From the NCBI RefSeq assembly GCF_001485215.1, contig NZ_BBWW01000001.1:1054001-1118000 (forward strand): a DNA stretch of 64,000 nucleotides, written 5' to 3'. The notes beneath the pieces were generated by a model that saw only the letters and a list, made by a program, of their open reading frames with translations, did no database searches and was not told the DNA's origin. Of this stretch, positions 1-64,000 are shown one piece after another (the first letter of the stretch is position 1; the number at the start of each line of letters is the position of its first letter). The stretch is from Leptolyngbya sp. NIES-2104 (GTDB lineage: Bacteria > Cyanobacteriota > Cyanobacteriia > Leptolyngbyales > Leptolyngbyaceae). The position numbers and the translations under genes were made by a program.

Positions 1-1100
1 ATTGCGTCTCGAATCGCTTTATCTGCTGCTTTCTGCCATTTTGCATTCAAAGTCGTCTCAACCGTGACTCCTCCTGCTGCAATTTTGTCTTTTGGCACGA
101 GTTTTTCAAGCTCTTGCTGCACGTAATAAGTGAAATAGGGCGCAGCGCTCTGAATATTCTTCGGTGTACTCGGCTTTACGGCTAATTTTTCAGCTTGTGC
201 CGCTTGCGATTCGATTTCGGTAATGTAGCCAGCGACGACCATTTTATCGAGTACGACATTGCGCCGCTCTTGTGCCTTCTCTAAACTGACCAGCGGAGAA
301 TATAAGCTCGGAGCCGGGGGCAATCCTGCGATCGTTGCCATTTCCCCAAGCGTCAGTTGATCCACCGACTTGCTGAAATAAATCCAAGCCGCGTCTGCCA
401 CTCCATACGCATTCGAGCCGAGGTACACAAAATTGAGATATTTCTCTAGAATCTGCTTCTTATCGACATTGCGTTCGAGCTTCTGAGCGATCAACGCTTC
501 TCGGACTTTTCGCCCCATACTGCGATCGTCTTGATCGAGAAACACAATCCGCGACAATTGCTGCGTGATTGTGCTTCCCCCTTCGACTACATCGCGAGAA
601 GTCAAGTTCCGAAATACAGCGCGTCCGATCCCCTGAAAATCGAGACCGTTGTGATCATAGAATCGCCGATCTTCAGAAGCGACAAAGGCTTGAACTAAGC
701 GATTGGGCATTTTGTCGATCGCCAATCGTTCTCTAGTCGCCGGACCCAACTGGTGCAGCACTGTTCCATCTGAAGCGCGAATCGTCACCGTTCCGGGACG
801 AGCAAACGTCTTGAGTTCAGCCGCATCTGGCAAGCCTTGATCAATTTCGATCGATGCCGCTCGAATCGCCGTTGCGCCGATTACCACCACACTGCCCGCA
901 ACGATCCAATTGCGTGCCTTCTTCGTTTTCAGCGGTGCGGGAATTTTCTGTTCAAGGGCTTGCAGTCGGGCGGTCGCTCCATCGAGCCAACTCCGGAATC
1001 CTGCTAAGCGTGGATGCTCCATCAGCTTTGCGACCCTGCGCTGTGACCGTTCTCGCCGCGGTTTAGTCGGGCGTTTCTTTCCGTCGGTTCCGTCTGTCAT
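1..1100 (-). CDS. Class A penicillin-binding protein (PBP1A family), 5' part only
   Basis: Peptidoglycan glycosyltransferase/transpeptidase of the inner membrane. The gene reads from ATG at 1100 and runs off the left edge after about 366 codons, so the transpeptidase domain is outside the window. Visible are a basic cytoplasmic N-terminus, one membrane segment (about residues 64-84), and then a GT51 glycosyltransferase domain. Its hallmark EDRRFYDHNG carries the catalytic Glu at about residue 143, followed by EGGSTITQQLSR (about 173-184) and the RKVREALIAQKLE helix. The start is supported by the typical short basic leader before the anchor. The family is clear; which paralogue it is cannot be told from this fragment. 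Confidence 0.93.
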   Translation of the reverse strand, partial: MTDGTDGKKRPTKPRRERSQRRVAKLMEHPRLAGFRSWLDGATARLQALEQKIPAPLKTKKARNWIVAGSVVVIGATAIRAASIEIDQGLPDAAELKTFARPGTVTIRASDGTVLHQLGPATRERLAIDKMPNRLVQAFVASEDRRFYDHNGLDFQGIGRAVFRNLTSRDVVEGGSTITQQLSRIVFLDQDDRSMGRKVREALIAQKLERNVDKKQILEKYLNFVYLGSNAYGVADAAWIYFSKSVDQLTLGEMATIAGLPPAPSLYSPLVSLEKAQERRNVVLDKMVVAGYITEIESQAAQAEKLAVKPSTPKNIQSAAPYFTYYVQQELEKLVPKDKIAAGGVTVETTLNAKWQKAADKAIRDA

Positions 1101-1433
1101 GGAGTCCAACCCTGTTGGGGAGTGATCATTCTGAATGGGTTTACTGCGCTTCGAGCTACTCTTCGCCACATTCGTGCCTCACACACAAAGATGCTAGTTA
1201 TCCGCGAGAATCAGGCTTTAACCTTCGCTAGATTGACGGAAAGCGGTTTCCGAGTCAACCGTATGTGTAAAAGTGGAATGAATTCTGCTGCGGAAACAGA
1301 AAACATTTCACAATTCGTAGAATTACTGAGGTTTAGTTTACAAGACTTTATCGAGTTTGCGATCGCACCCCTCAGATTTTCTCACTTGCGGTTCGTCATC
1401 CGGAGCATCGTTCACGATCGTAAAATCGATTTT
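1101..1433. other. Intergenic region, PBP promoter side
   Basis: It lies between the PBP start (1100) and the end of the histidine kinase (1434), both on the minus strand. It should hold the PBP promoter. I see no convincing gene, RNA or strong terminator. An open frame on the plus strand here has no recognisable protein features and runs antisense into the kinase gene. Confidence 0.5.
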
Positions 1434-2459
1434 TTAATCAGACAAAGGCAATTCGATCCAAAAAGTGGTGCCTTGGTTCACGACCGATTCACACTGCAAT
1501 CTGCCGTGATGCTGTTCGGTGATAATTTGATAAGCGATCGATAATCCTAATCCAGTGCCTTGACCAATCGGTTTTGTTGTAAAAAATGGATCAAAAATCT
1601 TCGCCTGAAGGTGCTGAGGAATTCCGATTCCGTTATCGGTGATTTCGATTTGGATCTGATGAGGTGTTGCGGAGGTGCGAATCATGATTTTGGGGTGATC
1701 ACGATGTTTGAGTGCATCGATCGCATTACTGAGCAAATTCAGTAGAACTTGGTTGAATGCTGACGCGTAACATTCAATTTTTGGCAATTCTCCATAGTGT
1801 TTAATCACCTCAATCTTGGAGTTCAAGCGCGATCCCAAAATCATCAACGTACTATCTAAGCCTTCATGCAAATCGACGACCTTGAGTTCAGCTTCATCAA
1901 GGCGGGAAAAGGTTCTCAGCAATCCGACAATTTCTTCGATGCGTTCGGCTCCGGTTTGCATCGATCGTAGAACGTGCAAAAAATCTTCCAGGACAAAGGG
2001 AAGATCAATGTCTTCGATCAGGGTATTAATTTCGTCGATCGGGGCTTGAGATTGATACGCTTGAATGAGTTGCATTAAGCTGTGTGCATACTGTCGAGCG
2101 TGTAGCAAATTCCCATAAATGAAATTAATCGGGTTATTAATCTCATGGGCAACTCCCGCGACTAATTGACCCAGACCCGACATCTTTTCGCTTTGAACGA
2201 GTTGCGCCTGAGTCCATTTGAGTTCGGACAATGTTCGCTCTAGCTCTTGTGCTTGATGCTGGAGTTTTTCGTGATTGTTCTGAATGGTGGTACGAGACGC
2301 TTGCAAATCCTCGATCGTCGTTCTCAACAGTGCTTCTTTGCGATCGTTGATCAGTTCTAATTCAATCCGACTCGCTTGCGATCGCTGCAATTTTTTCTGC
2401 AAGATGCGATTTTCTTTTTCAAGCTGCTGAATGCGATCTTGAAGCTCGGTGAGTTCCAT
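1434..2459 (-). CDS. Sensor histidine kinase, cytosolic
   Basis: About 341 residues. The first ~95 are a long coiled coil without membrane segments. Then comes a dimerisation/phosphoacceptor helix with GVAHEINNPINF (phospho-His at about 105) and a HATPase domain with N-box NQVLLNLLSNAIDAL, G1 box DNGIGIPQ and G2 box GQGTGLGLSIAY. The start is taken at ATG 2459: an AGGA lies 8 bases upstream and the FIST gene stops 2 bases before it, so the two genes are co-transcribed and probably translationally coupled. With no sensor domain of its own, it most likely receives its signal from the FIST protein. No cognate response regulator is adjacent on this strand. Kinase identity is certain; the partnership is inference. 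Confidence 0.93.
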   Translation of the reverse strand: MELTELQDRIQQLEKENRILQKKLQRSQASRIELELINDRKEALLRTTIEDLQASRTTIQNNHEKLQHQAQELERTLSELKWTQAQLVQSEKMSGLGQLVAGVAHEINNPINFIYGNLLHARQYAHSLMQLIQAYQSQAPIDEINTLIEDIDLPFVLEDFLHVLRSMQTGAERIEEIVGLLRTFSRLDEAELKVVDLHEGLDSTLMILGSRLNSKIEVIKHYGELPKIECYASAFNQVLLNLLSNAIDALKHRDHPKIMIRTSATPHQIQIEITDNGIGIPQHLQAKIFDPFFTTKPIGQGTGLGLSIAYQIITEQHHGRLQCESVVNQGTTFWIELPLSD

Positions 2460-2461
2460 GA

Positions 2462-3604
2462 TCAAGTTCCTAGAACGAGCGTCACAAGCGTATGATTATG
2501 CACCCGACTCTGACCAAATTCGCTTAAAGGTGAAAGCTCCCCGTACGTGTAGAATCCAGCGCAACTCATCGTGTCAGGGAGAGCCGATCGAATCAATTCG
2601 TACTCATCTCGTACCCGACTACCGAGGATTTTGAAGCGACAAACACAGCTAAAAATTAGAGCAATGTGCGGGTTGCGACCGGGATAGTTCTGCATGGCTT
2701 GAGTGGTCGAAATCTTAGAAGCTGTCAAAATCTGATCGTGGCTGGCTGTGCTGACTTGAACGAGCGAACCTTCAGGAACACTTGCTAGACAGTTCACGAC
2801 TTCACCTGTTGAATCAGCGCGAGATGCCCGTAAGTAAAAGGTGGTATCTTCTGGATCAAACACAGCGAGAGGATGCTCAGGAACGGGATCTAAACCGCCT
2901 AGTTGCTGCTTGTAGAAGGCTAGAGCAGGCTGATTATCGATCGTATAAATCTCGTGTCCTTGTGCCTGAGTCACTTGTCCAGCAGTGCTAATCGGTTGCC
3001 ATCCACTCGACACGCCATGCGAAAATTTCAGCGTCTCACCGTAAAACAGCAGGATCGGGACGGAATCTGTCAGCACTTCAGTTTTATAAAATTGATAGGT
3101 TGCTTCAAAACGATAATCGTCGGTTGCCATTCCTCCAAAGATGGGAAAATGCTGTCCTAGTACCGATTGCAGCCCTTCTAAAACAACCACACCATCGCCA
3201 CTTAATCCATCTGGAACCGCAATACAGAGGCGAGCGAGTCGATCGCTTTTTGCTTGATCAACCGCACTTTGAGCGGCGGCTTTCATATCCTGACTCATGT
3301 TTCGTCCAACTCCCGCTCGAATTTCGATTTCGTCTGAGCAAAAGAGTGTTAGGACGATCGAGTCTTGCTGAAATCGCAACGTATCAGAAATCTCAGCATC
3401 GCTCGTGCAGCCAATCAATTCTAGATTTGGAAAAGCTTGATCAATGGTTTGGAGAATCAGCGCGTGATCAAAGTCGTAGGCAGCAAACAGGAGTCCAGCT
3501 TGAGGAGTCAATCCATTGAGTTGTGCTTGACATTGAGTAATAACTTCTGCGATCGCGCTGTTTGAATCCGGATCGTCACTATGTCCAAAAACGGCTTTCA
3601 GCAT
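2462..3604 (-). CDS. FIST-domain sensory protein
   Basis: FIST_N and FIST_C domains fill the ~380-residue protein. This is a soluble signal-input module thought to bind small ligands such as amino acids and usually found with signal-transduction partners. The N-terminal part has the typical strand-helix pattern ending in IGCTSDAEIS, with FGGMATDDYRF in the middle. The C-terminal part ends in an AGFYTYGELSPL-type motif. The frame is open upstream to 3748, but those extra 48 residues do not look like FIST; ATG at 3604 is followed directly by the FIST-like MLKAVFGHS, so I chose it. The histidine kinase follows 2 bases downstream. It diverges from hemB across about 160 bases. Confidence 0.85.
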   Translation of the reverse strand: MLKAVFGHSDDPDSNSAIAEVITQCQAQLNGLTPQAGLLFAAYDFDHALILQTIDQAFPNLELIGCTSDAEISDTLRFQQDSIVLTLFCSDEIEIRAGVGRNMSQDMKAAAQSAVDQAKSDRLARLCIAVPDGLSGDGVVVLEGLQSVLGQHFPIFGGMATDDYRFEATYQFYKTEVLTDSVPILLFYGETLKFSHGVSSGWQPISTAGQVTQAQGHEIYTIDNQPALAFYKQQLGGLDPVPEHPLAVFDPEDTTFYLRASRADSTGEVVNCLASVPEGSLVQVSTASHDQILTASKISTTQAMQNYPGRNPHIALIFSCVCRFKILGSRVRDEYELIRSALPDTMSCAGFYTYGELSPLSEFGQSRVHNHTLVTLVLGT

Positions 3605-3762
3605 CTTAAATTTCCGGGGGCATAAAACTGAGTTTAACGTTCCCGATCGCAGCTTGTAACTCAACAGTTTTTTTAACACTTTGTAATCTTGAACCGTTCC
3701 GATCCAGCGGCGTTCTAGACTTGTAAAGAATCTCCAAATTTTACCCAAGCTTTGACAGTCCT

Positions 3763-4746
3763 ATGTTTCCAACCCATCGCCCTCGTCGGCTTCGCAACCA
3801 TCCTCAACTGCGCCGCATGGTGCGCGAAAATGTTTTAACCACGAGTGATTTGATTTATCCTTTGTTTGCCGTACCGGGTGAAAGCATCGCGAATGAAGTG
3901 CGATCGATGCCAGGAGTGTATCAGTTATCGATCGATAAAATCGTCGAGGAAGCAAAGCAGGTCTATGATCTCGGCATTCCCTCGATCATTTTGTTCGGGA
4001 TTCCCGATGACAAGGATGTGGAGGCAACCGGAGCTTGGCACGATTGCGGGATTGTGCAGAAAGCAGCAACCGCCGTCAAAGAAGCGGTTCCAGAATTAAT
4101 CGTCATTGCGGATACTTGCTTGTGTGAGTACACTTCACACGGTCACTGTGGCTATCTAGAAGTCGGGGATCTAACCGGACGAGTGTTGAATGATCCCACG
4201 CTAGAACTGTTGAAGAAGACTGCGGTTTCTCAAGCGAAAGCGGGAGCCGATATCATTGCACCGTCTGGAATGATGGATGGCTTTGTCGCTGCCATTCGCG
4301 AAGGACTCGATGAAGCGGGCTTCCAAGATATTCCAATCCTGTCTTATGCAGCGAAATATGCGTCGGCTTATTATGGTCCGTTCCGAGATGCGGCAGATTC
4401 GACTCCGCAATTTGGCGATCGACGCACCTATCAGATGGACCCTGGAAATGCCCGCGAAGCAATCAAAGAAATCGAGTTGGACATTGCTGAAGGTGCAGAC
4501 ATGCTGATGGTGAAGCCTGCTTTGGCATACATGGACATCATTCACCAAGTGAAGCAAGCTTCAAACCTGCCTGTCGCGGCTTATAACGTGTCAGGTGAAT
4601 ACGCGATGGTAAAAGCAGCGGCACTCAATGGCTGGATCGATGAAGAACGAGTCGTGATGGAAACGCTACTCGGTTTCAAACGGGCGGGAGCCGATTTGAT
4701 TCTGACGTATCACGCGAAAGATGCAGCGCGATGGTTAAACAGCTAA
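3763..4746 (+). CDS. hemB: Delta-aminolevulinic acid dehydratase (porphobilinogen synthase)
   Basis: Condenses two 5-aminolevulinate molecules to porphobilinogen, the common step towards chlorophyll, haem, bilins and cobalamin; cytosolic octamer in the family. The 327 residues are the standard length. The metal-site segment [14 protein letters not shown] carries three cysteines (about 119, 121, 129), which indicates the zinc-type active site. The two active-site lysines are in [14 protein letters not shown] (about 198) and [12 protein letters not shown] (about 251, the Schiff-base lysine). The gene stands alone with its own terminator at about 4763-4797. Confidence 0.98.
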
Positions 4747-4762
4747 TTGATTAAAACAATCT

Positions 4763-4797
4763 GAAGCATCGATCGATATCACTCGATCGATGCTTTT
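4763..4797 (+). terminator. Rho-independent terminator of hemB
   Basis: Inverted repeat GAAGCATCGATCG / CGATCGATGCTTTT begins 16 bases after the hemB stop and ends in a short T run. The stem itself contains the CGATCG motif. Confidence 0.8.
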
Positions 4798-4922
4798 CTA
4801 TTACTAATCTGGTGCGTGTTTACGTCTGTCTGTCGGTAGATGCTGCCTAAAAAGATACAAAATAGAGTCGTAAAAACTGCTACAAGAGATTACTCAAAGA
4901 TCGAGAAAGCATCCCTATAGCT

Positions 4923-6287
4923 ATGAAAATCTTATTGATTGAAGATGATTCAGCGATCGTAGAGTTACTTTCAGAGACTTTGACGGCGCATCATTACACA
5001 ATTGATGTTGCGACCGATGGACAAACCGGATTAACACTTGCAACAGATTGGGAATACGATCTCGTTTTATTGGATTTGCTGATTCCTCGAATCGATGGCA
5101 TTGCGCTTTGTCAACAATTACGATCGCAGCAGTTTCAAAAACCGATTCTGTTATTGACCGCAAAAGATTCGAGCGCTGACATCGTAAAAGGTCTAGATGC
5201 TGGAGCCGATGATTACCTCACGAAACCGTTTGAGTTATCAGAACTATTAGCCCGTATTCGGGCGCTACTGCGGCGAGGAGAAACAAAGTTAGCTCCGACT
5301 GTGTTAACTTGGGGCGCGTTGCAGGTGAACTTAGAATCAGCTCAAGTGCTTTATGCTGAGCAGCCTCTAGCGTTATCTCCGAAAGAATATAGTTTGCTGA
5401 CGCTCTTTTTAAGGAATCCACAGCGAACTTTTAGTCGGAGTGAAATTATCGATCGCTTATGGTCGATCGATGCCTGTCCGGGTGAAGGCACAGTGACAAA
5501 TCTAATCAAGGATCTGCGGCGCAAGCTCAAAACTGCTGGAATGCAGACAGATTTGCTCGAAACGGTTTACGGTATGGGATATCGGCTGAGAAGTCCTGAG
5601 TCTTCTGCAATTCAAACCGTACTTGCACGTTATCAAAAGACGTTTGCTAGCCGCGTCGATCGATTAGAACAAGACATTCAATTCAATCCATCCAAGGCAG
5701 CACAAGAAGCTCATAAACTTGCGGGTGCGTTAGGTTCATTCGGATATGAAATCGGATCGAAGATCGCTCGATCCATCGAACATTTACTGATTGAAGAACG
5801 ATCGCGATCGCAGATTACACCCTTAATCGCTCAGTTAAAGCAAGAACTTACGAAACCTCCGACTCAAATCAACGTTACTCAACCTCCTCAAACACAGGCG
5901 GCGAAAGTGATGTTAGTCGATGACGATGCAGTCACGCTCAATCTGTTATCAGATCTGCTGTGTTCATGCGGGCTGCAAGTGACGAGCGTACAACATCCAG
6001 AAAAATTCTGGCAAACGCTTTCGATGACTCAGCCTGATGTGCTCGTCATGGATTTAGAAATGCCAAATTTGAACGGGGCTGAACTCTGTCGAGACGTCCG
6101 ACAACACGATCGCTGGCGACATCTACCGATTTTGATGGTGACAGCACATACCGATGCTCGATCGATTCAGCAAGCGTTTGCCGCTGGAGCCGATGATTTT
6201 ATTCGTAAGTCATTGATTCAGCCGGAATTTGTGCCACGGGTGATGAGTCGAATTGATCGATCGCGACTTCAAGCGATTCAATCATGA
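4923..6287 (+). CDS. Multidomain response regulator: receiver, winged helix, HPt, receiver
   Basis: 454 residues in four modules. An N-terminal receiver has its phospho-acceptor Asp in VLLDLLIPRIDG (about 51). An OmpR-type winged-helix DNA-binding domain spans about 125-220 (PKEYSLLTLFLRNPQRTFSR and GYRLRSPE region). A histidine phosphotransfer (HPt) domain spans about 235-325, with the acceptor His in AQEAHKLAGALGSFG. A C-terminal receiver spans about 333-450, with Asp in VLVMDLEMPNLNG. One protein therefore contains a relay (Asp-His-Asp) plus a transcription output. It overlaps the next gene by ATGA, so translation is coupled to the histidine kinase, its likely partner. Similar architectures occur in cyanobacterial multi-component systems; the target genes are unknown. 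Confidence 0.92.
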   Translation: MKILLIEDDSAIVELLSETLTAHHYTIDVATDGQTGLTLATDWEYDLVLLDLLIPRIDGIALCQQLRSQQFQKPILLLTAKDSSADIVKGLDAGADDYLTKPFELSELLARIRALLRRGETKLAPTVLTWGALQVNLESAQVLYAEQPLALSPKEYSLLTLFLRNPQRTFSRSEIIDRLWSIDACPGEGTVTNLIKDLRRKLKTAGMQTDLLETVYGMGYRLRSPESSAIQTVLARYQKTFASRVDRLEQDIQFNPSKAAQEAHKLAGALGSFGYEIGSKIARSIEHLLIEERSRSQITPLIAQLKQELTKPPTQINVTQPPQTQAAKVMLVDDDAVTLNLLSDLLCSCGLQVTSVQHPEKFWQTLSMTQPDVLVMDLEMPNLNGAELCRDVRQHDRWRHLPILMVTAHTDARSIQQAFAAGADDFIRKSLIQPEFVPRVMSRIDRSRLQAIQS

Positions 6288-8974
6288 TGCTTCTACGATC
6301 GATTCAAGGCAAAAAGACTCGCAGCCTGGAAATTCCGCTGCGTCTCGTGTTGACGATTCCTTTTGTGCTGCTAACAGTGGGCACGAGTGGACTGGTGGGA
6401 TATTTATCTTGGCAAAATGGACAGCGATCGGTACACGACCTGGCAAATCAACTGATTCAAGAAGTCGAGCAGCGGGCTGAAACTCACATTCGCGCCTATC
6501 TAGAAACTGCACATTTAGTCAATGCAAATCATGCGAATGCGTTAGCGCTCAATTCTCCAAATCGGGCTGAGTTAGAACAGTATCTTTGTCGTCAGCTTCA
6601 GCTTTATCCAAAGGTGACAGCCACTCATCTAAGTGAACCAAACGGAAATTTTCTTGGGATTGTGCGCCAAGCAACCGGACAGCTTGCAGTTCACGATCGT
6701 CAAAACGCAATTAGTTCAGCAATTCAAGCTGTAGCACTCGATCAAAACTGTCGTCGGGGGCAACCTTTGGCATCTCCCGGAGCCTTTGATCCACGCGATC
6801 GCCCGTGGTATCAAACTGCAATTCGAGCGAAACAAGCGGTCTGGAGTCCGATTTTTGCTTGGAAAGCTGCTCCTGTGATTAGTACAAATGCAGCGCTACC
6901 TATCTACGATGCGGATGGAAAACTGCGCTCTGTGCTGGGAACTTCGCTCGTGCTTTCAGACATGAGTGAGTATCTAAGAACGCTGAAAATTGGTCGATCG
7001 GGACAAGTTTTTATCATCGAGCGCAATGGCTTATTTGTCGCATCCTCAACTACAAAAGAGCCGTTTATTACCAATGGAAGACCTCAGCGCCGTTCTGCAT
7101 TTGAGTCAGATCTTCCCCTCCTCAGAGCAAGTACCGCTTATCTACAACAGCACAACGGCAAACTAGAAAACATTCGTCAACCGCAGCAATTCATCACAAA
7201 ATTCGGTCGATCGAACTATTTTCTGCAAACAATCCCGATCGCTGATCCGCGTGGAATTGATTGGTTAATGTTGGTACTGGTGCCCGAATCGGACTTTACC
7301 GATCAAATCCACGCGAACACACAGACAACGATACTCCTGAGTCTTGGAGCGTTACTGAGTTCGATTCTGATTGGATTGTGGCTAACCCGATCGATCGTTC
7401 GACCGATTCAATATCTCGGACAGGTCAGTCTTGCACTTTCAAATGGCGACTGGAACGAAACGATCGAGCAGCGAAGCTCTATTGCAGAACTACAAGTGTT
7501 AAATCGATCGTTTCAGCGCATGGCAGATCGACTACAACAATCTTTTGATCGAACTCAAACCCGATTAAATGACATTCTCAGCAGCACGATCACCGCGATT
7601 TGTCGATTTCGCATCACAGAACAAGGACAAATCCACTATGAATACTTTTCTCCCAGTAACGCGGATGTATTTGGCTATAGTGCAGAAGAATTTATGCGAG
7701 ATGAGTCACTTTGGCGATCGCAGATTCATCCAGACGATCGAGATTTAATCCTGTCAAAGATGCCGCCACAATCCGATGAAGGATCATTCTCAACTGAGTA
7801 TCGGTTCTATCACAAAGATGGAACGATTCGCTGGATTCTCGATTCCGTTCGGTTCCGTCGAGATGAAACAGGCTGGATTGTCACCGGAGTTGCGATCGAC
7901 AATACCGCCCGCAAACAAGCCGAACAAGCCCTAGCCGAAAGTGAAGCGACTAAAAAGCAAATTCTCAAAGCAATACCCGATTTAATTATTTGGATGAGTG
8001 CTGACGGAACTTGCCTTGATGTGATCGAGAGTGAGAATCAGCCAACGCTCTATCCAAAATTAGAAGCGATCGGTAAAAGCTCATTTCAATTACTACCGCC
8101 GGATCTCGCTCAAGCTAGAATCAGAGCGATTCAACAAGCTCGCGAATCGGGCGAAATGGTTGCCTATGAGCAGCAGTTACAGCTATCGAACACGTTGCGC
8201 TATGAAGAAGTGCGAGTGATTAGTATGGGCGATCGCATTTTAGTCATGGTGCGAGATATTAGCGATCGTCATCGCATTGAGCATTTAAAGAATGAGTTTA
8301 TTTCAGTAGTGAGTCACGAACTCCGAACGCCATTAACCGCGATTCAGGGCTGTTTAGGTTTGCTTGCATCCGGAGTTTACGATCAGCGACCCGAAAAAGC
8401 GAAACGGATGTTAGATATTGCTGTCATTAATAGCGATCGCTTAGTGCGATTAGTCAATGACATTCTCGACTTAGAGCGGCTCGATTCCGGCAAAGTCGAA
8501 TTGGTTAAAGAACGCTGCAATGCTCAGGAGTTGATTCAAAAAGCGGTTGAAGGAATTAGCGCGATCGCGGAGCAAAATGCGGTCAGATTGTCGATCGACT
8601 CTACAAAACTTCAAGTCTGGGCGGCTCCAGATACCATCATTCAAACGTTAACGAATCTTCTGAGCAACGCGATCAAATTCTCACCTCCAAATAGTACGGT
8701 TACAATCTCCGCTCAGGCTCAACCCGATGCCATTCTGTTTCAAGTGAAAGACCACGGGCGCGGCATCCCGATCGACAAACTCGAAACGATTTTTGGGCGG
8801 TTTCAGCAAGTCGATGTCTCAGATTCGCGCCAAAAAGGAGGAACCGGATTAGGACTCGCCATTTGTCAAAGTATTGTGGAGCAACACGGTGGGAATATTT
8901 GGGCAGAAAGTATTCTAGGACAAGGCAGCACTTTTTGTTTCACCCTGCCCAATCGAACTGGAGACGCATCATGA
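6284..8974 (+). CDS. Membrane sensor histidine kinase (dCache-HAMP-PAS-PAS-HisKA-HATPase)
   Basis: 896 residues. A membrane segment at about 20-43 and another at about 345-368 enclose a ~300-residue extracytoplasmic dCache-type ligand domain (FDPRDRPWYQTAI motif). A HAMP linker follows, then a PAS/PAC module (YRFYHKDGTIRWILDSVRF), a second PAS-like region, and a kinase core with FISVVSHELRTPLTAIQ (phospho-His), NLLSNAIKFSPP, DHGRGIP and GGTGLGLAICQSI. There is no receiver of its own. It is sandwiched by ATGA overlaps between two response-regulator genes, so all three should be made in fixed proportion. dCache domains of this type often bind amino acids or carboxylates; the ligand here cannot be read from sequence. 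Confidence 0.93.
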   Translation: MMLLRSIQGKKTRSLEIPLRLVLTIPFVLLTVGTSGLVGYLSWQNGQRSVHDLANQLIQEVEQRAETHIRAYLETAHLVNANHANALALNSPNRAELEQYLCRQLQLYPKVTATHLSEPNGNFLGIVRQATGQLAVHDRQNAISSAIQAVALDQNCRRGQPLASPGAFDPRDRPWYQTAIRAKQAVWSPIFAWKAAPVISTNAALPIYDADGKLRSVLGTSLVLSDMSEYLRTLKIGRSGQVFIIERNGLFVASSTTKEPFITNGRPQRRSAFESDLPLLRASTAYLQQHNGKLENIRQPQQFITKFGRSNYFLQTIPIADPRGIDWLMLVLVPESDFTDQIHANTQTTILLSLGALLSSILIGLWLTRSIVRPIQYLGQVSLALSNGDWNETIEQRSSIAELQVLNRSFQRMADRLQQSFDRTQTRLNDILSSTITAICRFRITEQGQIHYEYFSPSNADVFGYSAEEFMRDESLWRSQIHPDDRDLILSKMPPQSDEGSFSTEYRFYHKDGTIRWILDSVRFRRDETGWIVTGVAIDNTARKQAEQALAESEATKKQILKAIPDLIIWMSADGTCLDVIESENQPTLYPKLEAIGKSSFQLLPPDLAQARIRAIQQARESGEMVAYEQQLQLSNTLRYEEVRVISMGDRILVMVRDISDRHRIEHLKNEFISVVSHELRTPLTAIQGCLGLLASGVYDQRPEKAKRMLDIAVINSDRLVRLVNDILDLERLDSGKVELVKERCNAQELIQKAVEGISAIAEQNAVRLSIDSTKLQVWAAPDTIIQTLTNLLSNAIKFSPPNSTVTISAQAQPDAILFQVKDHGRGIPIDKLETIFGRFQQVDVSDSRQKGGTGLGLAICQSIVEQHGGNIWAESILGQGSTFCFTLPNRTGDAS

Positions 8975-9336
8975 CCAGGCGAATTTTAGTGATTGATGAC
9001 GAAGACAGCATTCGAGAACTAGCTTGTGCTTGCCTTGAAGATTTAGGTGAGTGGGAAACGATCGCTGCTGCATCCGGTCGAGATGGTATTTCAATCGCGA
9101 AAACCGAAGCGATCGATGCCATTCTCTTAGATGTTTCGATGCCGGATATGGACGGTTTTGAGTGTTATGAATTGCTCAAGCCGTTGGCGATTCCGACAAT
9201 TCTCCTCACGGCAAAAGTGCTGCCCGAAGATCGATCGCGATTTGCTCAATTAGCGATCGCAGGGGTGATTACCAAACCTTTTAACCCCACGCTAATCTGC
9301 TCACAAATTGCTGAATATTTAGGCTGGGATTTTTAG
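8971..9336 (+). CDS. Single-domain response regulator (CheY-like)
   Basis: 121 residues, receiver only. Acidic pocket IDDED near the N-terminus, phospho-acceptor Asp in ILLDVSMPDMDG, conserved Thr/Lys in LLTAK and ITKPF. The start ATG overlaps the kinase stop (ATGA), which fixes the start. It has no output domain and so probably acts as a phosphate shuttle or sink for the upstream kinase. It is closely similar to the other stand-alone receiver at 10291-10683 (shared ASIRE/DSIRE then ACL and DL segments), which suggests duplication around the aquaporin gene. Confidence 0.93.
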   Translation: MTRRILVIDDEDSIRELACACLEDLGEWETIAAASGRDGISIAKTEAIDAILLDVSMPDMDGFECYELLKPLAIPTILLTAKVLPEDRSRFAQLAIAGVITKPFNPTLICSQIAEYLGWDF

Positions 9337-9442
9337 ACCTTATCAGTTTCTTATATTCTTCTTGTATCTTCAGGTCGTGAGTTGATTAACTCATCGTTTA
9401 TCTGTCTGAGTGACAGAGTTCTCGATACAAGGAGCCTTCAAT

Positions 9443-10219
9443 ATGCCTCTGATGAAACGTTGTTTTGCCGAATTTTTTGGAACCTTCTGGCTGGTCTTTG
9501 GCGGGTGTGGGAGTGCAGTGTTAGCCGCAGCATTCACCGCAGATGCAGCAAAAGTGGGCGACAACACCTTATTTCCGCTGGGGATTGGACTAGTCGGGGT
9601 GTCGCTTGCCTTTGGTTTAACGGTGTTAACGATGGCGTTTGCGGTCGGTGGCATCTCTGGTGGACATTTCAATCCAGCCGTCTCGTTTGGATTGTTTGTT
9701 GCAAAGCGGTTTCGGGGCGGAACAGACCTACTCGCATACATCGTGGCACAGGTGCTAGGCGGAATTGCAGCCGCAGGAGCGCTATATATTATTGCATCCG
9801 GTAAACCTGGATTTAGCTTAGCTGGCGGAAATCCGCTGGCGACGAATGGTTTTGGTGCTCATTCTCCGGGCGGCTATTCGTTGGGGGCTTGTTTCCTTGC
9901 GGAAGTGCTGTTAACGTTCTTCTTCTTGATGATTATTTTGGGTTCGACCGATCGACGGGCAGCAGGATCATTTGCACCTGTATCGATCGGGCTTGCTCTC
10001 ACGCTGATTCACTTAATCAGCATTCCGATCACCAATACTTCAGTGAATCCGGCTCGAAGCTTGGGTCCGGCAGTGTTTGTCGGCGGTGAACTGTTGGGGC
10101 AGGTGTGGTTGTTCTGGGTCGCACCCATTTTAGGTGCGGTGATTGCAGGGTATGTCTATACTGCACTGTTTGGCGAATCTGAGGTGTCTGAAATCGAACG
10201 GATGCGCGAAACCGTGTAG
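9443..10219 (+). CDS. aqpZ: Aquaporin Z-type water channel
   Basis: MIP-family channel of the inner membrane. About 258 residues with six membrane helices and both pore half-helices carrying intact NPA boxes: [11 protein letters not shown] (about 77-79) and [12 protein letters not shown]. The Arg after the second NPA is present, and the pattern favours a water-specific rather than glycerol channel. The start is set at ATG 9443 because AAGGAG lies 8 bases upstream and the protein then begins with the usual [20 protein letters not shown] leader. It lies between two receiver-only genes, which raises the possibility of osmotic control of the locus, but no operator is visible. Confidence 0.96.
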
Positions 10220-10235
10220 GGACATTCTGAACATT

Positions 10236-10272
10236 GCGGGATAGAGTTCTGTCGATCGCAACTCTATCCCGC
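10236..10272 (+). terminator. Hairpin between aqpZ and the following response regulator
   Basis: Perfect 13-bp inverted repeat GCGGGATAGAGTT / AACTCTATCCCGC with an 11-base loop containing CGATCG, directly after the aquaporin stop. There is no clear T tract, so it may be a leaky terminator or an RNA-stabilising stem rather than a full stop. Confidence 0.6.
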
Positions 10273-10290
10273 TCTTCATCGAGTAGAGCA

Positions 10291-10683
10291 ATGGCTGTTA
10301 TCGTTCCCAGTCAATCTGTGTTACTGATTGACGATGACGCAAGTATTCGAGAAATTGTACAGGCTTGCTTGAGCGACCTTGCAGGTTGGAAAGTGAAAAC
10401 GGTTGCCTCGGCTCAAGAAGCTTTGAACTGGTTAGGCTCAGAGCATCCGGATGTGATTTTGCTCGATATTTTGATGCCCGGAATGGATGCCGTTACGTTT
10501 CTGCAACGACTCCGGGCATCGTGTCTGACCCAAACCATTCCAGTAATTCTATTAACCGTGCAAGCTCGCTGGTATTCACCGCAGCAACTCCAGAAACTGA
10601 GTGTGATTGATGCGATCGCGAAACCGTTCGATCCGGTGGCACTTCCCGATCAGATTGCTCAAGCGTTAACGCGATCGCAATAA
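10291..10683 (+). CDS. Single-domain response regulator (CheY-like)
   Basis: 130 residues, receiver only. LLIDDDASIRE acidic pocket, phospho-Asp in ILLDILMPGMDA, Thr in LLTVQ, and Lys in IAKPFDP. ATG at 10291 is used because upstream sequence is the hairpin rather than coding-like. A stand-alone receiver without output, paralogous to 8971-9336. It sits downstream of aqpZ and may be read through from it. Confidence 0.9.
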   Translation: MAVIVPSQSVLLIDDDASIREIVQACLSDLAGWKVKTVASAQEALNWLGSEHPDVILLDILMPGMDAVTFLQRLRASCLTQTIPVILLTVQARWYSPQQLQKLSVIDAIAKPFDPVALPDQIAQALTRSQ

Positions 10684-10768
10684 ACACTAGCATCCTTATC
10701 GAATTCTTATTTTTTTGTTCTACTGTTTGGACAACTAGGACGCTCTACTTTAGCGAAATTTAAACCAG

Positions 10769-11452
10769 ATGAATACAAAGTGGTCACTCAGTCTCTTATT
10801 TCTATTGAGTCTGATTGTCAGTGCCTGCTCGAATAATACAGCCAATTCAACCGGGACATCTCCATCGCCTGCGATTCAGCCGCCTGTGGTCAGCCCTGAA
10901 CCTTCTCAAACGGTTCAGCCGACAACTTCGCCGACGGTTGAAAAGCCCTCTCCTGAACCTGAAAAGCCGACAACTTCAGCGAAACCGACTCCGGTTACTG
11001 AAGCAAAAACAGCCGAAGTGGTTGTGGATGGATTAAATGTACGATCGGCTCCCGATACCACTTCTCAAGTGCGCGGAACCATTCCGAAAGGAACTCAAGC
11101 TAAAATTATTCAACAGCAAGGAAGCTGGTACTACATCGTCATGGGACGAGTAGAAGGCTGGGTTTCAGGTTCCTACATCAAAGTGTTAGACGGTAATCCC
11201 GGTAGCACTGTATCGAATCCAAAGCCTGTCACTGAGGCAAAAACGGCAGAAGTGATTGTCGATGGATTGAATGTACGATCGGCTCCCGATACCACTTCTC
11301 AAGTGCGCGGAACCATTCCGAAAGGAACTCAAGCCAAAATTATCCAGCAGCAAGGAAGCTGGTACTACATCGTTATGGGACGAGTAGAAGGCTGGGTGTC
11401 GGGTTCCTATATCAAAGTGTTAGACGGTAATCCCGGTAGCGCTCGAAGTTAA
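10769..11452 (+). CDS. Lipoprotein with two tandem SH3b domains
   Basis: 227 residues. A lipoprotein signal peptide with a lipobox ending VSAC (about residue 20), then a Pro/Thr/Ser-rich linker (to about 75), then two bacterial SH3 (SH3b) domains of about 60 residues each, containing VDGLNVRSAPDTTSQVRG and GWVSGSYIKVLDGNPGS. SH3b domains bind cell-wall peptides; the protein is expected to be anchored in the envelope facing peptidoglycan. No catalytic domain is attached. The two SH3b copies are almost identical in DNA (see the repeat). The next two genes also encode secreted proteins, one with SH3b. Confidence 0.88.
   Translation: MNTKWSLSLLFLLSLIVSACSNNTANSTGTSPSPAIQPPVVSPEPSQTVQPTTSPTVEKPSPEPEKPTTSAKPTPVTEAKTAEVVVDGLNVRSAPDTTSQVRGTIPKGTQAKIIQQQGSWYYIVMGRVEGWVSGSYIKVLDGNPGSTVSNPKPVTEAKTAEVIVDGLNVRSAPDTTSQVRGTIPKGTQAKIIQQQGSWYYIVMGRVEGWVSGSYIKVLDGNPGSARS
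10994..11441 (+). repeat. Tandem duplication of an SH3b-coding unit
   Basis: Two direct copies, about 10994-11207 and 11228-11441, with a 234-bp (78-codon) period. Long stretches are identical, including about 66 bases from TGTACGATCGGCTCCCGATA onward. Only scattered, mostly silent differences separate the copies, so the duplication is recent or kept uniform by gene conversion. Confidence 0.9.
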
Positions 11453-11494
11453 GCGCTGTTTCCTTAACCGATTGAACGATACTCAGGAATCGAA

Positions 11495-12010
11495 ATGATG
11501 AAATCTTTTTTACTGCCCAGTCTTGGTGTTGTATTGATTAGTCTGTCTGCTTGTTCTCAGACATCAAATGCTGAAAATCCGCAGGTTGCGACTTCTCCAG
11601 CGACTCCAATTCAATCCCCAACTGCACCTGTTACTCCTCAGCCTCCGGCTGCGACTTCACCCACTAGAACGGGTCGGGATTTAACCCCATTGTTCAGCCG
11701 AGTCTGGCGAGTCACAAAAGCGCCTTCCACTCCTGCACCCGGTAGCATTTATGTGTTCTTGCCAAATGGAACACTGTTGCAAACCTCGTGCGGTGAACCC
11801 TATCGGATTGCGACTTGGACGATTAATAAGCAATCACCCGACATTCTGCGAGTGAAAGAAGATGGGCGACAAGCCTACACCATGAGAATTACCAGCTTAA
11901 GTAATACGACATTGCAAGCTCAGCGCAGCCTCGATCGCTCTAATGAAAATCAGGCACTCACTCTGAGTGCTGTTGAACAAGAATTCGTTTGTCCAGATAT
12001 TCGTCGATAA
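11495..12010 (+). CDS. Hypothetical lipoprotein
   Basis: 171 residues. Lipobox LSAC at about residue 20 follows a hydrophobic leader. A Pro/Thr/Ala-rich linker follows (about 25-60), then a globular part of about 110 residues starting at LFSRVWRVTKAPSTPAPGS with two cysteines (SCGEPYR and FVCPDI) that could pair outside the cytoplasm. The fold is reminiscent of small META/lipocalin-like beta domains (a W-containing strand and a TWTI strand), but I cannot assign it to a family. Probably co-transcribed with the flanking SH3b genes. Confidence 0.75.
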   Translation: MMKSFLLPSLGVVLISLSACSQTSNAENPQVATSPATPIQSPTAPVTPQPPAATSPTRTGRDLTPLFSRVWRVTKAPSTPAPGSIYVFLPNGTLLQTSCGEPYRIATWTINKQSPDILRVKEDGRQAYTMRITSLSNTTLQAQRSLDRSNENQALTLSAVEQEFVCPDIRR

Positions 12011-12020
12011 GGAGATCATA

Positions 12021-12635
12021 ATGAATACTAGAAATTGGTCGATCGCGCTTTGTTCGGCAGCGATCGCAGTCGTTGCAACAGTTTCCCCTGCCCGCTCAGA
12101 AACGGTTGAAATCACAGGTGATGCGGTGAATGTTCGATCCGGTGCAGGTTTGAATTATGGAGTCATCACTGTTTGGAATCGAGGCGTACAGGGCAACCGC
12201 ATCAAGCAGCAAAACGGCTGGTCGTATGTGGTGACGGGACCTGTTGAGGGTTGGGTTTCTTCTTCGTTTGTCAAACCGGTCGGAACCTCCGGCGGCGCAC
12301 AACCGACTTACGACGCGATCGGCAGGATTGATAATGCCAGATTTAAAGGCAACGGAAGCGTAGAAGTAAAAATGAACGGTGACAACGCAACGGTGTTATT
12401 TGCGGCTCGTGGTGAAAACATCCGTCCTTTTTCGACCGTTTACTATGGAACGGTCTACAGTAATTCCGGCTCTTTGATTCGAGTTAGTCTGACTGGATTT
12501 GAATCACTAAGAACCAACGGGCGCATTCCAACCACTGGAGAATGTCAGCTTTTGCTGAACAATCAACAACTGCAATCCGCCGTTTGTCGGGCTTCTGGCG
12601 TTGATCATGGCAGAACTGCATTAACTAAATTCTAG
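12021..12635 (+). CDS. Secreted SH3b-domain protein
   Basis: About 204 residues from ATG 12021, with AAGGAG about 7 bases upstream. A cleavable signal peptide (cleavage probably after SPARS), then one SH3b domain with VNVRSGAGLNYGVITVW and GWVSSSFVKPVG, then a C-terminal region (about 100-204) with strand-rich character and two cysteines that I do not recognise. It begins 10 bases after the preceding lipoprotein gene, and the Pr6Pr membrane protein begins 5 bases after it, so 10769-13318 reads as one envelope-gene cluster. Confidence 0.85.
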   Translation: MNTRNWSIALCSAAIAVVATVSPARSETVEITGDAVNVRSGAGLNYGVITVWNRGVQGNRIKQQNGWSYVVTGPVEGWVSSSFVKPVGTSGGAQPTYDAIGRIDNARFKGNGSVEVKMNGDNATVLFAARGENIRPFSTVYYGTVYSNSGSLIRVSLTGFESLRTNGRIPTTGECQLLLNNQQLQSAVCRASGVDHGRTALTKF

Positions 12636-12640
12636 AACTC

Positions 12641-13318
12641 ATGAGTACTGAACATCGCTTGAGTTCCACTCGATCGACTTCTAGAGAGCGAATCTATGCC
12701 ACGATCGGCGCAGTTTTGATGTGGCTATCTTTAGGGCTACAGTTCTATCTCTCGATCGCACTTTCGCTCGATCGCGGCTTAAGTCTGTGGGTGGGCATTG
12801 CTAGATACTTCGGTTACTTCACGATTCTGACGAATTTCTTGGTAGCACTAGCGTTTACTGTTCCGCTAGTGCAGCCGAGAAGTCGGTGGGGGCGATTCTT
12901 TTCGCATCCAAGTGTGAGAAGCGCGATCGCACTTTACATTATCGTGGTGGGGATTGCTTATTCGCTATTACTGCGGCACATTTGGAATCCACAAGGGTGG
13001 CAACTAGTCGCAGATCGCATGCTGCATGATGTTTCCCCGATTTTGTATGTTGTGTTTTGGTTTTTGTTTGTGCCGAAAGCAGCTTTACAATGGCGCGATT
13101 TGCCGAAATGGTTAATCTATCCGCTGGTTTATTTGGTCGTAGCGTTGATTCGCGGCGCGATTTTCAACTGGTACCCGTATCCATTTCTAGAAGCGAACAA
13201 ACTCGGCTATCCGCAGGTTTTTCTGAATGTGGTGATGCTGTTTGTTGGATTCTGTGTGGTGGGGGCTGTGTTGATTGGAATTGCTCGATCGTTCCGTTCA
13301 GAAAAGACGCTCACCTAG
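12641..13318 (+). CDS. Pr6Pr-family integral membrane protein
   Basis: 225 residues with six predicted membrane helices. The pattern (LQFYLSIALSLDRG, YFGYFTILTNFLVAL, LYIIVVGIAYSLLLRHIW, LHDVSPILYVVFWFLFVPK, RGAIFNWYPYPFLE) matches the Pr6Pr/FAR-17a-AIG1-like group, bacterial relatives of eukaryotic AIG1/ADTRP proteins. Conserved Asn (LTN) and His (LHD) residues in that group correspond to the threonine/histidine pair of the eukaryotic lipid hydrolases, but the function in bacteria is not established. It starts 5 bases after the SH3b gene. Confidence 0.8.
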   Translation: MSTEHRLSSTRSTSRERIYATIGAVLMWLSLGLQFYLSIALSLDRGLSLWVGIARYFGYFTILTNFLVALAFTVPLVQPRSRWGRFFSHPSVRSAIALYIIVVGIAYSLLLRHIWNPQGWQLVADRMLHDVSPILYVVFWFLFVPKAALQWRDLPKWLIYPLVYLVVALIRGAIFNWYPYPFLEANKLGYPQVFLNVVMLFVGFCVVGAVLIGIARSFRSEKTLT

Positions 13319-13320
13319 AG

Positions 13321-13365
13321 AAGATTGTGACCGCTTGAAAGAGTTGTTTAAGCGGTCACAATCTT
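13321..13365. terminator. Bidirectional terminator
   Basis: Perfect 16-bp stem AAGATTGTGACCGCTT / AAGCGGTCACAATCTT with A/T runs on both sides, placed between the convergent Pr6Pr and phoX-like genes. It can serve both. Confidence 0.9.
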
Positions 13366-13369
13366 TTGT

Positions 13370-15571
13370 TTAAGCTGAGGTGATGTTTTGACGATCGCTT
13401 TTCGTCACCACAACCACACAAGGGCGCGGAGCCGCATTCGCTTTTTTATCAGGAAAGTTCGAGCCAATTGGAACTTGGCGCGTTTGCGTGAACTCGTCGC
13501 CGTCTGTGGTCTTCATCGCATATTTGCGCGTTTCAGATTTCAGATTTTGACGAATGCCGTTACTTTCTCCAGGATGTTGAACTGCGAGGAATAGGGTTTG
13601 TCGATCGCGGCTTAAAAATGGTCCGGTGAGTTCCGCTTCGATCGGAGCCATCGCAAATAGATAAGCATTTCCAGCATTTTCTCCAGAGGTCGGCACAAAC
13701 CATAAGCTATTGTTGCCGAATAGTCCGCGCAGGTTTGATTGACTGGTTGGAACCCCGTTTTTACCAATCCGCTTCGGAACTGCTTTATTGAGCTTGTCAG
13801 ATGACATATCAGTGACAATCCACACATGCCCATCGGGATCGATTAATAGATTGTCAGGATTCGAGAAGCCAGCACCGCCCGCAGTCGGTTCACCGCCCAT
13901 TGCCATCATTTTCCATTGAAAGGTCATCGCGGCTGGATCATTGTTATCTTCGACCACGTGCATCACAAAGCCGTATTCGTAAGGCGCTTCGCCATTTGGT
14001 CCTTTGAACACGCGCTTATCCGGTCCGCCATCTCTGCTATCCGGTGAGCCAGAGGTAAAAGAAATGTACAGCGAACCATCTGGAGCAATTTCAGTGTCTT
14101 CTGGTCGCGCCGTACAAGTCGCACCGCAAGCATTCGCCGCATAGTGAGCATCGATTAGAATTGCACCTTGCTTTTCGATCGCATTCCCTTCGTAGAGATC
14201 GCCCAGGGTTTTAAACTTCTGCTTGTATTGGTCGATCGCGCTTTTAGTCCGCACTGGCGTAAATCCACCATCCGGGCGCTTTGGTAGATTGATCATGCTA
14301 CCCACGATCGTCGAAGGATCTTCAGGATTCACGGGCGTATCCGGTTTGAGTGCAATCCATCGCCCGGTTCCATCTTCGTTAAACTTCGCCGCATAAAGCA
14401 TTCCATCAGACAGTAAGCGAGAGTTAGCTTTATCTTTTGGATTACTCACCGGATCGCGACTGACGAACTTGTAAATGTGTCCGCTGCGTCGATCGCATCC
14501 TGAATAGAATGCCAACGGTTTACCCGCTTCCACTCGAACACCGACCGCCTCATGTCGATAGCGACCAAGCCAAGTATGTTTCGTGCCAAAGTCTTTAGGA
14601 TTGGCTGGATCAACTTCGACAATCCAGCCGTACTTGTTGCCTGCTAAACCGAAGACATTCCCTTGACCGGAAACTTCCTCTTCGTCGATCGTAAACGTCA
14701 CGCGATCGGGGGGAAAAGAAGTTCCATCGGCATAAACTGGATCAGGAACCTGAACTTGAATATTTTCCTCTGCACTGAGAACCGTTCCCCATGGAGTAGT
14801 ACCGCCTGCACAGTTGCCGAAAGTTCCAATCATGCGATCGCCTAACTTATCCATGTATCCCTTGCCCGTTTTCTTCTGAAAAACTGCTTTTGCAGGTCCA
14901 GTACAAGCCAAATAGCGATCGTCTTCGAGTCCTGAAATTCCCGTGATTCGTCGATCGACATTCGAGAAAGTCCGCTCCCATTTGCCGTCTGCATTCTTCC
15001 GAATCGAAATCACACCCATCCCTTGATCGATCAAAGCTTCTTTGCAAATGGTTTTGATCTGAGCTTTGAGCGGATTTTTCTCAGGCAGTGCAAACGCATT
15101 CACACCTTTTGTCTTTTGAAGTTCTTTCTCAACCGCAGCTTTGGGAAGCTCTTTACCGAGCACTTTCGAGTAAGATTGCAACCAAGGAATCGCACTAATG
15201 TACTCAAAGTTAATCGTTAGAAATCCTTCATTCGGAGCAGTTTCAACAAATGAGAGGTAATCATTGTTATAACCAAACCGAGAATCACCAATTTTGTCGC
15301 CCCAAGCTCCGATGACCTGATAAGAGAAGCCCTCTGGAACAATCAAATCATCGACAACTTCAAACTCTGTTGCTGTCGTGCTCTTTATATCTGTGAGCAG
15401 TGACATCGGACTTTGAAGCGGCTTGAAACTCACATTGGACAATGTTCCCGCTGTGTTTGCCGATTGGAAGGGCATCGAAAACTTTTGATTGTTTTTGATC
15501 AAGCTACCGATCGCGGTTGTCCCCGCAGCAGCACCCAAAAAGATGAGAAAATTCCGGCGTTTGATCGGCAT
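13370..15571 (-). CDS. PhoX-family alkaline phosphatase (DUF839), Tat-exported
   Basis: 733 residues. The N-terminus KRRNFLIFLGAAAGTTAIGS is a twin-arginine signal, so it is exported folded, as known for PhoX. The body matches the PhoX/DUF839 beta-propeller: GNCAGGTTPWGTVLSAEEN, an acidic YSGCDRRSGHIYKF segment and NACGATCTARPEDTEIAPDGSL. In PhoX these regions hold the Ca/Fe cofactor cluster that hydrolyses phosphomonoesters. A role in phosphate scavenging in the periplasm is inferred from the family. No clear Pho box could be picked out by eye in the upstream region. It ends against the shared terminator with the Pr6Pr gene. Confidence 0.9.
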   Translation of the reverse strand: MPIKRRNFLIFLGAAAGTTAIGSLIKNNQKFSMPFQSANTAGTLSNVSFKPLQSPMSLLTDIKSTTATEFEVVDDLIVPEGFSYQVIGAWGDKIGDSRFGYNNDYLSFVETAPNEGFLTINFEYISAIPWLQSYSKVLGKELPKAAVEKELQKTKGVNAFALPEKNPLKAQIKTICKEALIDQGMGVISIRKNADGKWERTFSNVDRRITGISGLEDDRYLACTGPAKAVFQKKTGKGYMDKLGDRMIGTFGNCAGGTTPWGTVLSAEENIQVQVPDPVYADGTSFPPDRVTFTIDEEEVSGQGNVFGLAGNKYGWIVEVDPANPKDFGTKHTWLGRYRHEAVGVRVEAGKPLAFYSGCDRRSGHIYKFVSRDPVSNPKDKANSRLLSDGMLYAAKFNEDGTGRWIALKPDTPVNPEDPSTIVGSMINLPKRPDGGFTPVRTKSAIDQYKQKFKTLGDLYEGNAIEKQGAILIDAHYAANACGATCTARPEDTEIAPDGSLYISFTSGSPDSRDGGPDKRVFKGPNGEAPYEYGFVMHVVEDNNDPAAMTFQWKMMAMGGEPTAGGAGFSNPDNLLIDPDGHVWIVTDMSSDKLNKAVPKRIGKNGVPTSQSNLRGLFGNNSLWFVPTSGENAGNAYLFAMAPIEAELTGPFLSRDRQTLFLAVQHPGESNGIRQNLKSETRKYAMKTTDGDEFTQTRQVPIGSNFPDKKANAAPRPCVVVVTKSDRQNITSA

Positions 15572-15672
15572 ACGGGTAGAACTCCAGTAGATACTCGCCT
15601 CAGTCTTAGCAGCAATCTAGCAATCAGAGGTTAAGACCGGGTAAAAGATTGAGAAGATGTCACGTTCCATTG

Positions 15673-15978
15673 CTATTTCAGCGGAATGAACTGTCCTGCA
15701 ATGCCCACACTCGCAGTTTCAACGCCCATAAACCGTAACCGAAACACCGCAAAGATTCCAAAGTTCTGCTCATAGACCGAAGGTTTTAGAAACTGACTGC
15801 TCCATCCAGGAGGTACAATTTTGAACGGTTCACAAAGCGGCTGTTTTGGAGAGCATACAGTTTGCTGAAGTTGCCAAGCCACGAACGCTGTGTAATCATC
15901 TTTGGTCGGTTTCGTCGCACTGAGAATCACGATCGTACTTGTCACCATCAAAGCAGTCCAAAGCGGAATCGTTTTCAT
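15673..15978 (-). CDS. DUF4359-like secreted protein
   Basis: About 101 residues from ATG 15978, chosen because GGAG lies 8 bases upstream and the protein then starts with a clean hydrophobic leader. A single N-terminal membrane or signal segment is followed by KPTKDDYTAFVAWQLQQ, two cysteines (TVCSPKQPLCEP), and YEQNFGIFAVFRLRF then VGIAGQFI. This layout resembles the small cyanobacterial DUF4359 proteins. Function unknown; probably membrane-anchored or periplasmic. It follows the 16029-17264 gene by 51 bases on the same strand. Confidence 0.7.
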   Translation of the reverse strand: MKTIPLWTALMVTSTIVILSATKPTKDDYTAFVAWQLQQTVCSPKQPLCEPFKIVPPGWSSQFLKPSVYEQNFGIFAVFRLRFMGVETASVGIAGQFIPLK

Positions 15979-16028
15979 AGGGATCTCCAGGATATAAATT
16001 GATCGCACCATTCCTCACACCCAAAGCT

Positions 16029-17264
16029 TCACGAAGCCAAGCCCCGTCGATCGCACCAAGCTTGATAAGCGGCATTCTGCATTTTTTGAGCCGCCGCAAT
16101 CTTCGTTTCACAGTCTCGAATTTGATGTTGATACTGATGCTGTAGAAAGCCTAATTCCTCGTACAAGTCGCTCTCTAGATCACTTCCTTGTTGGTTCATC
16201 CATTGTTCCTGCTCCCATGCCGATTCTTCCTCAGAGAGTCCAGCAGGCTTCAAAAAGCGATCGCTTAATTGCTGTCGAGTCTGGCGAAACTGTTCATGTT
16301 TTGCTGCAATCAACGCTAACAATTCCTGCTCCAAACAATAGCGATACCGCTGATAGTATTGAATTTCAAATTCAGCGATCGCCATTCCCAGATTCTTCAG
16401 TCGTCCACTCGGATCGCCCTCGACTAAAAATCGCAGCACCGCATCTAATCCATAAATCCGCTTAACTTCTTCAAGCGCAAACGTTTCGGGTGTCAGCCAG
16501 TAGCGCTGATATTTCCGAATCGATTCTGCGGCAGCTTGAGGACGCTCAAACCCTTCACTCAACCCTAAAGCGGCTGCCCATAACAAGACAATCGGCAGCG
16601 TCGCTACGAACGACTGAGCGCTTTCACTTCCAGGCAATTCTAGGACTTTCATCAACCAAATCCCGATGCGATATTCGATCAGGCTTAGTGCGATCGCAAT
16701 TCCACCATCGAGCAAAAACTGGGGAGTGAGTTGTTCGCGTTCGACTCGATAAAAGACTTTTTGCTGTGCAGTTAAGAATTGATTGTGAAACTCATTGATC
16801 GGCGGATGCTGCTCGTATTCCTGTTTCAAGGATTTCGAGAGATTTCGCGTATCGTGGAACTGTCTCCAGTGAAAGACCGCTTTGGTTGCACGTTCTTCCG
16901 CTAAGAAACCGACCGCCGCAGCCAGCAAAATTGCAGCAGGAAACGCATATTGATCTAAGCGAGCAGTCAGTAGCAGCGTTCCACCTGAGAAAACGATACC
17001 GCTGACGACAACGGTTCCGATTTGGATGACACGTTTGATGATTGGGGACAATTTTCGATCGACGATCGTCACAAGTTTGGAATTCCGAAACCGAGCGAAT
17101 TCCGAAGCACCCTGATGGGCTGAAAGTGTATTCATCTCGGCTCGATTTTTTGCTGGAAGCGTGTGAATCTGCAACTGCGGCACATTCATCCAGTCTTGTA
17201 AAAGTGCATCGAGCTTGAACTGACCTTGAGTAAAGACATCGTTGGGAAAAGAAGGAGAGGGCAT
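16029..17264 (-). CDS. Hypothetical membrane protein with coiled-coil tail
   Basis: 411 residues, not recognised. The first ~75 residues look soluble. Paired membrane segments lie at about 78-120 (VIQIGTVVVSGIVFSGGTLLL, then YAFPAAILLAAAVGFLAE) and at about 185-245 (GGIAIALSLIEYRIGIWLM, then FVATLPIVLLWAAALGLS). The remaining ~165 residues are strongly helical and charged, likely a cytoplasmic coiled coil. It is the third gene of a minus-strand set with the NfeD-like (17973-18194) and vWA-like (17305-17976) genes. This suggests a membrane complex next to, and divergent from, the STAND protein at 19129. Confidence 0.7.
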   Translation of the reverse strand: MPSPSFPNDVFTQGQFKLDALLQDWMNVPQLQIHTLPAKNRAEMNTLSAHQGASEFARFRNSKLVTIVDRKLSPIIKRVIQIGTVVVSGIVFSGGTLLLTARLDQYAFPAAILLAAAVGFLAEERATKAVFHWRQFHDTRNLSKSLKQEYEQHPPINEFHNQFLTAQQKVFYRVEREQLTPQFLLDGGIAIALSLIEYRIGIWLMKVLELPGSESAQSFVATLPIVLLWAAALGLSEGFERPQAAAESIRKYQRYWLTPETFALEEVKRIYGLDAVLRFLVEGDPSGRLKNLGMAIAEFEIQYYQRYRYCLEQELLALIAAKHEQFRQTRQQLSDRFLKPAGLSEEESAWEQEQWMNQQGSDLESDLYEELGFLQHQYQHQIRDCETKIAAAQKMQNAAYQAWCDRRGLAS

Positions 17265-17304
17265 AGTTTAGTAAGTTTGTAGGTGACGTGAGCAGGAATT
17301 GAGT

Positions 17305-17976
17305 TCACAATTTCCGAGCTTGTGTAAACGCTTGTTCAACACAAGCAGCAACACTATTCGCCGGACAAATTTGAACATTGGGACTGTCTTGGAGTTGGTT
17401 CTGTAGCTCGTTCTGGAGTTTGCCAGTCACACCGATAATCGCGATCGCACTTCGTTCATTTACAATTCGCTCGATCGCTTGCTTCAAACGGCGATAGTCT
17501 CTCGGATTCGGCTGATTCGCTCCCGGTTCAGCCGCTTGTAATGTGATTGTGACAACGATTGCAGACTGATTTCCTGCTTTTCTCTGACTCACAATCTCTG
17601 AAGCAATCCGCTCCAGTAGCAAAATGGGAGAAGTTCCTTTTTCGCGATCGCTCGTCGTCAGATCCGCACATCGAACCGAAGCCGCAAGTCCTGTTTTCTT
17701 AAAGGTTGCAACCACTTCGGGCTGTTCTGCGAACTCCATGAACACAGCTTGATCGTTCGGGCGATACTGTTGGTTACTGATTTGGCAATGTGCCTGACGA
17801 GTTTTCGCTAACGGTTTGATCGCAGAAGCAGACCGATCATCAGCGCGAAAATGCAGAATCGATCGCGATCGCAAAGACATCCAAAAGACACCACCTGCCA
17901 TCGACAGCGCAGTCATGATTAAAATGGCAGTCGTCCAAAGCGCGTCGTGGTTTTGGGACTTGTCGAGAGATTTCAT
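17305..17976 (-). CDS. Single-pass membrane protein, possibly with a degenerate vWA-like domain
   Basis: 223 residues. One N-terminal membrane segment (about 14-34) is followed by a soluble domain. Segments NDQAVFMEFAEQPEVVATF, EKGTSPILLLERIASEI, SAIVVTITLQAAEPG and AIAIIGVTGKLQNELQNQL follow the order of strands and helices seen in von Willebrand A domains, including a GT(S) where the MIDAS Thr would be. The first strand with the DxSxS motif is not present, so metal binding is doubtful. Its start overlaps the stop of the upstream NfeD-like gene by 4 bases (ATGA). The vWA call is my inference from pattern, not a database match. Confidence 0.6.
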   Translation of the reverse strand: MKSLDKSQNHDALWTTAILIMTALSMAGGVFWMSLRSRSILHFRADDRSASAIKPLAKTRQAHCQISNQQYRPNDQAVFMEFAEQPEVVATFKKTGLAASVRCADLTTSDREKGTSPILLLERIASEIVSQRKAGNQSAIVVTITLQAAEPGANQPNPRDYRRLKQAIERIVNERSAIAIIGVTGKLQNELQNQLQDSPNVQICPANSVAACVEQAFTQARKL

Positions 17977-18194
17977 CGCTGACCTCCCTCAACCATAATC
18001 AGCAGGTCAATGTTGTAGAAACCAACAACCCAAACCCATTCACCCGGTGCAAATTGACGATCGCAAGGTTCACACAGTTGAGCATTCCAAGTCGTTGCCC
18101 TCCAGCTAATGCGAACTTCGTCGGCAGTCACGCTTTCGATTTTGGCAAGACTGGGTTTGGCAAAAAAAGTAGTCTGTTCAGGTAGATAGTTCAT
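17973..18194 (-). CDS. Small NfeD-like OB-fold protein
   Basis: 73 residues from ATG 18194, with GGAG about 9 bases upstream. The longer frame to 18299 would read through a terminator hairpin, so it is rejected. The sequence AKIESVTADEVRISWRATTW, followed by FAPGEWVWVVGFYNIDLLIM, matches the five-strand beta-barrel at the C-terminus of NfeD proteins (a W-x-A strand, then G-x-x-V-x-V-V). Those domains usually sit under membrane-associated stomatin/flotillin partners. Here it is stand-alone, with no transmembrane segment, and is translationally coupled to the vWA-like membrane protein. Confidence 0.65.
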   Translation of the reverse strand: MNYLPEQTTFFAKPSLAKIESVTADEVRISWRATTWNAQLCEPCDRQFAPGEWVWVVGFYNIDLLIMVEGGQR

Positions 18195-18208
18195 TGTCAA
18201 GTTCTCCA

Positions 18209-18257
18209 AAAAACAAAAAGACAGGCAAACTCCCATAAACCTGAGAGTCAGCCTGTC
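18209..18257 (-). terminator. Rho-independent terminator on the minus strand
   Basis: On the minus strand GACAGGC ... GCCTGTC with an additional inner stem (ACTCTC / GGGAGT), followed by TTTTTGTTTTTT. It ends the 18323-18754 transcript and separates it from the NfeD-like operon starting at 18194. Confidence 0.85.
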
Positions 18258-18322
18258 GAATTCAGAACGATCGAGGCGAACAAGATGATCAATATTCAAT
18301 TGTCGATCGAGCGAAATCGCGA

Positions 18323-18754
18323 TTAAGCCACAGAGCTAAACCACTGTTGCCATTCCACTAACGTAAATTTGAACAATCGCTGAGGAGACGCACAGACAAT
18401 CACCGAAAACTGTCCTCGTCCACCTTTCATCCGCTCGGTTGAAACTTCCAGTTGTCCCCGTCGGACAGGCAGATCCGGATCAAAAATTGCCATTAGCGTT
18501 TCTGCTAAGCGGTCTTCGAGATAGGTGATGAATTGTGCGACCTGTTCAGTTTCTTGCGCCGAAACTCGCTGGTCTTTCCAACTCTGGAACTGCTCCAAGG
18601 TGACAACGTGCAAATACTCGATGTGGCTTCCCACACACACACCGATATTTCCGTCCCGTCGTGCCCGACTTTCAATTTTGAGAATGGTGTGTCCCGTTGC
18701 TCGAAAGACGTGATCCAATTCTTGGACAGTTTGCTCAAGGGGCGGTATTTGCAT
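18323..18754 (-). CDS. Hypothetical protein
   Basis: 143 residues, soluble, not recognised. Predicted alpha/beta mix: a helical start (LEQTVQELDHVFRATGHT), a strand-rich middle (SHIEYLHVVTLEQFQSW), a helix (VAQFITYLEDRLAETLMAI) and a C-terminal part GQFSVIVCASPQRLFKFTL that mirrors the middle. It looks as if two related strand-helix units (EYLHVVTLEQFQSW and RLFKFTLVEWQQWF) flank the central helix. It is transcribed divergently from the STAND gene across about 370 bases and has its own terminator at 18209-18257. Confidence 0.65.
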   Translation of the reverse strand: MQIPPLEQTVQELDHVFRATGHTILKIESRARRDGNIGVCVGSHIEYLHVVTLEQFQSWKDQRVSAQETEQVAQFITYLEDRLAETLMAIFDPDLPVRRGQLEVSTERMKGGRGQFSVIVCASPQRLFKFTLVEWQQWFSSVA

Positions 18755-19128
18755 CGTACACCTCGGTTGAAGGCGAGTGAAAGTTTATGAAGCGAAAGAA
18801 CCGAAACAGCCTTATCCCACACCGAATAATTTGTTATCTATCAATATAGATGCTCACCTAATAAATTTCAATCAGTAAAAGGTCGATTTGTCAGGTCGCA
18901 TCAAAAAAGTATGAATTTTTCAGGGAACCTTGACCGTCTTCTGTAGCATAGCAATACAATTTAGATATAATGCAAGTCGCGTAGAAGCCAATCAGCGTCT
19001 ATATTTCAAACCCTCGTTTGTCGATCGTGAATAGTGAAATTACAACTTAGTATACTTCCTGCTCACGTTTTCTCACCTTACTTATATAAAAAGCTCACAT
19101 GTTCTCACAATACAGGAGCGCCCTCACG
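18755..19128. promoter_or_regulatory. Divergent promoter region of the STAND gene and the 18323-18754 gene
   Basis: About 370 AT-rich bases between two divergent genes. They include TAGTATACT and a TATATAAAAAG stretch just upstream of the STAND start. It contains one CGATCG and no open frame of interest. Specific -35/-10 boxes cannot be fixed by eye. Confidence 0.4.
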
Positions 19129-22100
19129 ATGACTCAAATCTCGCCCGACCACTTGAAGAACGCCGCGATCGCTCACGGATTATCAAAAATAGAATTAGAA
19201 GCGCTGGAGTTAGCAATCGAGGGAAATTCAGCCGAAAGCAGCGCCGAGAAACTCAAAATTTCACCCGTTGCGTTTCGCAAACGTTTAGGATCAGTCTATA
19301 AAAAGTTCCACATTCTCGGAGACAGTCAGGGTAAGCTCAACCGACTCAAGAGCCAGCTTTTCATGGATGTTCCCTCGACAGAATCCAGCAGTGAACGCGC
19401 CGCTGAATCCTCAAGCTGGATGAGCCGGGAAGATAAAATCGATGTGTCTGGATTCTGTGGCAGAGATGAATCGTTAGACACCTTAAAAAAGTGGATTCGA
19501 CACGAGCAGTTGAAACTTTTGCTGCTATTCGGGCAGGGTGGCATCGGCAAGACCATGCTGGCAGCAAAACTCGCACATGACCTTCAAAACGAATTCGATC
19601 GCGTCATCTGGCAATCGCTCCGAACCACTCCAGATCCTCAGGTTCTTCTGACCGATCTCATTGCAATGCTGTCGGATGAACCCCAGCACGAAGCAGATAT
19701 TGAACTACAAATTTCTAAGTTTCTGACTCATCTCACTCAACAACGATGCTTGATTGTGTTTGATAATGCAGAATCTTTGCTGCAAGAAGGAACGCTAGCA
19801 GGCGAATATCGCGAAGACTTTAAAGAGTATGGGAAATTGTTCAGACGGATCGGAGAAGAAACGCATCAAAGCTGTGTCCTGATTACCAGCCGCGAAAAAC
19901 CAAAAGAAGCTGCCACGCTGCAAGGAAAAAAGCTGCGGACTCGTGCCTTTCACGTGGGAGGGCTGAAGCTCAAAGACGGACAAAAATTACTGCTCGATAA
20001 AGGCATTACTGCAACCGACGAACAAGCAAAAAATCTGCTCAACATCTACGGAGGCAATCCGCTCGCGCTGAAAATTGTCGCAACCGCGATCGAAGAACTG
20101 TTTGGCAATAATGTCTCGCTCTTCTTAAAGCAGGGCATTCCAGTGATTCGAGACATCGAAGAACTGCTCGATCAACAATTCGATCGACTTTCGGATCTAG
20201 AAGTGAAAATCATGTATTGGTTAGCACTCAACTACAGTTCGACTTCTCCCGAAGTGTTACAGCAAGATCTCGTCTTTTTGGAGTCACAGGATGCACTGTT
20301 GAATGCTTTACGATCGCTGCTTTGGCGATCGCTGATTGAACCATCGGGCGCAAAATTCAGACAGCAACCTGTCGTGTGTGAATACGTGCTGAAACGATTG
20401 GTCAAACAAATCAGCCACGGATTTGAACTTCAGAAACAAGATCCTGATACTGAAGCGTTGGAGCTTTTAGACAGCCATGCTTTAATGAAAGCCACTGCAC
20501 AAGATCGCGTACGGCAACTCCAGGAAGAGACTGTCTTAGAACCGATCGCGAACCGACTCAAGCAGAGTTATCCCGCTCCAAGCACACTCGAAGAAAAATT
20601 GTGGGAGATGTTAAAAAAGCTCCAAGAGCCAGAAGCTCCCAGAGTGGGATATCGGGCAGGAAACATCATTAATCTGATGCGCTACTTTAAAATGCCGCTA
20701 AGTCGGAAAGACCTGTCAGAACTCACCATCCGACAAGCTTACTTAGAAGATGTCGAGTTGCAGGAAACGAACTTCACCCACGCTGATTTGTCTAGCTCAG
20801 TGTTTCGAGAAACGATTACCGGAATCATTTCTGTCGCCTTTCACCCAGACGGTGATCGATTTGCGATCGGCATGAACAATGGAGAGCTTCGACTGTGGCA
20901 AGTCTCAGATAATAAGCAGATTGATTCAGTCCAAGGACACGATAAGAAGCGAATTTGGTCGATTAAATTTAGTACAAAAGGTGACTTTCTCGTCAGTGGC
21001 GGCGAAGATGGTGCAGTTCACCGCTGGACGACTCATCAGCTCAAAGACACGCTCAATTTAATTGGCACTCATGATCAGCCTGTCAGTTCAGTTGCCGTGA
21101 GTTCTGATGACCGATGGATTGCAAGCAGCGGCGAAGAAGGCAAAGTGAAAATTTGGGACGCAGAAACCGGAGAACTGCTCCAAGTGTTGGATCACGGTGA
21201 GGTTGCGGTTTGGTCGGTTGAATTTACCCCCGATCGACATTGGATTATCAGTGGCAGCGATCGCGGAGTCCATATCTGGGATTGGAAAACAGCAACACAA
21301 GCAGCAACTTTTTTAGCTCCAGACTCAACCCACGACGAAGCAAACCAGGTGTATGCGATTCACATTAGCCCCGATGGGGAGTCTTGTGTGAGTGGAAGCG
21401 CAGACGGCAAGATCCGAGTGTGGAACCTCAAAACAGGACATTGCCAACCTTCAGTTTCAGGTCATACTCAAAAAATCCACTCTGTGCGCTTTAGCTCGGA
21501 TGGACAACGGATTGTAAGCGGCGGAGAAGATACGATCGTTCGCGTCTGGGAAGCAACCAATCTACAGCAGCCTCAGATGGAGTTGAGAGGACATACGAAC
21601 CAGGTCTGGTCGGTTGGGTTTAGTCCTGACTGCCGCCGAGTGATTAGCGCGGGGGATGACCAGACTGCACGATTGTGGGATAACAAAACTGGAAGCCTTC
21701 TCAACACATTAAAAGGCTACACACGAGGGGTTTATGGGCTTGCTTTCAAAGACGATCGCACATTAATTAGTGGAACAGATAATGGAGAAGTCTATTTCTG
21801 GGATCTAGAAAAACCAACTGATCCAGCGTATCGGCTGTCCGATCATCTTGCTCGAATTCGCTGCTTAGCCTACGAACCTCAATCAGAACGATTGGTGCAT
21901 GGCAGTAGAGGTTCATCCTTCAAACTGTGGGATGTGAGCAATCTATCTGCTTGTCGATTGCGCTGGACGGGGCGACAACATACCAATTGGGTGTGGTGTG
22001 CGGCATTTAGTCCAGATGGTAAAACGCTTGCAACGGGCAGCGAAGATTACACCGTACGGCTCTGGAATGCGGAAACGGGCGACGAACTGCGCGAGAAACC

Positions 22101-22767
22101 GTTAACTCGACAACATCGTTGGGTCTGGTGTGTGGCTTTTTGTCCTAGTGGGCGATGGTTAGTGAGTGGTGGCGGCGATCCAGTGCTGCGTCTGTGGGAT
22201 GTTCAGGACATTCACGAGCCGCAATATGTTACAGATTTGCGAGGACACACTGATGCAGTCTGGACAGTTGCTTTCGCGCCGTTGACCGAGAACAACGAAG
22301 GCAATAGTCTTTTAGCCAGTGGTGGAGCCGATGGCATCATTCGCTTATGGAACATTAAAGAGCGGAACTGCAAGGAGTTAAAAGGGCATACAGGAACCGT
22401 TTATGCGATCGCATTTAGTCCTGATGGTCAGAAGCTTGTGAGTGCAGGTGATGACCGTAGAATCTACGTTTGGGATGTGGCGACGACGAGCTGTATCTAT
22501 CGTTCTGAGCCAGAACATTCTGAGCCAATTCGAGCGATCGCGGTCAGTCCTGATGGTCGTACCATTGCAACGGGAAGCGAAGATGAAACGATCGGGTTGT
22601 GGAAGTTTACATCAGGACAGTATGCCAATCCAGAAGTACAGAAGCTTGCTCGAAAACGGTTTTACGAAGGAATGAAGCTCATTGGAGTGCAAGGACTAAA
22701 CGAAGCTCAAAAGCTTTCCCTGAAAGTTCTTGGTGCATCGATCGAGGACAAACCACCCGCAGAGTAA
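19129..22767 (+). CDS. STAND protein: HTH, NB-ARC ATPase, 14 WD40 repeats
   Basis: About 1212 residues. The N-terminal ~80 residues form a helical HTH domain (LSKIELEALELAIEGNSA, LKISPVAFRKRLGSVYKKF) of the type seen in vWA-MoxR-associated (VMAP) and cyanobacterial NB-ARC/NACHT-WD40 proteins. An NB-ARC ATPase follows, with P-loop FGQGGIGKTMLA (about 134-145), Walker B CLIVFDNAESLL, LITSREKP and the GGNPLALKI (GLPL) motif. After a winged-helix/linker region, fourteen WD40 units fit two seven-bladed propellers. ATG 19129 is preferred (AGGAG 11 bases upstream); ATG 19099 is possible. STAND proteins of this plan act as signal-responsive switches, often in conflict or programmed-death systems; the ligand is unknown. 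Confidence 0.93.
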   Translation: MTQISPDHLKNAAIAHGLSKIELEALELAIEGNSAESSAEKLKISPVAFRKRLGSVYKKFHILGDSQGKLNRLKSQLFMDVPSTESSSERAAESSSWMSREDKIDVSGFCGRDESLDTLKKWIRHEQLKLLLLFGQGGIGKTMLAAKLAHDLQNEFDRVIWQSLRTTPDPQVLLTDLIAMLSDEPQHEADIELQISKFLTHLTQQRCLIVFDNAESLLQEGTLAGEYREDFKEYGKLFRRIGEETHQSCVLITSREKPKEAATLQGKKLRTRAFHVGGLKLKDGQKLLLDKGITATDEQAKNLLNIYGGNPLALKIVATAIEELFGNNVSLFLKQGIPVIRDIEELLDQQFDRLSDLEVKIMYWLALNYSSTSPEVLQQDLVFLESQDALLNALRSLLWRSLIEPSGAKFRQQPVVCEYVLKRLVKQISHGFELQKQDPDTEALELLDSHALMKATAQDRVRQLQEETVLEPIANRLKQSYPAPSTLEEKLWEMLKKLQEPEAPRVGYRAGNIINLMRYFKMPLSRKDLSELTIRQAYLEDVELQETNFTHADLSSSVFRETITGIISVAFHPDGDRFAIGMNNGELRLWQVSDNKQIDSVQGHDKKRIWSIKFSTKGDFLVSGGEDGAVHRWTTHQLKDTLNLIGTHDQPVSSVAVSSDDRWIASSGEEGKVKIWDAETGELLQVLDHGEVAVWSVEFTPDRHWIISGSDRGVHIWDWKTATQAATFLAPDSTHDEANQVYAIHISPDGESCVSGSADGKIRVWNLKTGHCQPSVSGHTQKIHSVRFSSDGQRIVSGGEDTIVRVWEATNLQQPQMELRGHTNQVWSVGFSPDCRRVISAGDDQTARLWDNKTGSLLNTLKGYTRGVYGLAFKDDRTLISGTDNGEVYFWDLEKPTDPAYRLSDHLARIRCLAYEPQSERLVHGSRGSSFKLWDVSNLSACRLRWTGRQHTNWVWCAAFSPDGKTLATGSEDYTVRLWNAETGDELREKPLTRQHRWVWCVAFCPSGRWLVSGGGDPVLRLWDVQDIHEPQYVTDLRGHTDAVWTVAFAPLTENNEGNSLLASGGADGIIRLWNIKERNCKELKGHTGTVYAIAFSPDGQKLVSAGDDRRIYVWDVATTSCIYRSEPEHSEPIRAIAVSPDGRTIATGSEDETIGLWKFTSGQYANPEVQKLARKRFYEGMKLIGVQGLNEAQKLSLKVLGASIEDKPPAE

Positions 22768-22862
22768 AGTTACTGCACTAAAACTTTTGAAGATAGCAGC
22801 ACCAAAAGTGGCAGTTCACACTACAATCTTTAGGTAATGCGCTTCAACCAAGGAAATTAACA

Positions 22863-23372
22863 GTGCCTACTATCCTCAACGATACGCTTAAAGCAGAACT
22901 TGAACAGACTCGTGCTCGATTGCTGAGTGAACAAGAAACAATCGCTGAAACAGTAACGAAAGAAGCTGAAGCAGAGATCGATCGCGTTCTCGGTTACATC
23001 AATTCACTGCTGGGTGAAGCTGCACCGACTGAAAGTGCACCTGAATCTAAGCCTGCTACACCGTCTCCAGCAAAAACCACTGCTAAGAAGACCGCAGCAC
23101 CAAAATCCTCCAGTAAGGGGGGTGCCTTCGATGCTGGCAAGCTCAAATCAAAATTCAAAGACCTCAAGCCGATGGATGCGATTTTGAAAGTGCTGGCAGA
23201 TGAGAAAAGTGCTTTATCGATCGATGATTTGATCAATCAGCTTTACGATGAGTTCGATGCGGCGGAAATCTCCAAAGCAAGAAGAAGTGTTGCGATCACC
23301 ACCAAACACGCTGAACGGCGCGGTTTGTTGAAGAAAGTGCAAGACAATCCTTCTCGCTTTCAAGGCGCTTAA
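22863..23372 (+). CDS. Hypothetical protein with C-terminal winged-helix-like domain
   Basis: 169 residues starting at GTG 22863, supported by AAGGAAA about 7 bases upstream. An N-terminal coiled-coil helix (about 5-50) is followed by a Pro/Ala/Lys/Ser-rich low-complexity linker (about 53-85) and a C-terminal domain (about 95-169). That domain begins LKPMDAILKVLADEKSALS and ends AERRGLLKKVQDNPSRF, the layout of a small winged helix that could bind DNA. The positively charged linker fits nucleic-acid association. Function unknown. It is convergent with the next gene, with only 15 bases between. Confidence 0.75.
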   Translation: MPTILNDTLKAELEQTRARLLSEQETIAETVTKEAEAEIDRVLGYINSLLGEAAPTESAPESKPATPSPAKTTAKKTAAPKSSSKGGAFDAGKLKSKFKDLKPMDAILKVLADEKSALSIDDLINQLYDEFDAAEISKARRSVAITTKHAERRGLLKKVQDNPSRFQGA

Positions 23373-23387
23373 GTTTGGACAGTGGAG

Positions 23388-24848
23388 CTAAGCCAGCGGA
23401 AATCCTGCTGCAAGTAACCAGGCAAAAAATAAAGCACTGGCGATCGCGACACTCCACTGTTCTCGAACTTGAGCCGCTACGATCGATAACACGGTCAGCA
23501 ACACTGGAAACAGCGGCAGCAAAAGAAACATAAATCCAAGCTGCGGTAAAAATTGCAGCACCAAAATAAACCCGCCAATCAAAGCAACACTTTGAGCAAT
23601 TCCCCAAACGGCGCGCTGTTTCGATTGGGCGATTTCGGTTGCCAAAAACCAGGGCAGAGACGCGATCGCAATCATGCCCCAAACTTCAAGCCGCACCGGA
23701 ATCAACACCGACTGCAACCAAACCAATTGCGCCATTGCTCCGACTGCAATCCACAGCACAGTAAACACACCGATTCCTAACATTAACTTCTTGAGATTGA
23801 ATTGCGGAATTTGCCGCAGAACGATCAACCAAATTAATCCAGCCAGTAAAAACCAAAGTGCAATTGCACCACCGACTTGAACACCACCGAGCGTCTGTAA
23901 GTCCGTGACGCGATCGAGCAAGACCAATCCAGCCGTTGGCACTGTCGAAGATAAAAGCAATCCACCCCAACGCTGTAACGGTGAAATCGAAATCGGAGTA
24001 GTAACAATCTGCAAGCTCGGCATGATTGCCGCAAGACCGATGAGCCAGCCGATTAAATGAACCGCTTGCCAGAGCATTCGACGATCGACATATTGACTTT
24101 GCTGCTGTGCTCCAAATGTACGATCGAGCCACTGACGCGCTGCATTGTGACTGACCGAATTGAACAAGATCGTAATATGTTCAACATTCGGAACCAGAAT
24201 AAATTCCCGACCTCGACCATTCGCAACATCTGAATTGCTACCACCTGCTTGCTGAAGGATTCGTTCTGCATTGCGAATAAATCCACCTTCCCAGCTTCCC
24301 GCTTGAATCTGCAAGTTTCGCGGGCGATCTGGAGTCACCTTTGCACCTGTCGGAGAAACAGCGATCGTTGCAGAAAAGTCACCCGGATGAAGAATTGCAG
24401 CATCCATCACTGCACCACTGCCCATCGAATGTCCGAGGACTGCTAATCGAGTCGCGTCTACTTCTGGTTGCTGTGCGATCGCGTTCCATGCCGTTCCAAA
24501 ATTCCGTCGCAGCGAACCGTCCTGCAATCGACTCGGATTTGCACCATGTCCATCCCAATCCCACAGCATCACTGCATAGCCCGATCGAGCAAGTACATGA
24601 CCATAACTCAGCATCAATTGTTTTGACCCCGAATAACCATGAGCCACCAACACTCCTGGCACAGCACGCAATGATTTCGGTGCAAGGTAGAGCAGGGGAA
24701 CGCCTTCTTGGTTCAGAGAACGAACGATCAAGCCTGAACGGGCAGAAAAAATGCCCCACCAAGAAAGAGCAATCAGCAATCCAGCTAAAATCAGCAATCC
24801 AATTCGATACGGCTTCAATGGACAATCCTCGATCGACGATTTTTCCAT
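23388..24848 (-). CDS. Membrane-anchored alpha/beta hydrolase
   Basis: About 486 residues. One N-terminal membrane segment (about 15-37) is followed by an alpha/beta-hydrolase domain (about 60-250). It carries GVLVAHGYSGSK (oxyanion region), nucleophile elbow LGHSMGSGAV (Ser at about 141) and a candidate catalytic His in PNVEHITILF. From about 260 to the end there are six or seven further membrane helices, an unusual integral-membrane tail. The domain resembles serine aminopeptidase/dienelactone-hydrolase types; the substrate is unknown, and topology would place the hydrolase outside the cytoplasm. ATG 24848 is used in place of the TTG one codon earlier. Confidence 0.85.
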   Translation of the reverse strand: MEKSSIEDCPLKPYRIGLLILAGLLIALSWWGIFSARSGLIVRSLNQEGVPLLYLAPKSLRAVPGVLVAHGYSGSKQLMLSYGHVLARSGYAVMLWDWDGHGANPSRLQDGSLRRNFGTAWNAIAQQPEVDATRLAVLGHSMGSGAVMDAAILHPGDFSATIAVSPTGAKVTPDRPRNLQIQAGSWEGGFIRNAERILQQAGGSNSDVANGRGREFILVPNVEHITILFNSVSHNAARQWLDRTFGAQQQSQYVDRRMLWQAVHLIGWLIGLAAIMPSLQIVTTPISISPLQRWGGLLLSSTVPTAGLVLLDRVTDLQTLGGVQVGGAIALWFLLAGLIWLIVLRQIPQFNLKKLMLGIGVFTVLWIAVGAMAQLVWLQSVLIPVRLEVWGMIAIASLPWFLATEIAQSKQRAVWGIAQSVALIGGFILVLQFLPQLGFMFLLLPLFPVLLTVLSIVAAQVREQWSVAIASALFFAWLLAAGFPLA

Positions 24849-24885
24849 CAAAGCAGTTCTACCGATAATCCGAATCGGACGATCG

Positions 24886-25860
24886 TTAGAAATTCGAGCG
24901 ATTCAACGGTCGATCGCGCAGATGAGCCGCATAGACAAAGAGCGATCGCGGATCGACTCGATCGTGCTGCATGTGATAGTCGCGGGTGGCAAATTCAAGC
25001 TGAAGCATTAATCGATCGTGTCGAATCGGTGGCATTCCTTTGTGGAAACACAAGGTATCTTCGACAAATCCGAAACCTGCATTTCCGCGAATGGTGACTA
25101 AATTTTCAATGCCATACGCATCAATAATTTCTGAATCCTTAAACCGTTTTCGATTCAATTCGTGTCCTAATTTCTTGCGACGATGGGTTCCCTGCATACA
25201 GGCGTGTGCTCCTGTTAACCCATCTACATCTGTCAGATAGAAGAAGAATTTGATAAATCGATAATCATCTAAATCGTAATGAAACAATTGAGCCGCCTTT
25301 CGTCGCGCTTGAAGTGACGCATCGGTGACAAAACTCCACCAGAGATTGCTACTAATTAAAACCGGGCTGGTTCCTAAATATCGAGCCGCGATCGACAAAA
25401 TCAGCGGATCACGACTCAATTGGGCAATCGCAGGACAAGTCTCGATCGTATTCACATAGCTGGCAGTCACAAATTGGCGATCGTACCAGCGCTCTGCTTC
25501 GAGGCGTTGAGCAGAGTGAAAGCCATATTCGGGTTTGCGATCGCCGTAACAAGGATACTGTTTCGCGTAAGCAATGATGTCCTGAAGCATCTCAGACGGA
25601 AGATTTAAGCCGAGATACAATCCATCTTTAACGACCGATTGCACAATGTCTGAAGCGGCATGAGAAAAGACAGACTCACCGGAGAATTGAGGAACTTCAC
25701 AGGTCTGAAAGTGGCGAAAGAGCGATCGCACAACTCCAAATCGCGCCAACTGTCGCATCAATAGCCATTTTGGATTTCTGCTCATACCTCGGAACCATTC
25801 ATATCCCGAATCATAAGCATCATGATATAGCTCTCTTAGCCAGTGAAATCCTAAAAACAC
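24886..25860 (-). CDS. Phytanoyl-CoA dioxygenase-like Fe(II)/2-oxoglutarate oxygenase
   Basis: 324 residues. The double-stranded beta-helix iron site is visible as the H-x-D pair in AQLFHYDLDDYRFIKFF (His about 194, Asp about 196) and the distal His in EDTLCFHKGMPP (about 273), with Arg residues shortly after (IRHDRLMLQ) for 2-oxoglutarate. The start is GTG 25860 with GGAG 7 bases upstream; a shorter start at 25785 is possible. PhyH-like enzymes hydroxylate small molecules or lipids; the substrate cannot be told. It precedes the membrane alpha/beta hydrolase on the same strand by 37 bases, so the two are probably co-expressed. Confidence 0.82.
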   Translation of the reverse strand: MFLGFHWLRELYHDAYDSGYEWFRGMSRNPKWLLMRQLARFGVVRSLFRHFQTCEVPQFSGESVFSHAASDIVQSVVKDGLYLGLNLPSEMLQDIIAYAKQYPCYGDRKPEYGFHSAQRLEAERWYDRQFVTASYVNTIETCPAIAQLSRDPLILSIAARYLGTSPVLISSNLWWSFVTDASLQARRKAAQLFHYDLDDYRFIKFFFYLTDVDGLTGAHACMQGTHRRKKLGHELNRKRFKDSEIIDAYGIENLVTIRGNAGFGFVEDTLCFHKGMPPIRHDRLMLQLEFATRDYHMQHDRVDPRSLFVYAAHLRDRPLNRSNF

Positions 25861-26302
25861 ACTCTATCTCCATCAAGCAATTTTTTAAGCCTGCTGTTCC
25901 TAATCTTCCAGCATTCGGCAGAAACACCCGGTGAATTTGTCAATCCTTCACGATTGTTCCCTTGAGTAGATAAAAACTTGATAAATCATCTGCTTCTTGT
26001 GTAAAAGCTTTACATTTCGGTCAAGTGTATACGGATAAATGACCGTAATTTCCGTGAATAAAGTTCAGTTTCCATAAGCTTTTATTGATGCTCGATCGAA
26101 TCATTCGTTTACCAACAATTTGTCTCGAATGGAGTCTTGAAAAATTAGATTGCATAAAGCCCAGTCAAACGAGCTACTTTTCTCTTAAAGATCTGACGTA
26201 CACTTACAGTGCATTTGTGAGAATTGCCTAAACAGTTCGGATCACAAGCAAAACGTCTGAATGACCTAGATAGCGTAAACGTAGGAGTGAACTTCCAGCC
26301 TT
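25861..26302. other. Divergent intergenic region
   Basis: About 440 AT-rich bases between the dioxygenase (minus) and the flavoprotein gene (plus). It should hold both promoters. A 47-codon frame at 26088-26231 lacks a ribosome site and protein-like composition. No RNA gene, repeat or operator is recognised. Confidence 0.45.
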
Positions 26303-27424
26303 ATGTTTGACTGTATTGTTGTCGGAGCAGGACCCGCCGGAGGAACTGCTGCCTATCATCTCGCCAAACGCGGACGCTCTGTTTTAGTGCTAGAGAAAGA
26401 AGCACTGCCTCGCTATAAGCCCTGTAGCGGTGGTGTCTCTCCTGCGATCGCTCAATGGTTCGATTTCGATTTTGCCCCCGTGATTTCGCGAAAAGTGAAT
26501 ACGATTCGCTATACCTGGAAACTCGGTGATCCGGTCGATGCCACCTTAAATACACCTGAGCCGATGTGGATGGTGCGCCGCGACCAGTTTGATGAATTTT
26601 TGATGAACCAAGCACAGCAAGCTGGAGCAAAACTTCAAGATGCAACTGCGGTGACAGGAATCGAATTTAAAGGCGATCGCTGGCAGGTCAATACCACTTC
26701 TGGAACGTTAGAAGCAAAATACTTAATTGCTGCTGATGGCGCGAAAGGACCAATGGCAAAATGGCTTGGATTTAAGGAACGCAAAACCCGGATGGGAGCC
26801 GTTATGGAAGCGCCTCATGCGATCGGGAGTACAGCACAGTTTGATTTCGGAATGCTGAAAAACGGCTTTATCTGGAACTTACCCAAGGCGGAAGGATTTT
26901 CCGCTGGAACCGCTTCATTTCGGGGCGACGATCGCACTGATTTCAACGCGGCTCTATCGAAATACGCCAAAGAAGCGGGATTTAATACGAGCGGTGCTCA
27001 GGTTTACACACACCCGATCGCATTTTGGGACGGTGATCAAACGCTGCACACTCAAAACGCGGTTCTCGCTGGAGAAAGTGCCTCGATCGTTGATCCAATG
27101 ACGGCTGAAGGCATTCGCCCGTCAATGTATAGCGGCATGAAAGCAGCAGAAGCGATCGACCAATCTTTGAGCGGTGATCGATCGGCATTGGCTCAATACA
27201 CTGAGACGATTCAGCGGGATTGGGGGAGTGACATGGTTTGGGCGCAACGACTGGCAAATCTGTTTTATCGCGTACCGGGAATCGGCTACAAGGTGGGTGT
27301 GAAGCGTCCGACTGCTACCGATCGGTTGGGTAAGATTATGTGCGGTGAATTGCGGTATGCCGATGTTGCAAATCGTGCCCTAAAACGATTAGGGGGTGGA
27401 TTAATTCCAGGTATGGGGGGTTAG
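26303..27424 (+). CDS. Geranylgeranyl reductase-family FAD oxidoreductase
   Basis: 373 residues. N-terminal dinucleotide fold DCIVVGAGPAGGTAAYHLA, followed by RYKPCSGGVSP (the PCSGG signature of the family), ending in GESASIVDPMTAEGIRPSM, the second FAD motif. The family reduces isoprenoid double bonds: ChlP makes phytyl groups for chlorophyll and tocopherol, and others act on lipids or quinones. At 373 residues, and more divergent than the roughly 400-residue ChlP, it is probably a paralogue rather than the chlorophyll enzyme. It is followed by a perfect 28-base palindrome. Confidence 0.88.
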   Translation: MFDCIVVGAGPAGGTAAYHLAKRGRSVLVLEKEALPRYKPCSGGVSPAIAQWFDFDFAPVISRKVNTIRYTWKLGDPVDATLNTPEPMWMVRRDQFDEFLMNQAQQAGAKLQDATAVTGIEFKGDRWQVNTTSGTLEAKYLIAADGAKGPMAKWLGFKERKTRMGAVMEAPHAIGSTAQFDFGMLKNGFIWNLPKAEGFSAGTASFRGDDRTDFNAALSKYAKEAGFNTSGAQVYTHPIAFWDGDQTLHTQNAVLAGESASIVDPMTAEGIRPSMYSGMKAAEAIDQSLSGDRSALAQYTETIQRDWGSDMVWAQRLANLFYRVPGIGYKVGVKRPTATDRLGKIMCGELRYADVANRALKRLGGGLIPGMGG

Positions 27425-27443
27425 GAATCGCGCAAAATTCCGG

Positions 27444-27471
27444 GTAGAGACGCGATTAATCGCGTCTCTAC
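27444..27471 (+). terminator. Perfect 28-bp palindrome, terminator or dispersed repeat
   Basis: GTAGAGACGCGATT / AATCGCGTCTCTAC is a perfect palindrome without a loop, 20 bases after the flavoprotein stop. From general knowledge, the GTAGAGACGCGAT-type palindrome is widespread in cyanobacterial intergenic regions. It may act as a terminator, but it lacks a T tract and may simply be a dispersed repeat. Confidence 0.7.
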
Positions 27472-27514
27472 GTTATTGGATCAACGCAGAATGGGTTGCA
27501 TGGTTTTTCCGGAA

Positions 27515-27895
27515 TTACGCCTTATGTTCGTAATAGCTCGAAATTTGGTCATAAACGTGCTGCGGAAACTCTAAATCCCGGTACACATTACACGCATCCG
27601 GATCATCAGAATTCGGGCAAATCGGAAAATCCTGCTCTTGTTGCCATGCCAAAACTCGATCGCGCTTCGGCGGATTGTAATCTTTCCCTTCGACTTGCTG
27701 ATAAAGCGATTTTGCTTCTGCTTCATCACAGTCTTGATCTTTAAGTAAATAGTCGATCACTTCTTCTTTTGGTAAGAAATGACGTGCCACCATTGCAAAA
27801 ACTAAGCGCCCATAGTGCCCGATATCTTCTCCCGATTCGAGGGAATCGAGCAAATGCGCCATCATGTCACTTTTTCTTAAATCTTGAACAGTCAT
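27515..27895 (-). CDS. Conserved cyanobacterial hypothetical protein
   Basis: 126 residues, soluble, strongly acidic at the C-terminal half. Features: MAHLLDSLESGEDIGHYGRL, FLPKEEVIDYLLKD and FPICPNSDDPDACNVYRDL. Two cysteines lie in an acidic loop (CPNSDDPDAC) that could bind metal. I recognise the protein as a type repeatedly annotated as hypothetical in cyanobacteria, but no function is known. It follows the PspA/Vipp1-like gene on the same strand by about 70 bases, so a shared transcript is possible. Confidence 0.75.
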   Translation of the reverse strand: MTVQDLRKSDMMAHLLDSLESGEDIGHYGRLVFAMVARHFLPKEEVIDYLLKDQDCDEAEAKSLYQQVEGKDYNPPKRDRVLAWQQEQDFPICPNSDDPDACNVYRDLEFPQHVYDQISSYYEHKA

Positions 27896-27963
27896 GATTA
27901 TTGGTTTGATCTCATCATGACTGTTATAGAACTTATGATCTAGGTTGCCGTCTACCTCTCGGT

Positions 27964-28689
27964 TTAAGATCCGCGAATCTCCGATCGTAGTTTCTCTAAC
28001 TCTGGATCAATCGGAGCCGCAGCAGGTAACTTACCGCTGATCTGATCTTTCATCGCTGCAAGTTCTGCATCGAGATCATCGCCTTGCCCCAACGCTTCAA
28101 ACCGCTTTTCGAGATCATCACCGCCCAATTCCGCGATCGCTTCCGATTTCGCTTCAAGCTGCAACACTTTTTCTTCCATCCGCTCAAACGCACCCATCGC
28201 GCTCCCAGTTCCCACTCGATTCAGCATCTCGTGAAGTTGCTCGGAAGCTTTTGCCGATCGCGCTCGTGCGATGTACATATCTTTCTTGGTCTTGGCTTCA
28301 GAAATCTTGCCTTCGAGCTTGAGCATATTCTGCTTCAGTTGCTTCACCACAGACCCTTGCTGCTCTAACTGAGCTTCCATCGCATTCGCCGTTTCGACAT
28401 AGCTTTTCCGGCGGGCGAGTGCTTCTCGTGCTAGATTTTCATCGCTTTTCGTCAATGCCAACTGAGCGCGGCGATACCATTCCTCCGCACTCGTTCGGGC
28501 TTGACTCGCTTGGCGTTCGGTGCGTTTTTGAGTCGCGATCGCTTGTGCCACCGCTTGCCGCAGACGAATCAAATCATCCTGCATATCGATCACGGTCTGC
28601 TCCAGAATTTTTTCTGGATCTTCTAGCTGTCCGACTAGATGATTTAGGTTCGCCCGAATGGCTCGCCAGATGCGGTCAAACAATCCCAT
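27964..28689 (-). CDS. PspA/Vipp1 (IM30) family membrane-remodelling protein
   Basis: 241 residues, helical throughout. The N-terminal amphipathic helix MGLFDRIWRAIRANLNHLV, then EDPEKILEQTVIDMQDDLIRL and the central hairpin with ALTKSDENLAREALARRKSY, are diagnostic of the ESCRT-III-like PspA/Vipp1 family. Members form rings and rods that protect or build membranes, in cyanobacteria the thylakoid. A short C-terminal helix (LEKLRSEI) after a Pro/Ala linker makes it longer than classical PspA (~222 residues) but shorter than typical Vipp1 (~265). It could be either paralogue. Confidence 0.93.
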   Translation of the reverse strand: MGLFDRIWRAIRANLNHLVGQLEDPEKILEQTVIDMQDDLIRLRQAVAQAIATQKRTERQASQARTSAEEWYRRAQLALTKSDENLAREALARRKSYVETANAMEAQLEQQGSVVKQLKQNMLKLEGKISEAKTKKDMYIARARSAKASEQLHEMLNRVGTGSAMGAFERMEEKVLQLEAKSEAIAELGGDDLEKRFEALGQGDDLDAELAAMKDQISGKLPAAAPIDPELEKLRSEIRGS

Positions 28690-28859
28690 ATCAGCAACTC
28701 CCAGGAGAAGAATTCAGAGCTTCCCTAAATCCTACCGCACCGAATCGCGTTGATTCGTCTATCAATAGTTAATCTCGGACAGAGTACCAAGACCTCTTAA
28801 TCTCCGTTATACTTGCATGATCTAAACTAATGCTCATCAGCCTTCAGAAAAAATTCGTT

Positions 28860-29972
28860 TTATTTCACAACAAAAATCACATCTGATAATGCAGTAAACG
28901 TTTGTGACTTACCTGAGTAGCAGAAATTGACCGTCAGGTCTGAAGTTGGTTTTGAACTGAAACTATTAAGGAAAGAATTTATTGCAGGCGCTAGAAGATC
29001 TAAGTTCCTCTTAAGCTTCCAGGAGCTTGAAAAATCAGCCGTATCAATCAATACGAGAAATAACCTATTTTCTGAGCCAAAACGCATTTCTCCCTGATTT
29101 TCGTATAACCACTTGATTAAATTCTTTGAATTCTGCTGAGCTTCGCCAACAATTGTTAAATTTTGGGATCTTATTTGATCTAAAACACCTAGAGATAATT
29201 CATCGTTTCTATCTTTTAACTTTTCAGTTATCTCATAGTAAATTTCAGAGGACTTTGCTGATTTATCAAAGTTTACAGAAAGCTCTCGCGCTTTTTGCTT
29301 CAGAAAAGTTAGTTCCACAGGAAGTTCTTTCTCTCTTCTCTTTAGCCTCAGATACTCCGAGGGAAAGTATGTAACCTTCAAATCAAAAGGTAGATTTTGA
29401 ATAAAGAAATCCACGCTCTTAATCTGTCCAACAGCGGGTAAAACAGATGAATGGGCTTTGAACAAGTGCTCAATTAGAATACTAGACCAATGGTTATACC
29501 AACTATTCAACACATAGCCTTGAACAGCACGATTTATTTCCGTCTCGAATTTTGAGATTAACACTTCATAAGATGAAATTACTTTTACATAGTGAGATAC
29601 CAGGTATTTATCTAGGGAGTTTTGGTAATCTCCTCCCCACTCAAATGTTTTCAACTTATATAGTTCAGAAACCAGTGCTTCCTGATCCAACTCTTGTAAC
29701 TGCTGTAGATTCTTCTCTCTAATGTATGCGTCTAACTGCTGATGCGATTGGCTTGAATTGGTTTCTAGTAAACAAAATAACTCTTCAAATTGTCCACTCA
29801 GCGTAGTAGAGGTTAGATTCAAACAAAGCCTTGCGGTAAACTCTGATAATAGTTCTTTCCTTGTGATCGATTTTATCTTCAGCCATAGCTGACCTGTAGA
29901 ATTCGTATTGAACTCCGTTAAATCATCGCCATCATGCAGTTTCTTCCAGTAAGCAAAATCTTTCTTTGTCAT
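28860..29972 (-). CDS. Putative restriction endonuclease (PD-(D/E)xK-like) beside a DNA methyltransferase
   Basis: About 370 residues from ATG 29972; the longer frame to 30041 uses TTG inside the methyltransferase gene. I do not recognise the family. Residues about 168-199 contain a helix with Glu (ILIEHLFKAH), then Asp in KSVDFFI, then PFDLKVTYF, i.e. E-x-n-D-x8-DxK. This is the layout of a PD-(D/E)xK nuclease core. The remainder is helical and Lys/Glu-rich. It starts 15 bases after the methyltransferase stop. Codon use is AT-rich, with no CGATCG in the gene, unlike its neighbours. Nuclease activity is inference from motif plus position. Confidence 0.65.
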   Translation of the reverse strand: MTKKDFAYWKKLHDGDDLTEFNTNSTGQLWLKIKSITRKELLSEFTARLCLNLTSTTLSGQFEELFCLLETNSSQSHQQLDAYIREKNLQQLQELDQEALVSELYKLKTFEWGGDYQNSLDKYLVSHYVKVISSYEVLISKFETEINRAVQGYVLNSWYNHWSSILIEHLFKAHSSVLPAVGQIKSVDFFIQNLPFDLKVTYFPSEYLRLKRREKELPVELTFLKQKARELSVNFDKSAKSSEIYYEITEKLKDRNDELSLGVLDQIRSQNLTIVGEAQQNSKNLIKWLYENQGEMRFGSENRLFLVLIDTADFSSSWKLKRNLDLLAPAINSFLNSFSSKPTSDLTVNFCYSGKSQTFTALSDVIFVVK

Positions 29973-29986
29973 TGTTTGAGGATTTC

Positions 29987-31456
29987 TCACCTTATCAAAG
30001 ATTGCGACGCTGAATTCGCTTTTGGTAATGAGGTTGACCAACCCGAAATTTTATTTAATTTTTGTTGAAATTTAATACTAGCTTCTTTTTTAGCAAAAAC
30101 AAGAACGCAATCTGTTTTTAATCCACCTTTCCTATTATCCTGAACTACCGAGTTTGCAGAATATTCCATAGGAAAAGTACCGACAAATTTCAAATCAGAA
30201 CTACTCTCAAGAACTTCTAGAAATCTCCAGCTTTGCTTATCACGAGCATTAAAATACATCAAGAACATTCCATCATTGGTAAGGATACGATCTGATTGGC
30301 TGATCAATAACTTCATTTGTCTGATATATTCATCTTTCTTTTTATTCCTTTCTTTAGCATTAGAAATAACAATTTCTCTTTCAAAATAGACCTCCTCATT
30401 TAAGATGGAATTCCACATCTCGCTCAATTCGAGATAAGGAATTCTGTCACCGTGAGGTGGATCAGTACAAATTAGCTTTATGGTTTTTTCGGGTATCGTC
30501 TTCATAATACTCAAGCAATCCCCATTAAGAATTGCTGCACCCTGCTTATTCTCTAAGAGAGCATTAATTGATTCATGTTGCAAGTATTTGTGTGTATTGA
30601 TATTAAGCAATGCCTTGTACAGCTTGTTAGCCCTGCTTTCAAAACAATTCCAAACATTAATCTCAAAGTGTAGTTCTGGTCTCCAGTAACCAATAACCCA
30701 GCTTCCAACTTCAATCTTATTGGAAGTTTGTTGCTTTGTTTTTCCTCTATTGGTAATTGCAAATACCATAGACGACATTTGTCCCGATGAGGAAGTGAGG
30801 GTCAGTAAGAAAGCGCGTTTAAGTGTATCTGGAAGTAACTTGATTTCATCTAATATCAAATCAATATTATGTAAAGCTCTGCTAGTAAAGAGGTCATAAA
30901 TCGACATCTGACTACTAGAATTAATCCTAGAATTTGTGAAAAAAGTCGCGTCTCTAATATTGCGAATCTTATACTGTGTGAATGAGTTGAAGTTTTCTAA
31001 ATCAAATCTACTTGGATCTATCTCAACTTTACTTCTACCTATCTCTGGTTTAAACCATATCTTTGATAGGTTCTTGCCGCTCCATAAGTAATGAGATCCA
31101 ATCTTCCCGTCGCTCGTATGATAGGTATCATTAATTTTCTGTTTGATATTGATTTCAATGCTTTTTAAGGCATCTCGAAATAATGAAGCTTCTGGCAAAT
31201 CTAATAGAAAGTTTGTATGTTCAATAGAATGTGGATTAACATCAATCCCAATAAATCTCCTTCTTTTAGATAAACATTCTCGACTAATTAACCCTGATCC
31301 TAAGAAAGGGTCAAGAACTATATCAGTACTTTCTGTATAGTTCTGAATGAAGAAGGTGATGCTTTCTGTTGGTTTCTTACCCCAATACTTATGGAATGAG
31401 TATAGACCTTTATATGTATCAGGATTGCTAATGTCTTTGATAGTTGTTGCAGCCAT
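29987..31456 (-). CDS. DNA methyltransferase, divergent, DPPH motif
   Basis: 489 residues. The AdoMet-binding motif I is at the N-terminus, VLDPFLGSGLISRECL (about 47-62), followed by RRFIGIDVNPHSIEH. A ~240-residue middle, probably target recognition, separates it from the catalytic segment LICTDPPHGDRIPYLELSEMW (D332, H335). Amino-methyltransferases normally carry DPPY/NPPY; here the aromatic is His. The following segment has the Y-x-ELS form found in one group of large amino-MTases. The gene is AT-rich and free of CGATCG, and is paired with a putative nuclease, so it is likely a horizontally acquired restriction-modification system. The specificity cannot be read. Confidence 0.82.
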   Translation of the reverse strand: MAATTIKDISNPDTYKGLYSFHKYWGKKPTESITFFIQNYTESTDIVLDPFLGSGLISRECLSKRRRFIGIDVNPHSIEHTNFLLDLPEASLFRDALKSIEINIKQKINDTYHTSDGKIGSHYLWSGKNLSKIWFKPEIGRSKVEIDPSRFDLENFNSFTQYKIRNIRDATFFTNSRINSSSQMSIYDLFTSRALHNIDLILDEIKLLPDTLKRAFLLTLTSSSGQMSSMVFAITNRGKTKQQTSNKIEVGSWVIGYWRPELHFEINVWNCFESRANKLYKALLNINTHKYLQHESINALLENKQGAAILNGDCLSIMKTIPEKTIKLICTDPPHGDRIPYLELSEMWNSILNEEVYFEREIVISNAKERNKKKDEYIRQMKLLISQSDRILTNDGMFLMYFNARDKQSWRFLEVLESSSDLKFVGTFPMEYSANSVVQDNRKGGLKTDCVLVFAKKEASIKFQQKLNKISGWSTSLPKANSASQSLIR

Positions 31457-31595
31457 ACCGAACTCTATTCCAATTGCAGATATAGCGTATCATACCAGCT
31501 TCTCTTCCACATTACGCCACTTGTAGTTTGTGAGATTGAAGTACACACTCTAAAGCGTAAAACCGCAATGTACATTATGAGGTATGAGCATCGGG

Positions 31596-32675
31596 CTACG
31601 GCTTCTGAACATTGGCACTCAACCCGCGATTTTTGAGTTCCTGAACTTTTTTTTGCGCCTCAGATTCGGTTACAGTCGCAGCAAGCTGAATTTTGCCATC
31701 AGAACGCACAAAGGCATCTGGAACGACTTGGCGAGCCGTCGCAAGAGATTGATCACCTGTAAAGGGGGCTTCCACTCGATAGTACTGAGACGGTCGGCTG
31801 GGGGATTGAATAACAGGCGCGGGAGGTTGGGTCCGGGGGACGGAAACGGAAGGAAGCAGGACAGAAGAACTTGCGATCGGAGAAGGGGATACCGCTGGAG
31901 ACGGTGCGATCGAAGGCGGAACGATCGCGCTCGGTGCGGCAGGCGAAGCGGAAGGACTCGGAGACGGAGAAACGCTAGGAACCGGAGTCGGTTTCGTGCG
32001 AATGACCGAGAGAGACTCTAAACCAAGTTCGGAAAATTCATCGCGATCGAGTCTGGGGGAGGTCGAAATATCGGCAGTTGAAGCCTCTGGGGTGGGACTT
32101 TCTGCAACTTCAGGCTGACTGAATCTCTGAGCAATGCCACCCAAAATCGCAGGATTCATAATCACATAGCCCAGCATCGCACTCGATACTAGCAGCGTTA
32201 ACATCGACCCAATTCCCAATGGAGTCGATAAGCTTTGCAGAAATCCGCGTTCGACTTCGACCTTTGCTTCTTCGCGCTCTAAGCTTCTCAAAAGATGCTC
32301 TGACGATTCGAGATAGTCATCGGGCGGAGCCGAATCTTCGTATGCCATTTCAAACAGCGCTTCTCCAGCGGTTTCTGATTCGTATGGAATCATCGCGCTT
32401 TCGTCGATCGAGGGAGTTTCAGCGATGCTTGCACCGCGCTCCGCGTACGCAGATTTGCCAAGATCGAACGAAATTGCTTTGGGTGGCGCGTCTGGATTCG
32501 TTTGCGTTAATTCAACAGGCTTTTTCGGGGGCTGTTTGGGGCGCATGACGATCGGAGCAACGCTTAATCCGGCTTTTTGGCGGCGATAGCGGGTGAGTTC
32601 GTCTTCTAATTGTAAATCGAGACAGCTTAACGCCTGTTGTAGTTTGGGATTGAGAGAAGCGCGATCGTGAGGCAT
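31596..32675 (-). CDS. SPOR-like domain membrane protein
   Basis: 359 residues. A cytoplasmic part (1-165) includes YRRQKAGLSVAPIVMRPKQP and acidic stretches. One membrane segment lies at about 168-190 (IGSMLTLLVSSAMLGYVIMN), followed by a long Ser/Pro/Ala-rich spacer (about 200-290) and a C-terminal domain of about 65 residues. That domain has YYRVEAPFTGDQSLATAR, then TESEAQKKVQELKNRGLSA, the beta-alpha-beta pattern of a SPOR peptidoglycan-binding domain. A protein reaching through the envelope to bind septal or denuded glycan is the likely role. Confidence 0.8.
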   Translation of the reverse strand: MPHDRASLNPKLQQALSCLDLQLEDELTRYRRQKAGLSVAPIVMRPKQPPKKPVELTQTNPDAPPKAISFDLGKSAYAERGASIAETPSIDESAMIPYESETAGEALFEMAYEDSAPPDDYLESSEHLLRSLEREEAKVEVERGFLQSLSTPLGIGSMLTLLVSSAMLGYVIMNPAILGGIAQRFSQPEVAESPTPEASTADISTSPRLDRDEFSELGLESLSVIRTKPTPVPSVSPSPSPSASPAAPSAIVPPSIAPSPAVSPSPIASSSVLLPSVSVPRTQPPAPVIQSPSRPSQYYRVEAPFTGDQSLATARQVVPDAFVRSDGKIQLAATVTESEAQKKVQELKNRGLSANVQKP

Positions 32676-32797
32676 AAGGTAGACTCCTCGATGAAAGCTC
32701 GTGAAGAACTAGAATTCTGCGATTTCAGTGTAGTTCAGAGTTTTCAAATCGACGCACAAATCTTTTGAGAAGACGGTTTGATCATGCGATCGCCTAA

Positions 32798-33004
32798 GAG
32801 GATGTTTGAAAAGTAATCGTTGTTGCCGCAACCCGCCCTGAAATGAATTTCGGGCTAATCGGCGCAAGTCCATTGAAATGGACTAAGAACCTGTAACTGC
32901 CTCCCAGTCTACTTCAGTAGACTTTCCACGGTTAGCCCGAAATTCATTTCAGGGCGGGAGTCAAACGAGAGCGAAGTGACTTTTTATACTTTTCAAACAC
33001 CCTC
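32798..33004. repeat. Palindromic element, copy 1
   Basis: Core 32832-32958 begins and ends with a perfect 27-bp inverted repeat (CCCGCCCTGAAATGAATTTC..., arms 32832-32858 and 32932-32958). Inside are two small hairpins, GTCCAT-TGAA-ATGGAC and GTCTAC-TTCA-GTAGAC. Outside is a further 17/18-bp inverted pair (32798-32815 and 32987-33004). It lies between the SPOR gene and the Omp85 gene; the last base of the outer arm is the first base of the reverse-complemented Omp85 stop codon. Confidence 0.9.
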
Positions 33005-35115
33005 TAAAATTTCTCTCCAAATCCAAACTGGAATCGTCCTTCTCCTTGATCGTTAATCCCATATCCCGCCCGAATCGTACCTAATGGCGATTTCAACCGC
33101 AGTCCGACCCCAATGCCAAATCCCGAACCCGGTAAACCCCGAACGGTTCCAGGTGCACCTAACACCGAATTCGCTGATCCTAAATCTGAGGCAAAGTCAG
33201 CGAACACAGCACCCCCTAGAATGTTGTAAATCGGGAATCGGTATTCCGCAGACGCAAGAACAAAACTGCGCCCGACAGCAACATCGTTAAATCCATATCC
33301 CCGCACCGAATTTGGACCACCCAGCGTGTACGCATTGTACGGCGGCAAATCTCCGATCGTCGTTCCTGCCTGAACATTAAACGCCAATACTTCAGGCTGT
33401 TGCTGTGTTTTCTCCAGATTAAAGAAATTCACCGGGACATACTGCGAATAGTTCGCTTGCAAACGATTCGAGAGAATGCTGCCACTGCCGATCGGGATTG
33501 ATTGCTCAGTTGTTAATGTCAAAATTGACCCGCTCGATGGATCAACTGGATTGTTGCGCTGATCTCGCACAGCGGTAAAGTTCACGGTCGTCAAATCATC
33601 GATTCCCGTTCCGCTAAAAGACAGCGGTGCGCCGTTTCGATCGCGTCTTGCCACATCGCCATCTCGATCGCGCAAACTAATCCGCGTATAGTTCAATCCT
33701 AAAGTTCCATCCCAACCATTCCCGATCGGGCGATTGACCGCCACGGTTCCACCAAATCGACCTTCACGAGGTCGATCGCCATTCGCTAATTCACTCGCGT
33801 CGTTATCAAACACACGAGAAATGCCGCGCCTCCGAAATCCACTAACGCTATACCCCAATTTATCTGGCTCAGTCGATCGATAAGGACTCACAAACCGTCC
33901 ATCAAACTGCACATCTCGCGTTCCCACGGAGACATTTCCACCCAACTGCTGTCCAACCCCATTAAAGTTCGTGTCGTTATAGTTGAGACTCCCAAAAACG
34001 CCCAAATCCTCGTTGATTCCTCCGCTCACATTCAGTGCGCGACTTCGAGCTTCAGTCAGGTTGTACACAACCGTTGTACGACGAGCATCCCCTTCGAGAG
34101 AAACCCGACCGTTTGTAAATAATCCGGTTTGCAGAATTCGCTGTAAGTCTTCACGGGCAGCCGATTCTTGGAAAATTTGACCGGGTTTGATTTGAATTTG
34201 ATTTCTTAAAAAATCTTCCCTCGTGCGACCCTGAATCGGTTGACCGCGATCGTTAACCAACCGACCTTGCTCATCGGTAAATCTAATTTGAATATTCCCG
34301 ATCGAGCCTTCTGCAACTTCGACCGTCAACACTCCATCCCGATTTGGAACGACTCCGACCACTCGCGCTAAGCTAAATCCATTCTGACGATACCAAGCAT
34401 TAATCTGCCGAATGCTGTCATTAATTGCAGTCGGGCTAACGGGTGCACCAAGTTGGGACTGAAAGAATTGATTGGCGATCGTCGGGGTGAGGGCTTGAGC
34501 ATTGACTAAATTCAGCGATCGAACCGTCGTCGGCTGAACTTGAAAAGTCACGCTCAACCCATTTGGATTCGTGCGAGTCGTGAAGTTCGCCGTACTAAAT
34601 AATCCTGTTTCAAGAATTACAGCAATGTCGCTTTGAAGCTGAGGAGTACTGACATTTCCGCCGGGTTGCGTTTGAATGCGAGACCGAACAAGTTCTTGAA
34701 GTTCGGCAGAAGCTCCCACGATCTGAACATCGGTTGCCGTGAGAACGAGATTCGGTGAAGTTTGAGGTGCAGATGTTGGACGCGGTGGAGTCTGAGGCGC
34801 AGGTGTTGGACGAATTGGAGTTTGGGCGATCGATGGAGCACGATCGACTTCAAGTTTTTGAGCAATTGGTACAGGAGTTGGAGCACGATCGACTTCAAGT
34901 TTTGAAGTGATCGGTTTGCGAGAAAATTCTGGGGTGGGGCGAGGAGATTCGATCGTGACTGTGGGGACGGTTTTACTGCTAGAAACGGCTGGCGTTTTCG
35001 TTTCAACCGCTGAAGGTTCAGTCGGCACAACAACATCTTGAGCAATGGCTTTTTGTGCCAACTCTGAGATAGAAATAAGCCCGATCGCACAGGCGGTGAT
35101 TTTAGAAAAACGCAT
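33004..35115 (-). CDS. Omp85/BamA-family outer-membrane protein
   Basis: About 703 residues from ATG 35115, which begins a signal peptide (MRFSKITACAIGLISISELA). The frame extends to 35190 with GTG, but that lies at the edge of a repeat element. A Pro/Thr-rich periplasmic segment contains two near-identical LEVDRAPTPVP-type units. POTRA domains follow (LVLTATDVQIVGASAELQEL onward; NAWYRQNGFSLARVVGVV; GRTREDFLRNQIQIKPGQIF). The last ~330 residues are a beta-barrel with the Omp85 signature GGPNSVRGYGFNDV and a terminal aromatic (FGFGEKF). It inserts barrel proteins, or in cyanobacteria possibly serves as an outer-membrane channel. Palindromic elements flank it on both sides. Confidence 0.92.
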   Translation of the reverse strand: MRFSKITACAIGLISISELAQKAIAQDVVVPTEPSAVETKTPAVSSSKTVPTVTIESPRPTPEFSRKPITSKLEVDRAPTPVPIAQKLEVDRAPSIAQTPIRPTPAPQTPPRPTSAPQTSPNLVLTATDVQIVGASAELQELVRSRIQTQPGGNVSTPQLQSDIAVILETGLFSTANFTTRTNPNGLSVTFQVQPTTVRSLNLVNAQALTPTIANQFFQSQLGAPVSPTAINDSIRQINAWYRQNGFSLARVVGVVPNRDGVLTVEVAEGSIGNIQIRFTDEQGRLVNDRGQPIQGRTREDFLRNQIQIKPGQIFQESAAREDLQRILQTGLFTNGRVSLEGDARRTTVVYNLTEARSRALNVSGGINEDLGVFGSLNYNDTNFNGVGQQLGGNVSVGTRDVQFDGRFVSPYRSTEPDKLGYSVSGFRRRGISRVFDNDASELANGDRPREGRFGGTVAVNRPIGNGWDGTLGLNYTRISLRDRDGDVARRDRNGAPLSFSGTGIDDLTTVNFTAVRDQRNNPVDPSSGSILTLTTEQSIPIGSGSILSNRLQANYSQYVPVNFFNLEKTQQQPEVLAFNVQAGTTIGDLPPYNAYTLGGPNSVRGYGFNDVAVGRSFVLASAEYRFPIYNILGGAVFADFASDLGSANSVLGAPGTVRGLPGSGFGIGVGLRLKSPLGTIRAGYGINDQGEGRFQFGFGEKF

Positions 35116-35158
35116 AGCTGAACCCACAGAATTAGAACTTTGTGAATGAACAAATCTG

Positions 35159-35357
35159 GGATGTGTTTTAGCACCTTTTGCTTCGTTCACGCCCGCCCCG
35201 GAATGGAATTCGGGGCTAATCGAACGAAGTCCACTAAAGGGGACTGAAAACCAAATTAGATGTCTTCAGTCCGTTTCAACGGACTTCGCACTGTTAGCCC
35301 CGAATTCTATTCCGGGGCGGATGAACAACGCAGCGAGAAGCCTCTAAGACATGTCCT
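35159..35357. repeat. Palindromic element, copy 2
   Basis: Core 35192-35320 with near-perfect arms of the second sequence type (CCCGCCCCGGAATGGAATTC... / ...GAATTCTATTCCGGGGCGG). Inner hairpins are GTCCAC-TAAA-GGGGAC (one mismatch) and GTCCGT-TTCA-ACGGAC. Weaker outer similarity extends the palindrome to about 35159 and 35357. It is located 5' of the Omp85 gene and probably contributes to its leader or promoter region. Confidence 0.88.
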
Positions 35358-35495
35358 AGAAATTAAGCTTAGTTGTATCAGAAAAATCAGCCCATCAGAG
35401 ATTCAATCGATCTCTAATTCGTGATCTGATAAACAGCTTGATGTAAACAGTTGTAGTACTGATTGAAGAACAATTTGAAAGCAGAGTTCCCGTTT

Positions 35496-36284
35496 ATGAA
35501 TCCATCGCTGCATTCCCTCGGTGTTCCTCCGAATGCTTGGTATGTTGATGAATCGATCGCAGATTTAACCCGACCCGCGATCGCACCTCAGCCGATCGTG
35601 CTCGACACCGCAACTAAAACATTGCGTCTAGATCTAGCTAAATCTGCACTGATTGTCATCGACATGCAGAATGATTTTTGTCATCCGGACGGTTGGCTAG
35701 CCCATATCGGAGTCGATGTTACTCCTGCACGATCACCCATTGTTCCTATCCAGCAATTGCTGCCAATTCTGCGACAGATCGGAGTCTCGATCGTATGGGT
35801 GAATTGGGGAAATCGCCCCGATTTGTTAAACATCAGTCCTGCAACCCGACACGTTTACAACCCGACAGGAACGGGGATAGGTTTAGGCGATCCATTGCCG
35901 AAAAACCAAGCGCCTGTGTTGGAAAAAGACAGTTGGGCAGCCGCGATCGTCGATGAACTTCAACCCACCGAGAGCGATGTCAAAATTGACAAATATCGTA
36001 TGAGTGGATTTTGGGATACACCGTTAGACAGTATTTTGAAAAATTTAGGCAAAACAACGCTCTTTTTTGCAGGTGTGAATGCGGATCAATGTGTGATGAC
36101 AACGCTACAAGATGCGAATTTCTTAGGCTATGACTGCATTCTTTTGGAAGACTGTACCGCAACAACTTCGCCAGAATTCTGCTTACAAGCAACCTTGTAT
36201 AATGTAAAACAATGCTTCGGATTTGTGAGCGATTCAACAAAGTTGATTGATGGAATTAAATCAGGTATCAAAGTTTCAAATTAG
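35496..36284 (+). CDS. Isochorismatase-family cysteine hydrolase
   Basis: About 262 residues from ATG 35496 (upstream TTG rejected). Catalytic triad candidates: Asp in ALIVIDMQNDFCHPDGW, Lys in VLEKDSWAA, and nucleophile Cys in FFAGVNADQCVMTTLQDA, followed by GYDCILLEDCTATTS. The fold hydrolyses C-N or enol-ether bonds (ureidoacrylate, nicotinamide, biuret or N-carbamoyl amides). The DMQNDFC and VNADQCV forms are closest to the RutB/amidohydrolase side of the family. No pyrimidine-degradation genes are adjacent, so the substrate is open. Confidence 0.88.
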   Translation: MNPSLHSLGVPPNAWYVDESIADLTRPAIAPQPIVLDTATKTLRLDLAKSALIVIDMQNDFCHPDGWLAHIGVDVTPARSPIVPIQQLLPILRQIGVSIVWVNWGNRPDLLNISPATRHVYNPTGTGIGLGDPLPKNQAPVLEKDSWAAAIVDELQPTESDVKIDKYRMSGFWDTPLDSILKNLGKTTLFFAGVNADQCVMTTLQDANFLGYDCILLEDCTATTSPEFCLQATLYNVKQCFGFVSDSTKLIDGIKSGIKVSN

Positions 36285-36394
36285 TGAAACAATAGCCAAA
36301 CTGCCATACACCTTTCTGATTGATTTTTCTGGTATCAAAACATCCAGAACGAAGACATGATATAGTGTTCCGATTTCCTAGGAAAAACGAAAAT

Positions 36395-37414
36395 ATGGCA
36401 GTTCCTGAAAGTTTAAATTCGCTAAGAATTCCTGATTTTAATGGCGATGGTCGGACTGATCTTTTCAGTTTAAATACCAATACTCGTGTTGGAGAACTTG
36501 CGCTAATTGCAGGAGTTCGATCGCTTGGATCAAGCTCATTTCCATCGATTCCGGCAGGATGGCAAGCGCCGAAATATGGCGATTTTAATGGCGATCGCAA
36601 AACTGATTTGCTGTGGCGAGATACGACCACCGGGGAGAATGGAATTTGGCTCATGAATGGCACATCGATTCAGGGTGGAGCCTTTCTCGATCCGCTTCAA
36701 GGCGATTGGAGAAGCGTGATCGGTGAATTTAACGGCGATGGAAAAACCGACCTATTCTGGTACAACTTCAGCACCGGAGACTATCAACTTTGGTTAATGG
36801 ATGGATCGCAAAAAACTCGACAAATCGGCGGCAAAATTGACGGAGGATGGGAACCGTCGATCGCTGATTTCAACGGAGACAATCGTACCGATTTGTTCTG
36901 GCGCAACCCAGAAACAGGCGGAAATTCATTCTGGACATTTGACCCGCAAACATTAACGATTTTCGGTGAGTCGCTCCCCGTAAAACCGATCACTTCAAGC
37001 GCTGAAGTGATTGATTTCAATGGAGACGGACGTAGTGGTCTCTTTTGGCGCGATCGCTTAACTGGGCAGAATCAAGTTTGGACTTGGACAGGAAGCGGAT
37101 TCCAACCTGATGCAACCTCGATCGAGCTTCCGAGCACAAGCAGCGATCTCACGATTCGGATTGCTGATTTTAACGATGATGGTCGCACTGATTTTCTCGT
37201 TCGCAATCCCAGCACCGCCGAAGATCAAGTCTGGCTCTCTGAAGGGACGAGAGTGCAAATTCTCCCGGTCGCGAGTCAATCCGCTGGGTTCCGAGCGGCG
37301 ATCGGAGATTACAACGGCGATCGATTTTCAGATATTCGCTGGACAACAACGGATGGAACGCAGAGCGTCATTTGGTTCAGCAATGGAATTCTACCGAAAC
37401 CAATGGTGCCGTAG
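36395..37414 (+). CDS. FG-GAP/VCBS repeat protein (calcium-binding propeller)
   Basis: About 339 residues from ATG 36395, with AGGAAAA about 9 bases upstream. Seven repeats of about 45 residues each carry a DFNGDGRTDLF-type loop (also DFNGDRKTD, EFNGDGKTD, DFNGDNRTD, DFNGDGRSG, DFNDDGRTD and DYNGDRFSD), the calcium-binding loop of integrin-like FG-GAP propellers. Seven units would close one propeller that makes up the entire protein. No signal peptide is visible, even in the longer frame to 36320, which is odd for a calcium-binding adhesion-type protein. It may be exported by a non-Sec route. Confidence 0.88.
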   Translation: MAVPESLNSLRIPDFNGDGRTDLFSLNTNTRVGELALIAGVRSLGSSSFPSIPAGWQAPKYGDFNGDRKTDLLWRDTTTGENGIWLMNGTSIQGGAFLDPLQGDWRSVIGEFNGDGKTDLFWYNFSTGDYQLWLMDGSQKTRQIGGKIDGGWEPSIADFNGDNRTDLFWRNPETGGNSFWTFDPQTLTIFGESLPVKPITSSAEVIDFNGDGRSGLFWRDRLTGQNQVWTWTGSGFQPDATSIELPSTSSDLTIRIADFNDDGRTDFLVRNPSTAEDQVWLSEGTRVQILPVASQSAGFRAAIGDYNGDRFSDIRWTTTDGTQSVIWFSNGILPKPMVP

Positions 37415-37452
37415 GATGACTTAAGCGATTCCTGCATGTTCCAAAAATGATG

Positions 37453-37480
37453 AAGCCCTATCTGAATCGAGAGGGCTTTC
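37453..37480 (+). terminator. Terminator of the FG-GAP gene
   Basis: AAGCCCT ... AGGGCTT with a 12-base loop, ending TTTC, about 40 bases past the stop. Confidence 0.65.
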
Positions 37481-37492
37481 ACAAAATCAACT

Positions 37493-37752
37493 GGTAACTG
37501 AAATCTTGCGCCATTTTCAAGAAGGCGTATTTCGAGCATTTCGTTCATCGCATTCACCCGCCCCGGAATGGAATTCGGGGCTACCTGTGCGAAGTCAGTT
37601 GAAACTGACTCAAGAAGCCGAATCTACGCTCTTCAGTCCCCTTTAGTGGACTTCGTTCTGTTAGCCCCGAATTCCATTCCGGGGCGAGGCAGCGCAATGA
37701 ACAAAACGCTCGAAATTCGTCCTGTCGCCATTGGTACAAGATTTCAGGTAAC
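37493..37752. repeat. Palindromic element, copy 3, with long outer arms
   Basis: Core 37557-37686 is of the second arm type (CCCGCCCCGGAATGGAATTC...). Inner hairpins are GTCAGT-TGAA-ACTGAC and GTCCCC-TTTA-GTGGAC. The outer ~60 bases on each side are also inverted copies at roughly 70% identity (CTGAAATCTTG and ATTTCGAGC...TTCAT are shared), so the total palindrome is about 260 bp. The right arm contains the stop codon of ftsH. Confidence 0.88.
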
Positions 37753-39648
37753 GCTAGCAGTTTGTTGAGAGACAGAATCGCGATATTCCTCCACAATCTT
37801 ACGAAACTGCTCACCCTCGATCGTTTCTTGTTCCAGCAGCACATCGACTAAGCGATCGACTAATGGACGATTGTCGCGCAACAGTCGGCGGGCTTCCGCA
37901 TAACAGAATTTCGCAATCTCTCGCACTTTCTGATCGATCTGGCTTGCGAGTTCTTCAGAATATTCAGACTGCGGCATCATGCTCCGTCCTAGAAACACTT
38001 CGCCGCCTGAGCTTTCAAACGCAACTGGACCCAAATCAGACATACCAAACATCGTCACCATTTGCCGCGCAATTTGAGTGACTTTGCCAATATCGCTGGC
38101 GGCTCCAGCATCGATCGCATCTTCTCCGAACACTTCCGCTTCAACCGCTCGACCCCCTAGAATGACTTTAATTCGATCGAGCATCCAAGCACGAGTATAA
38201 AGACCACTATCGATCGTTTCTTCATCTGGAACGGTCTGTGAGAAGCCTTCGATTCCACCGGCACGTGGAATAATCGTCACTTTGTTCAGCGGATCAGCGT
38301 TTGTCAAAATCGTTGTCAGTAAAGCATGTCCGATTTCGTGATACGCGGTCATACGCTTACGGGTCGAATCGAGCAGCGGATTTTTTGCAAGTCCGATCGA
38401 CACTCGATCGATCGCATCATCGATTTCCAGCATCGTGACCGCATCTTTCCGACGACGTGCTGTGAGAATTGCCGCTTCATTTAATAAATTCGCCAATTCA
38501 GCCCCAGAGAATCCCGGCGTTTGACGAGCAATTTTTTCGAGATCTACTTCATCTGACAGCTTTTTATTCCGGGCATGAACTTCGAGGATTTTCAGGCGAC
38601 CTTTACGATCGGGTAAATCGACGGTGATTTGTCGATCGAATCGTCCCGGACGCAACAACGCAGAATCCAACACATCCGGGCGGTTTGTCGCTGCAATAAT
38701 GATGATTCCAGTATTGCCTTCAAACCCATCCATTTCAGTCAATAACTGGTTTAGAGTTTGTTCCCGTTCATCATTACCGCCACCGATACCCGCTCCACGT
38801 TGGCGACCGACCGCATCAATTTCATCGATAAAGACGATGCAGGGCGCGTTCTCTTTCGCTTTCTTAAATAAGTCACGTACACGAGAAGCACCGACCCCGA
38901 CAAACATTTCGACAAATTCGGAACCGGAAATTGAGAAGAACGGAACACCCGCTTCACCCGCGATCGCTTTTGCCAACAATGTCTTGCCTGTTCCCGGCGA
39001 TCCAACGAGTAGAACCCCTTTCGGAATTCTCGCTCCAACTGCCGTAAACCGTTCAGGCTTCTTCAGAAATGTGACGACTTCTTGTAATTCTTCTTTCGCT
39101 TCTTCAATCCCTGCGACATCATCAAACATCACACCCGTTTTGGCTTCCATCTGAAACCGAGCGCGAGACTTTCCGAAGCTCATCGCTTGTCCAGGACCAC
39201 CCGGAGAATTGCTCGATCGACGTAGAATCAGCAGCAATCCTGCAATCAACAACATGAACAGCAGCAGATTCGCCACCAGTCCGACCACAACGCTATTATC
39301 TGCGGTGGGTTGAGAATCAAACGTGACCTTATTTTTCCGAAGTCGATCGATGAGTTCTGGATTGCGATCGAGGAGTTGCACTTCGATCGGTGGCTCGTTT
39401 CTGTTCGCGCCTTGCAGTCGAACTCGTGCCACATTCTGAGCTTCATCGATTTCGACGCGCTCGACTTCACCCGCATCAATTTTCTTTAGCAATCCGGTGT
39501 AGCTCAAAGACTGACGGGCTTGAGCCATCGCGGGAGCACTCATGAGCAGGCTTTGAAGCAGTAGCCAGCCGATGACAGCAGTTTTGCCTGCCTGCGATCG
39601 AACTTTTTTGAGCGACAGCGATTGAGCCAAATTCCGTGAGCCTTTCAT
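37744..39648 (-). CDS. ftsH: FtsH ATP-dependent zinc metalloprotease
   Basis: About 634 residues from ATG 39648 (AAAGG upstream; the TTG/ATG-less extension to 39702 is rejected). An N-terminal signal-like membrane helix (about 25-45), a lumenal or periplasmic domain, a second helix (about 120-140), then the AAA+ domain with Walker [14 protein letters not shown], Walker [13 protein letters not shown] and the second region of homology [18 protein letters not shown]. The metalloprotease motif is [12 protein letters not shown]. In cyanobacteria several FtsH paralogues form hexamers that degrade damaged photosystem II D1 and regulatory proteins; which paralogue this is needs phylogeny. It has a terminator upstream, so it is expressed alone. 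Confidence 0.97.
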
Positions 39649-39691
39649 TGTGTGTTGCCTTTTGTCGGGTGGGACAGGATCGGGGGACGAT

Positions 39692-39730
39692 AACAAAAAC
39701 AATAGAGTTCACGCAGGACGCAACTCTATT
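39692..39730 (-). terminator. Terminator between the anti-sigma-type gene and ftsH
   Basis: On the minus strand AATAGAGTT ... AACTCTATT with a 12-base loop, followed by GTTTTTGTT. It isolates the 39748-40200 transcript from ftsH. Confidence 0.85.
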
Positions 39731-39747
39731 TCCTTAGTCTAGCCCTC

Positions 39748-40200
39748 TCAATACGAATTCGACACTTGAGCGGGGGGAGATTCGGGAGTGTACTTGACAA
39801 TTTTGAGACAGTTGCGCTGTCCTTGACGATCGTAGCTGACTTCATCGGCTAAGCGTCGCAATAAAAACCAGCCGTATCCTCCTTCCTGTAGAGTTCCTGG
39901 CTGGGGTTCTCGAATATTGTTGGGATCAAAAGGTTGTCCCCAATCCCAAATCTCGATTTCCATTCGATCGTCGTGTAGAGCGACCTGAATGTCGATCGAA
40001 GTGTCATGTGAGAGTCCTGAATGGGCGTGACGGACAGCGTTGGTAAATCCTTCAGCTAAAGCGAGATTAAGGCGGTGGAGTTGATTCTCACGCCGGGGAA
40101 AATGGGGATCATGTTGATACCAAAATTTCTCAAACCATTTCTGGACATGGTTCAAGACTGTGAGGTTACTGTTAACCGACAGATGATCTTGCTGAAACAT
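39748..40200 (-). CDS. Anti-sigma-factor-type serine/threonine kinase (RsbW-like ATPase)
   Basis: 150 residues with a GHKL ATPase fold of the RsbW/HATPase_c_2 group: LNLALAEGFTNAVRHAHSG (N box), EIWDWGQPFDP (G1 box) and QEGGYGWFLLRRLADEVSY (G2 region). These small kinases bind and inactivate sigma factors and phosphorylate STAS antagonists, or serve as output modules for PP2C phosphatases. No sigma factor, STAS protein or phosphatase gene is adjacent. It has its own terminator. Confidence 0.88.
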   Translation of the reverse strand: MFQQDHLSVNSNLTVLNHVQKWFEKFWYQHDPHFPRRENQLHRLNLALAEGFTNAVRHAHSGLSHDTSIDIQVALHDDRMEIEIWDWGQPFDPNNIREPQPGTLQEGGYGWFLLRRLADEVSYDRQGQRNCLKIVKYTPESPPAQVSNSY

Positions 40201-40353
40201 GCTTCGATTCGTTCACTCGATCGCGGGGTCTGGGGTTGATTTCTATTTCAAACTATATTTATGATACGTGTCTTTTCAGCGTCAACGCGTTGTATTTTCT
40301 CTAAAAATCACTGGAAATTTTGGCACTCAGTATCAACAATATATAGACTTTTA

Positions 40354-41085
40354 TCAATGGAAGTGATTGATATTTAGCGCTTTTCGCTGCAATTGTAGCA
40401 GTTCTTGAATTCCTTTCTCAGCCAGGTTCATAATCTGATCCAATTGTTGCCGAGTGAAGCTGCCTTGTTCGGCTGTGCCTTGAATTTCGATGATTTCTAG
40501 CGCATCATTCATCACGACATTGCAATCGATATCTGCTGTGACATCTTCGGGATAATTTAGGTCAAGAAATGCCTCGCCTTCGATCAGTCCAACCGAGATG
40601 GCAGCGACTTGGTGACGAATCGGAGAGCGATCGAGTTCTCCTTTTTGGATCAGCGTGTCGATCGCGTCATGCAGCGCGACAAATGCACCTGTGATCGAAG
40701 TGGTTCGGGTTCCAGCATCGGCTTGAAGAACATCGGCATCGATCGTAATCGTTCGTTCTCCGAGTGCCTGCATATCGAGGACTGATCTCAAGCTGCGTCC
40801 AATCAGGCGTTGGATTTCTTGGGTGCGTCCAGAAAGTTTGAGGAGTTCGCGCTCTTGTCGATCGGGAGTGGCTCCCGGTAGCATTCGGTACTCAGCAGTG
40901 AGCCAGCCTTGCCCTTTGCCTTCGAGAAATCGGGGGACTCTAGATTGAATGCTAACGGTGCAAAGGACTTGGGTGTCACCGCAGCAGGCAAGAACGGAAC
41001 CTGCGGAGAATTTGGTAAAGCCACGGGTAAAGGTGGTGGGACGGAGTTGGTCGGGTTGCCGACCATCTGGACGCTGCCAGGACAT
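40354..41085 (-). CDS. rph: Ribonuclease PH
   Basis: Phosphorolytic 3'-5' exoribonuclease that trims tRNA 3' ends. 243 residues, the normal length. [19 protein letters not shown] and [20 protein letters not shown] at the N-terminus, [40 protein letters not shown] (phosphate and RNA site), and [14 protein letters not shown] (catalytic Asp residues). All diagnostic segments are intact. Confidence 0.97.
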
Positions 41086-41169
41086 GGAATTTCCTCAAAT
41101 CTGTGATTTAGCATACCGTCCACGGTTTGGTTTAGGTAGGGAGATTCCAGATTGTTTTCAGATTTGGGG

Positions 41170-41871
41170 TCATAATCCCGCGAACCATTCGTATCCCTGA
41201 TCTTCCCAATAACCCCGCGATCGACCGAGTTTGCTCACCAACGTAATCCGCGTTACCCATTTACTCTGCTTGTATCCCAGTTTGATCGGGGATGCCAATC
41301 TGAGTGGTGCACCATTTTGAATCGGTAATGGTTCACCGTTTATCTGATACGCCATGAGCGTTTGAGGATGGAGGCACGATCGCAGATCCCAACTTTCAGA
41401 ATAGCGATCGGCAGATTGAAAATAAACATACTGCACTCCCGGTTTCGGCTGTGCTAGTTGGATTAGATCTCTCAAACGAACACCGCCCCATTGCACGATC
41501 GCTGCCCATCCCTCGACACACACATGCCGAATAATCATTGAAGTGAGCGGCAATTTGTAAATCTCATTCAGGCTTAATGATAACGGTTGATTTACTTCAC
41601 CATCAATGATTAATCGAAATTTCTCTGAATCAATTACGGGAGTAAAGCCGAAAGTATTGACGATTAATTGACCTCGCTCAATTTGACTAGCCGCAAATTC
41701 AGGCACAGGCGTTTCCGGCTTTAATAATAGTTCCTCAACTTTCTGATTTAAAGGTTCTGTCGCAGCACCCACCAGATCAGCAAAAATTGGAACACCACAA
41801 CCGCCGAGAATCAATCCTGAACTTGAAACGCCAGCAATTTTAAGAAAGTCACGTCGCGAATAATTCTGCAT
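41170..41871 (-). CDS. Molybdopterin-dependent oxidoreductase (MsrP/sulfite-oxidase fold), Tat-exported
   Basis: About 233 residues from ATG 41871. The N-terminus NYSRRDFLKIAGVSSSGLIL is a twin-arginine signal followed by GGC, which also resembles a lipobox. The body is the small sulfite-oxidase fold. IIRHVCVEGWAAIVQW carries the Cys that ligates molybdenum, and NGAPLRLASPIKLGYKQSKW fits the cofactor-binding segment. The next gene, ending 5 bases upstream, encodes a cytochrome b membrane protein, its likely electron donor, as in MsrPQ. It is smaller than MsrP (~330) and may act on another S- or N-oxide. Confidence 0.85.
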   Translation of the reverse strand: MQNYSRRDFLKIAGVSSSGLILGGCGVPIFADLVGAATEPLNQKVEELLLKPETPVPEFAASQIERGQLIVNTFGFTPVIDSEKFRLIIDGEVNQPLSLSLNEIYKLPLTSMIIRHVCVEGWAAIVQWGGVRLRDLIQLAQPKPGVQYVYFQSADRYSESWDLRSCLHPQTLMAYQINGEPLPIQNGAPLRLASPIKLGYKQSKWVTRITLVSKLGRSRGYWEDQGYEWFAGL

Positions 41872-41876
41872 TACCG

Positions 41877-42458
41877 TTACCAAAACATCGAATCGATTAA
41901 TCGAGAGCCGCCGACTTTTAGCGCTAAGAAGGAATGTATGATCGCGAATCCGATCACAGTCGGAACACTAGAGAAATGAACAATCCTCAACGCTTGCCAA
42001 TCTCCGAATAAATCAACAATCCAGGGAAATTGAGCGGGTTTGTACATTCCGATGCCGCTGAGGATGGCAAGTAAAAGAATCGGCACGATCGCAGTGTAAG
42101 CAACCCGATGCCAAGCATAATATTTCCGTTTCGGATTTTTTCCGGTTTGGAGTGCCTTGATATCATTTGCACCAACAAATCGATGTTTCCATCGCTGTGA
42201 CACGATCACATAAATCCCATACCACAGCAAATTCAGCGAAAATAATCCCATTCCAGCAAAGTGCCAATCTCGCCCACCTGCTAACCATCCACCCATCGTG
42301 AAAATCGGCGGAATCGGTATTCCTGCTCGACCTCCAAACACTGGATTGGCGTTGTAAATTTGCAGTCCACTGGTCAGCATGACGAATAGACTCACGACAT
42401 TAATCCAATGAAACGTTTTAGCAAGAATCGCCTGTTTCGGTAAAACCTTGAGTTCCAT
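41877..42458 (-). CDS. Cytochrome b561-like membrane subunit
   Basis: 193 residues with four membrane helices and His residues placed for haem b: KTFHWINVVSLFVMLTSG, WHFAGMGLFSLNLLWYGIYV, YAWHRVAYTAIVPILLLAI and LRIVHFSSVPTVIGFAIIHS. This is the di-haem cytochrome b layout (thiosulfate reductase/Ni-Fe hydrogenase cytochrome b type). It is encoded 5 bases before the molybdopterin protein and probably passes quinol electrons to it on the outer face of the membrane. Confidence 0.88.
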   Translation of the reverse strand: MELKVLPKQAILAKTFHWINVVSLFVMLTSGLQIYNANPVFGGRAGIPIPPIFTMGGWLAGGRDWHFAGMGLFSLNLLWYGIYVIVSQRWKHRFVGANDIKALQTGKNPKRKYYAWHRVAYTAIVPILLLAILSGIGMYKPAQFPWIVDLFGDWQALRIVHFSSVPTVIGFAIIHSFLALKVGGSRLIDSMFW

Positions 42459-42496
42459 CGCGCTTCACAAAAGATCACATGCTCTTAATGTGACAC

Positions 42497-42540
42497 AAAA
42501 AAGCTTCCAGAGTCGATCGACAAACCCACTCCGGAAGCTT
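42497..42540 (-). terminator. Terminator of the EF-G-like gene
   Basis: On the minus strand GAAGCTTCC...GGAAGCTT followed by TTTTTTG, starting about 20 bases past the stop of 42560-44587. Confidence 0.85.
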
Positions 42541-42559
42541 CATCCTTGAGGAGAAAACA

Positions 42560-44587
42560 CTAACGCTTACTGTTGCTGTGTCCCGTTGTCACCAAAACCC
42601 GTTCAGCTAATTTGTCGGGGACTTCTTGCAGATGATCGAATTCGTACTGAAAGAATCCGACTCCCATCGTTTGCGATCGCAGTTCCACAATCAGATCGTG
42701 CATTTCTGCCTGCGGTAATAACACAATCACATCATCCCAACCAACCCAGCCTTCTTTCGCGTCGTAGCCCAACACCTGACCACGCCGACCTCTAGAGAGC
42801 CGCAGCACTTTTGAGGTGAAATCAGCGGGAACAGAAACTGTAACTCTGACGATCGGTTCTAACAAGACAGGTTCACATTTCGCCATGCCTTCCTGCATTG
42901 CAATTCGAGCGGCTTGCTTAAAGGCTTGCTCAGAACTATCCACACTGTGATAAGAACCATTCGTTAAAGTCACCGCAACATCGACCACTGGGAATCCAAG
43001 CGGACCCGTGGAAAGATATTCCCGTACACCCATTTCGACACCGGGAATGTACTGTCTCGGAACGACACCACCGACGATTTTTTCACCAAACTGGAAGCCA
43101 TTACCGCGTGATACAGGTTGAATATCGAGATAGACATCACCGAACTGTCCATGTCCTCCGGTTTGGTGCTTGTAGCGTCCGTGGGAATTAGTAGCCTTGC
43201 GAACCGTCTCTTTGTAGGGGACTTGCGGCAGATGAGTAGACATCGGCAGATTGTACTTGCGTCTTAAGCGATCGAGTGCTACCTGCAAATGAATTTCACC
43301 CTGTCCCCACAAAATGATTTCATGCGTATCGCCATGTTGCTCCCAACAGATGCCGCAATCTTCTTCGAGCAGTTTCGCCAATGTTCCGGTGAGTTTCACT
43401 TCATCATTGCGCTTCTCTGCCTGAATTGCCATTGCATAGACAGGCTTGATCTGTTGAGGTTTGGGAAGTGCTTTTACTCCTCCACTGGAAAGAGTATCTC
43501 CAGTTTTAATCCCTTCCATTCGAGCGAGAGCAACAATCTCACCCGATTGAGCAGAATTCACACTCTGTTGCTGTTGACCCATCAGGCGATACATTCCACC
43601 AATGCGAACTCCGTTGAGTGACATGCCATCGGTGATGGTTCCTTGCCAGACTCGAACTAATGAAAGCTTTCCGCCTTGCTGTGTGTTGTAGGTTTTCAGA
43701 ACTTGAGCAATTTCGGTGTTTCCAGGTTTGATACCGCGATGTTCTGCGATCGTATCCGGTTCTGGAGTTTCCCGCAGTAATGCAGAGAGTAGCGGACGAA
43801 CTCCAAAATCTCGATCGGCACACCCAAAGAACACAGGCACAATCAAGTCTGCACCCAATTCCATCTTCAAATCTTGCAGAATCTCATCTTCAGGCGGCTC
43901 AATTTCTTCTAACAGTTCCTCTAACAGATGATCATCCCAGTTTGCCAGGGTTTCGAGCATTTCCATTCGCGCAAGCTGCTCTTGATCCTTCAGTTCCTCT
44001 GGGAATGAAACCGGGTCAGCAGGTGCACCAGGATGATAGTGATAAGCTTGCTCCGTCACTAAATCAATAAATCCGGTTAGCGATTCTCCACGACCGATCG
44101 GATATTGATGCGGAATCAGTGGACGACTCGAAACCGTTTTCAGTGCGTGTAGCACTTCCATAAAGTCCACATCAGCGCGATCCATCTTGTTGAGGAAGAC
44201 TAAATGCGGAATTTCCCAATCATCTAGGAACTTGAACAAGGGCGATAAAGTGAGAACACGATCGACAAGCGCTTCAGTCACCACCACAACCGCATCGACC
44301 CCGATCAACGCATTCAAAGCTTCTTGAGCAAATTCCACCGAACCCGGACAGTCGAGAAACGTGAACCGCACATTTTCGTAAATCGTCGAAGCGGTGTTAA
44401 TCTCAACGGTCATTTGGCGATCGCGGGCTTCTTGGCTGCTGTCTCCCACGGTGTTTTTGTCTTGAACGGTTCCTTTGCGAGACACTGCATTGGTTACCCA
44501 GAGCAAACTTTCGAGGAGTGTTGTTTTGCCGCTGAGATAAGGACCTACGATCGCCACACTTCGGATGCCAACTGAATCACTTTTCAT
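42560..44587 (-). CDS. EF-G-like translational GTPase (divergent, non-canonical FusA)
   Basis: 675 residues with EF-G domain order: GTPase domain with P-loop VGPYLSGKTTLLESL (instead of AHIDAGKTT), switch II TFLDCPGSVEFAQEAL (instead of DTPGH) and FLNKMDRADVD; then domains II-V, including the domain IV segment RYKHQTGGHGQFGDVYLDIQ and the C-terminal RGRRGQVLGYD. The missing His after DCPG and the altered P-loop put it in the EF-G-like subfamily (EF-G2-type), distinct from the translocase. In such factors the role in translocation or recycling is uncertain, and GTPase activation may be altered. Monocistronic. Confidence 0.9.
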   Translation of the reverse strand: MKSDSVGIRSVAIVGPYLSGKTTLLESLLWVTNAVSRKGTVQDKNTVGDSSQEARDRQMTVEINTASTIYENVRFTFLDCPGSVEFAQEALNALIGVDAVVVVTEALVDRVLTLSPLFKFLDDWEIPHLVFLNKMDRADVDFMEVLHALKTVSSRPLIPHQYPIGRGESLTGFIDLVTEQAYHYHPGAPADPVSFPEELKDQEQLARMEMLETLANWDDHLLEELLEEIEPPEDEILQDLKMELGADLIVPVFFGCADRDFGVRPLLSALLRETPEPDTIAEHRGIKPGNTEIAQVLKTYNTQQGGKLSLVRVWQGTITDGMSLNGVRIGGMYRLMGQQQQSVNSAQSGEIVALARMEGIKTGDTLSSGGVKALPKPQQIKPVYAMAIQAEKRNDEVKLTGTLAKLLEEDCGICWEQHGDTHEIILWGQGEIHLQVALDRLRRKYNLPMSTHLPQVPYKETVRKATNSHGRYKHQTGGHGQFGDVYLDIQPVSRGNGFQFGEKIVGGVVPRQYIPGVEMGVREYLSTGPLGFPVVDVAVTLTNGSYHSVDSSEQAFKQAARIAMQEGMAKCEPVLLEPIVRVTVSVPADFTSKVLRLSRGRRGQVLGYDAKEGWVGWDDVIVLLPQAEMHDLIVELRSQTMGVGFFQYEFDHLQEVPDKLAERVLVTTGHSNSKR

Positions 44588-44806
44588 ACCATTCTCCTAG
44601 ATATTGAAATAGCAATCTTTCTTCGATTTCAGAATGCAGAAACCGACCCAATTCTTTGCAATGTAGAGTGCAAGAGTTGAGCAATTTCTGATTATTCGAT
44701 CGAAGTCAATTGATTGTGTTGAAACGAAAGATTTTCAACCTGAAAATCGATAATGCTGAATTATCAAACTGTTGTGATCTCGCTGATCAAAACCTCAGAT
44801 TGTCTT

Positions 44807-44844
44807 AACGAAAAGGGGCGCGTTTGACCGCACCCCTTTTCGTT
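44807..44844 (-). terminator. Terminator of hpf/lrtA, stem includes the stop codon region
   Basis: Twelve-bp stem AACGAAAAGGGG / CCCCTTTTCGTT with a 14-base loop. The 5' side of the stem on the minus strand begins within the stop codon (44843-44845). Confidence 0.85.
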
Positions 44845-45475
44845 ATTTTACGAGCGATTTCACCGTGTCTGTTGTAGTCTTCCCATTGCCGTTGTGGTGA
44901 TGGGTGTGTCCGTTGTTGTTACGAGGCTGAATCACACCATAACCGCCATGATTGCGCTCATAGGCGACATTGATTTCACCCGTCTCGACGTTTCGGAACA
45001 TATAGAAATCATGTCCCACCAGTTCAAGCTGCTCGATCGCTTGATCGACGGACATCGGAGTCATTGAGAAGTATTTGGTGCGAATGACTTGTGCGGGGAG
45101 TTCTGGCTCTCGATCGAGATTGAGATCTCCGATCACAGGTTGATCGCCCAAATTTGCTGTTGCTTTTTCGTGTCGATGATTGGATCGTTTTTCTTTGTAT
45201 TTTCGCAAGCGACGGGCAATTTTATCTGCTACTAGATCGATACTTGCGTAGAGATTTTCACTTCCTTCCTCGGCACGAACAACAGTGCCATTTGCATAGA
45301 TCGTAACTTCTGCAATTTGCCGAACTAATCGGGGGTTACGACTAACAGAGAGATGGACATCGACTTCGGTTGTAAGGGTTTCATAATGGCTTACCGCTTT
45401 CTCGATCTTTTGATGAACGTACTCGCGTATCGCATCCGTAACTTCGATGTTCTTTCCCTGGATCACAAGCTTCAT
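44843..45475 (-). CDS. hpf: Ribosome hibernation-promoting factor, long form (LrtA type)
   Basis: 210 residues. The N-terminal ~100 residues are the HPF/YfiA beta-alpha-beta domain ([59 protein letters not shown]) that binds the 30S decoding centre. A linker leads to the C-terminal dimerisation domain [20 protein letters not shown], then [27 protein letters not shown] is split across residues ~150-180. Long HPF makes 100S ribosome dimers; the cyanobacterial gene is known as the light-repressed transcript A. The roughly 175-base upstream leader may carry the regulation described for lrtA elsewhere. Confidence 0.96.
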
Positions 45476-45672
45476 ATAAGCTATCTCCTCCCCTGAAGTG
45501 GTGGGTGATTAACATTCACACTAACACTTTGTATTCTGGCAAACCATTCCGTTAAAAATGTTTTGCATCTGTTGATAATTCTTGATTCGCACGATTCGGT
45601 AATTTCATCTGATTTTCGCTTGATTTTTTAGCAAAAATATTCCAAAGTGAAGTGTTTGGGGATAAAAGCTTC

Positions 45673-46320
45673 ATGCGATCGTGTTTGCTCTACTCTACAG
45701 GTTTGACCCCTTACAAAACTGCCTGGGACTTTCAGCGATCACTAGTAGATGCACGCAAGCAAGATCCAAGTCTCCGTGATGTTTTGATCCTGTTAGAGCA
45801 TTATCCCGTTTACACGTTAGGACACGGTTCGGATATTAGCTTTTTGAAGTTCGACCCCGCTCAATCCGAATATGAACTTCATCGGATCGAACGCGGTGGA
45901 GAAGTCACTTATCACTGTCCAGGTCAAATCGTAGGCTATCCGATTCTGAATCTGAACAATTATCAGCGAGATTTGCATTGGTATCTTAGACAGTTAGAAG
46001 AAGTAATCATTCGCGTCTTAGCTGTATATGGATTAGTTGGAACGCGAATTTCAGGATTAACCGGAGTTTGGGTGGGCGATCGCAAATTAGCCGCGATCGG
46101 GATTAAAGTCAGTCGTTGGATCACCATGCACGGGTTTGCTCTGAATGTGAATCCAGATTTAAGTGGATTCGATCGCATTGTTCCCTGTGGTATCGCAGAC
46201 AAAGCCGTCGGAAGCCTTGAGCAATTTGTGCCCGGAATCACGATCGACGAAGTGAAACGAGAAATTGCGATCGCATTTGCTAACGTGTTTGAGGTAGCTT
46301 TAGAGCCAGCTTCACTATGA
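45673..46320 (+). CDS. lipB: Octanoyltransferase
   Basis: Transfers octanoate from ACP to lipoyl-dependent proteins. About 215 residues from ATG 45673 (GTG at 45652 rejected). [18 protein letters not shown], then [20 protein letters not shown] (substrate pocket), [20 protein letters not shown] (catalytic Lys) and [13 protein letters not shown] (catalytic Cys) are all present. Its stop overlaps the start of the KdpD-like gene (ATGA), so the two are co-translated despite unrelated functions. Confidence 0.96.
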
Positions 46321-47411
46321 ATCGCTCAAATCGACGTGGAAAGCACAAGATTTTTATCGGCATGTCTCCGGGTGTGGGCAAAACCTACAGAATGCTCGAA
46401 GAAGGACATCGACTAAAACAAGAAGGAGTTGACGTAGTAATCGGACTGCTCGAAACGCATAATCGCCACGATACGATCGAGAAAGCGATCGGCTTAGAGC
46501 AAGTTTCGCGTAAATTGGTGACTTATTCTGGAGTGACGCTCACCGAGATGGACACAGAAGCGGTGATTGCTCGTCAGCCTCAGCTTGCTTTAGTCGATGA
46601 ACTCGCTCATACCAATGTTCCAGGCTCTGAGCACGAGAAACGCTATCAAGATGTAGAGCAGATTTTAGCCGCTGGAATTGATGTTTACTCGACCGTGAAC
46701 ATTCAGCATTTAGAAAGCTTGAATGATTTAGTGGCTCGAATTACGGGCGTTGTCGTGCGGGAACGAATCCCCGATCGCTTACTTGAACAAGCGGATGAAG
46801 TGGTCGTCGTCGATGTCACGCCTGAGACTCTAGAAGAACGACTCAAAGACGGAAAAATCTACGCACCTGAAAAGATCGATCAATCACTGCAAAACTTTTT
46901 TCAGCGTCGAAACTTGGTTGCACTCCGAGAACTTGCATTGCGAGAGATTGCTGACAACGTTGAGGGAGATGCGATCGAAGACACGAACCCAAACACAACT
47001 GCTCCCTACTGCAATATTCATGAGCGCGTGTTAGTTTGCGTTTCAACTTATCCCAATTCGCTTCAATTGCTTAGACGCGGAGCGCGAATTTCAAACTACA
47101 TGCGTGCGCCACTCTACTGTGTCTTTGTCGGCGATCCAGATCGATTTCTCACGAAGGCAGAAAGTTTACAGATTGAGACGTGTGAACGGCTTTGCAAAGA
47201 GTTCGACGGACAGTTTATTCGCGTTTCAGACCTCGATATTGCAAAAGCGATCTCTGAGGTTGCAAAACGGTATCGAATTACTCAAATTGTGATTGGAGAA
47301 AGTCAGCGATCGCGCTGGAAAACTTTGCTCAAAGGCTCCCTCACACAGCGATTGTTAAAACTGCTGAAAAACATTGATGTCCACATCATTGCAACCGAAA
47401 ACAAAACATAA
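46317..47411 (+). CDS. Short KdpD-like protein (sensor N-terminus plus USP domain, no kinase)
   Basis: 364 residues corresponding only to the N-terminal cytoplasmic half of Kdp[21 protein letters not shown] (Walker A-like), then [41 protein letters not shown] and [18 protein letters not shown] are intact. A universal-stress-protein-like domain follows (about 235-364, [20 protein letters not shown] ... [20 protein letters not shown]). The membrane segments and histidine kinase core of full KdpD (~900 residues) are absent. Short KdpDs are known in cyanobacteria and bind regulators or c-di-AMP-type ligands in related proteins. No kdpABC genes are adjacent. It overlaps lipB by 4 bases. Confidence 0.93.
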
Positions 47412-47447
47412 AGAATACAATCGATCGTAGAGTGCTCAGTAGGTTTC

Positions 47448-48581
47448 ATGCGTCCGATTTATCTCGATAATCATTCAACCACACGAGTAGACGATCGCGT
47501 TTTAGCCGCAATGCTGCCGTTTTTCACCGAGCATTATGGCAACGCTGCAAGCGTGACGCATTCTTACGGCTGGGAAGCAGAAGCCGCCGTCAAACAAGCA
47601 CGAGAAACGATCGCAGAAGCAATTCACGCCACACCTGAAGAAATTATCTTCACCAGCGGTGCAACTGAAGCGAATAACTTAGCGATTAAAGGAGTTGCAG
47701 AAGCTTACTTCAATCAAGGGCGACACATTATCACGGTTCAAACCGAGCATAATGCTGTGCTTGATCCTTGTCGCTATTTGGAATCGCTTGGATTTGAAGT
47801 GACGTATCTAGGAGTCGATCGCTTTGGCTTAATCGATTTGACTGAACTCGAAAAAGCCATGCGTGACGATACGATCTTGGTGTCGGTCATGGCAGCGAAC
47901 AATGAGATTGGCGTGATTCAACCGATCGACAAAATCGGTGAACTCTGCCGCAGTCGAAATATTCTTTTTCACACCGATGCCGCACAAGCGATCGGCAAAA
48001 TTCCCCTCACTGTTCATAACGTTGATTTGATGTCGATTACAGGTCATAAGCTTTATGCGCCAAAAGGAATCGGTGCCTTGTACGTGCGGCGAAGAAATCC
48101 CAGAGTTCAACTCTCTGCACAATTACATGGAGGTGGACATGAGCGAGGAATGCGATCGGGAACGCTCTACACTCCTTTGATCGTTGGACTGGGAGAAGCG
48201 ATCGAGATTGCCGATCCAATTTCTGAGGCGATGCACGTCGGAAAATTGCGCGATCGTTTGTGGGAACAGTTGCAGATCGAAGGCGTTCATCTAAACGGAC
48301 ATCCAACTCAGCGTTTACCTGGAAATCTAAATCTCAGCATTGAAGGAGTCGATGGACAGGCATTGCTTCTCGGATTGCAACCCACGATCGCGGTTTCATC
48401 CGGTTCCGCTTGTACCTCCACAAAAATTGAACCGTCCCATGTTTTAAGCGCGATCGGGGTGCCAAAAGAATTAGCGTTTGCGTCGATTCGCTTCGGAATT
48501 GGGCGATTTAATACTGAAGAAGACATCGATCGGGCGGCTCACGCTGTTCAAGAAACCGTTGATTCGCTGCGGCAAATTTAG
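47448..48581 (+). CDS. Cysteine desulfurase (NifS/IscS family)
   Basis: PLP enzyme that removes sulfur from cysteine for Fe-S clusters and thiolation. 377 residues. IYLDNHSTTRVDDRVLAAML, IIFTSGATEANNLAIKG, HTDAAQAIGKIPL, the PLP lysine in SITGHKLYAPKGIGALYV, and the catalytic Cys in SSGSACTSTKIEPSHVL are all intact. The gene follows the short KdpD by 36 bases. No iscU/sufU or nif genes are nearby, so the pathway cannot be assigned from context. Confidence 0.95.
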   Translation: MRPIYLDNHSTTRVDDRVLAAMLPFFTEHYGNAASVTHSYGWEAEAAVKQARETIAEAIHATPEEIIFTSGATEANNLAIKGVAEAYFNQGRHIITVQTEHNAVLDPCRYLESLGFEVTYLGVDRFGLIDLTELEKAMRDDTILVSVMAANNEIGVIQPIDKIGELCRSRNILFHTDAAQAIGKIPLTVHNVDLMSITGHKLYAPKGIGALYVRRRNPRVQLSAQLHGGGHERGMRSGTLYTPLIVGLGEAIEIADPISEAMHVGKLRDRLWEQLQIEGVHLNGHPTQRLPGNLNLSIEGVDGQALLLGLQPTIAVSSGSACTSTKIEPSHVLSAIGVPKELAFASIRFGIGRFNTEEDIDRAAHAVQETVDSLRQI

Positions 48582-49210
48582 CCCTCTATCTTGAGATTTT
48601 GAATGAGAAATGCGATCGCGTGTTCATAATTATGCACGCTTTAAGAAATCTGTAAACCGTCGATATAACGAAATCGTTTTCTATCTGATTCTAGAAGGGT
48701 AATCTCACTGGATCGATCAAACTTATAGAATCAGTTATTAAAAAATAGAATGATTTCAGAATGTAAAACTGTTTTCGCCCGTAAAGAAATTTGGGAATAC
48801 CTAATTCATAAGAAGAAAGATTTGCTTCACGTTTCCTGTGATCCCTGATGGGTTCTTTACCATAATCAACCGTTCTCAGTGAAATCACTGGAATAGTTTC
48901 ATCCTTCTTTAGAATGATCCCCGAATTCTAAAGACAATGTGAAAGTCCTTTTTCAAAAATAGCTTCTACAACCCAGACCTAGAAGCGATTTCCAAGGATT
49001 TCATCACGTTTAGTCGAGCGCATCACAACTCACAATAGAGAGTAGAAACTAGGATCTTTGTGAAATTTCTATTGCTCGTAAACAACGGTTAAAAATGAGT
49101 AATTTATTTCACAAACTGTTTCTCAATCGACAGCATTTCATTACGAATCTGAAAACTTCATTAAGAAGTATCCCTACTGTTTCACATTAATTATCGCGAT
49201 CGCCCGACCA
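48582..49210. other. Long AT-rich intergenic region
   Basis: About 630 bases with few CGATCG motifs. I see no gene (the best frame, minus strand 48691-48888, has no protein-like features), no tRNA and no clear inverted repeat. It must hold the promoter of 49211-49498. It could contain a small RNA, but nothing identifies one. Confidence 0.45.
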
Positions 49211-49498
49211 ATGAAAAGTAACGATGCCTTCACCTCAACTTGTCGCCATTGCCGTTTTTATTCCCCCGAAGGGCGGCGTGGTGGTCACTGTAGCCAACTC
49301 AATGTTTCTGTCCAAAGCACCTGGAAAGCCTGTTCCTTAGCAACCCGGATTTTTGAACCGGAATGGGAATTTTCTGGACTTCCGGTGTGGCACAGCGAAA
49401 CGGCTTTTGCTCGGCAGGCGGATTCAGAAGGTCAACCGTTTACTTATGTGGTTGAGCCAGTAGAAACCAAGTCTGAAGTTTCTGTGACATCGATTTAA
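49211..49498 (+). CDS. Conserved hypothetical protein with four-cysteine N-terminal motif
   Basis: 95 residues. The N-terminus CRHCRFYSPEGRRGGHC, with a further Cys in WKACSLATRIF, gives C-x2-C-x12-C-x13-C, a likely zinc or iron-sulfur knuckle. The second half is acidic and aromatic (EPEWEFSGLPVW) and probably less ordered. I recognise the general type as a small conserved cyanobacterial protein; no function is established. It has its own terminator. Confidence 0.78.
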   Translation: MKSNDAFTSTCRHCRFYSPEGRRGGHCSQLNVSVQSTWKACSLATRIFEPEWEFSGLPVWHSETAFARQADSEGQPFTYVVEPVETKSEVSVTSI

Positions 49499-49515
49499 TG
49501 ATCTCTAAAATCGTG

Positions 49516-49547
49516 AAATCGCATTCTCCTGTAGAGTGCGATTTTTT
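49516..49547 (+). terminator. Terminator of the four-cysteine protein gene
   Basis: AAATCGCA ... TGCGATTTTTT with a 13-base loop, about 20 bases past the stop. Confidence 0.85.
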
Positions 49548-49553
49548 CATGCA

Positions 49554-49585
49554 AAAACGTCGAGATCAAACGAATCTCGACGTTT
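49554..49585 (-). terminator. Terminator of the 49605-50024 gene
   Basis: AAAACGTCGAGAT / ATCTCGACGTTT, a tight hairpin with A/T flanks, 20 bases past the minus-strand stop. With the preceding hairpin it forms a back-to-back pair. Confidence 0.85.
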
Positions 49586-49604
49586 CAAGCAGTTTTCATC
49601 TCAA

Positions 49605-50024
49605 CTAAGGATTTTGTGCTGCCGTTGTTTGCTCAACTTTCACAGGTGAATCCGAATCGCCTAGAACCACTAAACGCTGATTCGGATCGGCTCGATTCGT
49701 TTGCTCTTGAACGATCGCGGTGGTTTGCTGAGGATCAAAATAACGATTAAAGTCTGATTTCAACCGGGACACGCGGGTATCTGCGGTATGAACTTCGGCT
49801 TGGATTTCTTTTAGTTTTGCTTGTTGATTGAGACTATAAGGAATTAACTGTACCAGAGCAGCGATCGCTGCACCGGAAATCACGACATTGACGCTGAGTT
49901 TCGCGATCGCTTCGGCTGCCAAAACGCGGTCTTGCTGTGGACGAGAACGGCGCGACGATTTTGGGGAGCGAGAACGACGAGATCTAGGAGACTCAGGCGG
50001 TTGTGGTAGAGGAAGTGCATTCAT
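49605..50024 (-). CDS. Conserved hypothetical single-pass membrane protein
   Basis: About 139 residues from ATG 50024 (upstream TTG rejected). A Pro/Arg/Ser-rich basic N-terminus (about 5-35) is followed by a hydrophobic segment (LSVNVVISGAAIAALVQLIPY, interrupted here at position ~21), a heptad-like helix (KLKEIQAEVHTADTRVSRL), FDPQQTTAIVQEQTNR and an acidic end. The layout resembles a slr1601-type cyanobacterial protein of unknown function. The orientation is probably N-in. Confidence 0.75.
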   Translation of the reverse strand: MNALPLPQPPESPRSRRSRSPKSSRRSRPQQDRVLAAEAIAKLSVNVVISGAAIAALVQLIPYSLNQQAKLKEIQAEVHTADTRVSRLKSDFNRYFDPQQTTAIVQEQTNRADPNQRLVVLGDSDSPVKVEQTTAAQNP

Positions 50025-50510
50025 GGGTTCATACAGCGGTGACAGCAAAAAAGCAACTCAAGCACGAAGAAATTCACTCTGAAATTTATTCTTGTGACGA
50101 CGTGCAATTCTAGTCAGTACCTGATCCAACTCTTCACCTCTTGCAAGCGAAGAACTGCGAGTTTCAATCCATCAAAAAAACTTGATTTCTTGTTGGTAGA
50201 GCTTACTTAAAATTGCAAATCTGGAACCCAAAATCAAGAAGTACGAGTGAACTAAGTGCGCCAGTCACAAAAAAGACAAAAGTTAAAACAGAGAAAAGCA
50301 AGAAAATTTAGCTTTTTTGGGTCTTAACTGTTGGGTTTCTTGTGTGTTTTGTTGCCTGGTTAGCCTACCTGAGCGGAAAGAACCCATTCAGGCAGGAAAC
50401 TTGCCTAGATAGTTTACTTGCTCAATTGCAAAATGATCACTGAATTTACAGTTTTCTTTCCGCAATTTGCTCGTTTGCTTCTAAGATCGTCTCCTGCCTA
50501 ATTCGAGCCT
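50025..50510. other. Intergenic region downstream of psaM
   Basis: AT-rich, no CGATCG-bearing coding pattern and no supported gene. It contains a hairpin CTACCTGA / TCAGGCAG (50365-50395; one G-T pair) that may end the psaM transcript. The rest is the leader/promoter of 49605-50024. Confidence 0.45.
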
Positions 50511-50606
50511 TTACTTGTAAAGCTCAGTTGCTAACCGAAAAGCGAGGACTCCCGGAATGAGAGCCACGACCAGCGCAACCAGAACTTGAGTATCAGATAA
50601 AGACAT
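50511..50606 (-). CDS. psaM: Photosystem I reaction centre subunit XII
   Basis: A 31-residue single-helix thylakoid protein that sits near the photosystem I trimer interface. Minus-strand ATG at 50606 preceded by AAGGAG 9 bases upstream; TAA at 50513-50511. The sequence starts MSLSDTQVLVALVVALIPGV and ends LAFRLATELYK, which is the complete and typical PsaM. At this size it is easily missed by gene callers. It follows the antiporter gene on the same strand, separated by a terminator and about 130 bases, so it most likely has its own promoter. Confidence 0.96.
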   Translation of the reverse strand: MSLSDTQVLVALVVALIPGVLAFRLATELYK

Positions 50607-50694
50607 GTTTGAAACTCCTTATCTCAGGGTTATAGTTCCTCAATGTGAACGAAAACGCACATTTCGGAAAGTGGTTGTAACAAGATGCAACAGA

Positions 50695-50727
50695 AAAACC
50701 CCTGAATTTTGCATTTTTCAGGGGTTT
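50695..50727. terminator. Terminator of the antiporter gene
   Basis: AAAACCCCTGAA / TTCAGGGGTTT with an 11-base loop lies just past the stop of 50735-51997 and upstream of psaM. Confidence 0.8.
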
Positions 50728-50734
50728 CACTGCC

Positions 50735-51997
50735 TTAAGCTTCGTGCTGGGCGGGGTTTTGTTCTAGAGTTTCGTTGTGTTCCACATTGCGCTCGTACCA
50801 GCGCATCAGTGGGGTAGAGGTGACACCGTGGAGCAGGACGGAAAGGACGATCGTCCAAAACGTGATCCAGGCGATCTGCTCCCCATCGTAACCCTTCAAC
50901 CCGTGACCGAATGTGTAAGCCAGGTAGTAGATCGAGCCGACTCCTCGGATTCCGAACCAGCCATAGAGCCAGCGAGTCGCGGGATGGACTTTTAAGCCGA
51001 TCGTACTAATCCAAGCGCCGAGCGGTCGGATGACGAAAATTAAACTAAAGGCGATAACGAAAGCATCTCCAGCAAATTTCAGCATCGGTGCAAATCGCAG
51101 CATTGAGCCGAGTAGCAAGATGGTTCCGATTTCTGCGAGTTTTTCTATGCGTTCGATGAAATGAAGCTGATTCTCGGTGTACTCATCGTTTCGTCTGCGT
51201 CGCATGGCGATTCCAGCCACAAAAACCGCTAAAAATCCGTAGCCATAGACCAATTCAGCGAGAGCATATGTGATGAAAATTGCGCTGAGGGCAACAAAAT
51301 CTTCCATCAAATCGTCTGAAGTGCGAAAGCGTTCGAGTTTTTTATCGATCCACTTAATCGCTTTTGCCACGAGAAATCCGACCACGATTCCCGCAAAAAT
51401 TGCCCAAACTAAGTCGATCGCAATCCATCGATGAATCCATTCTCGCCAATTGTCCTTCTCAATCCAGTGAATGCCAAAATAAACAAACGGAAATGCCAGC
51501 GCATCATTTAATCCGCCTTCTGAAGTAATGCCGAATCTTAATTCATCGCGATCTTGTGGATCTTCGAGTTGAACTTCTGAAGCCAACACCGGATCAGTCG
51601 GAGCGAGAATTGCCCCCAAAAGAATCGATAAACCCCAATCTAATTGGACAACATAATGCGCGATCGCTGCAACCGCAAAGATTGTAATCGGCATGAGTAA
51701 ACCGATTAGTCGGATTGTCGATCGCCAAGCTCCGTATTGCAACGGACGACTCATTTTCAGTCCGCAACTAAACAGAGAGATTAAAACAACGATTTCGGTC
51801 GCTCGTTCGAGAAAATTTGCATCCGGGCGAATCTGAACCAAATTCAATCCATAAGGACTCAAAATGATTCCGACAAATAAATAAATGAGCGCATAAGACA
51901 AAGGTAATCGAGCAATCCAACCCGATCCCACCGTTACCATCAACAACAGTAAACCAATCACCAATAGATCAAGAATATAGACATCCACAAGCGCCAT
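50735..51997 (-). CDS. Cation:proton antiporter (CPA1/NhaP type)
   Basis: About 420 residues with roughly twelve membrane helices. ILLGAILAPTDPVLASEVQL carries the TDP motif of CPA antiporters, and EGGLNDALAFPFVYF carries the Asn-Asp ion-binding pair (ND). Both are intact, so it should be an active Na+(K+)/H+ exchanger in the plasma or thylakoid membrane. The C-terminus is short and acidic with no regulatory domain. ATG 51997 is the first Met; no strong ribosome site is visible. Confidence 0.93.
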   Translation of the reverse strand: MALVDVYILDLLVIGLLLLMVTVGSGWIARLPLSYALIYLFVGIILSPYGLNLVQIRPDANFLERATEIVVLISLFSCGLKMSRPLQYGAWRSTIRLIGLLMPITIFAVAAIAHYVVQLDWGLSILLGAILAPTDPVLASEVQLEDPQDRDELRFGITSEGGLNDALAFPFVYFGIHWIEKDNWREWIHRWIAIDLVWAIFAGIVVGFLVAKAIKWIDKKLERFRTSDDLMEDFVALSAIFITYALAELVYGYGFLAVFVAGIAMRRRRNDEYTENQLHFIERIEKLAEIGTILLLGSMLRFAPMLKFAGDAFVIAFSLIFVIRPLGAWISTIGLKVHPATRWLYGWFGIRGVGSIYYLAYTFGHGLKGYDGEQIAWITFWTIVLSVLLHGVTSTPLMRWYERNVEHNETLEQNPAQHEA

Positions 51998-52067
51998 CCT
52001 AGAGTGCAATTCGTCTTCACTCTAAGAGCACGATCAAATCGATATATTGATCTACTGGCAGATCTTA

Positions 52068-53099
52068 TTAGGGCTTGCGGATATAGCCCCATTTTTGATT
52101 CAATTTAACGCGGGCTAACCCTTCTCGAAACGAGCCAACCTCCTCGAATTGAGGCGCGATCGCAATTTTTCCAGTGGTATCAATAAAGCCCCATTTGTCA
52201 CCCATTTTCACGGGTGCTAGTCCATCTGAAAAGTCTCCAGCAAATTCATATTTTGGCTGGACTACAAACTTACCAGATTTATCGATATAGCCCCATTTTT
52301 GATTGCTTTCAACTAACGCTAATCCGTTAGAAAAATCAGAGGCAAAGGAAAATTGAGGTGCGATCGCAATTTTTCCACTCGAATCGATATATCCCCATTG
52401 TTTGCCTACTCGAACTCGCGCCATTGAATCCGCTAGATTAAATGCTCCATCAAATTGGGGTTGAGTCACAAACTGTCCACTTTGATTGATATAGCCCCAT
52501 TTCTTCCCGATTCGCGCTGGTGCAAGTCCGGCTGAAAACCGCCAAGCATCCTCGAATTTTGGCTCAATGATCATTCTGCCAGTTTGATCAATGTAGCCAT
52601 ATTTTTCACCGAGTTTGACTGCTGCAAATCCCTGTGAAAATCCCGATGTCAGGGTGAATTTTGGCGGGATCACAACCTCTCCAGTCGGTTTGATAAATCC
52701 GTAGCGTTGATTCACTCGAATCGCTGCGAGTCCTTCTTGGAATCTGGAAACTTGTTCGTATCGCGGCTCGATCGCGAAGTCTCCCTGTCGGTTCAGATAT
52801 CCGAACAGTCCATCGAGCCGCACGATCGCGAGTCCTTCAGAAAATGGCGCGTAAGCTTCTAGCTCCATTTTGGGTGTGACGGTCAGCCGTCCTGAATGAT
52901 CGATGTAGCGAAACTCTCGACCGAATTGGACTAATGCAGCCCCTTCAGCAAAATCGGAAGCACTATCGAATTGATTCTCGATCGCGAATTCGGTCGGAGT
53001 GAGGGCGATGGCGCGTTGTTCGATCGCAACTTTCTGAGGAGCCGCACAAGCTCCGACGGTTGTTAGACTAAGCGCCGCAAGCAAAAGGAGGCGAAACAT
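52068..53099 (-). CDS. WG-repeat lipoprotein
   Basis: About 343 residues from ATG 53099 (upstream extension to 53171 rejected). The signal peptide ends in lipobox VGAC (about residue 18). After this, eight complete and one terminal WG repeat follow, each about 35 residues with the form KWGYIDKSGKFVVQP then FSDGLA. WG repeats are thought to form beta-rich solenoids for protein binding; no enzyme domain is present. Anchored in the envelope. The substrate or partner is unknown. Confidence 0.9.
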   Translation of the reverse strand: MFRLLLLAALSLTTVGACAAPQKVAIEQRAIALTPTEFAIENQFDSASDFAEGAALVQFGREFRYIDHSGRLTVTPKMELEAYAPFSEGLAIVRLDGLFGYLNRQGDFAIEPRYEQVSRFQEGLAAIRVNQRYGFIKPTGEVVIPPKFTLTSGFSQGFAAVKLGEKYGYIDQTGRMIIEPKFEDAWRFSAGLAPARIGKKWGYINQSGQFVTQPQFDGAFNLADSMARVRVGKQWGYIDSSGKIAIAPQFSFASDFSNGLALVESNQKWGYIDKSGKFVVQPKYEFAGDFSDGLAPVKMGDKWGFIDTTGKIAIAPQFEEVGSFREGLARVKLNQKWGYIRKP

Positions 53100-53217
53100 A
53101 ACCGTAGTGTGAAAAACGAATACGCTTAGTTTAACGAGGAATAGAAATCGCAACACTAAGATTAGATACAAGTAATCGATCGCCGTTAAACTAAAAGCAC
53201 TATCGTAAATTACGCAA

Positions 53218-53625
53218 ATGGATCTAACAGTATTAGTTAAATCGCTAGAATCAGGACAGTTTGAAGCATCTGCCTTGGAGATGCCTGCTTATCGAGTAGA
53301 AGCAGAGTCGCGGGAAAGTGCGATCAATGCCTTGAAAAATGTTTTGCTTGATCAAGTCAAAGATGTAGAAGTTCTATCTTTACGCTTGCCAGTTCCCGTT
53401 TCGCCAACGGTTGAGAACCCGTGGCAAAAGCTTTTCGGAATTTTTCAGGACGATCCCTACTTCGACGAAGTCGTTGAGATTATTCAAGCTGAGCGAGAGG
53501 CTTTGGGTGATGAGGAAATTGATCCAGCCTACTACATGCCCAAGGTACTGAATAAACTGCCAGTAACCCTTAAACCAGCGGCTAAACAAGTTGATTCAGC
53601 TTATACTAAGCCCCAAGATTCATGA
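53218..53625 (+). CDS. Putative antitoxin of a VapBC-like pair
   Basis: 135 residues, acidic, no recognised DNA-binding domain. The N-terminus MDLTVLVKSLESGQFEASAL followed by YRVEAESRESAINALKNVLL looks like a HicB/Phd-type small alpha-beta domain. The C-terminus with FGIFQDDPYFDEVVEII is typical of cyanobacterial proteins that precede PIN toxins, where it would wrap around the toxin. The PIN gene follows 6 bases downstream. Confidence 0.7.
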   Translation: MDLTVLVKSLESGQFEASALEMPAYRVEAESRESAINALKNVLLDQVKDVEVLSLRLPVPVSPTVENPWQKLFGIFQDDPYFDEVVEIIQAEREALGDEEIDPAYYMPKVLNKLPVTLKPAAKQVDSAYTKPQDS

Positions 53626-53631
53626 CTCGAT

Positions 53632-54048
53632 GTGATCTTGGATACCGATCACGTTTCGCTGATTCTGCGGGGAGATGTGCGCCTTAAACAGCAAGTCGAG
53701 CAGCATGCTGAAGCTTGTACAACTGTGATTACAGTTCAAGAAGTTTTTAACGGCTGGATTCCACTCATTAACCAAGCAAAACCGACCGCCGATTTTGTTA
53801 CATTGTATAGCTATGTAACAAAACTGACTGAGTATCTCAAGCAGACTGGGATTTTGAGCTTTGACCAAGATGCCGATGAATGTTTTAGATTTCTCTTACA
53901 GCAAAATCCTCCACTACGAAAAGCGCGTTTACAGAGAGATATGAGAATTGCCGCGATCGCACTTTCTCAGGATGCTACGGTAGTCACTCGAAATCAGCGC
54001 GATTTTGGGCAGGTTCCAGGATTAAAACTTGTCGATTGGTCAATTTAG
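53632..54048 (+). CDS. PIN-domain ribonuclease toxin (VapC/FitB-like)
   Basis: 138 residues starting at GTG 53632. PIN acidic residues are intact: Asp in ILDTDHVSLILRGD, Glu in TVQEVFNGW, Asp in LQRDMRIAAIALSQ, and the terminal TRNQRDFGQVPGLKLVDWS motif characteristic of VapC. Such enzymes cleave tRNA or rRNA when the antitoxin is lost. It is tightly linked to the upstream antitoxin candidate and is located just before cobN. Confidence 0.92.
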   Translation: MILDTDHVSLILRGDVRLKQQVEQHAEACTTVITVQEVFNGWIPLINQAKPTADFVTLYSYVTKLTEYLKQTGILSFDQDADECFRFLLQQNPPLRKARLQRDMRIAAIALSQDATVVTRNQRDFGQVPGLKLVDWSI

Positions 54049-54110
54049 TCAAACTGCTCATTAGATTCGCGATAGATTAGGGACTTGCACTCTCACGGTT
54101 TGAAGCGTTT

Positions 54111-57100
54111 ATGCACCGAATTGCTGCGACTCCTGGAGGTTGGACTCCTGATCTCGAAGGCGTTGTGTTTGTTGAGCAAACTCCTGCACCGATCGTTATG
54201 ATCACGGCGGCGGATACTGATATACAGACGCTCTCTAGTTCACTCGCTCAACTGCCCGATGATTTTCCAGAAGTGCGTGGCGTGAACTTACTTCAGCTTC
54301 AGCAGCAACTCACGATCGATACTTATGCAGAAGAAGTCCTAGAAGCAGCGAAGGTGATTGTGCTGCGGATTATTGGCGGTCGATCGTATTGGTCTTATGG
54401 TTTGGAAGTGGTGCGCGAAACGGTAGAGCAGTCTGGTGCGATTTTGATTGTGCTGCCGGGGGACGATCGACCGGATTTGGATTTGATGAGCCATTCGACG
54501 GTTCCGTTTGCTCAGGTCGATCGAGTTTGGCGGTATTTCAATGAAGGTGGAGTTGAGAACTATCGCAATGCTGTTCAGTTTTTAGCGAAGACGTATCTTG
54601 GGGTTGAATGTGAGGTTGCTGATCCTCAAGTCGTGCCGCGAGTCGGATTGTATCGATCGGGCGAGCACTGTAGCTATCGAGCAGGAATACGCTGTAGTGC
54701 GCGGAAGGTAGGAATTCTGTTCTATCGCGCTCATTATCTGTCGGGCAATACTGCGGTGATTGATGAACTATGTCAGGCATTGTGCGATCGTAATCTTTGT
54801 CCAGTTCCGGTGTTTGTTTCGTCGCTGCGTGATCCCGATGTGCAGAGTGAGTTGTTGAACTATTTTCAGCCAAAGGATCAGGCGCAGATTGATGTTCTGT
54901 TGAATACGACCAGTTTTTCTCTAGGGTCGGCGATTCCGTTTGGTATGACGATCGATTCGAGTGCGCCTGAATTGTGGCAGGCGTTAGACATTCCGATTTT
55001 GCAGGTGATTCTAAGCGGTGGAACAGTCGAACAATGGCAGGAACAATTGAGAGGACTTTCACCACGAGATACAGCGATTAATGTTGCATTGCCAGAGATC
55101 GATGGGCGAATTATTAGTCGATCGATTTCCTTTAAAGCAGTTCAGGCGAAACATCCAGCGTTGCAAACTGAGGTGGTAACTTATCAAGCGGTGAGCGATC
55201 GCGTTCAGTTTGTCGCAGAGTTGACGCGGAATTGGGTGGAGTTGCGACGGAGTGAAATTCGCGATCGTAAAATTGCGCTGATTCTGGCAAATTATCCTTC
55301 GCGTGATGGTCGGTTAGCGAATGGAGTGGGACTCGATACGCCTGCAAGCTGTATCGAAATTCTCAAAGCACTACAACGCGAAGGGTATACCGTTGAAAAT
55401 ATTCCTGAGACTGGAGATGAATTAGTTTTCAAATTGACAGAAGGAATTACAAACGATCCAGAGGCAAAAGAATTACGCAATGTGAATCAATCGCTGCCGT
55501 TATCAGAGTATGAAACGTATTTTGAAACGCTACCTGTTCAGCGATCGGTGATCGATCGGTGGGGATCTCCAACAGAGTCTTTTTCAATTCCTGGGATTCA
55601 ATTGGGCAATGTGTTTGTTGGAATTCAACCTGCACGAGGGTACGATCGCGATCCATCTTTGAACTATCACGCACCAGATTTAGAACCAACTCACGACTAT
55701 TTAGCGTTCTATTACTGGGTGAGGGAAGTGTTTGATGCTCAAGCGATCGTGCACGTTGGCAAGCATGGCAATCTCGAATGGTTACCCGGAAAAAGTGTTG
55801 CTTTGTCGGAAACGTGTTTTCCTGAGATTGCGATCGCAGCTTTACCGCATTTCTACCCGTTTATCGTTAATGATCCAGGTGAAGGTTCTCAAGCAAAACG
55901 ACGCGCTCAAGCTGTAATTCTCGACCATCTGACACCGCCGATGACTCGTGCAGAACTTTACGGCGGATTGCAGAAATTAGAGGCGTTGATTGACGAATAC
56001 TATGAAGCACAGAATCTTGATCCGTCTCGATTGAATGTCGTTCGCGATCGCATTCTTGATTTAGTTGAAAAGGACAATCTCAAAGCTGAGCTTCCTAGTG
56101 ATTCAGATTCGATCTTAGAATTGATTACAAATACTGATCGCTATCTTTGTGAACTGAAAGAAGCACAGATTCGAGATGGATTACATATCTTTGGGCAATG
56201 TCCAGATGGAAGACAATTACGCGATTTGATTGTGGCGATCGCACGTCATCCCCAACCGAATCGAATTGGACTCACAAGAGCGATCGCGGAAGATTGGAAC
56301 TTAGATTTTGATCCGCTCACTGCTGATCCCGCTGAATCAGCGAACGATCAATTTAGAACAGTTGGAGATGCGATCGCAGCAGTTGAAACGGAAGCTGCTG
56401 GTTTAGTCGATCGATTAATTCAAGGTGACATTCCTCAGAACCGCGTCTACACTGCTGAATTGAACTGGATTCACAGCTTTTTACTTCCAGCCTTACAGAA
56501 TACACATCAAGAAATTGATTTTCTGCTACATGGCTTGAATGGTGGGTATGTTCCCGCTGCGCCATCGGGTGCACCAACTCGCGGAAGACCAGAAGTATTG
56601 CCGACTGGACGAAACTTTTATTCGGTAGATATTCGATCGATTCCCACTGAAAGCGCGTGGCAAGTTGGACGCAAAGCCGCAGAAGCGATCGTCGAACGTT
56701 ACACCCAAGAAAACGGTGAATATCCCCGCACGATCGGGTTATCGATTTGGGGAACTTCGACCATGCGGACAGGTGGAGATGATCTCGCGGAAGCTTTGGC
56801 ACTCTTGGGAGTTCAGCCTGTTTGGGATGGAATTTCTCGGCGTGTGGTCGATTTTGAAATCCTGCCTTTATTTGTGTTAGGTCGTCCACGTGTCGATGTC
56901 ACACTGAGAATCTCAGGATTTTTCCGGGATGCCTTTCCCAATTTGATTGATTTATTTGATCAAGCTGTAGCAGCGATCGCAGAATTGAATGAACCAACTG
57001 AGCAAAATCCGCTTGCAACTCAGGTGAAACAAGAAACACAGACTTGGATCGATTCGGGGCTAGATGCGGAGATTGCAAGTCGTCGATCGCGTCATCGCAT

Positions 57101-57818
57101 TTTTGGCTCAAAACCCGGTGCTTATGGGGCTGGACTTCAAGGTTTGATCGAATCTCAGAATTGGGAAACCGATGCTGATCTCGCTCGTGCTTACATTAAC
57201 TGGAGTAGTTACGCTTACAGTAGTTCGGGGGTTGCTCAATCTGCTCCAGAAGCTTTTCAAAATCGACTCAATGAAATGCAAATCGTTTTGCAAAATCAGG
57301 ACAATCAAGAACATGATCTACTTGATTCTGATGACTATTACCAGTTTCAAGGTGGACTCACGGCAGCAGTACGATCGACACAAGGCAAAAACCCGACAAC
57401 CTACTTCGGGGATCATTCATTGCCCGAAAATCCGAAAGTACGATCGCTCAAACAACAAATTGCACGAGTCTATCGATCGCGGGTGGTGAATCCGAAATGG
57501 ATCGCGGGAGCCATGCGACACGGATATAAAGGCGCGTTTGAGATGGCAGCCACGATCGATTTTTTATTCGCTTATGATGCAACGGCTCAATGTGTTGAAA
57601 ACTATATGTATCAGGGTGTTGCTGAAGCGTATTTATTCGATGGTGCGGTACAAGACTTTATTCGCTCTAAAAATCCTTGGGCACTGCGCGACATGGCAGA
57701 ACGATTGCTTGAAGCGGATCAGCGGGGATTTTGGAGGCAGGCAGACCCATCCACGCTAGAGCAATTAAGGTCGATCGTTTTAGAAGCGGAGGGCGTGATC
57801 GAGGGACACATCTCCTAG
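54111..57818 (+). CDS. cobN: Cobaltochelatase subunit CobN
   Basis: 1235 residues of the CobN/ChlH large-chelatase family. It inserts cobalt into the corrin ring in B12 synthesis, together with ATPase subunits. Family motifs include QAIVHVGKHGNLEWLPGKSV, NDPGEGSQAKRRAQAVILDH, GLNGGYVPAAPSGAPTRGRP, LPTGRNFYSVDIRSIPT and IGLSIWGTSTMRTGGDDLAE. The length and the lack of the N-terminal extension typical of ChlH (~1330 residues) favour CobN over magnesium chelatase. No cobS/cobT gene lies nearby; in cyanobacteria the ChlI/ChlD ATPases may serve. No cobalamin riboswitch is visible in the short 62-base leader. Confidence 0.93.
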   Translation: MHRIAATPGGWTPDLEGVVFVEQTPAPIVMITAADTDIQTLSSSLAQLPDDFPEVRGVNLLQLQQQLTIDTYAEEVLEAAKVIVLRIIGGRSYWSYGLEVVRETVEQSGAILIVLPGDDRPDLDLMSHSTVPFAQVDRVWRYFNEGGVENYRNAVQFLAKTYLGVECEVADPQVVPRVGLYRSGEHCSYRAGIRCSARKVGILFYRAHYLSGNTAVIDELCQALCDRNLCPVPVFVSSLRDPDVQSELLNYFQPKDQAQIDVLLNTTSFSLGSAIPFGMTIDSSAPELWQALDIPILQVILSGGTVEQWQEQLRGLSPRDTAINVALPEIDGRIISRSISFKAVQAKHPALQTEVVTYQAVSDRVQFVAELTRNWVELRRSEIRDRKIALILANYPSRDGRLANGVGLDTPASCIEILKALQREGYTVENIPETGDELVFKLTEGITNDPEAKELRNVNQSLPLSEYETYFETLPVQRSVIDRWGSPTESFSIPGIQLGNVFVGIQPARGYDRDPSLNYHAPDLEPTHDYLAFYYWVREVFDAQAIVHVGKHGNLEWLPGKSVALSETCFPEIAIAALPHFYPFIVNDPGEGSQAKRRAQAVILDHLTPPMTRAELYGGLQKLEALIDEYYEAQNLDPSRLNVVRDRILDLVEKDNLKAELPSDSDSILELITNTDRYLCELKEAQIRDGLHIFGQCPDGRQLRDLIVAIARHPQPNRIGLTRAIAEDWNLDFDPLTADPAESANDQFRTVGDAIAAVETEAAGLVDRLIQGDIPQNRVYTAELNWIHSFLLPALQNTHQEIDFLLHGLNGGYVPAAPSGAPTRGRPEVLPTGRNFYSVDIRSIPTESAWQVGRKAAEAIVERYTQENGEYPRTIGLSIWGTSTMRTGGDDLAEALALLGVQPVWDGISRRVVDFEILPLFVLGRPRVDVTLRISGFFRDAFPNLIDLFDQAVAAIAELNEPTEQNPLATQVKQETQTWIDSGLDAEIASRRSRHRIFGSKPGAYGAGLQGLIESQNWETDADLARAYINWSSYAYSSSGVAQSAPEAFQNRLNEMQIVLQNQDNQEHDLLDSDDYYQFQGGLTAAVRSTQGKNPTTYFGDHSLPENPKVRSLKQQIARVYRSRVVNPKWIAGAMRHGYKGAFEMAATIDFLFAYDATAQCVENYMYQGVAEAYLFDGAVQDFIRSKNPWALRDMAERLLEADQRGFWRQADPSTLEQLRSIVLEAEGVIEGHIS

Positions 57819-58092
57819 AAAAGACGTAGAACTCGATCGTTAATCTCCGTATTTGCGCTCAATTTCTTCAAACGATCTTTAAAGTTCCTACTGAATCATA
57901 CGGAAATCGATCGAATTCTTATGTAAGATGTACTGTATCAAAGACGAGTCTTCTAGAGAAAATTTAGTGGCTCATTTTTGCATCTTAGGGGTGTCGATCT
58001 ACGAAAGCAATCTGCAACGGTTTAGACGCGATGAAGATCGCCAGTTTTAGCTTGCTTTGTTTTAGTTGTGTAGCTTCACCTTGGGGTAGTCG

Positions 58093-58794
58093 ATGAGTAG
58101 TGTTTTAGTAATCGAAGACGATCCAGAAATTTTAGAAAATATTGGAGAAATTCTGGAGTTACAGAGCTACGAAACATTAACCACGAGTAGCAGTGTGACT
58201 GGATTACAGTTAGCAAAAGAAGCTCTGCCAAATCTGGTGATCTGTGATGTGGTGATGCCAGAACTAGACGGCTATAGCGTTCTCAGCGAACTACGTCAAC
58301 AAACAGAAACAGCCACAATTCCTTTTATCTTTCTCACTGGACGATCGGATCGATCCGATGTTCGTCACGGCATGGAATTAGGAGCCGATGACTATCTCAC
58401 GAAACCTTTTACCCAGGAAGAATTGCTGGGTGCAGTACAAAGCTGCTTAAGTAAATACGATCGCTTATCCAAACAATACGAAGCTCAGGCACAAGAAGCA
58501 CAATCGATCGAGAAACAACTGCAAACTAGTCAAGAACTGGCGGAAATGAATAGTGTTCTGCTAGAAAAGCTTTCTCAAGGCTTGCGGCATCCGGTGTCGA
58601 ACATTACGATCGCAACCTACATGCTGAAGCAGAACTTATCGCAAAAAGACTTCGATCGATACATTGCGATTTTGGAAGAAGAATGTGCTCGGAGTACTTC
58701 GCTGTTAAACGAAGTTTCGGGTCTGCAAGAATATCTCAATCCTTCTAAGATTAATTTGCTGAGAGGTAAGTTGAAAGTTCGGATTCCGCTCTGA
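58093..58794 (+). CDS. Response regulator with degenerate kinase dimerisation domain
   Basis: 233 residues. An N-terminal receiver has phospho-Asp 52 in LVICDVVMPELDGYSV and Lys in YLTKPFTQEE. A coiled-coil linker (about 120-155) leads to a helical hairpin beginning LLEKLSQGLRHPVSNITIA (about 157-175) that resembles the dimerisation helix of histidine kinases. The phospho-His position of the family (S-H-x-L-R) is occupied by Q/G here, and there is no ATPase domain. The protein may dimerise with or block a kinase, or act as an adaptor. A palindromic element follows 17 bases after the stop. Confidence 0.82.
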   Translation: MSSVLVIEDDPEILENIGEILELQSYETLTTSSSVTGLQLAKEALPNLVICDVVMPELDGYSVLSELRQQTETATIPFIFLTGRSDRSDVRHGMELGADDYLTKPFTQEELLGAVQSCLSKYDRLSKQYEAQAQEAQSIEKQLQTSQELAEMNSVLLEKLSQGLRHPVSNITIATYMLKQNLSQKDFDRYIAILEEECARSTSLLNEVSGLQEYLNPSKINLLRGKLKVRIPL

Positions 58795-58810
58795 AGAGAT
58801 GTGTATAGAT

Positions 58811-58982
58811 AGTTCCTTCGCTACGTTGCGCTCCCGCCCTGAAATGAATTTCGGGCTAATCGACGAAAGTCTACTGAAGTAGACTTGGAACTAGGTTCAA
58901 GTTCTTAGTCCATTTCTAATGGACTTACGCCGATTAGCCCGAAATTCTATTTCAGGGCGGGCTAGGGTAGCAACGAGAACTG
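58811..58982. repeat. Palindromic element, copy 4
   Basis: Core 58833-58961 with near-perfect arms of the first type (CCCGCCCTGAAATGAATTTC... / ...GAAATTCTATTTCAGGGCGGG). Inner hairpins are GTCTAC-TGAA-GTAGAC and GTCCAT-TTCTA-ATGGAC. Weaker outer similarity (AGTTCCTTCGCTACG versus the inverted right flank) reaches about 58811 and 58982. Confidence 0.88.
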
Positions 58983-59037
58983 CTCAAACATTCTCTAATG
59001 ATTTTTTGAGCAGATCAACCCAGACACACTTTAGAAC

Positions 59038-60603
59038 CTAAGCCGAAACCAACATCGAGACAGGCTCGATCGATTCCGCCTGCTGGAAAAATTCAAGCAA
59101 CGGCTGAATATGCGCTTCCTGCTTAAACCATTCTGCATCGAGATCTTCAAGCAAATGCAACTCTCGAATCAATTCCGTTCCCTGGTATTCCCGCACGATC
59201 GGATGTAGGAATGTACTTTGCTGCGCGTGACTCGGATGCGGATTGCGCTCGACGTTGAACGGATCGCCCCCAACATGACCGAATTCAAGCGTAATCACAT
59301 AATGTCGATCGAACGTTCCAAGCCGCCCATCATGTAGATAATCGATCGGTACTTCCTCGTAGTAGTGAGCTGATTGACCAGAAACGGTGATCAAATCACA
59401 TAGAAATCCAAATTGCTGCCACAATGCTGAGCTTTGATTAATCCGTTTGACGGTCGCTTCAAGCATTGCTTCCGAGGTTGGCTCAATCGGTTCGTGCTTC
59501 CAAACCTTACCGTGGTACTTGCATTCAAAGATGCGATGCAGTGCTTTCAGATTGTACCGGAAGCCATGAATAAAGCCGGAACTAGTCTTTTTGAAGTCCC
59601 GCATCTGCATCAATGTTCCAGCAAAATACAGGTCTGGGACGTTGACCGATTCCCATTCTGAAGTTTGCTGCGGAAAGCGATCGTAGATCACAGTCTTCGG
59701 GCGACAGTTCTCATCGAAAATCGAGGTATCAAACTGGAACCCGGTGCAAGCGATTACGCGATCGTAGATCAGATCTTCTTGTTCACCACTCGCATGAGTG
59801 TAGCTGACGGAAACAATGTATTTACCATCAGGTCGGCGTTGAATTCTTTCAACTGTTGCGTCTAAGACAGCATTCTGGCACTTGAGTTGATAAGTATCTA
59901 AGAAGTTATTGTTCAGTGCGCGGAGATGTCCGACAAAGTGCGTTTTCCATGCCAAGGTGATCGGATGAGGACTTGCAACATGAATGACGGCTGCGGTTTC
60001 GATGAGCAAGTCAGCAGTTTCAAATGCAGAATTACCCTTACCGAGGACAAGAACGCGCTGATTGACATAATCCTGCGGGTCGAGCGAAACTTCGGTGTAA
60101 TTATCTGCGAGTTCAATCCCAGGAATTGCAGGAAAATAAGGCTTAGAAACACCTGTTGCGACGATCAATCGAGCCGATGAATAGGTGCGACCTGCTTCAT
60201 CAGTGACCGTGAATTGATCGTCTTTCGAGACTCTTGCAACTCTAGCGTTGTACTGCACATTAAGCTGATGTCGATCGGCAAAATCATTAAGGTATCTCAC
60301 CAGATCATCGGTTGCCGGAAAGTACTTCTGACTATAGTTTTTGAACAGCAATTGTTCATCATCACTTAGCAACGAGTTCCAATCCCATCGCAGGTTAATT
60401 TCTGGATCGTCGTATCCGGTGTAAACCTTGTTGATCGAAATCAATCTTCTGCGCCGTGGATACTGTTTGAAGAAAGTTGCTGCTGATTCTCCTGCCTCTA
60501 GGATGAGATAGCTGTGATTTGCTTGCTGCAAAAAGTAGCCTAATTGCAGACCAGCGGGACCTGCTCCAATGATCAGATAGTCGTATTCAGCTTGCATTGT
60601 CAT
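59038..60603 (-). CDS. FAD-dependent monooxygenase-like protein (FMO/FOXRED2-type)
   Basis: About 521 residues. N-terminal FAD fold YDYLIIGAGPAGLQLGYFLQ and a second dinucleotide fold RVLVLGKGNSAFETADLL for NAD(P)H; RLIVATGVSKPYFPAIPG and IACTGFQFDTSIF fit flavin monooxygenases. The C-terminal ~200 residues (HDGRLGTFDRHYVITLEFGH) are longer than in ordinary FMOs and resemble FOXRED2-type proteins. It lies 141 bases downstream of a haem-oxygenase-fold gene on the same strand. Likely oxygenates or oxidises a small amine, thiol or carrier-bound substrate. ATG 60603 or 60597 is the start; the TTG at 60621 is less likely. Confidence 0.85.
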   Translation of the reverse strand: MTMQAEYDYLIIGAGPAGLQLGYFLQQANHSYLILEAGESAATFFKQYPRRRRLISINKVYTGYDDPEINLRWDWNSLLSDDEQLLFKNYSQKYFPATDDLVRYLNDFADRHQLNVQYNARVARVSKDDQFTVTDEAGRTYSSARLIVATGVSKPYFPAIPGIELADNYTEVSLDPQDYVNQRVLVLGKGNSAFETADLLIETAAVIHVASPHPITLAWKTHFVGHLRALNNNFLDTYQLKCQNAVLDATVERIQRRPDGKYIVSVSYTHASGEQEDLIYDRVIACTGFQFDTSIFDENCRPKTVIYDRFPQQTSEWESVNVPDLYFAGTLMQMRDFKKTSSGFIHGFRYNLKALHRIFECKYHGKVWKHEPIEPTSEAMLEATVKRINQSSALWQQFGFLCDLITVSGQSAHYYEEVPIDYLHDGRLGTFDRHYVITLEFGHVGGDPFNVERNPHPSHAQQSTFLHPIVREYQGTELIRELHLLEDLDAEWFKQEAHIQPLLEFFQQAESIEPVSMLVSA

Positions 60604-60744
60604 TTCTGTTAAAGCTTTCAAAGTAAATGTACAAATCGAGAAATCTAAGTAAGTTTCTCGATCGAAATTGATTCAAAGTGCATCGCAAAATCGATCGCAG
60701 TTCTGCAATCTAAAAATTGATGTCGATCGCACTTTTCAAAAAAC

Positions 60745-61488
60745 TTACGCCGCCATAGCGGGAACTTGACCGAGGTGAGAAGCCGCAAATGGATTTTCGC
60801 TTGAATGCGACTTGAGATAATCCATCATTTCATTCACAGAATCTGTGAAAACGCTAAACACTAATTCGACAAGCTCGATCGCATTTTTAAGCTGGTCATT
60901 CGTAAGTTCAAGACTTTCTAAATCCACTTCACCATCGTCTGCTTCAGTGGTGTGTTCTGTCTCAATTCCAAAGTGATAACCGCCAAAATAACGATACTCT
61001 TGATGCGTTAATTGTTGCAGTTCTCGAATCACTTCTGAAGTTTGTGAGAATGCAACATAGCCCGTTGCTTCGATCGCTTCCATTCCCGCTAAAACCACGA
61101 TCGGTTCTGCTCTAAAACTATAGAGCGCAATTTGATGACACACTTGCCGCGTTTTCCGAGTCGCATCACCCCAAAAAAACTGCATTGCATCCACAAAAGT
61201 CAATCGCTGATTTAGCCCTAACTTTTCCAAATCTTCCAGGAACCAAACCCAGTGATGATCATCTTCATAAGTGCGACGATTGATCAATTGCTGAATTCTG
61301 TCGTTTGAGGGTTCTTTGCGTAAATCGGAGCGATTCAACTCTCCAAACGCCATCACCATCGGTACTGCACAAGGAATCCAGGCGAGTCTACTTCGTGGAT
61401 CAACGCTTTTATCCTGTAAAAATTGAAATAGCGGCAACTCAGAAAATTCTTGTTTACGCTTCTCAATCAGGTCGAGGATTTCTTTCAT
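60745..61488 (-). CDS. Haem-oxygenase-fold protein, candidate diiron oxygenase (HDO-like)
   Basis: About 247 residues from ATG 61488 with AGGAG 7 bases upstream. All-helical. The core helices carry YEDDHHWVWFLEDLE (E75, D76, H78, H79), LAGMEAIEATG (E137, E140) and YFGGYHFGIETEHT (H172, E176, H179). That spacing recalls the metal-binding sites of TenA/PqqC-fold haem-oxygenase-like diiron oxidases. The family includes enzymes making N-oxygenated or desaturated metabolites. The linked flavoprotein supports a two-enzyme oxidative pathway. Metal binding is inferred from pattern only; a cofactor-free role is possible. Confidence 0.75.
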   Translation of the reverse strand: MKEILDLIEKRKQEFSELPLFQFLQDKSVDPRSRLAWIPCAVPMVMAFGELNRSDLRKEPSNDRIQQLINRRTYEDDHHWVWFLEDLEKLGLNQRLTFVDAMQFFWGDATRKTRQVCHQIALYSFRAEPIVVLAGMEAIEATGYVAFSQTSEVIRELQQLTHQEYRYFGGYHFGIETEHTTEADDGEVDLESLELTNDQLKNAIELVELVFSVFTDSVNEMMDYLKSHSSENPFAASHLGQVPAMAA

Positions 61489-61843
61489 TTCAGCACTCCT
61501 CAAGAATTGCAAATCATAAATCAGGCTATTGTACAGTTGCGCGAATAAGCCAAAGATTGTCACTGAAGTCGTGGGCAATCTGCAAGGAAAAAAGTATTAA
61601 GAAAGTCAAAATGTGAATTAATTGACAGGCTAAGTCGGAAGAATTTCTGAATACGCAAATTCGCGATTGTTCACAATATCTTGACAAGAAAACGTTAGGG
61701 ATTCTCAGCCATTCAAAATCGGTAATTGAGGAATGACTGAAACTTACATCCGCATTGTTCCAGAAGGTTCTAATATTTGTCAAGCCTAGTTAATTCTGAA
61801 TATGATAAACATTTATTGCATTAATAAATACCCGTGAATTGCG
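61489..61843. other. Intergenic region upstream of the haem-oxygenase-fold gene
   Basis: About 355 AT-rich bases between two minus-strand genes. It holds the promoter of 60745-61488. A minus-strand frame at 61526-61783 has no protein-like features. No terminator stands out. Confidence 0.45.
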
Positions 61844-62500
61844 CTACTGATCCATTTTCTGTTGGCACCAATTCAACACAGGACATTGTGAACAATGAGG
61901 ACGCTTTCCTGTACAGATATGTTTTCCAAAAGGCACTAACAATTGATTAATCTCGATCCAGTACTGCTGCGGAAGTTTTGCTTCTAGTGCGATCGTTGTT
62001 TTTTCCGGTGTTTTCGTCTCGACATATCCCCATCGATTCGTAATCCGATGCACATGAGTATCCACGCTGATATAAGGCTGTTGGCAAGCAACTCCCAAAG
62101 CGAGATGAGCACATTTCACACCAATTCCTTTGAAGCTCATTAACACTGCTTCATCGGCTGGTAGCTCTCCTGCATAGTTCATCAAGATTTGATTCGCGAT
62201 CGTATGAATCTGTTGCGCCTTTTGCTCTGGATAGGTACAGTCACGAATCAATGTTTCAATCTGTGCGGGGGTGAGTTGCGCGATCCCCTCTGGTGTTCGA
62301 GCTTGCTCAAACAATCGACGCGACACAGGTAAGCTCACTTCGTCGTAGGTTCTCACCGAAATTAAACAGCTAATCAATTGTTCAAACAGCGAAGTATAAC
62401 CATCTTCATAGAGTTCAAACATCGCAGCTTTTGGTAAAGTGCTGACCGCATCACGAACGCGATCGAACACAGCATCGACATCAAACGGCAGTTTTTCCAT
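61844..62500 (-). CDS. nth: Endonuclease III-type DNA glycosylase/AP lyase
   Basis: Base-excision repair of oxidised pyrimidines. 218 residues. HhH motif SFKGIGVKCAHLALGVAC contains the catalytic Lys, and SVDTHVHRITNRWGYVE carries the catalytic Asp. The C-terminal iron-sulfur cluster loop CTGKRPHCSQCPVLNWC keeps C-x6-C-x2-C-x5-C. All functional residues are intact. It diverges from ruvC by 51 bases; both act on DNA lesions. Confidence 0.93.
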   Translation of the reverse strand: MEKLPFDVDAVFDRVRDAVSTLPKAAMFELYEDGYTSLFEQLISCLISVRTYDEVSLPVSRRLFEQARTPEGIAQLTPAQIETLIRDCTYPEQKAQQIHTIANQILMNYAGELPADEAVLMSFKGIGVKCAHLALGVACQQPYISVDTHVHRITNRWGYVETKTPEKTTIALEAKLPQQYWIEINQLLVPFGKHICTGKRPHCSQCPVLNWCQQKMDQ

Positions 62501-62551
62501 ATTCTGATAGTTCGAGTGTATTATGAAAATCTAAAGTGAAAGGCAATTCAA

Positions 62552-63040
62552 ATGCTAACGTTACAAGGAAAAGTGATTTTAGGCATCGATCCTGCGATCG
62601 CCACCATCGGATATGGTGCAATTCAAGATGATCATGTCTTGGACTATGGCGTAATTGTGACTCCGGCAAAGTCCTCAATCTACGATCGCCTAAAGCAAAT
62701 TCACGATGATATTTGCGAACTCTGTCAGATTCTCAAGCCCGATGTCGTTGCGCTAGAAATGCCTTTCTTTAGTCGCGAAATGACGAGCGCAAACAAAGTT
62801 CTGAGAGCTTTGGGCGTGATCGAACTGGCTTTGGGTGAGTGTGGTTTATCTGAGCCAATCTTTCTCCATCAATCACAGGTGAAAGCTTCCGTTGCAAAGT
62901 ACGGAGCGCAAAAGTCCGAAATTCAGCAAGCGGTGATGATGATTTTTGGACTAGATGCGCCACCGAAGCCCGATGACGCGGCAGATGGATTAGCGATCGC
63001 GTTTGCGGCTCAATCCGGTGCACGAGCGAACGTCAAGTAA
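62552..63040 (+). CDS. ruvC: Holliday junction resolvase RuvC
   Basis: 162 residues of the RNase H-fold endonuclease that cuts Holliday junctions. Acidic catalytic residues are seen in ILGIDPAIATIGYG, VVALEMPFFSREMTSAN, and the C-terminal DAPPKPDDAADGLAIAF. KYGAQKSEIQQAV is the DNA-binding loop region. Normal length. It is transcribed divergently from nth. Confidence 0.95.
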   Translation: MLTLQGKVILGIDPAIATIGYGAIQDDHVLDYGVIVTPAKSSIYDRLKQIHDDICELCQILKPDVVALEMPFFSREMTSANKVLRALGVIELALGECGLSEPIFLHQSQVKASVAKYGAQKSEIQQAVMMIFGLDAPPKPDDAADGLAIAFAAQSGARANVK

Positions 63041-63059
63041 CTCTTTCAGGATTTGCAAT

Positions 63060-64000
63060 CTATTTTGAAGCAAGAGTTGTTTGAATGATCTTGAGTGCTG
63101 TGTCTTGTGTTTCTTTCAACAAGCGCGGTTCAACCACTTTATCGCCCGGTGAATGATAGTTCGGGTCTTTGCCCCGGAAAAAGAACAAAGTTGAAACATT
63201 CTTCGATCGAAAAGAGGCATGATCACTGCCACCAAATCGGCTAGATTGAACATTACCTGAAACGGATTGCGCGATCGCGCTCATTGTTCCTGAGCCATCG
63301 AGCAGTAATCGATCGTTTACACCAACCATGTCGAAGTTCAACATCGCTTTCAATCCTGAGAGAAATTGGGGAGTCGCTCGATCGACAAATGCTTCCGATC
63401 CTTTCAAGCCATCTTCCTCACCATCGAACGCCATAAACCAGATTTGATTTGCTTCTGGTGATTTCGACAGCGATCGAGCAATGCCTAGTACAACCGCAGT
63501 TCCCGAAGCGTTATCATTCGCACCTGGAGAATTTTCAACTGAGTCAAAATGCCCGCCAATGATTAATTTCGGCTGCGTGACATTCGGTAAATGAGCAATC
63601 ACATTTCGCCCTAGAGCATTCGGTTGAGCTTTCACGGTTAAGGTCGCTTGTGCATTCGTTTTTTGGGCTTGCTCTAGTAACGGTGTTCCAACTTCTTGAG
63701 ACAGTGACGCGGCTGGAATCGGAGAAGCTCTCAGCAACATTCCGCGAACGTTTCCCGGTTGATTGTTCACGATCAGAATCCCAATCGCACCTGCCGCCGC
63801 TGCATTTTCGATCTTCTGAATGAATTGAATACCGCCCCGTTGAACGATCGCAATGTGATTTTTCACATCCACAGCTTTGAAGTCTTCAGGCTTGCCATAG
63901 TTCGGAACGGCGACCAGTTTCCCAGAAGGCGTTCCTGGAACAGATCGCACCATTGCCCAAGCATTGATCGTTTTTCCATCGATCGAGACAGTTGAGCCGC
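63060..64000 (-). CDS. M28-family zinc aminopeptidase with PA domain, 3' part
   Basis: The C-terminal ~310 residues are present; the N-terminus lies beyond the right edge. A PA (protease-associated) insert reads HIAIVQRGGIQFIQKIENAA, then AIGILIVNNQP. The M28 catalytic domain follows, with zinc ligands in IIGGHFDSVE, ANDNASGTAV (metal-bridging Asp), FDGEEDGLKGSEA (Glu pair), MLNFDMVG and GGSDHASF. All ligands are intact. Such enzymes are usually exported; the signal region is not in the window. Its 3' end converges with ruvC. Confidence 0.92.
   Translation of the reverse strand, partial: GSTVSIDGKTINAWAMVRSVPGTPSGKLVAVPNYGKPEDFKAVDVKNHIAIVQRGGIQFIQKIENAAAAGAIGILIVNNQPGNVRGMLLRASPIPAASLSQEVGTPLLEQAQKTNAQATLTVKAQPNALGRNVIAHLPNVTQPKLIIGGHFDSVENSPGANDNASGTAVVLGIARSLSKSPEANQIWFMAFDGEEDGLKGSEAFVDRATPQFLSGLKAMLNFDMVGVNDRLLLDGSGTMSAIAQSVSGNVQSSRFGGSDHASFRSKNVSTLFFFRGKDPNYHSPGDKVVEPRLLKETQDTALKIIQTTLASK

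What the first reader, a model, noticed from the sequence alone, without database searches (positions are those of the whole stretch)
32798..33004. A dispersed palindromic family with base-pair covariation (four copies)
Seen directly: copies at cores 32832-32958, 35192-35320, 37557-37686 and 58833-58961 share a ~127-130-bp plan. An outer ~27-bp stem encloses two inner hairpins with loops TGAA (left) and TTCA (right) and minor variants. Outer stems are of two sequence types (CCCGCCCTGAAATG... and CCCGCCCCGGAATGG...) and both sides change together. Inner hairpin stems follow GTCNNN-TGAA-NNNGAC, where NNN differs in every copy yet its partner compensates (CAT/ATG, TAC/GTA, AGT/ACT, CGT/ACG). That is what selection on a folded DNA or RNA would leave. 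Each half is an inverted REP-like unit, so the whole resembles a REPIN or a MITE mobilised by an absent transposase.
Basis: partly seen in the sequence, partly recalled or inferred. Interest (0 to 1): 0.85.

Follow-up and report, generated by a model that had tools for sequence, protein, structure and literature searches.

The report
Double-hairpin REP pairs inside MITEs
The four palindromes belong to a large family of mobile DNA repeats in cyanobacteria: pairs of two-hairpin units like those found beside a little-studied single-strand-cutting transposase gene, many of them carried in this genome inside miniature transposons that a different enzyme moves.

Summary
At least 149 places on the chromosome carry the core, and relatives occur widely in Cyanobacteria. 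Each copy is an inverted pair of a ~54-nt unit: outer hairpin, TAATAGC-like spacer, inner AGTC..GACT hairpin. Across species the outer hairpin covaries strongly.

In other genomes the same units lie beside one branch of Y1 (HUH) transposase genes, matching subclass 1.2, which its describers list as having no REP. Units lie beside 32 of 34 genes of that branch and 0 of 43 other Y1 genes examined. The only Y1 gene found in this genome is decayed and is followed by such a unit. So the core is best read as a REPIN-like pair.

Here many pairs also sit inside MITE arms. Copy 1 (32798-33004) has the ends and 3-bp TNA duplication of an IS5-family element present in seven copies. Copy 2 has other ends and an empty site in same-genus genomes. 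One composite is nested in another with a TAA duplication.

Action by the Y1 enzyme is inferred, not shown.

The parts
32798..33004 (+). Copy 1: complete 207-bp composite, A-type core inside TIR-A MITE arms (GAGGATGTTTGAAAAG...CTTTTCAAACACCCTC)
   Evidence: Read; 40 scored relatives of 197 candidates in own genome; end class and duplication statistics
32795..32797 (.). Left copy of the TAA target duplication of copy 1
   Evidence: Sequence; TNA duplication statistics
33005..33007. Right copy of the TAA target duplication of copy 1; the minus-strand ORF ending at 33004 takes its stop codon from this junction
   Evidence: Sequence, ORF list
32831..32884 (+). Copy 1, left REP unit (outer and inner hairpin)
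   Evidence: R2 60.6 bits, E 1.9e-15
32906..32959 (-). Copy 1, right REP unit, inverted
   Evidence: R2 49.5 bits, E 2.7e-12
35156..35360 (+). Copy 2: insertion of about 205 bp, B-type core with B-type ends, YTAR-like flanks CTGG/CTAG
   Evidence: Uninterrupted counterpart (5 bp in its place) in same-genus genomes G004 (L402) and G003 (L397)
35191..35245 (+). Copy 2, left REP unit
   Evidence: R2 E 7.2e-11
35268..35322 (-). Copy 2, right REP unit
   Evidence: R2 E 8.7e-14
37495..37750 (+). Copy 3: B-type core inside 121-nt arms that are 74% complementary; ends match neither TIR class used
   Evidence: Inverted repeat I1; class '--' (arm z 12.9)
37556..37610 (+). Copy 3, left REP unit
   Evidence: R2 E 4.4e-11
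37635..37689 (-). Copy 3, right REP unit
   Evidence: R2 E 6.9e-10
58796..58995 (-). Copy 4: A-type core with worn TIR-A-like ends (GAGATGTGTATAGATAG / CTGCTCAAACATTCTC)
   Evidence: Read; neighbours
58832..58885 (+). Copy 4, left REP unit
   Evidence: R2 E 1.1e-13
58907..58962 (-). Copy 4, right REP unit
   Evidence: R2 E 7.6e-12

Best explanation
The ~130-bp core is a REPIN-like, non-autonomous element: the two inverted double-hairpin ends that accompany a Y1 (HUH) transposase gene of TnpA subclass 1.2, without the gene. Each 54-nt unit has an outer hairpin, a TAATAGC-like spacer and an inner AGTC..GACT hairpin. Inferred working: a subclass-1.2 enzyme recognises the hairpins in single-stranded DNA and cuts and joins unit pairs, as is proposed for TnpA_REP and REPs. 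The only Y1 gene found in this genome is decayed, so its pairs look orphaned. Many of them lie inside MITE arms, and the A-type composites have spread by cut-and-paste with an IS5-family transposase acting on the outer inverted repeats (3-bp TNA duplications); at least one B-type composite inserted with different ends at a YTAR-like site. Shown: inverted unit pairs, covariation, units beside subclass-1.2 genes, IS5 end and duplication match, one empty site, one nested insertion. Inferred: what the Y1 enzyme does to the units, and how a pair entered the MITE arms.
For: Units beside 11 of 11 genes of one Y1 branch (R2 in 9, inverted-flank z >= 5 in 6) and 0 of 38 other Y1 places; in a second set returned by the tool, 21 of 23 (R2 in 17, z >= 5 in four more) and 0 of 5 weaker Y1 matches. 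Where R2 matches, the nearest unit is at most 147 nt from the matched stretch (26 loci). Proteins carry HxH, WQ and Y---Q--HH in 10 of 10 aligned, the subclass 1.2 signature. In L381 and L378 the gene lies between inverted units, as if in the middle of a core; in L374-L376 the gene's 3' end overlaps a unit. The own decayed Y1 gene is followed by a B-type half-core. Two unit types go with two Y motifs. MITE layer: IS5-family element L156-L162, 7 of 7 with identical TNA flanks, 209.7 bits to NCBIfam transpos_IS5_3, cut-off 110; 37 of 66 two-ended copies with identical 3-bp flanks, shuffles mean 19.4, maximum 30 of 2000; nested insertion L197 with TAA on both sides; empty site of copy 2.
Against: No cleavage, binding or movement by a subclass-1.2 enzyme was shown. 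L384, sister to the branch and also bearing a Y---Q--HH motif (YIDTQEEHH), has no unit by either test (z 4.0), so counting it gives 32 of 35; L490 (z 4.7) and L497 (z 0.6) also miss the criteria. R2 contains dimers from L217, L218 and L221, which lie beside three of the 11 genes, so those three R2 matches are by construction. No empty site of a bare unit pair was found, so unit ends are not fixed. L154, a single IS5-like copy, has unequal flanks (TCA/TTA). No helper for the B-type ends was found. Two of five covariation measures do not exceed the shuffles.
Confidence: 0.78

Rival explanations
1. Ordinary MITE only: the core is the palindromic inside of an IS5-type MITE and its fold is passive.
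For: In this genome TIRs and TNA duplications fit DDE transposition; 60 A-cores and 6 B-cores of 149 have TIR-A at both ends.
Against: The units occur beside Y1 genes in other genomes, with other ends, or without significant arms (26 of 34 dimers), and they covary across species.
Confidence: 0.1
2. Pairing is kept by a mutational process, not by selection: template switching or gene conversion between arms restores palindromes and makes paired changes.
For: Paired changes in inner hairpins often differ as blocks of three bases (CAT/ATG, CGT/ACG, AGT/ACT), as one switching event would give; two of five covariation measures do not exceed shuffles.
Against: Spacer and loop sequence are kept across many genera; an A-G mismatch persists in most B-type left inner hairpins shown; unit type goes with transposase branch. 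It may act together with selection.
Confidence: 0.25
3. RNA-level function: the element is kept as a bidirectional terminator or mRNA-stabilising structure at gene ends.
For: Of 149 places 59 lie in convergent, 71 in tandem and 13 in divergent gaps and 5 inside ORFs; other gaps of 60 bp or more in the same loci are 3 convergent, 35 tandem, 23 divergent (crude ORFs). Hairpins fold on both strands.
Against: No Rfam match in the window; avoidance of promoters and genes by harmful insertions gives the same bias; the link to Y1 genes is not explained.
Confidence: 0.15

Closest known systems
REPIN/RAYT (TnpA_REP) systems, REPtrons
   Same: Dispersed extragenic palindromic units in inverted pairs, flanking a low-copy Y1 transposase gene
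   Different: Unit has two hairpins and no GT[AG]G foot in its consensus; the enzyme is IS200-like subclass 1.2, not class 2
TnpA-Y1 subclass 1.2 of Quentin et al. 2018 (PMC6006769; sections 12 and 18 and passages read)
   Same: HxH, WQ, Y---Q--HH signature, size, Cyanobacteria
   Different: Described as 'REP: no' and generally without terminal structures; here units lie beside 32 of 34 genes of the branch
IS5-family MITEs
   Same: TIRs of a resident IS5-family element, TNA duplication, about 207 bp, no gene
   Different: Carries a REP pair whose relatives occur with other ends or with none
GTAG-15 REP dimers within palindromes in Anabaena variabilis (PMC3733652, passages read)
   Same: REP dimers embedded in longer palindromic arms
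   Different: GTAG-tagged; the one match to the published arm in held loci (L290) adjoins sequence that is not our unit
Non-autonomous IS200/IS605 derivatives (PATEs; recalled, search listing only)
   Same: Ends of a Y1 element without its gene
   Different: Ends are inverted two-hairpin units, not single subterminal hairpins

Membership tests
Canonical REP/RAYT (REPIN) system | Dispersed, mostly extragenic palindromic unit in high copy | tested here: met
   149 places, 5 inside an ORF over 150 aa by crude calls
Canonical REP/RAYT (REPIN) system | Units in inverted pairs | tested here: met
   Four inverted pairs in the window
Canonical REP/RAYT (REPIN) system | 5' GT[AG]G tetranucleotide at the hairpin foot | tested here: not met
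   Consensus of 61 units shows a TAATAGC-like spacer and no GT[AG]G foot
Canonical REP/RAYT (REPIN) system | Y1 gene flanked by the units | tested here: met
   32 of 34 genes of one branch, 0 of 43 others; decayed in own genome
Canonical REP/RAYT (REPIN) system | Transposase of the TnpA_REP class (class 2) | tested here: not met
   NCBIfam transpos_IS200 86.2, 74.2, 64 bits (cut-off 55); REP_Tyr_transpos 22.3 and 21.4 in two of three (cut-off 80)
Canonical REP/RAYT (REPIN) system | Unit bound and cut by the Y1 enzyme | not testable with these tools
   Needs biochemistry
TnpA-Y1 subclass 1.2 | HxH, WQ and Y---Q--HH | tested here: met
   Invariant in 10 of 10 aligned
TnpA-Y1 subclass 1.2 | Low genomic copy number | tested here: met
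   34 strong places in 25 genomes of 292 searched
TnpA-Y1 subclass 1.2 | No REP beside the gene (as published) | tested here: not met
   Units beside 32 of 34
IS5-family MITE (copy 1, A type) | TIRs of a resident IS | tested here: met
   Seven 915-bp copies with ends within 2 mismatches of 17
IS5-family MITE (copy 1, A type) | Target duplication of that IS | tested here: met
   37 of 66 identical 3-bp flanks, shuffles at most 30; IS 7 of 7
IS5-family MITE (copy 2, B type) | Resident helper with the same ends | tested here: inconclusive
   No close match among 30 PF01609 places apart from TIR-A-like L156-L159; other transposase families not searched

The most novel reading that the evidence does not exclude
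Subclass-1.2 HUH transposases, published as having no REP, are the motors of a second REP system with its own double-hairpin unit, spread through Cyanobacteria and split into at least two co-diverging enzyme/unit types. In some genomes its REP pairs were captured by DDE MITEs, giving chimeric elements that can be moved by two unrelated chemistries and keep spreading after the Y1 enzyme has died, as here.
Probability: 0.65. Interest if true: 0.82.

Novelty: new variant of a known kind. Interest (0 to 1): 0.72.

Why it matters
A transposase subclass described in 2018 without a DNA partner appears to have one, so what it acts on becomes directly testable. It adds a REP architecture (two hairpins, no GTAG foot) outside the TnpA_REP class, and the REP-in-MITE composites are a concrete case of repeats outliving their own enzyme by riding on another transposon.

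Tried and rejected
Rejected: (a) passive MITE interior, because the units lie beside Y1 genes and occur with other ends or none; (b) a described RNA family: no Rfam match in the window at gathering scores, and in 12 related loci only an RNase P gene above its cut-off, with three sub-cut-off matches away from the cores; (c) GTAG-15 REPs, because sequence beside the one match to the published palindrome arm is not our unit (one arm in one locus, so weak); (d) an intact resident Y1, since one decayed place was found, 5 candidates scored; (e) plasmid carriage: copy 1 had no similar DNA in the plasmid collection at E <= 1e-5 (records of very near genomes may be left out there).

Led nowhere: empty sites for copies 1 and 3, which lie at synteny breaks; a helper for B-type ends; the idea that the 82-bp deletion derivatives moved after deletion (L182 and L188 differ and L188 lacks clean flanks). 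Insertion into palindromes is not supported: 7 of 22 own copies without recognised ends have arm z >= 4, but so do 4 of 22 mismatched pairs. A crude hairpin-pair count did not discriminate: pairs in 4 of the 11 branch loci and in 3 of 38 others (L355, L361, L369).

Biases: inner hairpins for A2 were chosen for pairing (at least 6 pairs), so only the outer-hairpin covariation is unselected; two units of L268 were left out of A2 (63 listed, 61 used), as were units not 54 nt long or containing N. I picked the 20 loci after seeing adjacency; the 30 were returned by the tool, one per genome. R2 holds dimers from L217, L218 and L221 (beside the genes of L376, L374 and L375) and from Desmonostoc, which L479 resembles. 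Counts: 51 sources are 49 places (two fetched twice); of the 25 second-set branch loci, L473 and L496 were already known and were dropped, leaving 23. The downstream stretch began 20 nt earlier than. The motif patterns were written after seeing the sequences; its 23-of-35 count used rounded values and is replaced by 29 of 35. ORF contexts come from a crude caller; one of 149 places had no neighbour on one side.

Full report
WHAT IS THERE. A unit model run unfiltered over the window finds exactly eight full units in four inverted pairs. Each unit is about 54 nt: an outer hairpin, a spacer that reads TAATAGC in the consensus, and an inner AGTC..GACT hairpin. Copy 1 is a complete 207-bp element, 32798-33004, with TAA on each side.

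HOW MANY. In the own genome (6.39 Mb, 5 contigs) the core model R1 gave 150 scored matches of 2269 candidates: 149 distinct places, all at E <= 3.1e-24 and all on contig C1. With an even spread the chance of none on the other 0.69 Mb would be 3.9e-8, though only the best 150 candidates were scored. Besides the two large core types (A, B) I saw a third, C, in five loci (L184, L186, L192, L195, L198), with the same plan and another sequence. R1 matched 28 of 58 genomes, the own one included, and 8 of 8 of its genus.

STRUCTURE. Among 49 cores of this genome the outer stem varies mainly by one fixed A/B difference, which is weak evidence. On 61 units, nearly all from other species, 94.5% of cells pair (shuffled 73.5%), the covariation score is 0.550 (shuffled 0.156 +/- 0.011; slid versions at most 0.087), and 8 of 9 outer-hairpin pairs changed on both sides. 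Two of the five measures do not exceed the shuffles: pairs with a change on both sides (11 against 9.4; 43 of 500 as high) and further pair types (28 against 28.7). Inner hairpins were picked for pairing, so the outer hairpin is the unselected evidence. In 29 of 35 dimers the two outer arms are under 70% alike, while each arm pairs with itself (mean 0.816; shuffled 0.605, sd 0.083; 39 of 58 arms above the 95th percentile). The conserved plan is therefore four hairpins, not one 27-bp stem.

THE Y1 CONNECTION. A search of the own genome for Y1_Tnp found one place: it begins at profile position 25 and has an internal stop. It is followed by a B-type half-core, L229:1859-1914. Of 58 genomes 48 have Y1 genes. 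In three genera (G022, G028, G033) the best core match lay beside a Y1 gene, with dimers in tandem at the gene's 3' end; the gene ends overlap a unit by 17 to 32 nt. A tree of 49 Y1 places puts the unit-bearing genes in one branch of 11 (support 0.921). All 11 have units (R2 E <= 0.01 in 9; inverted-flank z >= 5 in 6; union 11). The other 38 have no R2 match and z at most 4.0; one of them, L384, is sister to the branch and shares the Y---Q--HH motif.

SECOND SET. A profile of the branch (A3) was run on 292 phylum genomes. Strong matches (at least 131 bits, 25 genomes) were separated from the rest (at most 80 bits). Of the 23 loci not already known, 21 have units (R2 in 17, z >= 5 in four more); L490 (z 4.7) and L497 (z 0.6) miss the criteria; 0 of 5 weaker Y1 matches pass. 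Together 32 of 34 against 0 of 43; counting L384 with the branch, 32 of 35 against 0 of 42. Where R2 matches, the nearest unit is 14 to 147 nt from the matched stretch (26 loci). A named example is Coleofasciculus sp. LEGE 07092 (L270): a 149-aa gene with a unit just upstream.

WHICH Y1. Ten aligned proteins share HxH, WQ and Y---Q--HH without exception. Quentin et al. 2018 (PMC6006769; sections 12 and 18 read, other passages found) define subclass 1.2 by that signature, place it mostly in Cyanobacteria and Bacteroidetes, list 'no' under REP, and say it is generally without terminal IS200 structures. NCBIfam calls three of ours IS200-like; the REP-transposase model reaches 22 and 21 bits in two of them, cut-off 80. 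The branch splits by Y motif: the 8 NQ[AP]xHH genes have 6 to 19 hits to patterns of a GGCGATT..ATCGC / AACCCGC unit type of the same plan, the others 0 to 4 (patterns written).

THE MITE LAYER. The end GAGGATGTTTGAAAAGT occurs 177 times in the genome with up to 2 mismatches, control 1. Of the 149 places, 60 A-cores and 6 B-cores have this end on both sides, 20 B-cores have the other end type on both sides, 41 have one recognised end or a mixture, and 22 have none. An IS5-family element of 915 bp with the same ends is present in seven copies, 7 of 7 with identical TNA flanks; a further single element (L154) has unequal flanks, TCA/TTA. Of 66 two-ended copies 37 have identical 3-bp flanks; shuffles mean 19.4, maximum 30 of 2000. 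In L197 a 209-bp A composite sits inside a B core with TAA on both sides. Copy 2 has an uninterrupted counterpart in two same-genus genomes: about 205 bp lie between window 35155 and 35361 where they have 5 bp, at a TTAA-like site; other genus members also lack the insert but align less closely. Outside this genome arms beyond the units are significant (z >= 4) in 7 of 33 dimers; with L001 from this genome, 8 of 34. So the unit pair, not the arms, is the constant part.

MECHANISM. Shown: inverted unit pairs, their place beside subclass-1.2 genes, and TIR-bounded insertions with duplications in this genome. Inferred: a subclass-1.2 enzyme acts on single-stranded units as TnpA_REP is proposed to act on REPs; gene-less pairs are its non-autonomous products; some were caught in MITE arms and spread by DDE transposases, which would explain the high copy number in a genome whose Y1 gene is dead. 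Position bias (59 convergent, 71 tandem, 13 divergent, 5 inside ORFs of 149; other gaps in the same loci 3, 35, 23) fits REP-like location at gene ends and also selection against harmful insertions.

KNOWN OR NEW. It works like a REPIN/RAYT system but fails two defining features of canonical REPs (GT[AG]G foot, class-2 enzyme), so I do not file it as one. REP dimers within palindromic arms have a precedent in GTAG-15 of A. variabilis (PMC3733652, passages). Searches of the held open-licence library for REPIN + RAYT + cyanobacteria (3 papers), tyrosine transposase + cyanobacteria + inverted repeats + non-autonomous (3), palindrome-associated transposable elements (3), cyanobacterial MITEs (20 of 40 listed), palindromic repeats in cyanobacterial genomes (5), the Elhai title (4) and REPIN + RAYT since 2018 (12) listed nothing that, by title, abstract start or passages read, links subclass 1.2 to a repeat. 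PMC8266576 was searched for four terms without a hit. Elhai et al. 2008 could not be read. The IS5-subgroup target rules (TNA, YTAR) and the PATE comparison are recalled.

Noticed in passing
window 33004-37405: The gene block between copies 1 and 3 lies away from both of its window neighbours in the same-genus genomes G002 and G004 (different places on contig C1), so both ends of a rearranged block coincide with copies.
   Followed up: partly
own genome, contigs C2-C5: None of the 149 scored cores lies on the smaller contigs, although one of the seven IS5-family copies (L162) is on C2.
   Followed up: partly
L184, L186, L192, L195, L198: A third core type (C) with the same plan and a different sequence in all stems lies between TIR-A ends.
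   Followed up: no
L181, L182, L183, L188, L189: Short core-less or core-deleted TIR-A elements of 55 to 83 bp.
   Followed up: partly
L270:4925-5130: In Coleofasciculus a MITE with TCTTGCACC-type ends and its own unit pair appears to sit in the loop of another unit's inner hairpin.
   Followed up: no
L243: A full unit pair in a Chloroflexota MAG contig (CSMAG_882): possible spread beyond Cyanobacteria, or a binning error.
   Followed up: no
window 10973-11440: A 234-bp tandem duplication, 91% identical, next to or within the ORF 10769-11452.
   Followed up: no
window 52080-52705: A 102-bp periodic repeat inside the ORF 52068-53171.
   Followed up: no
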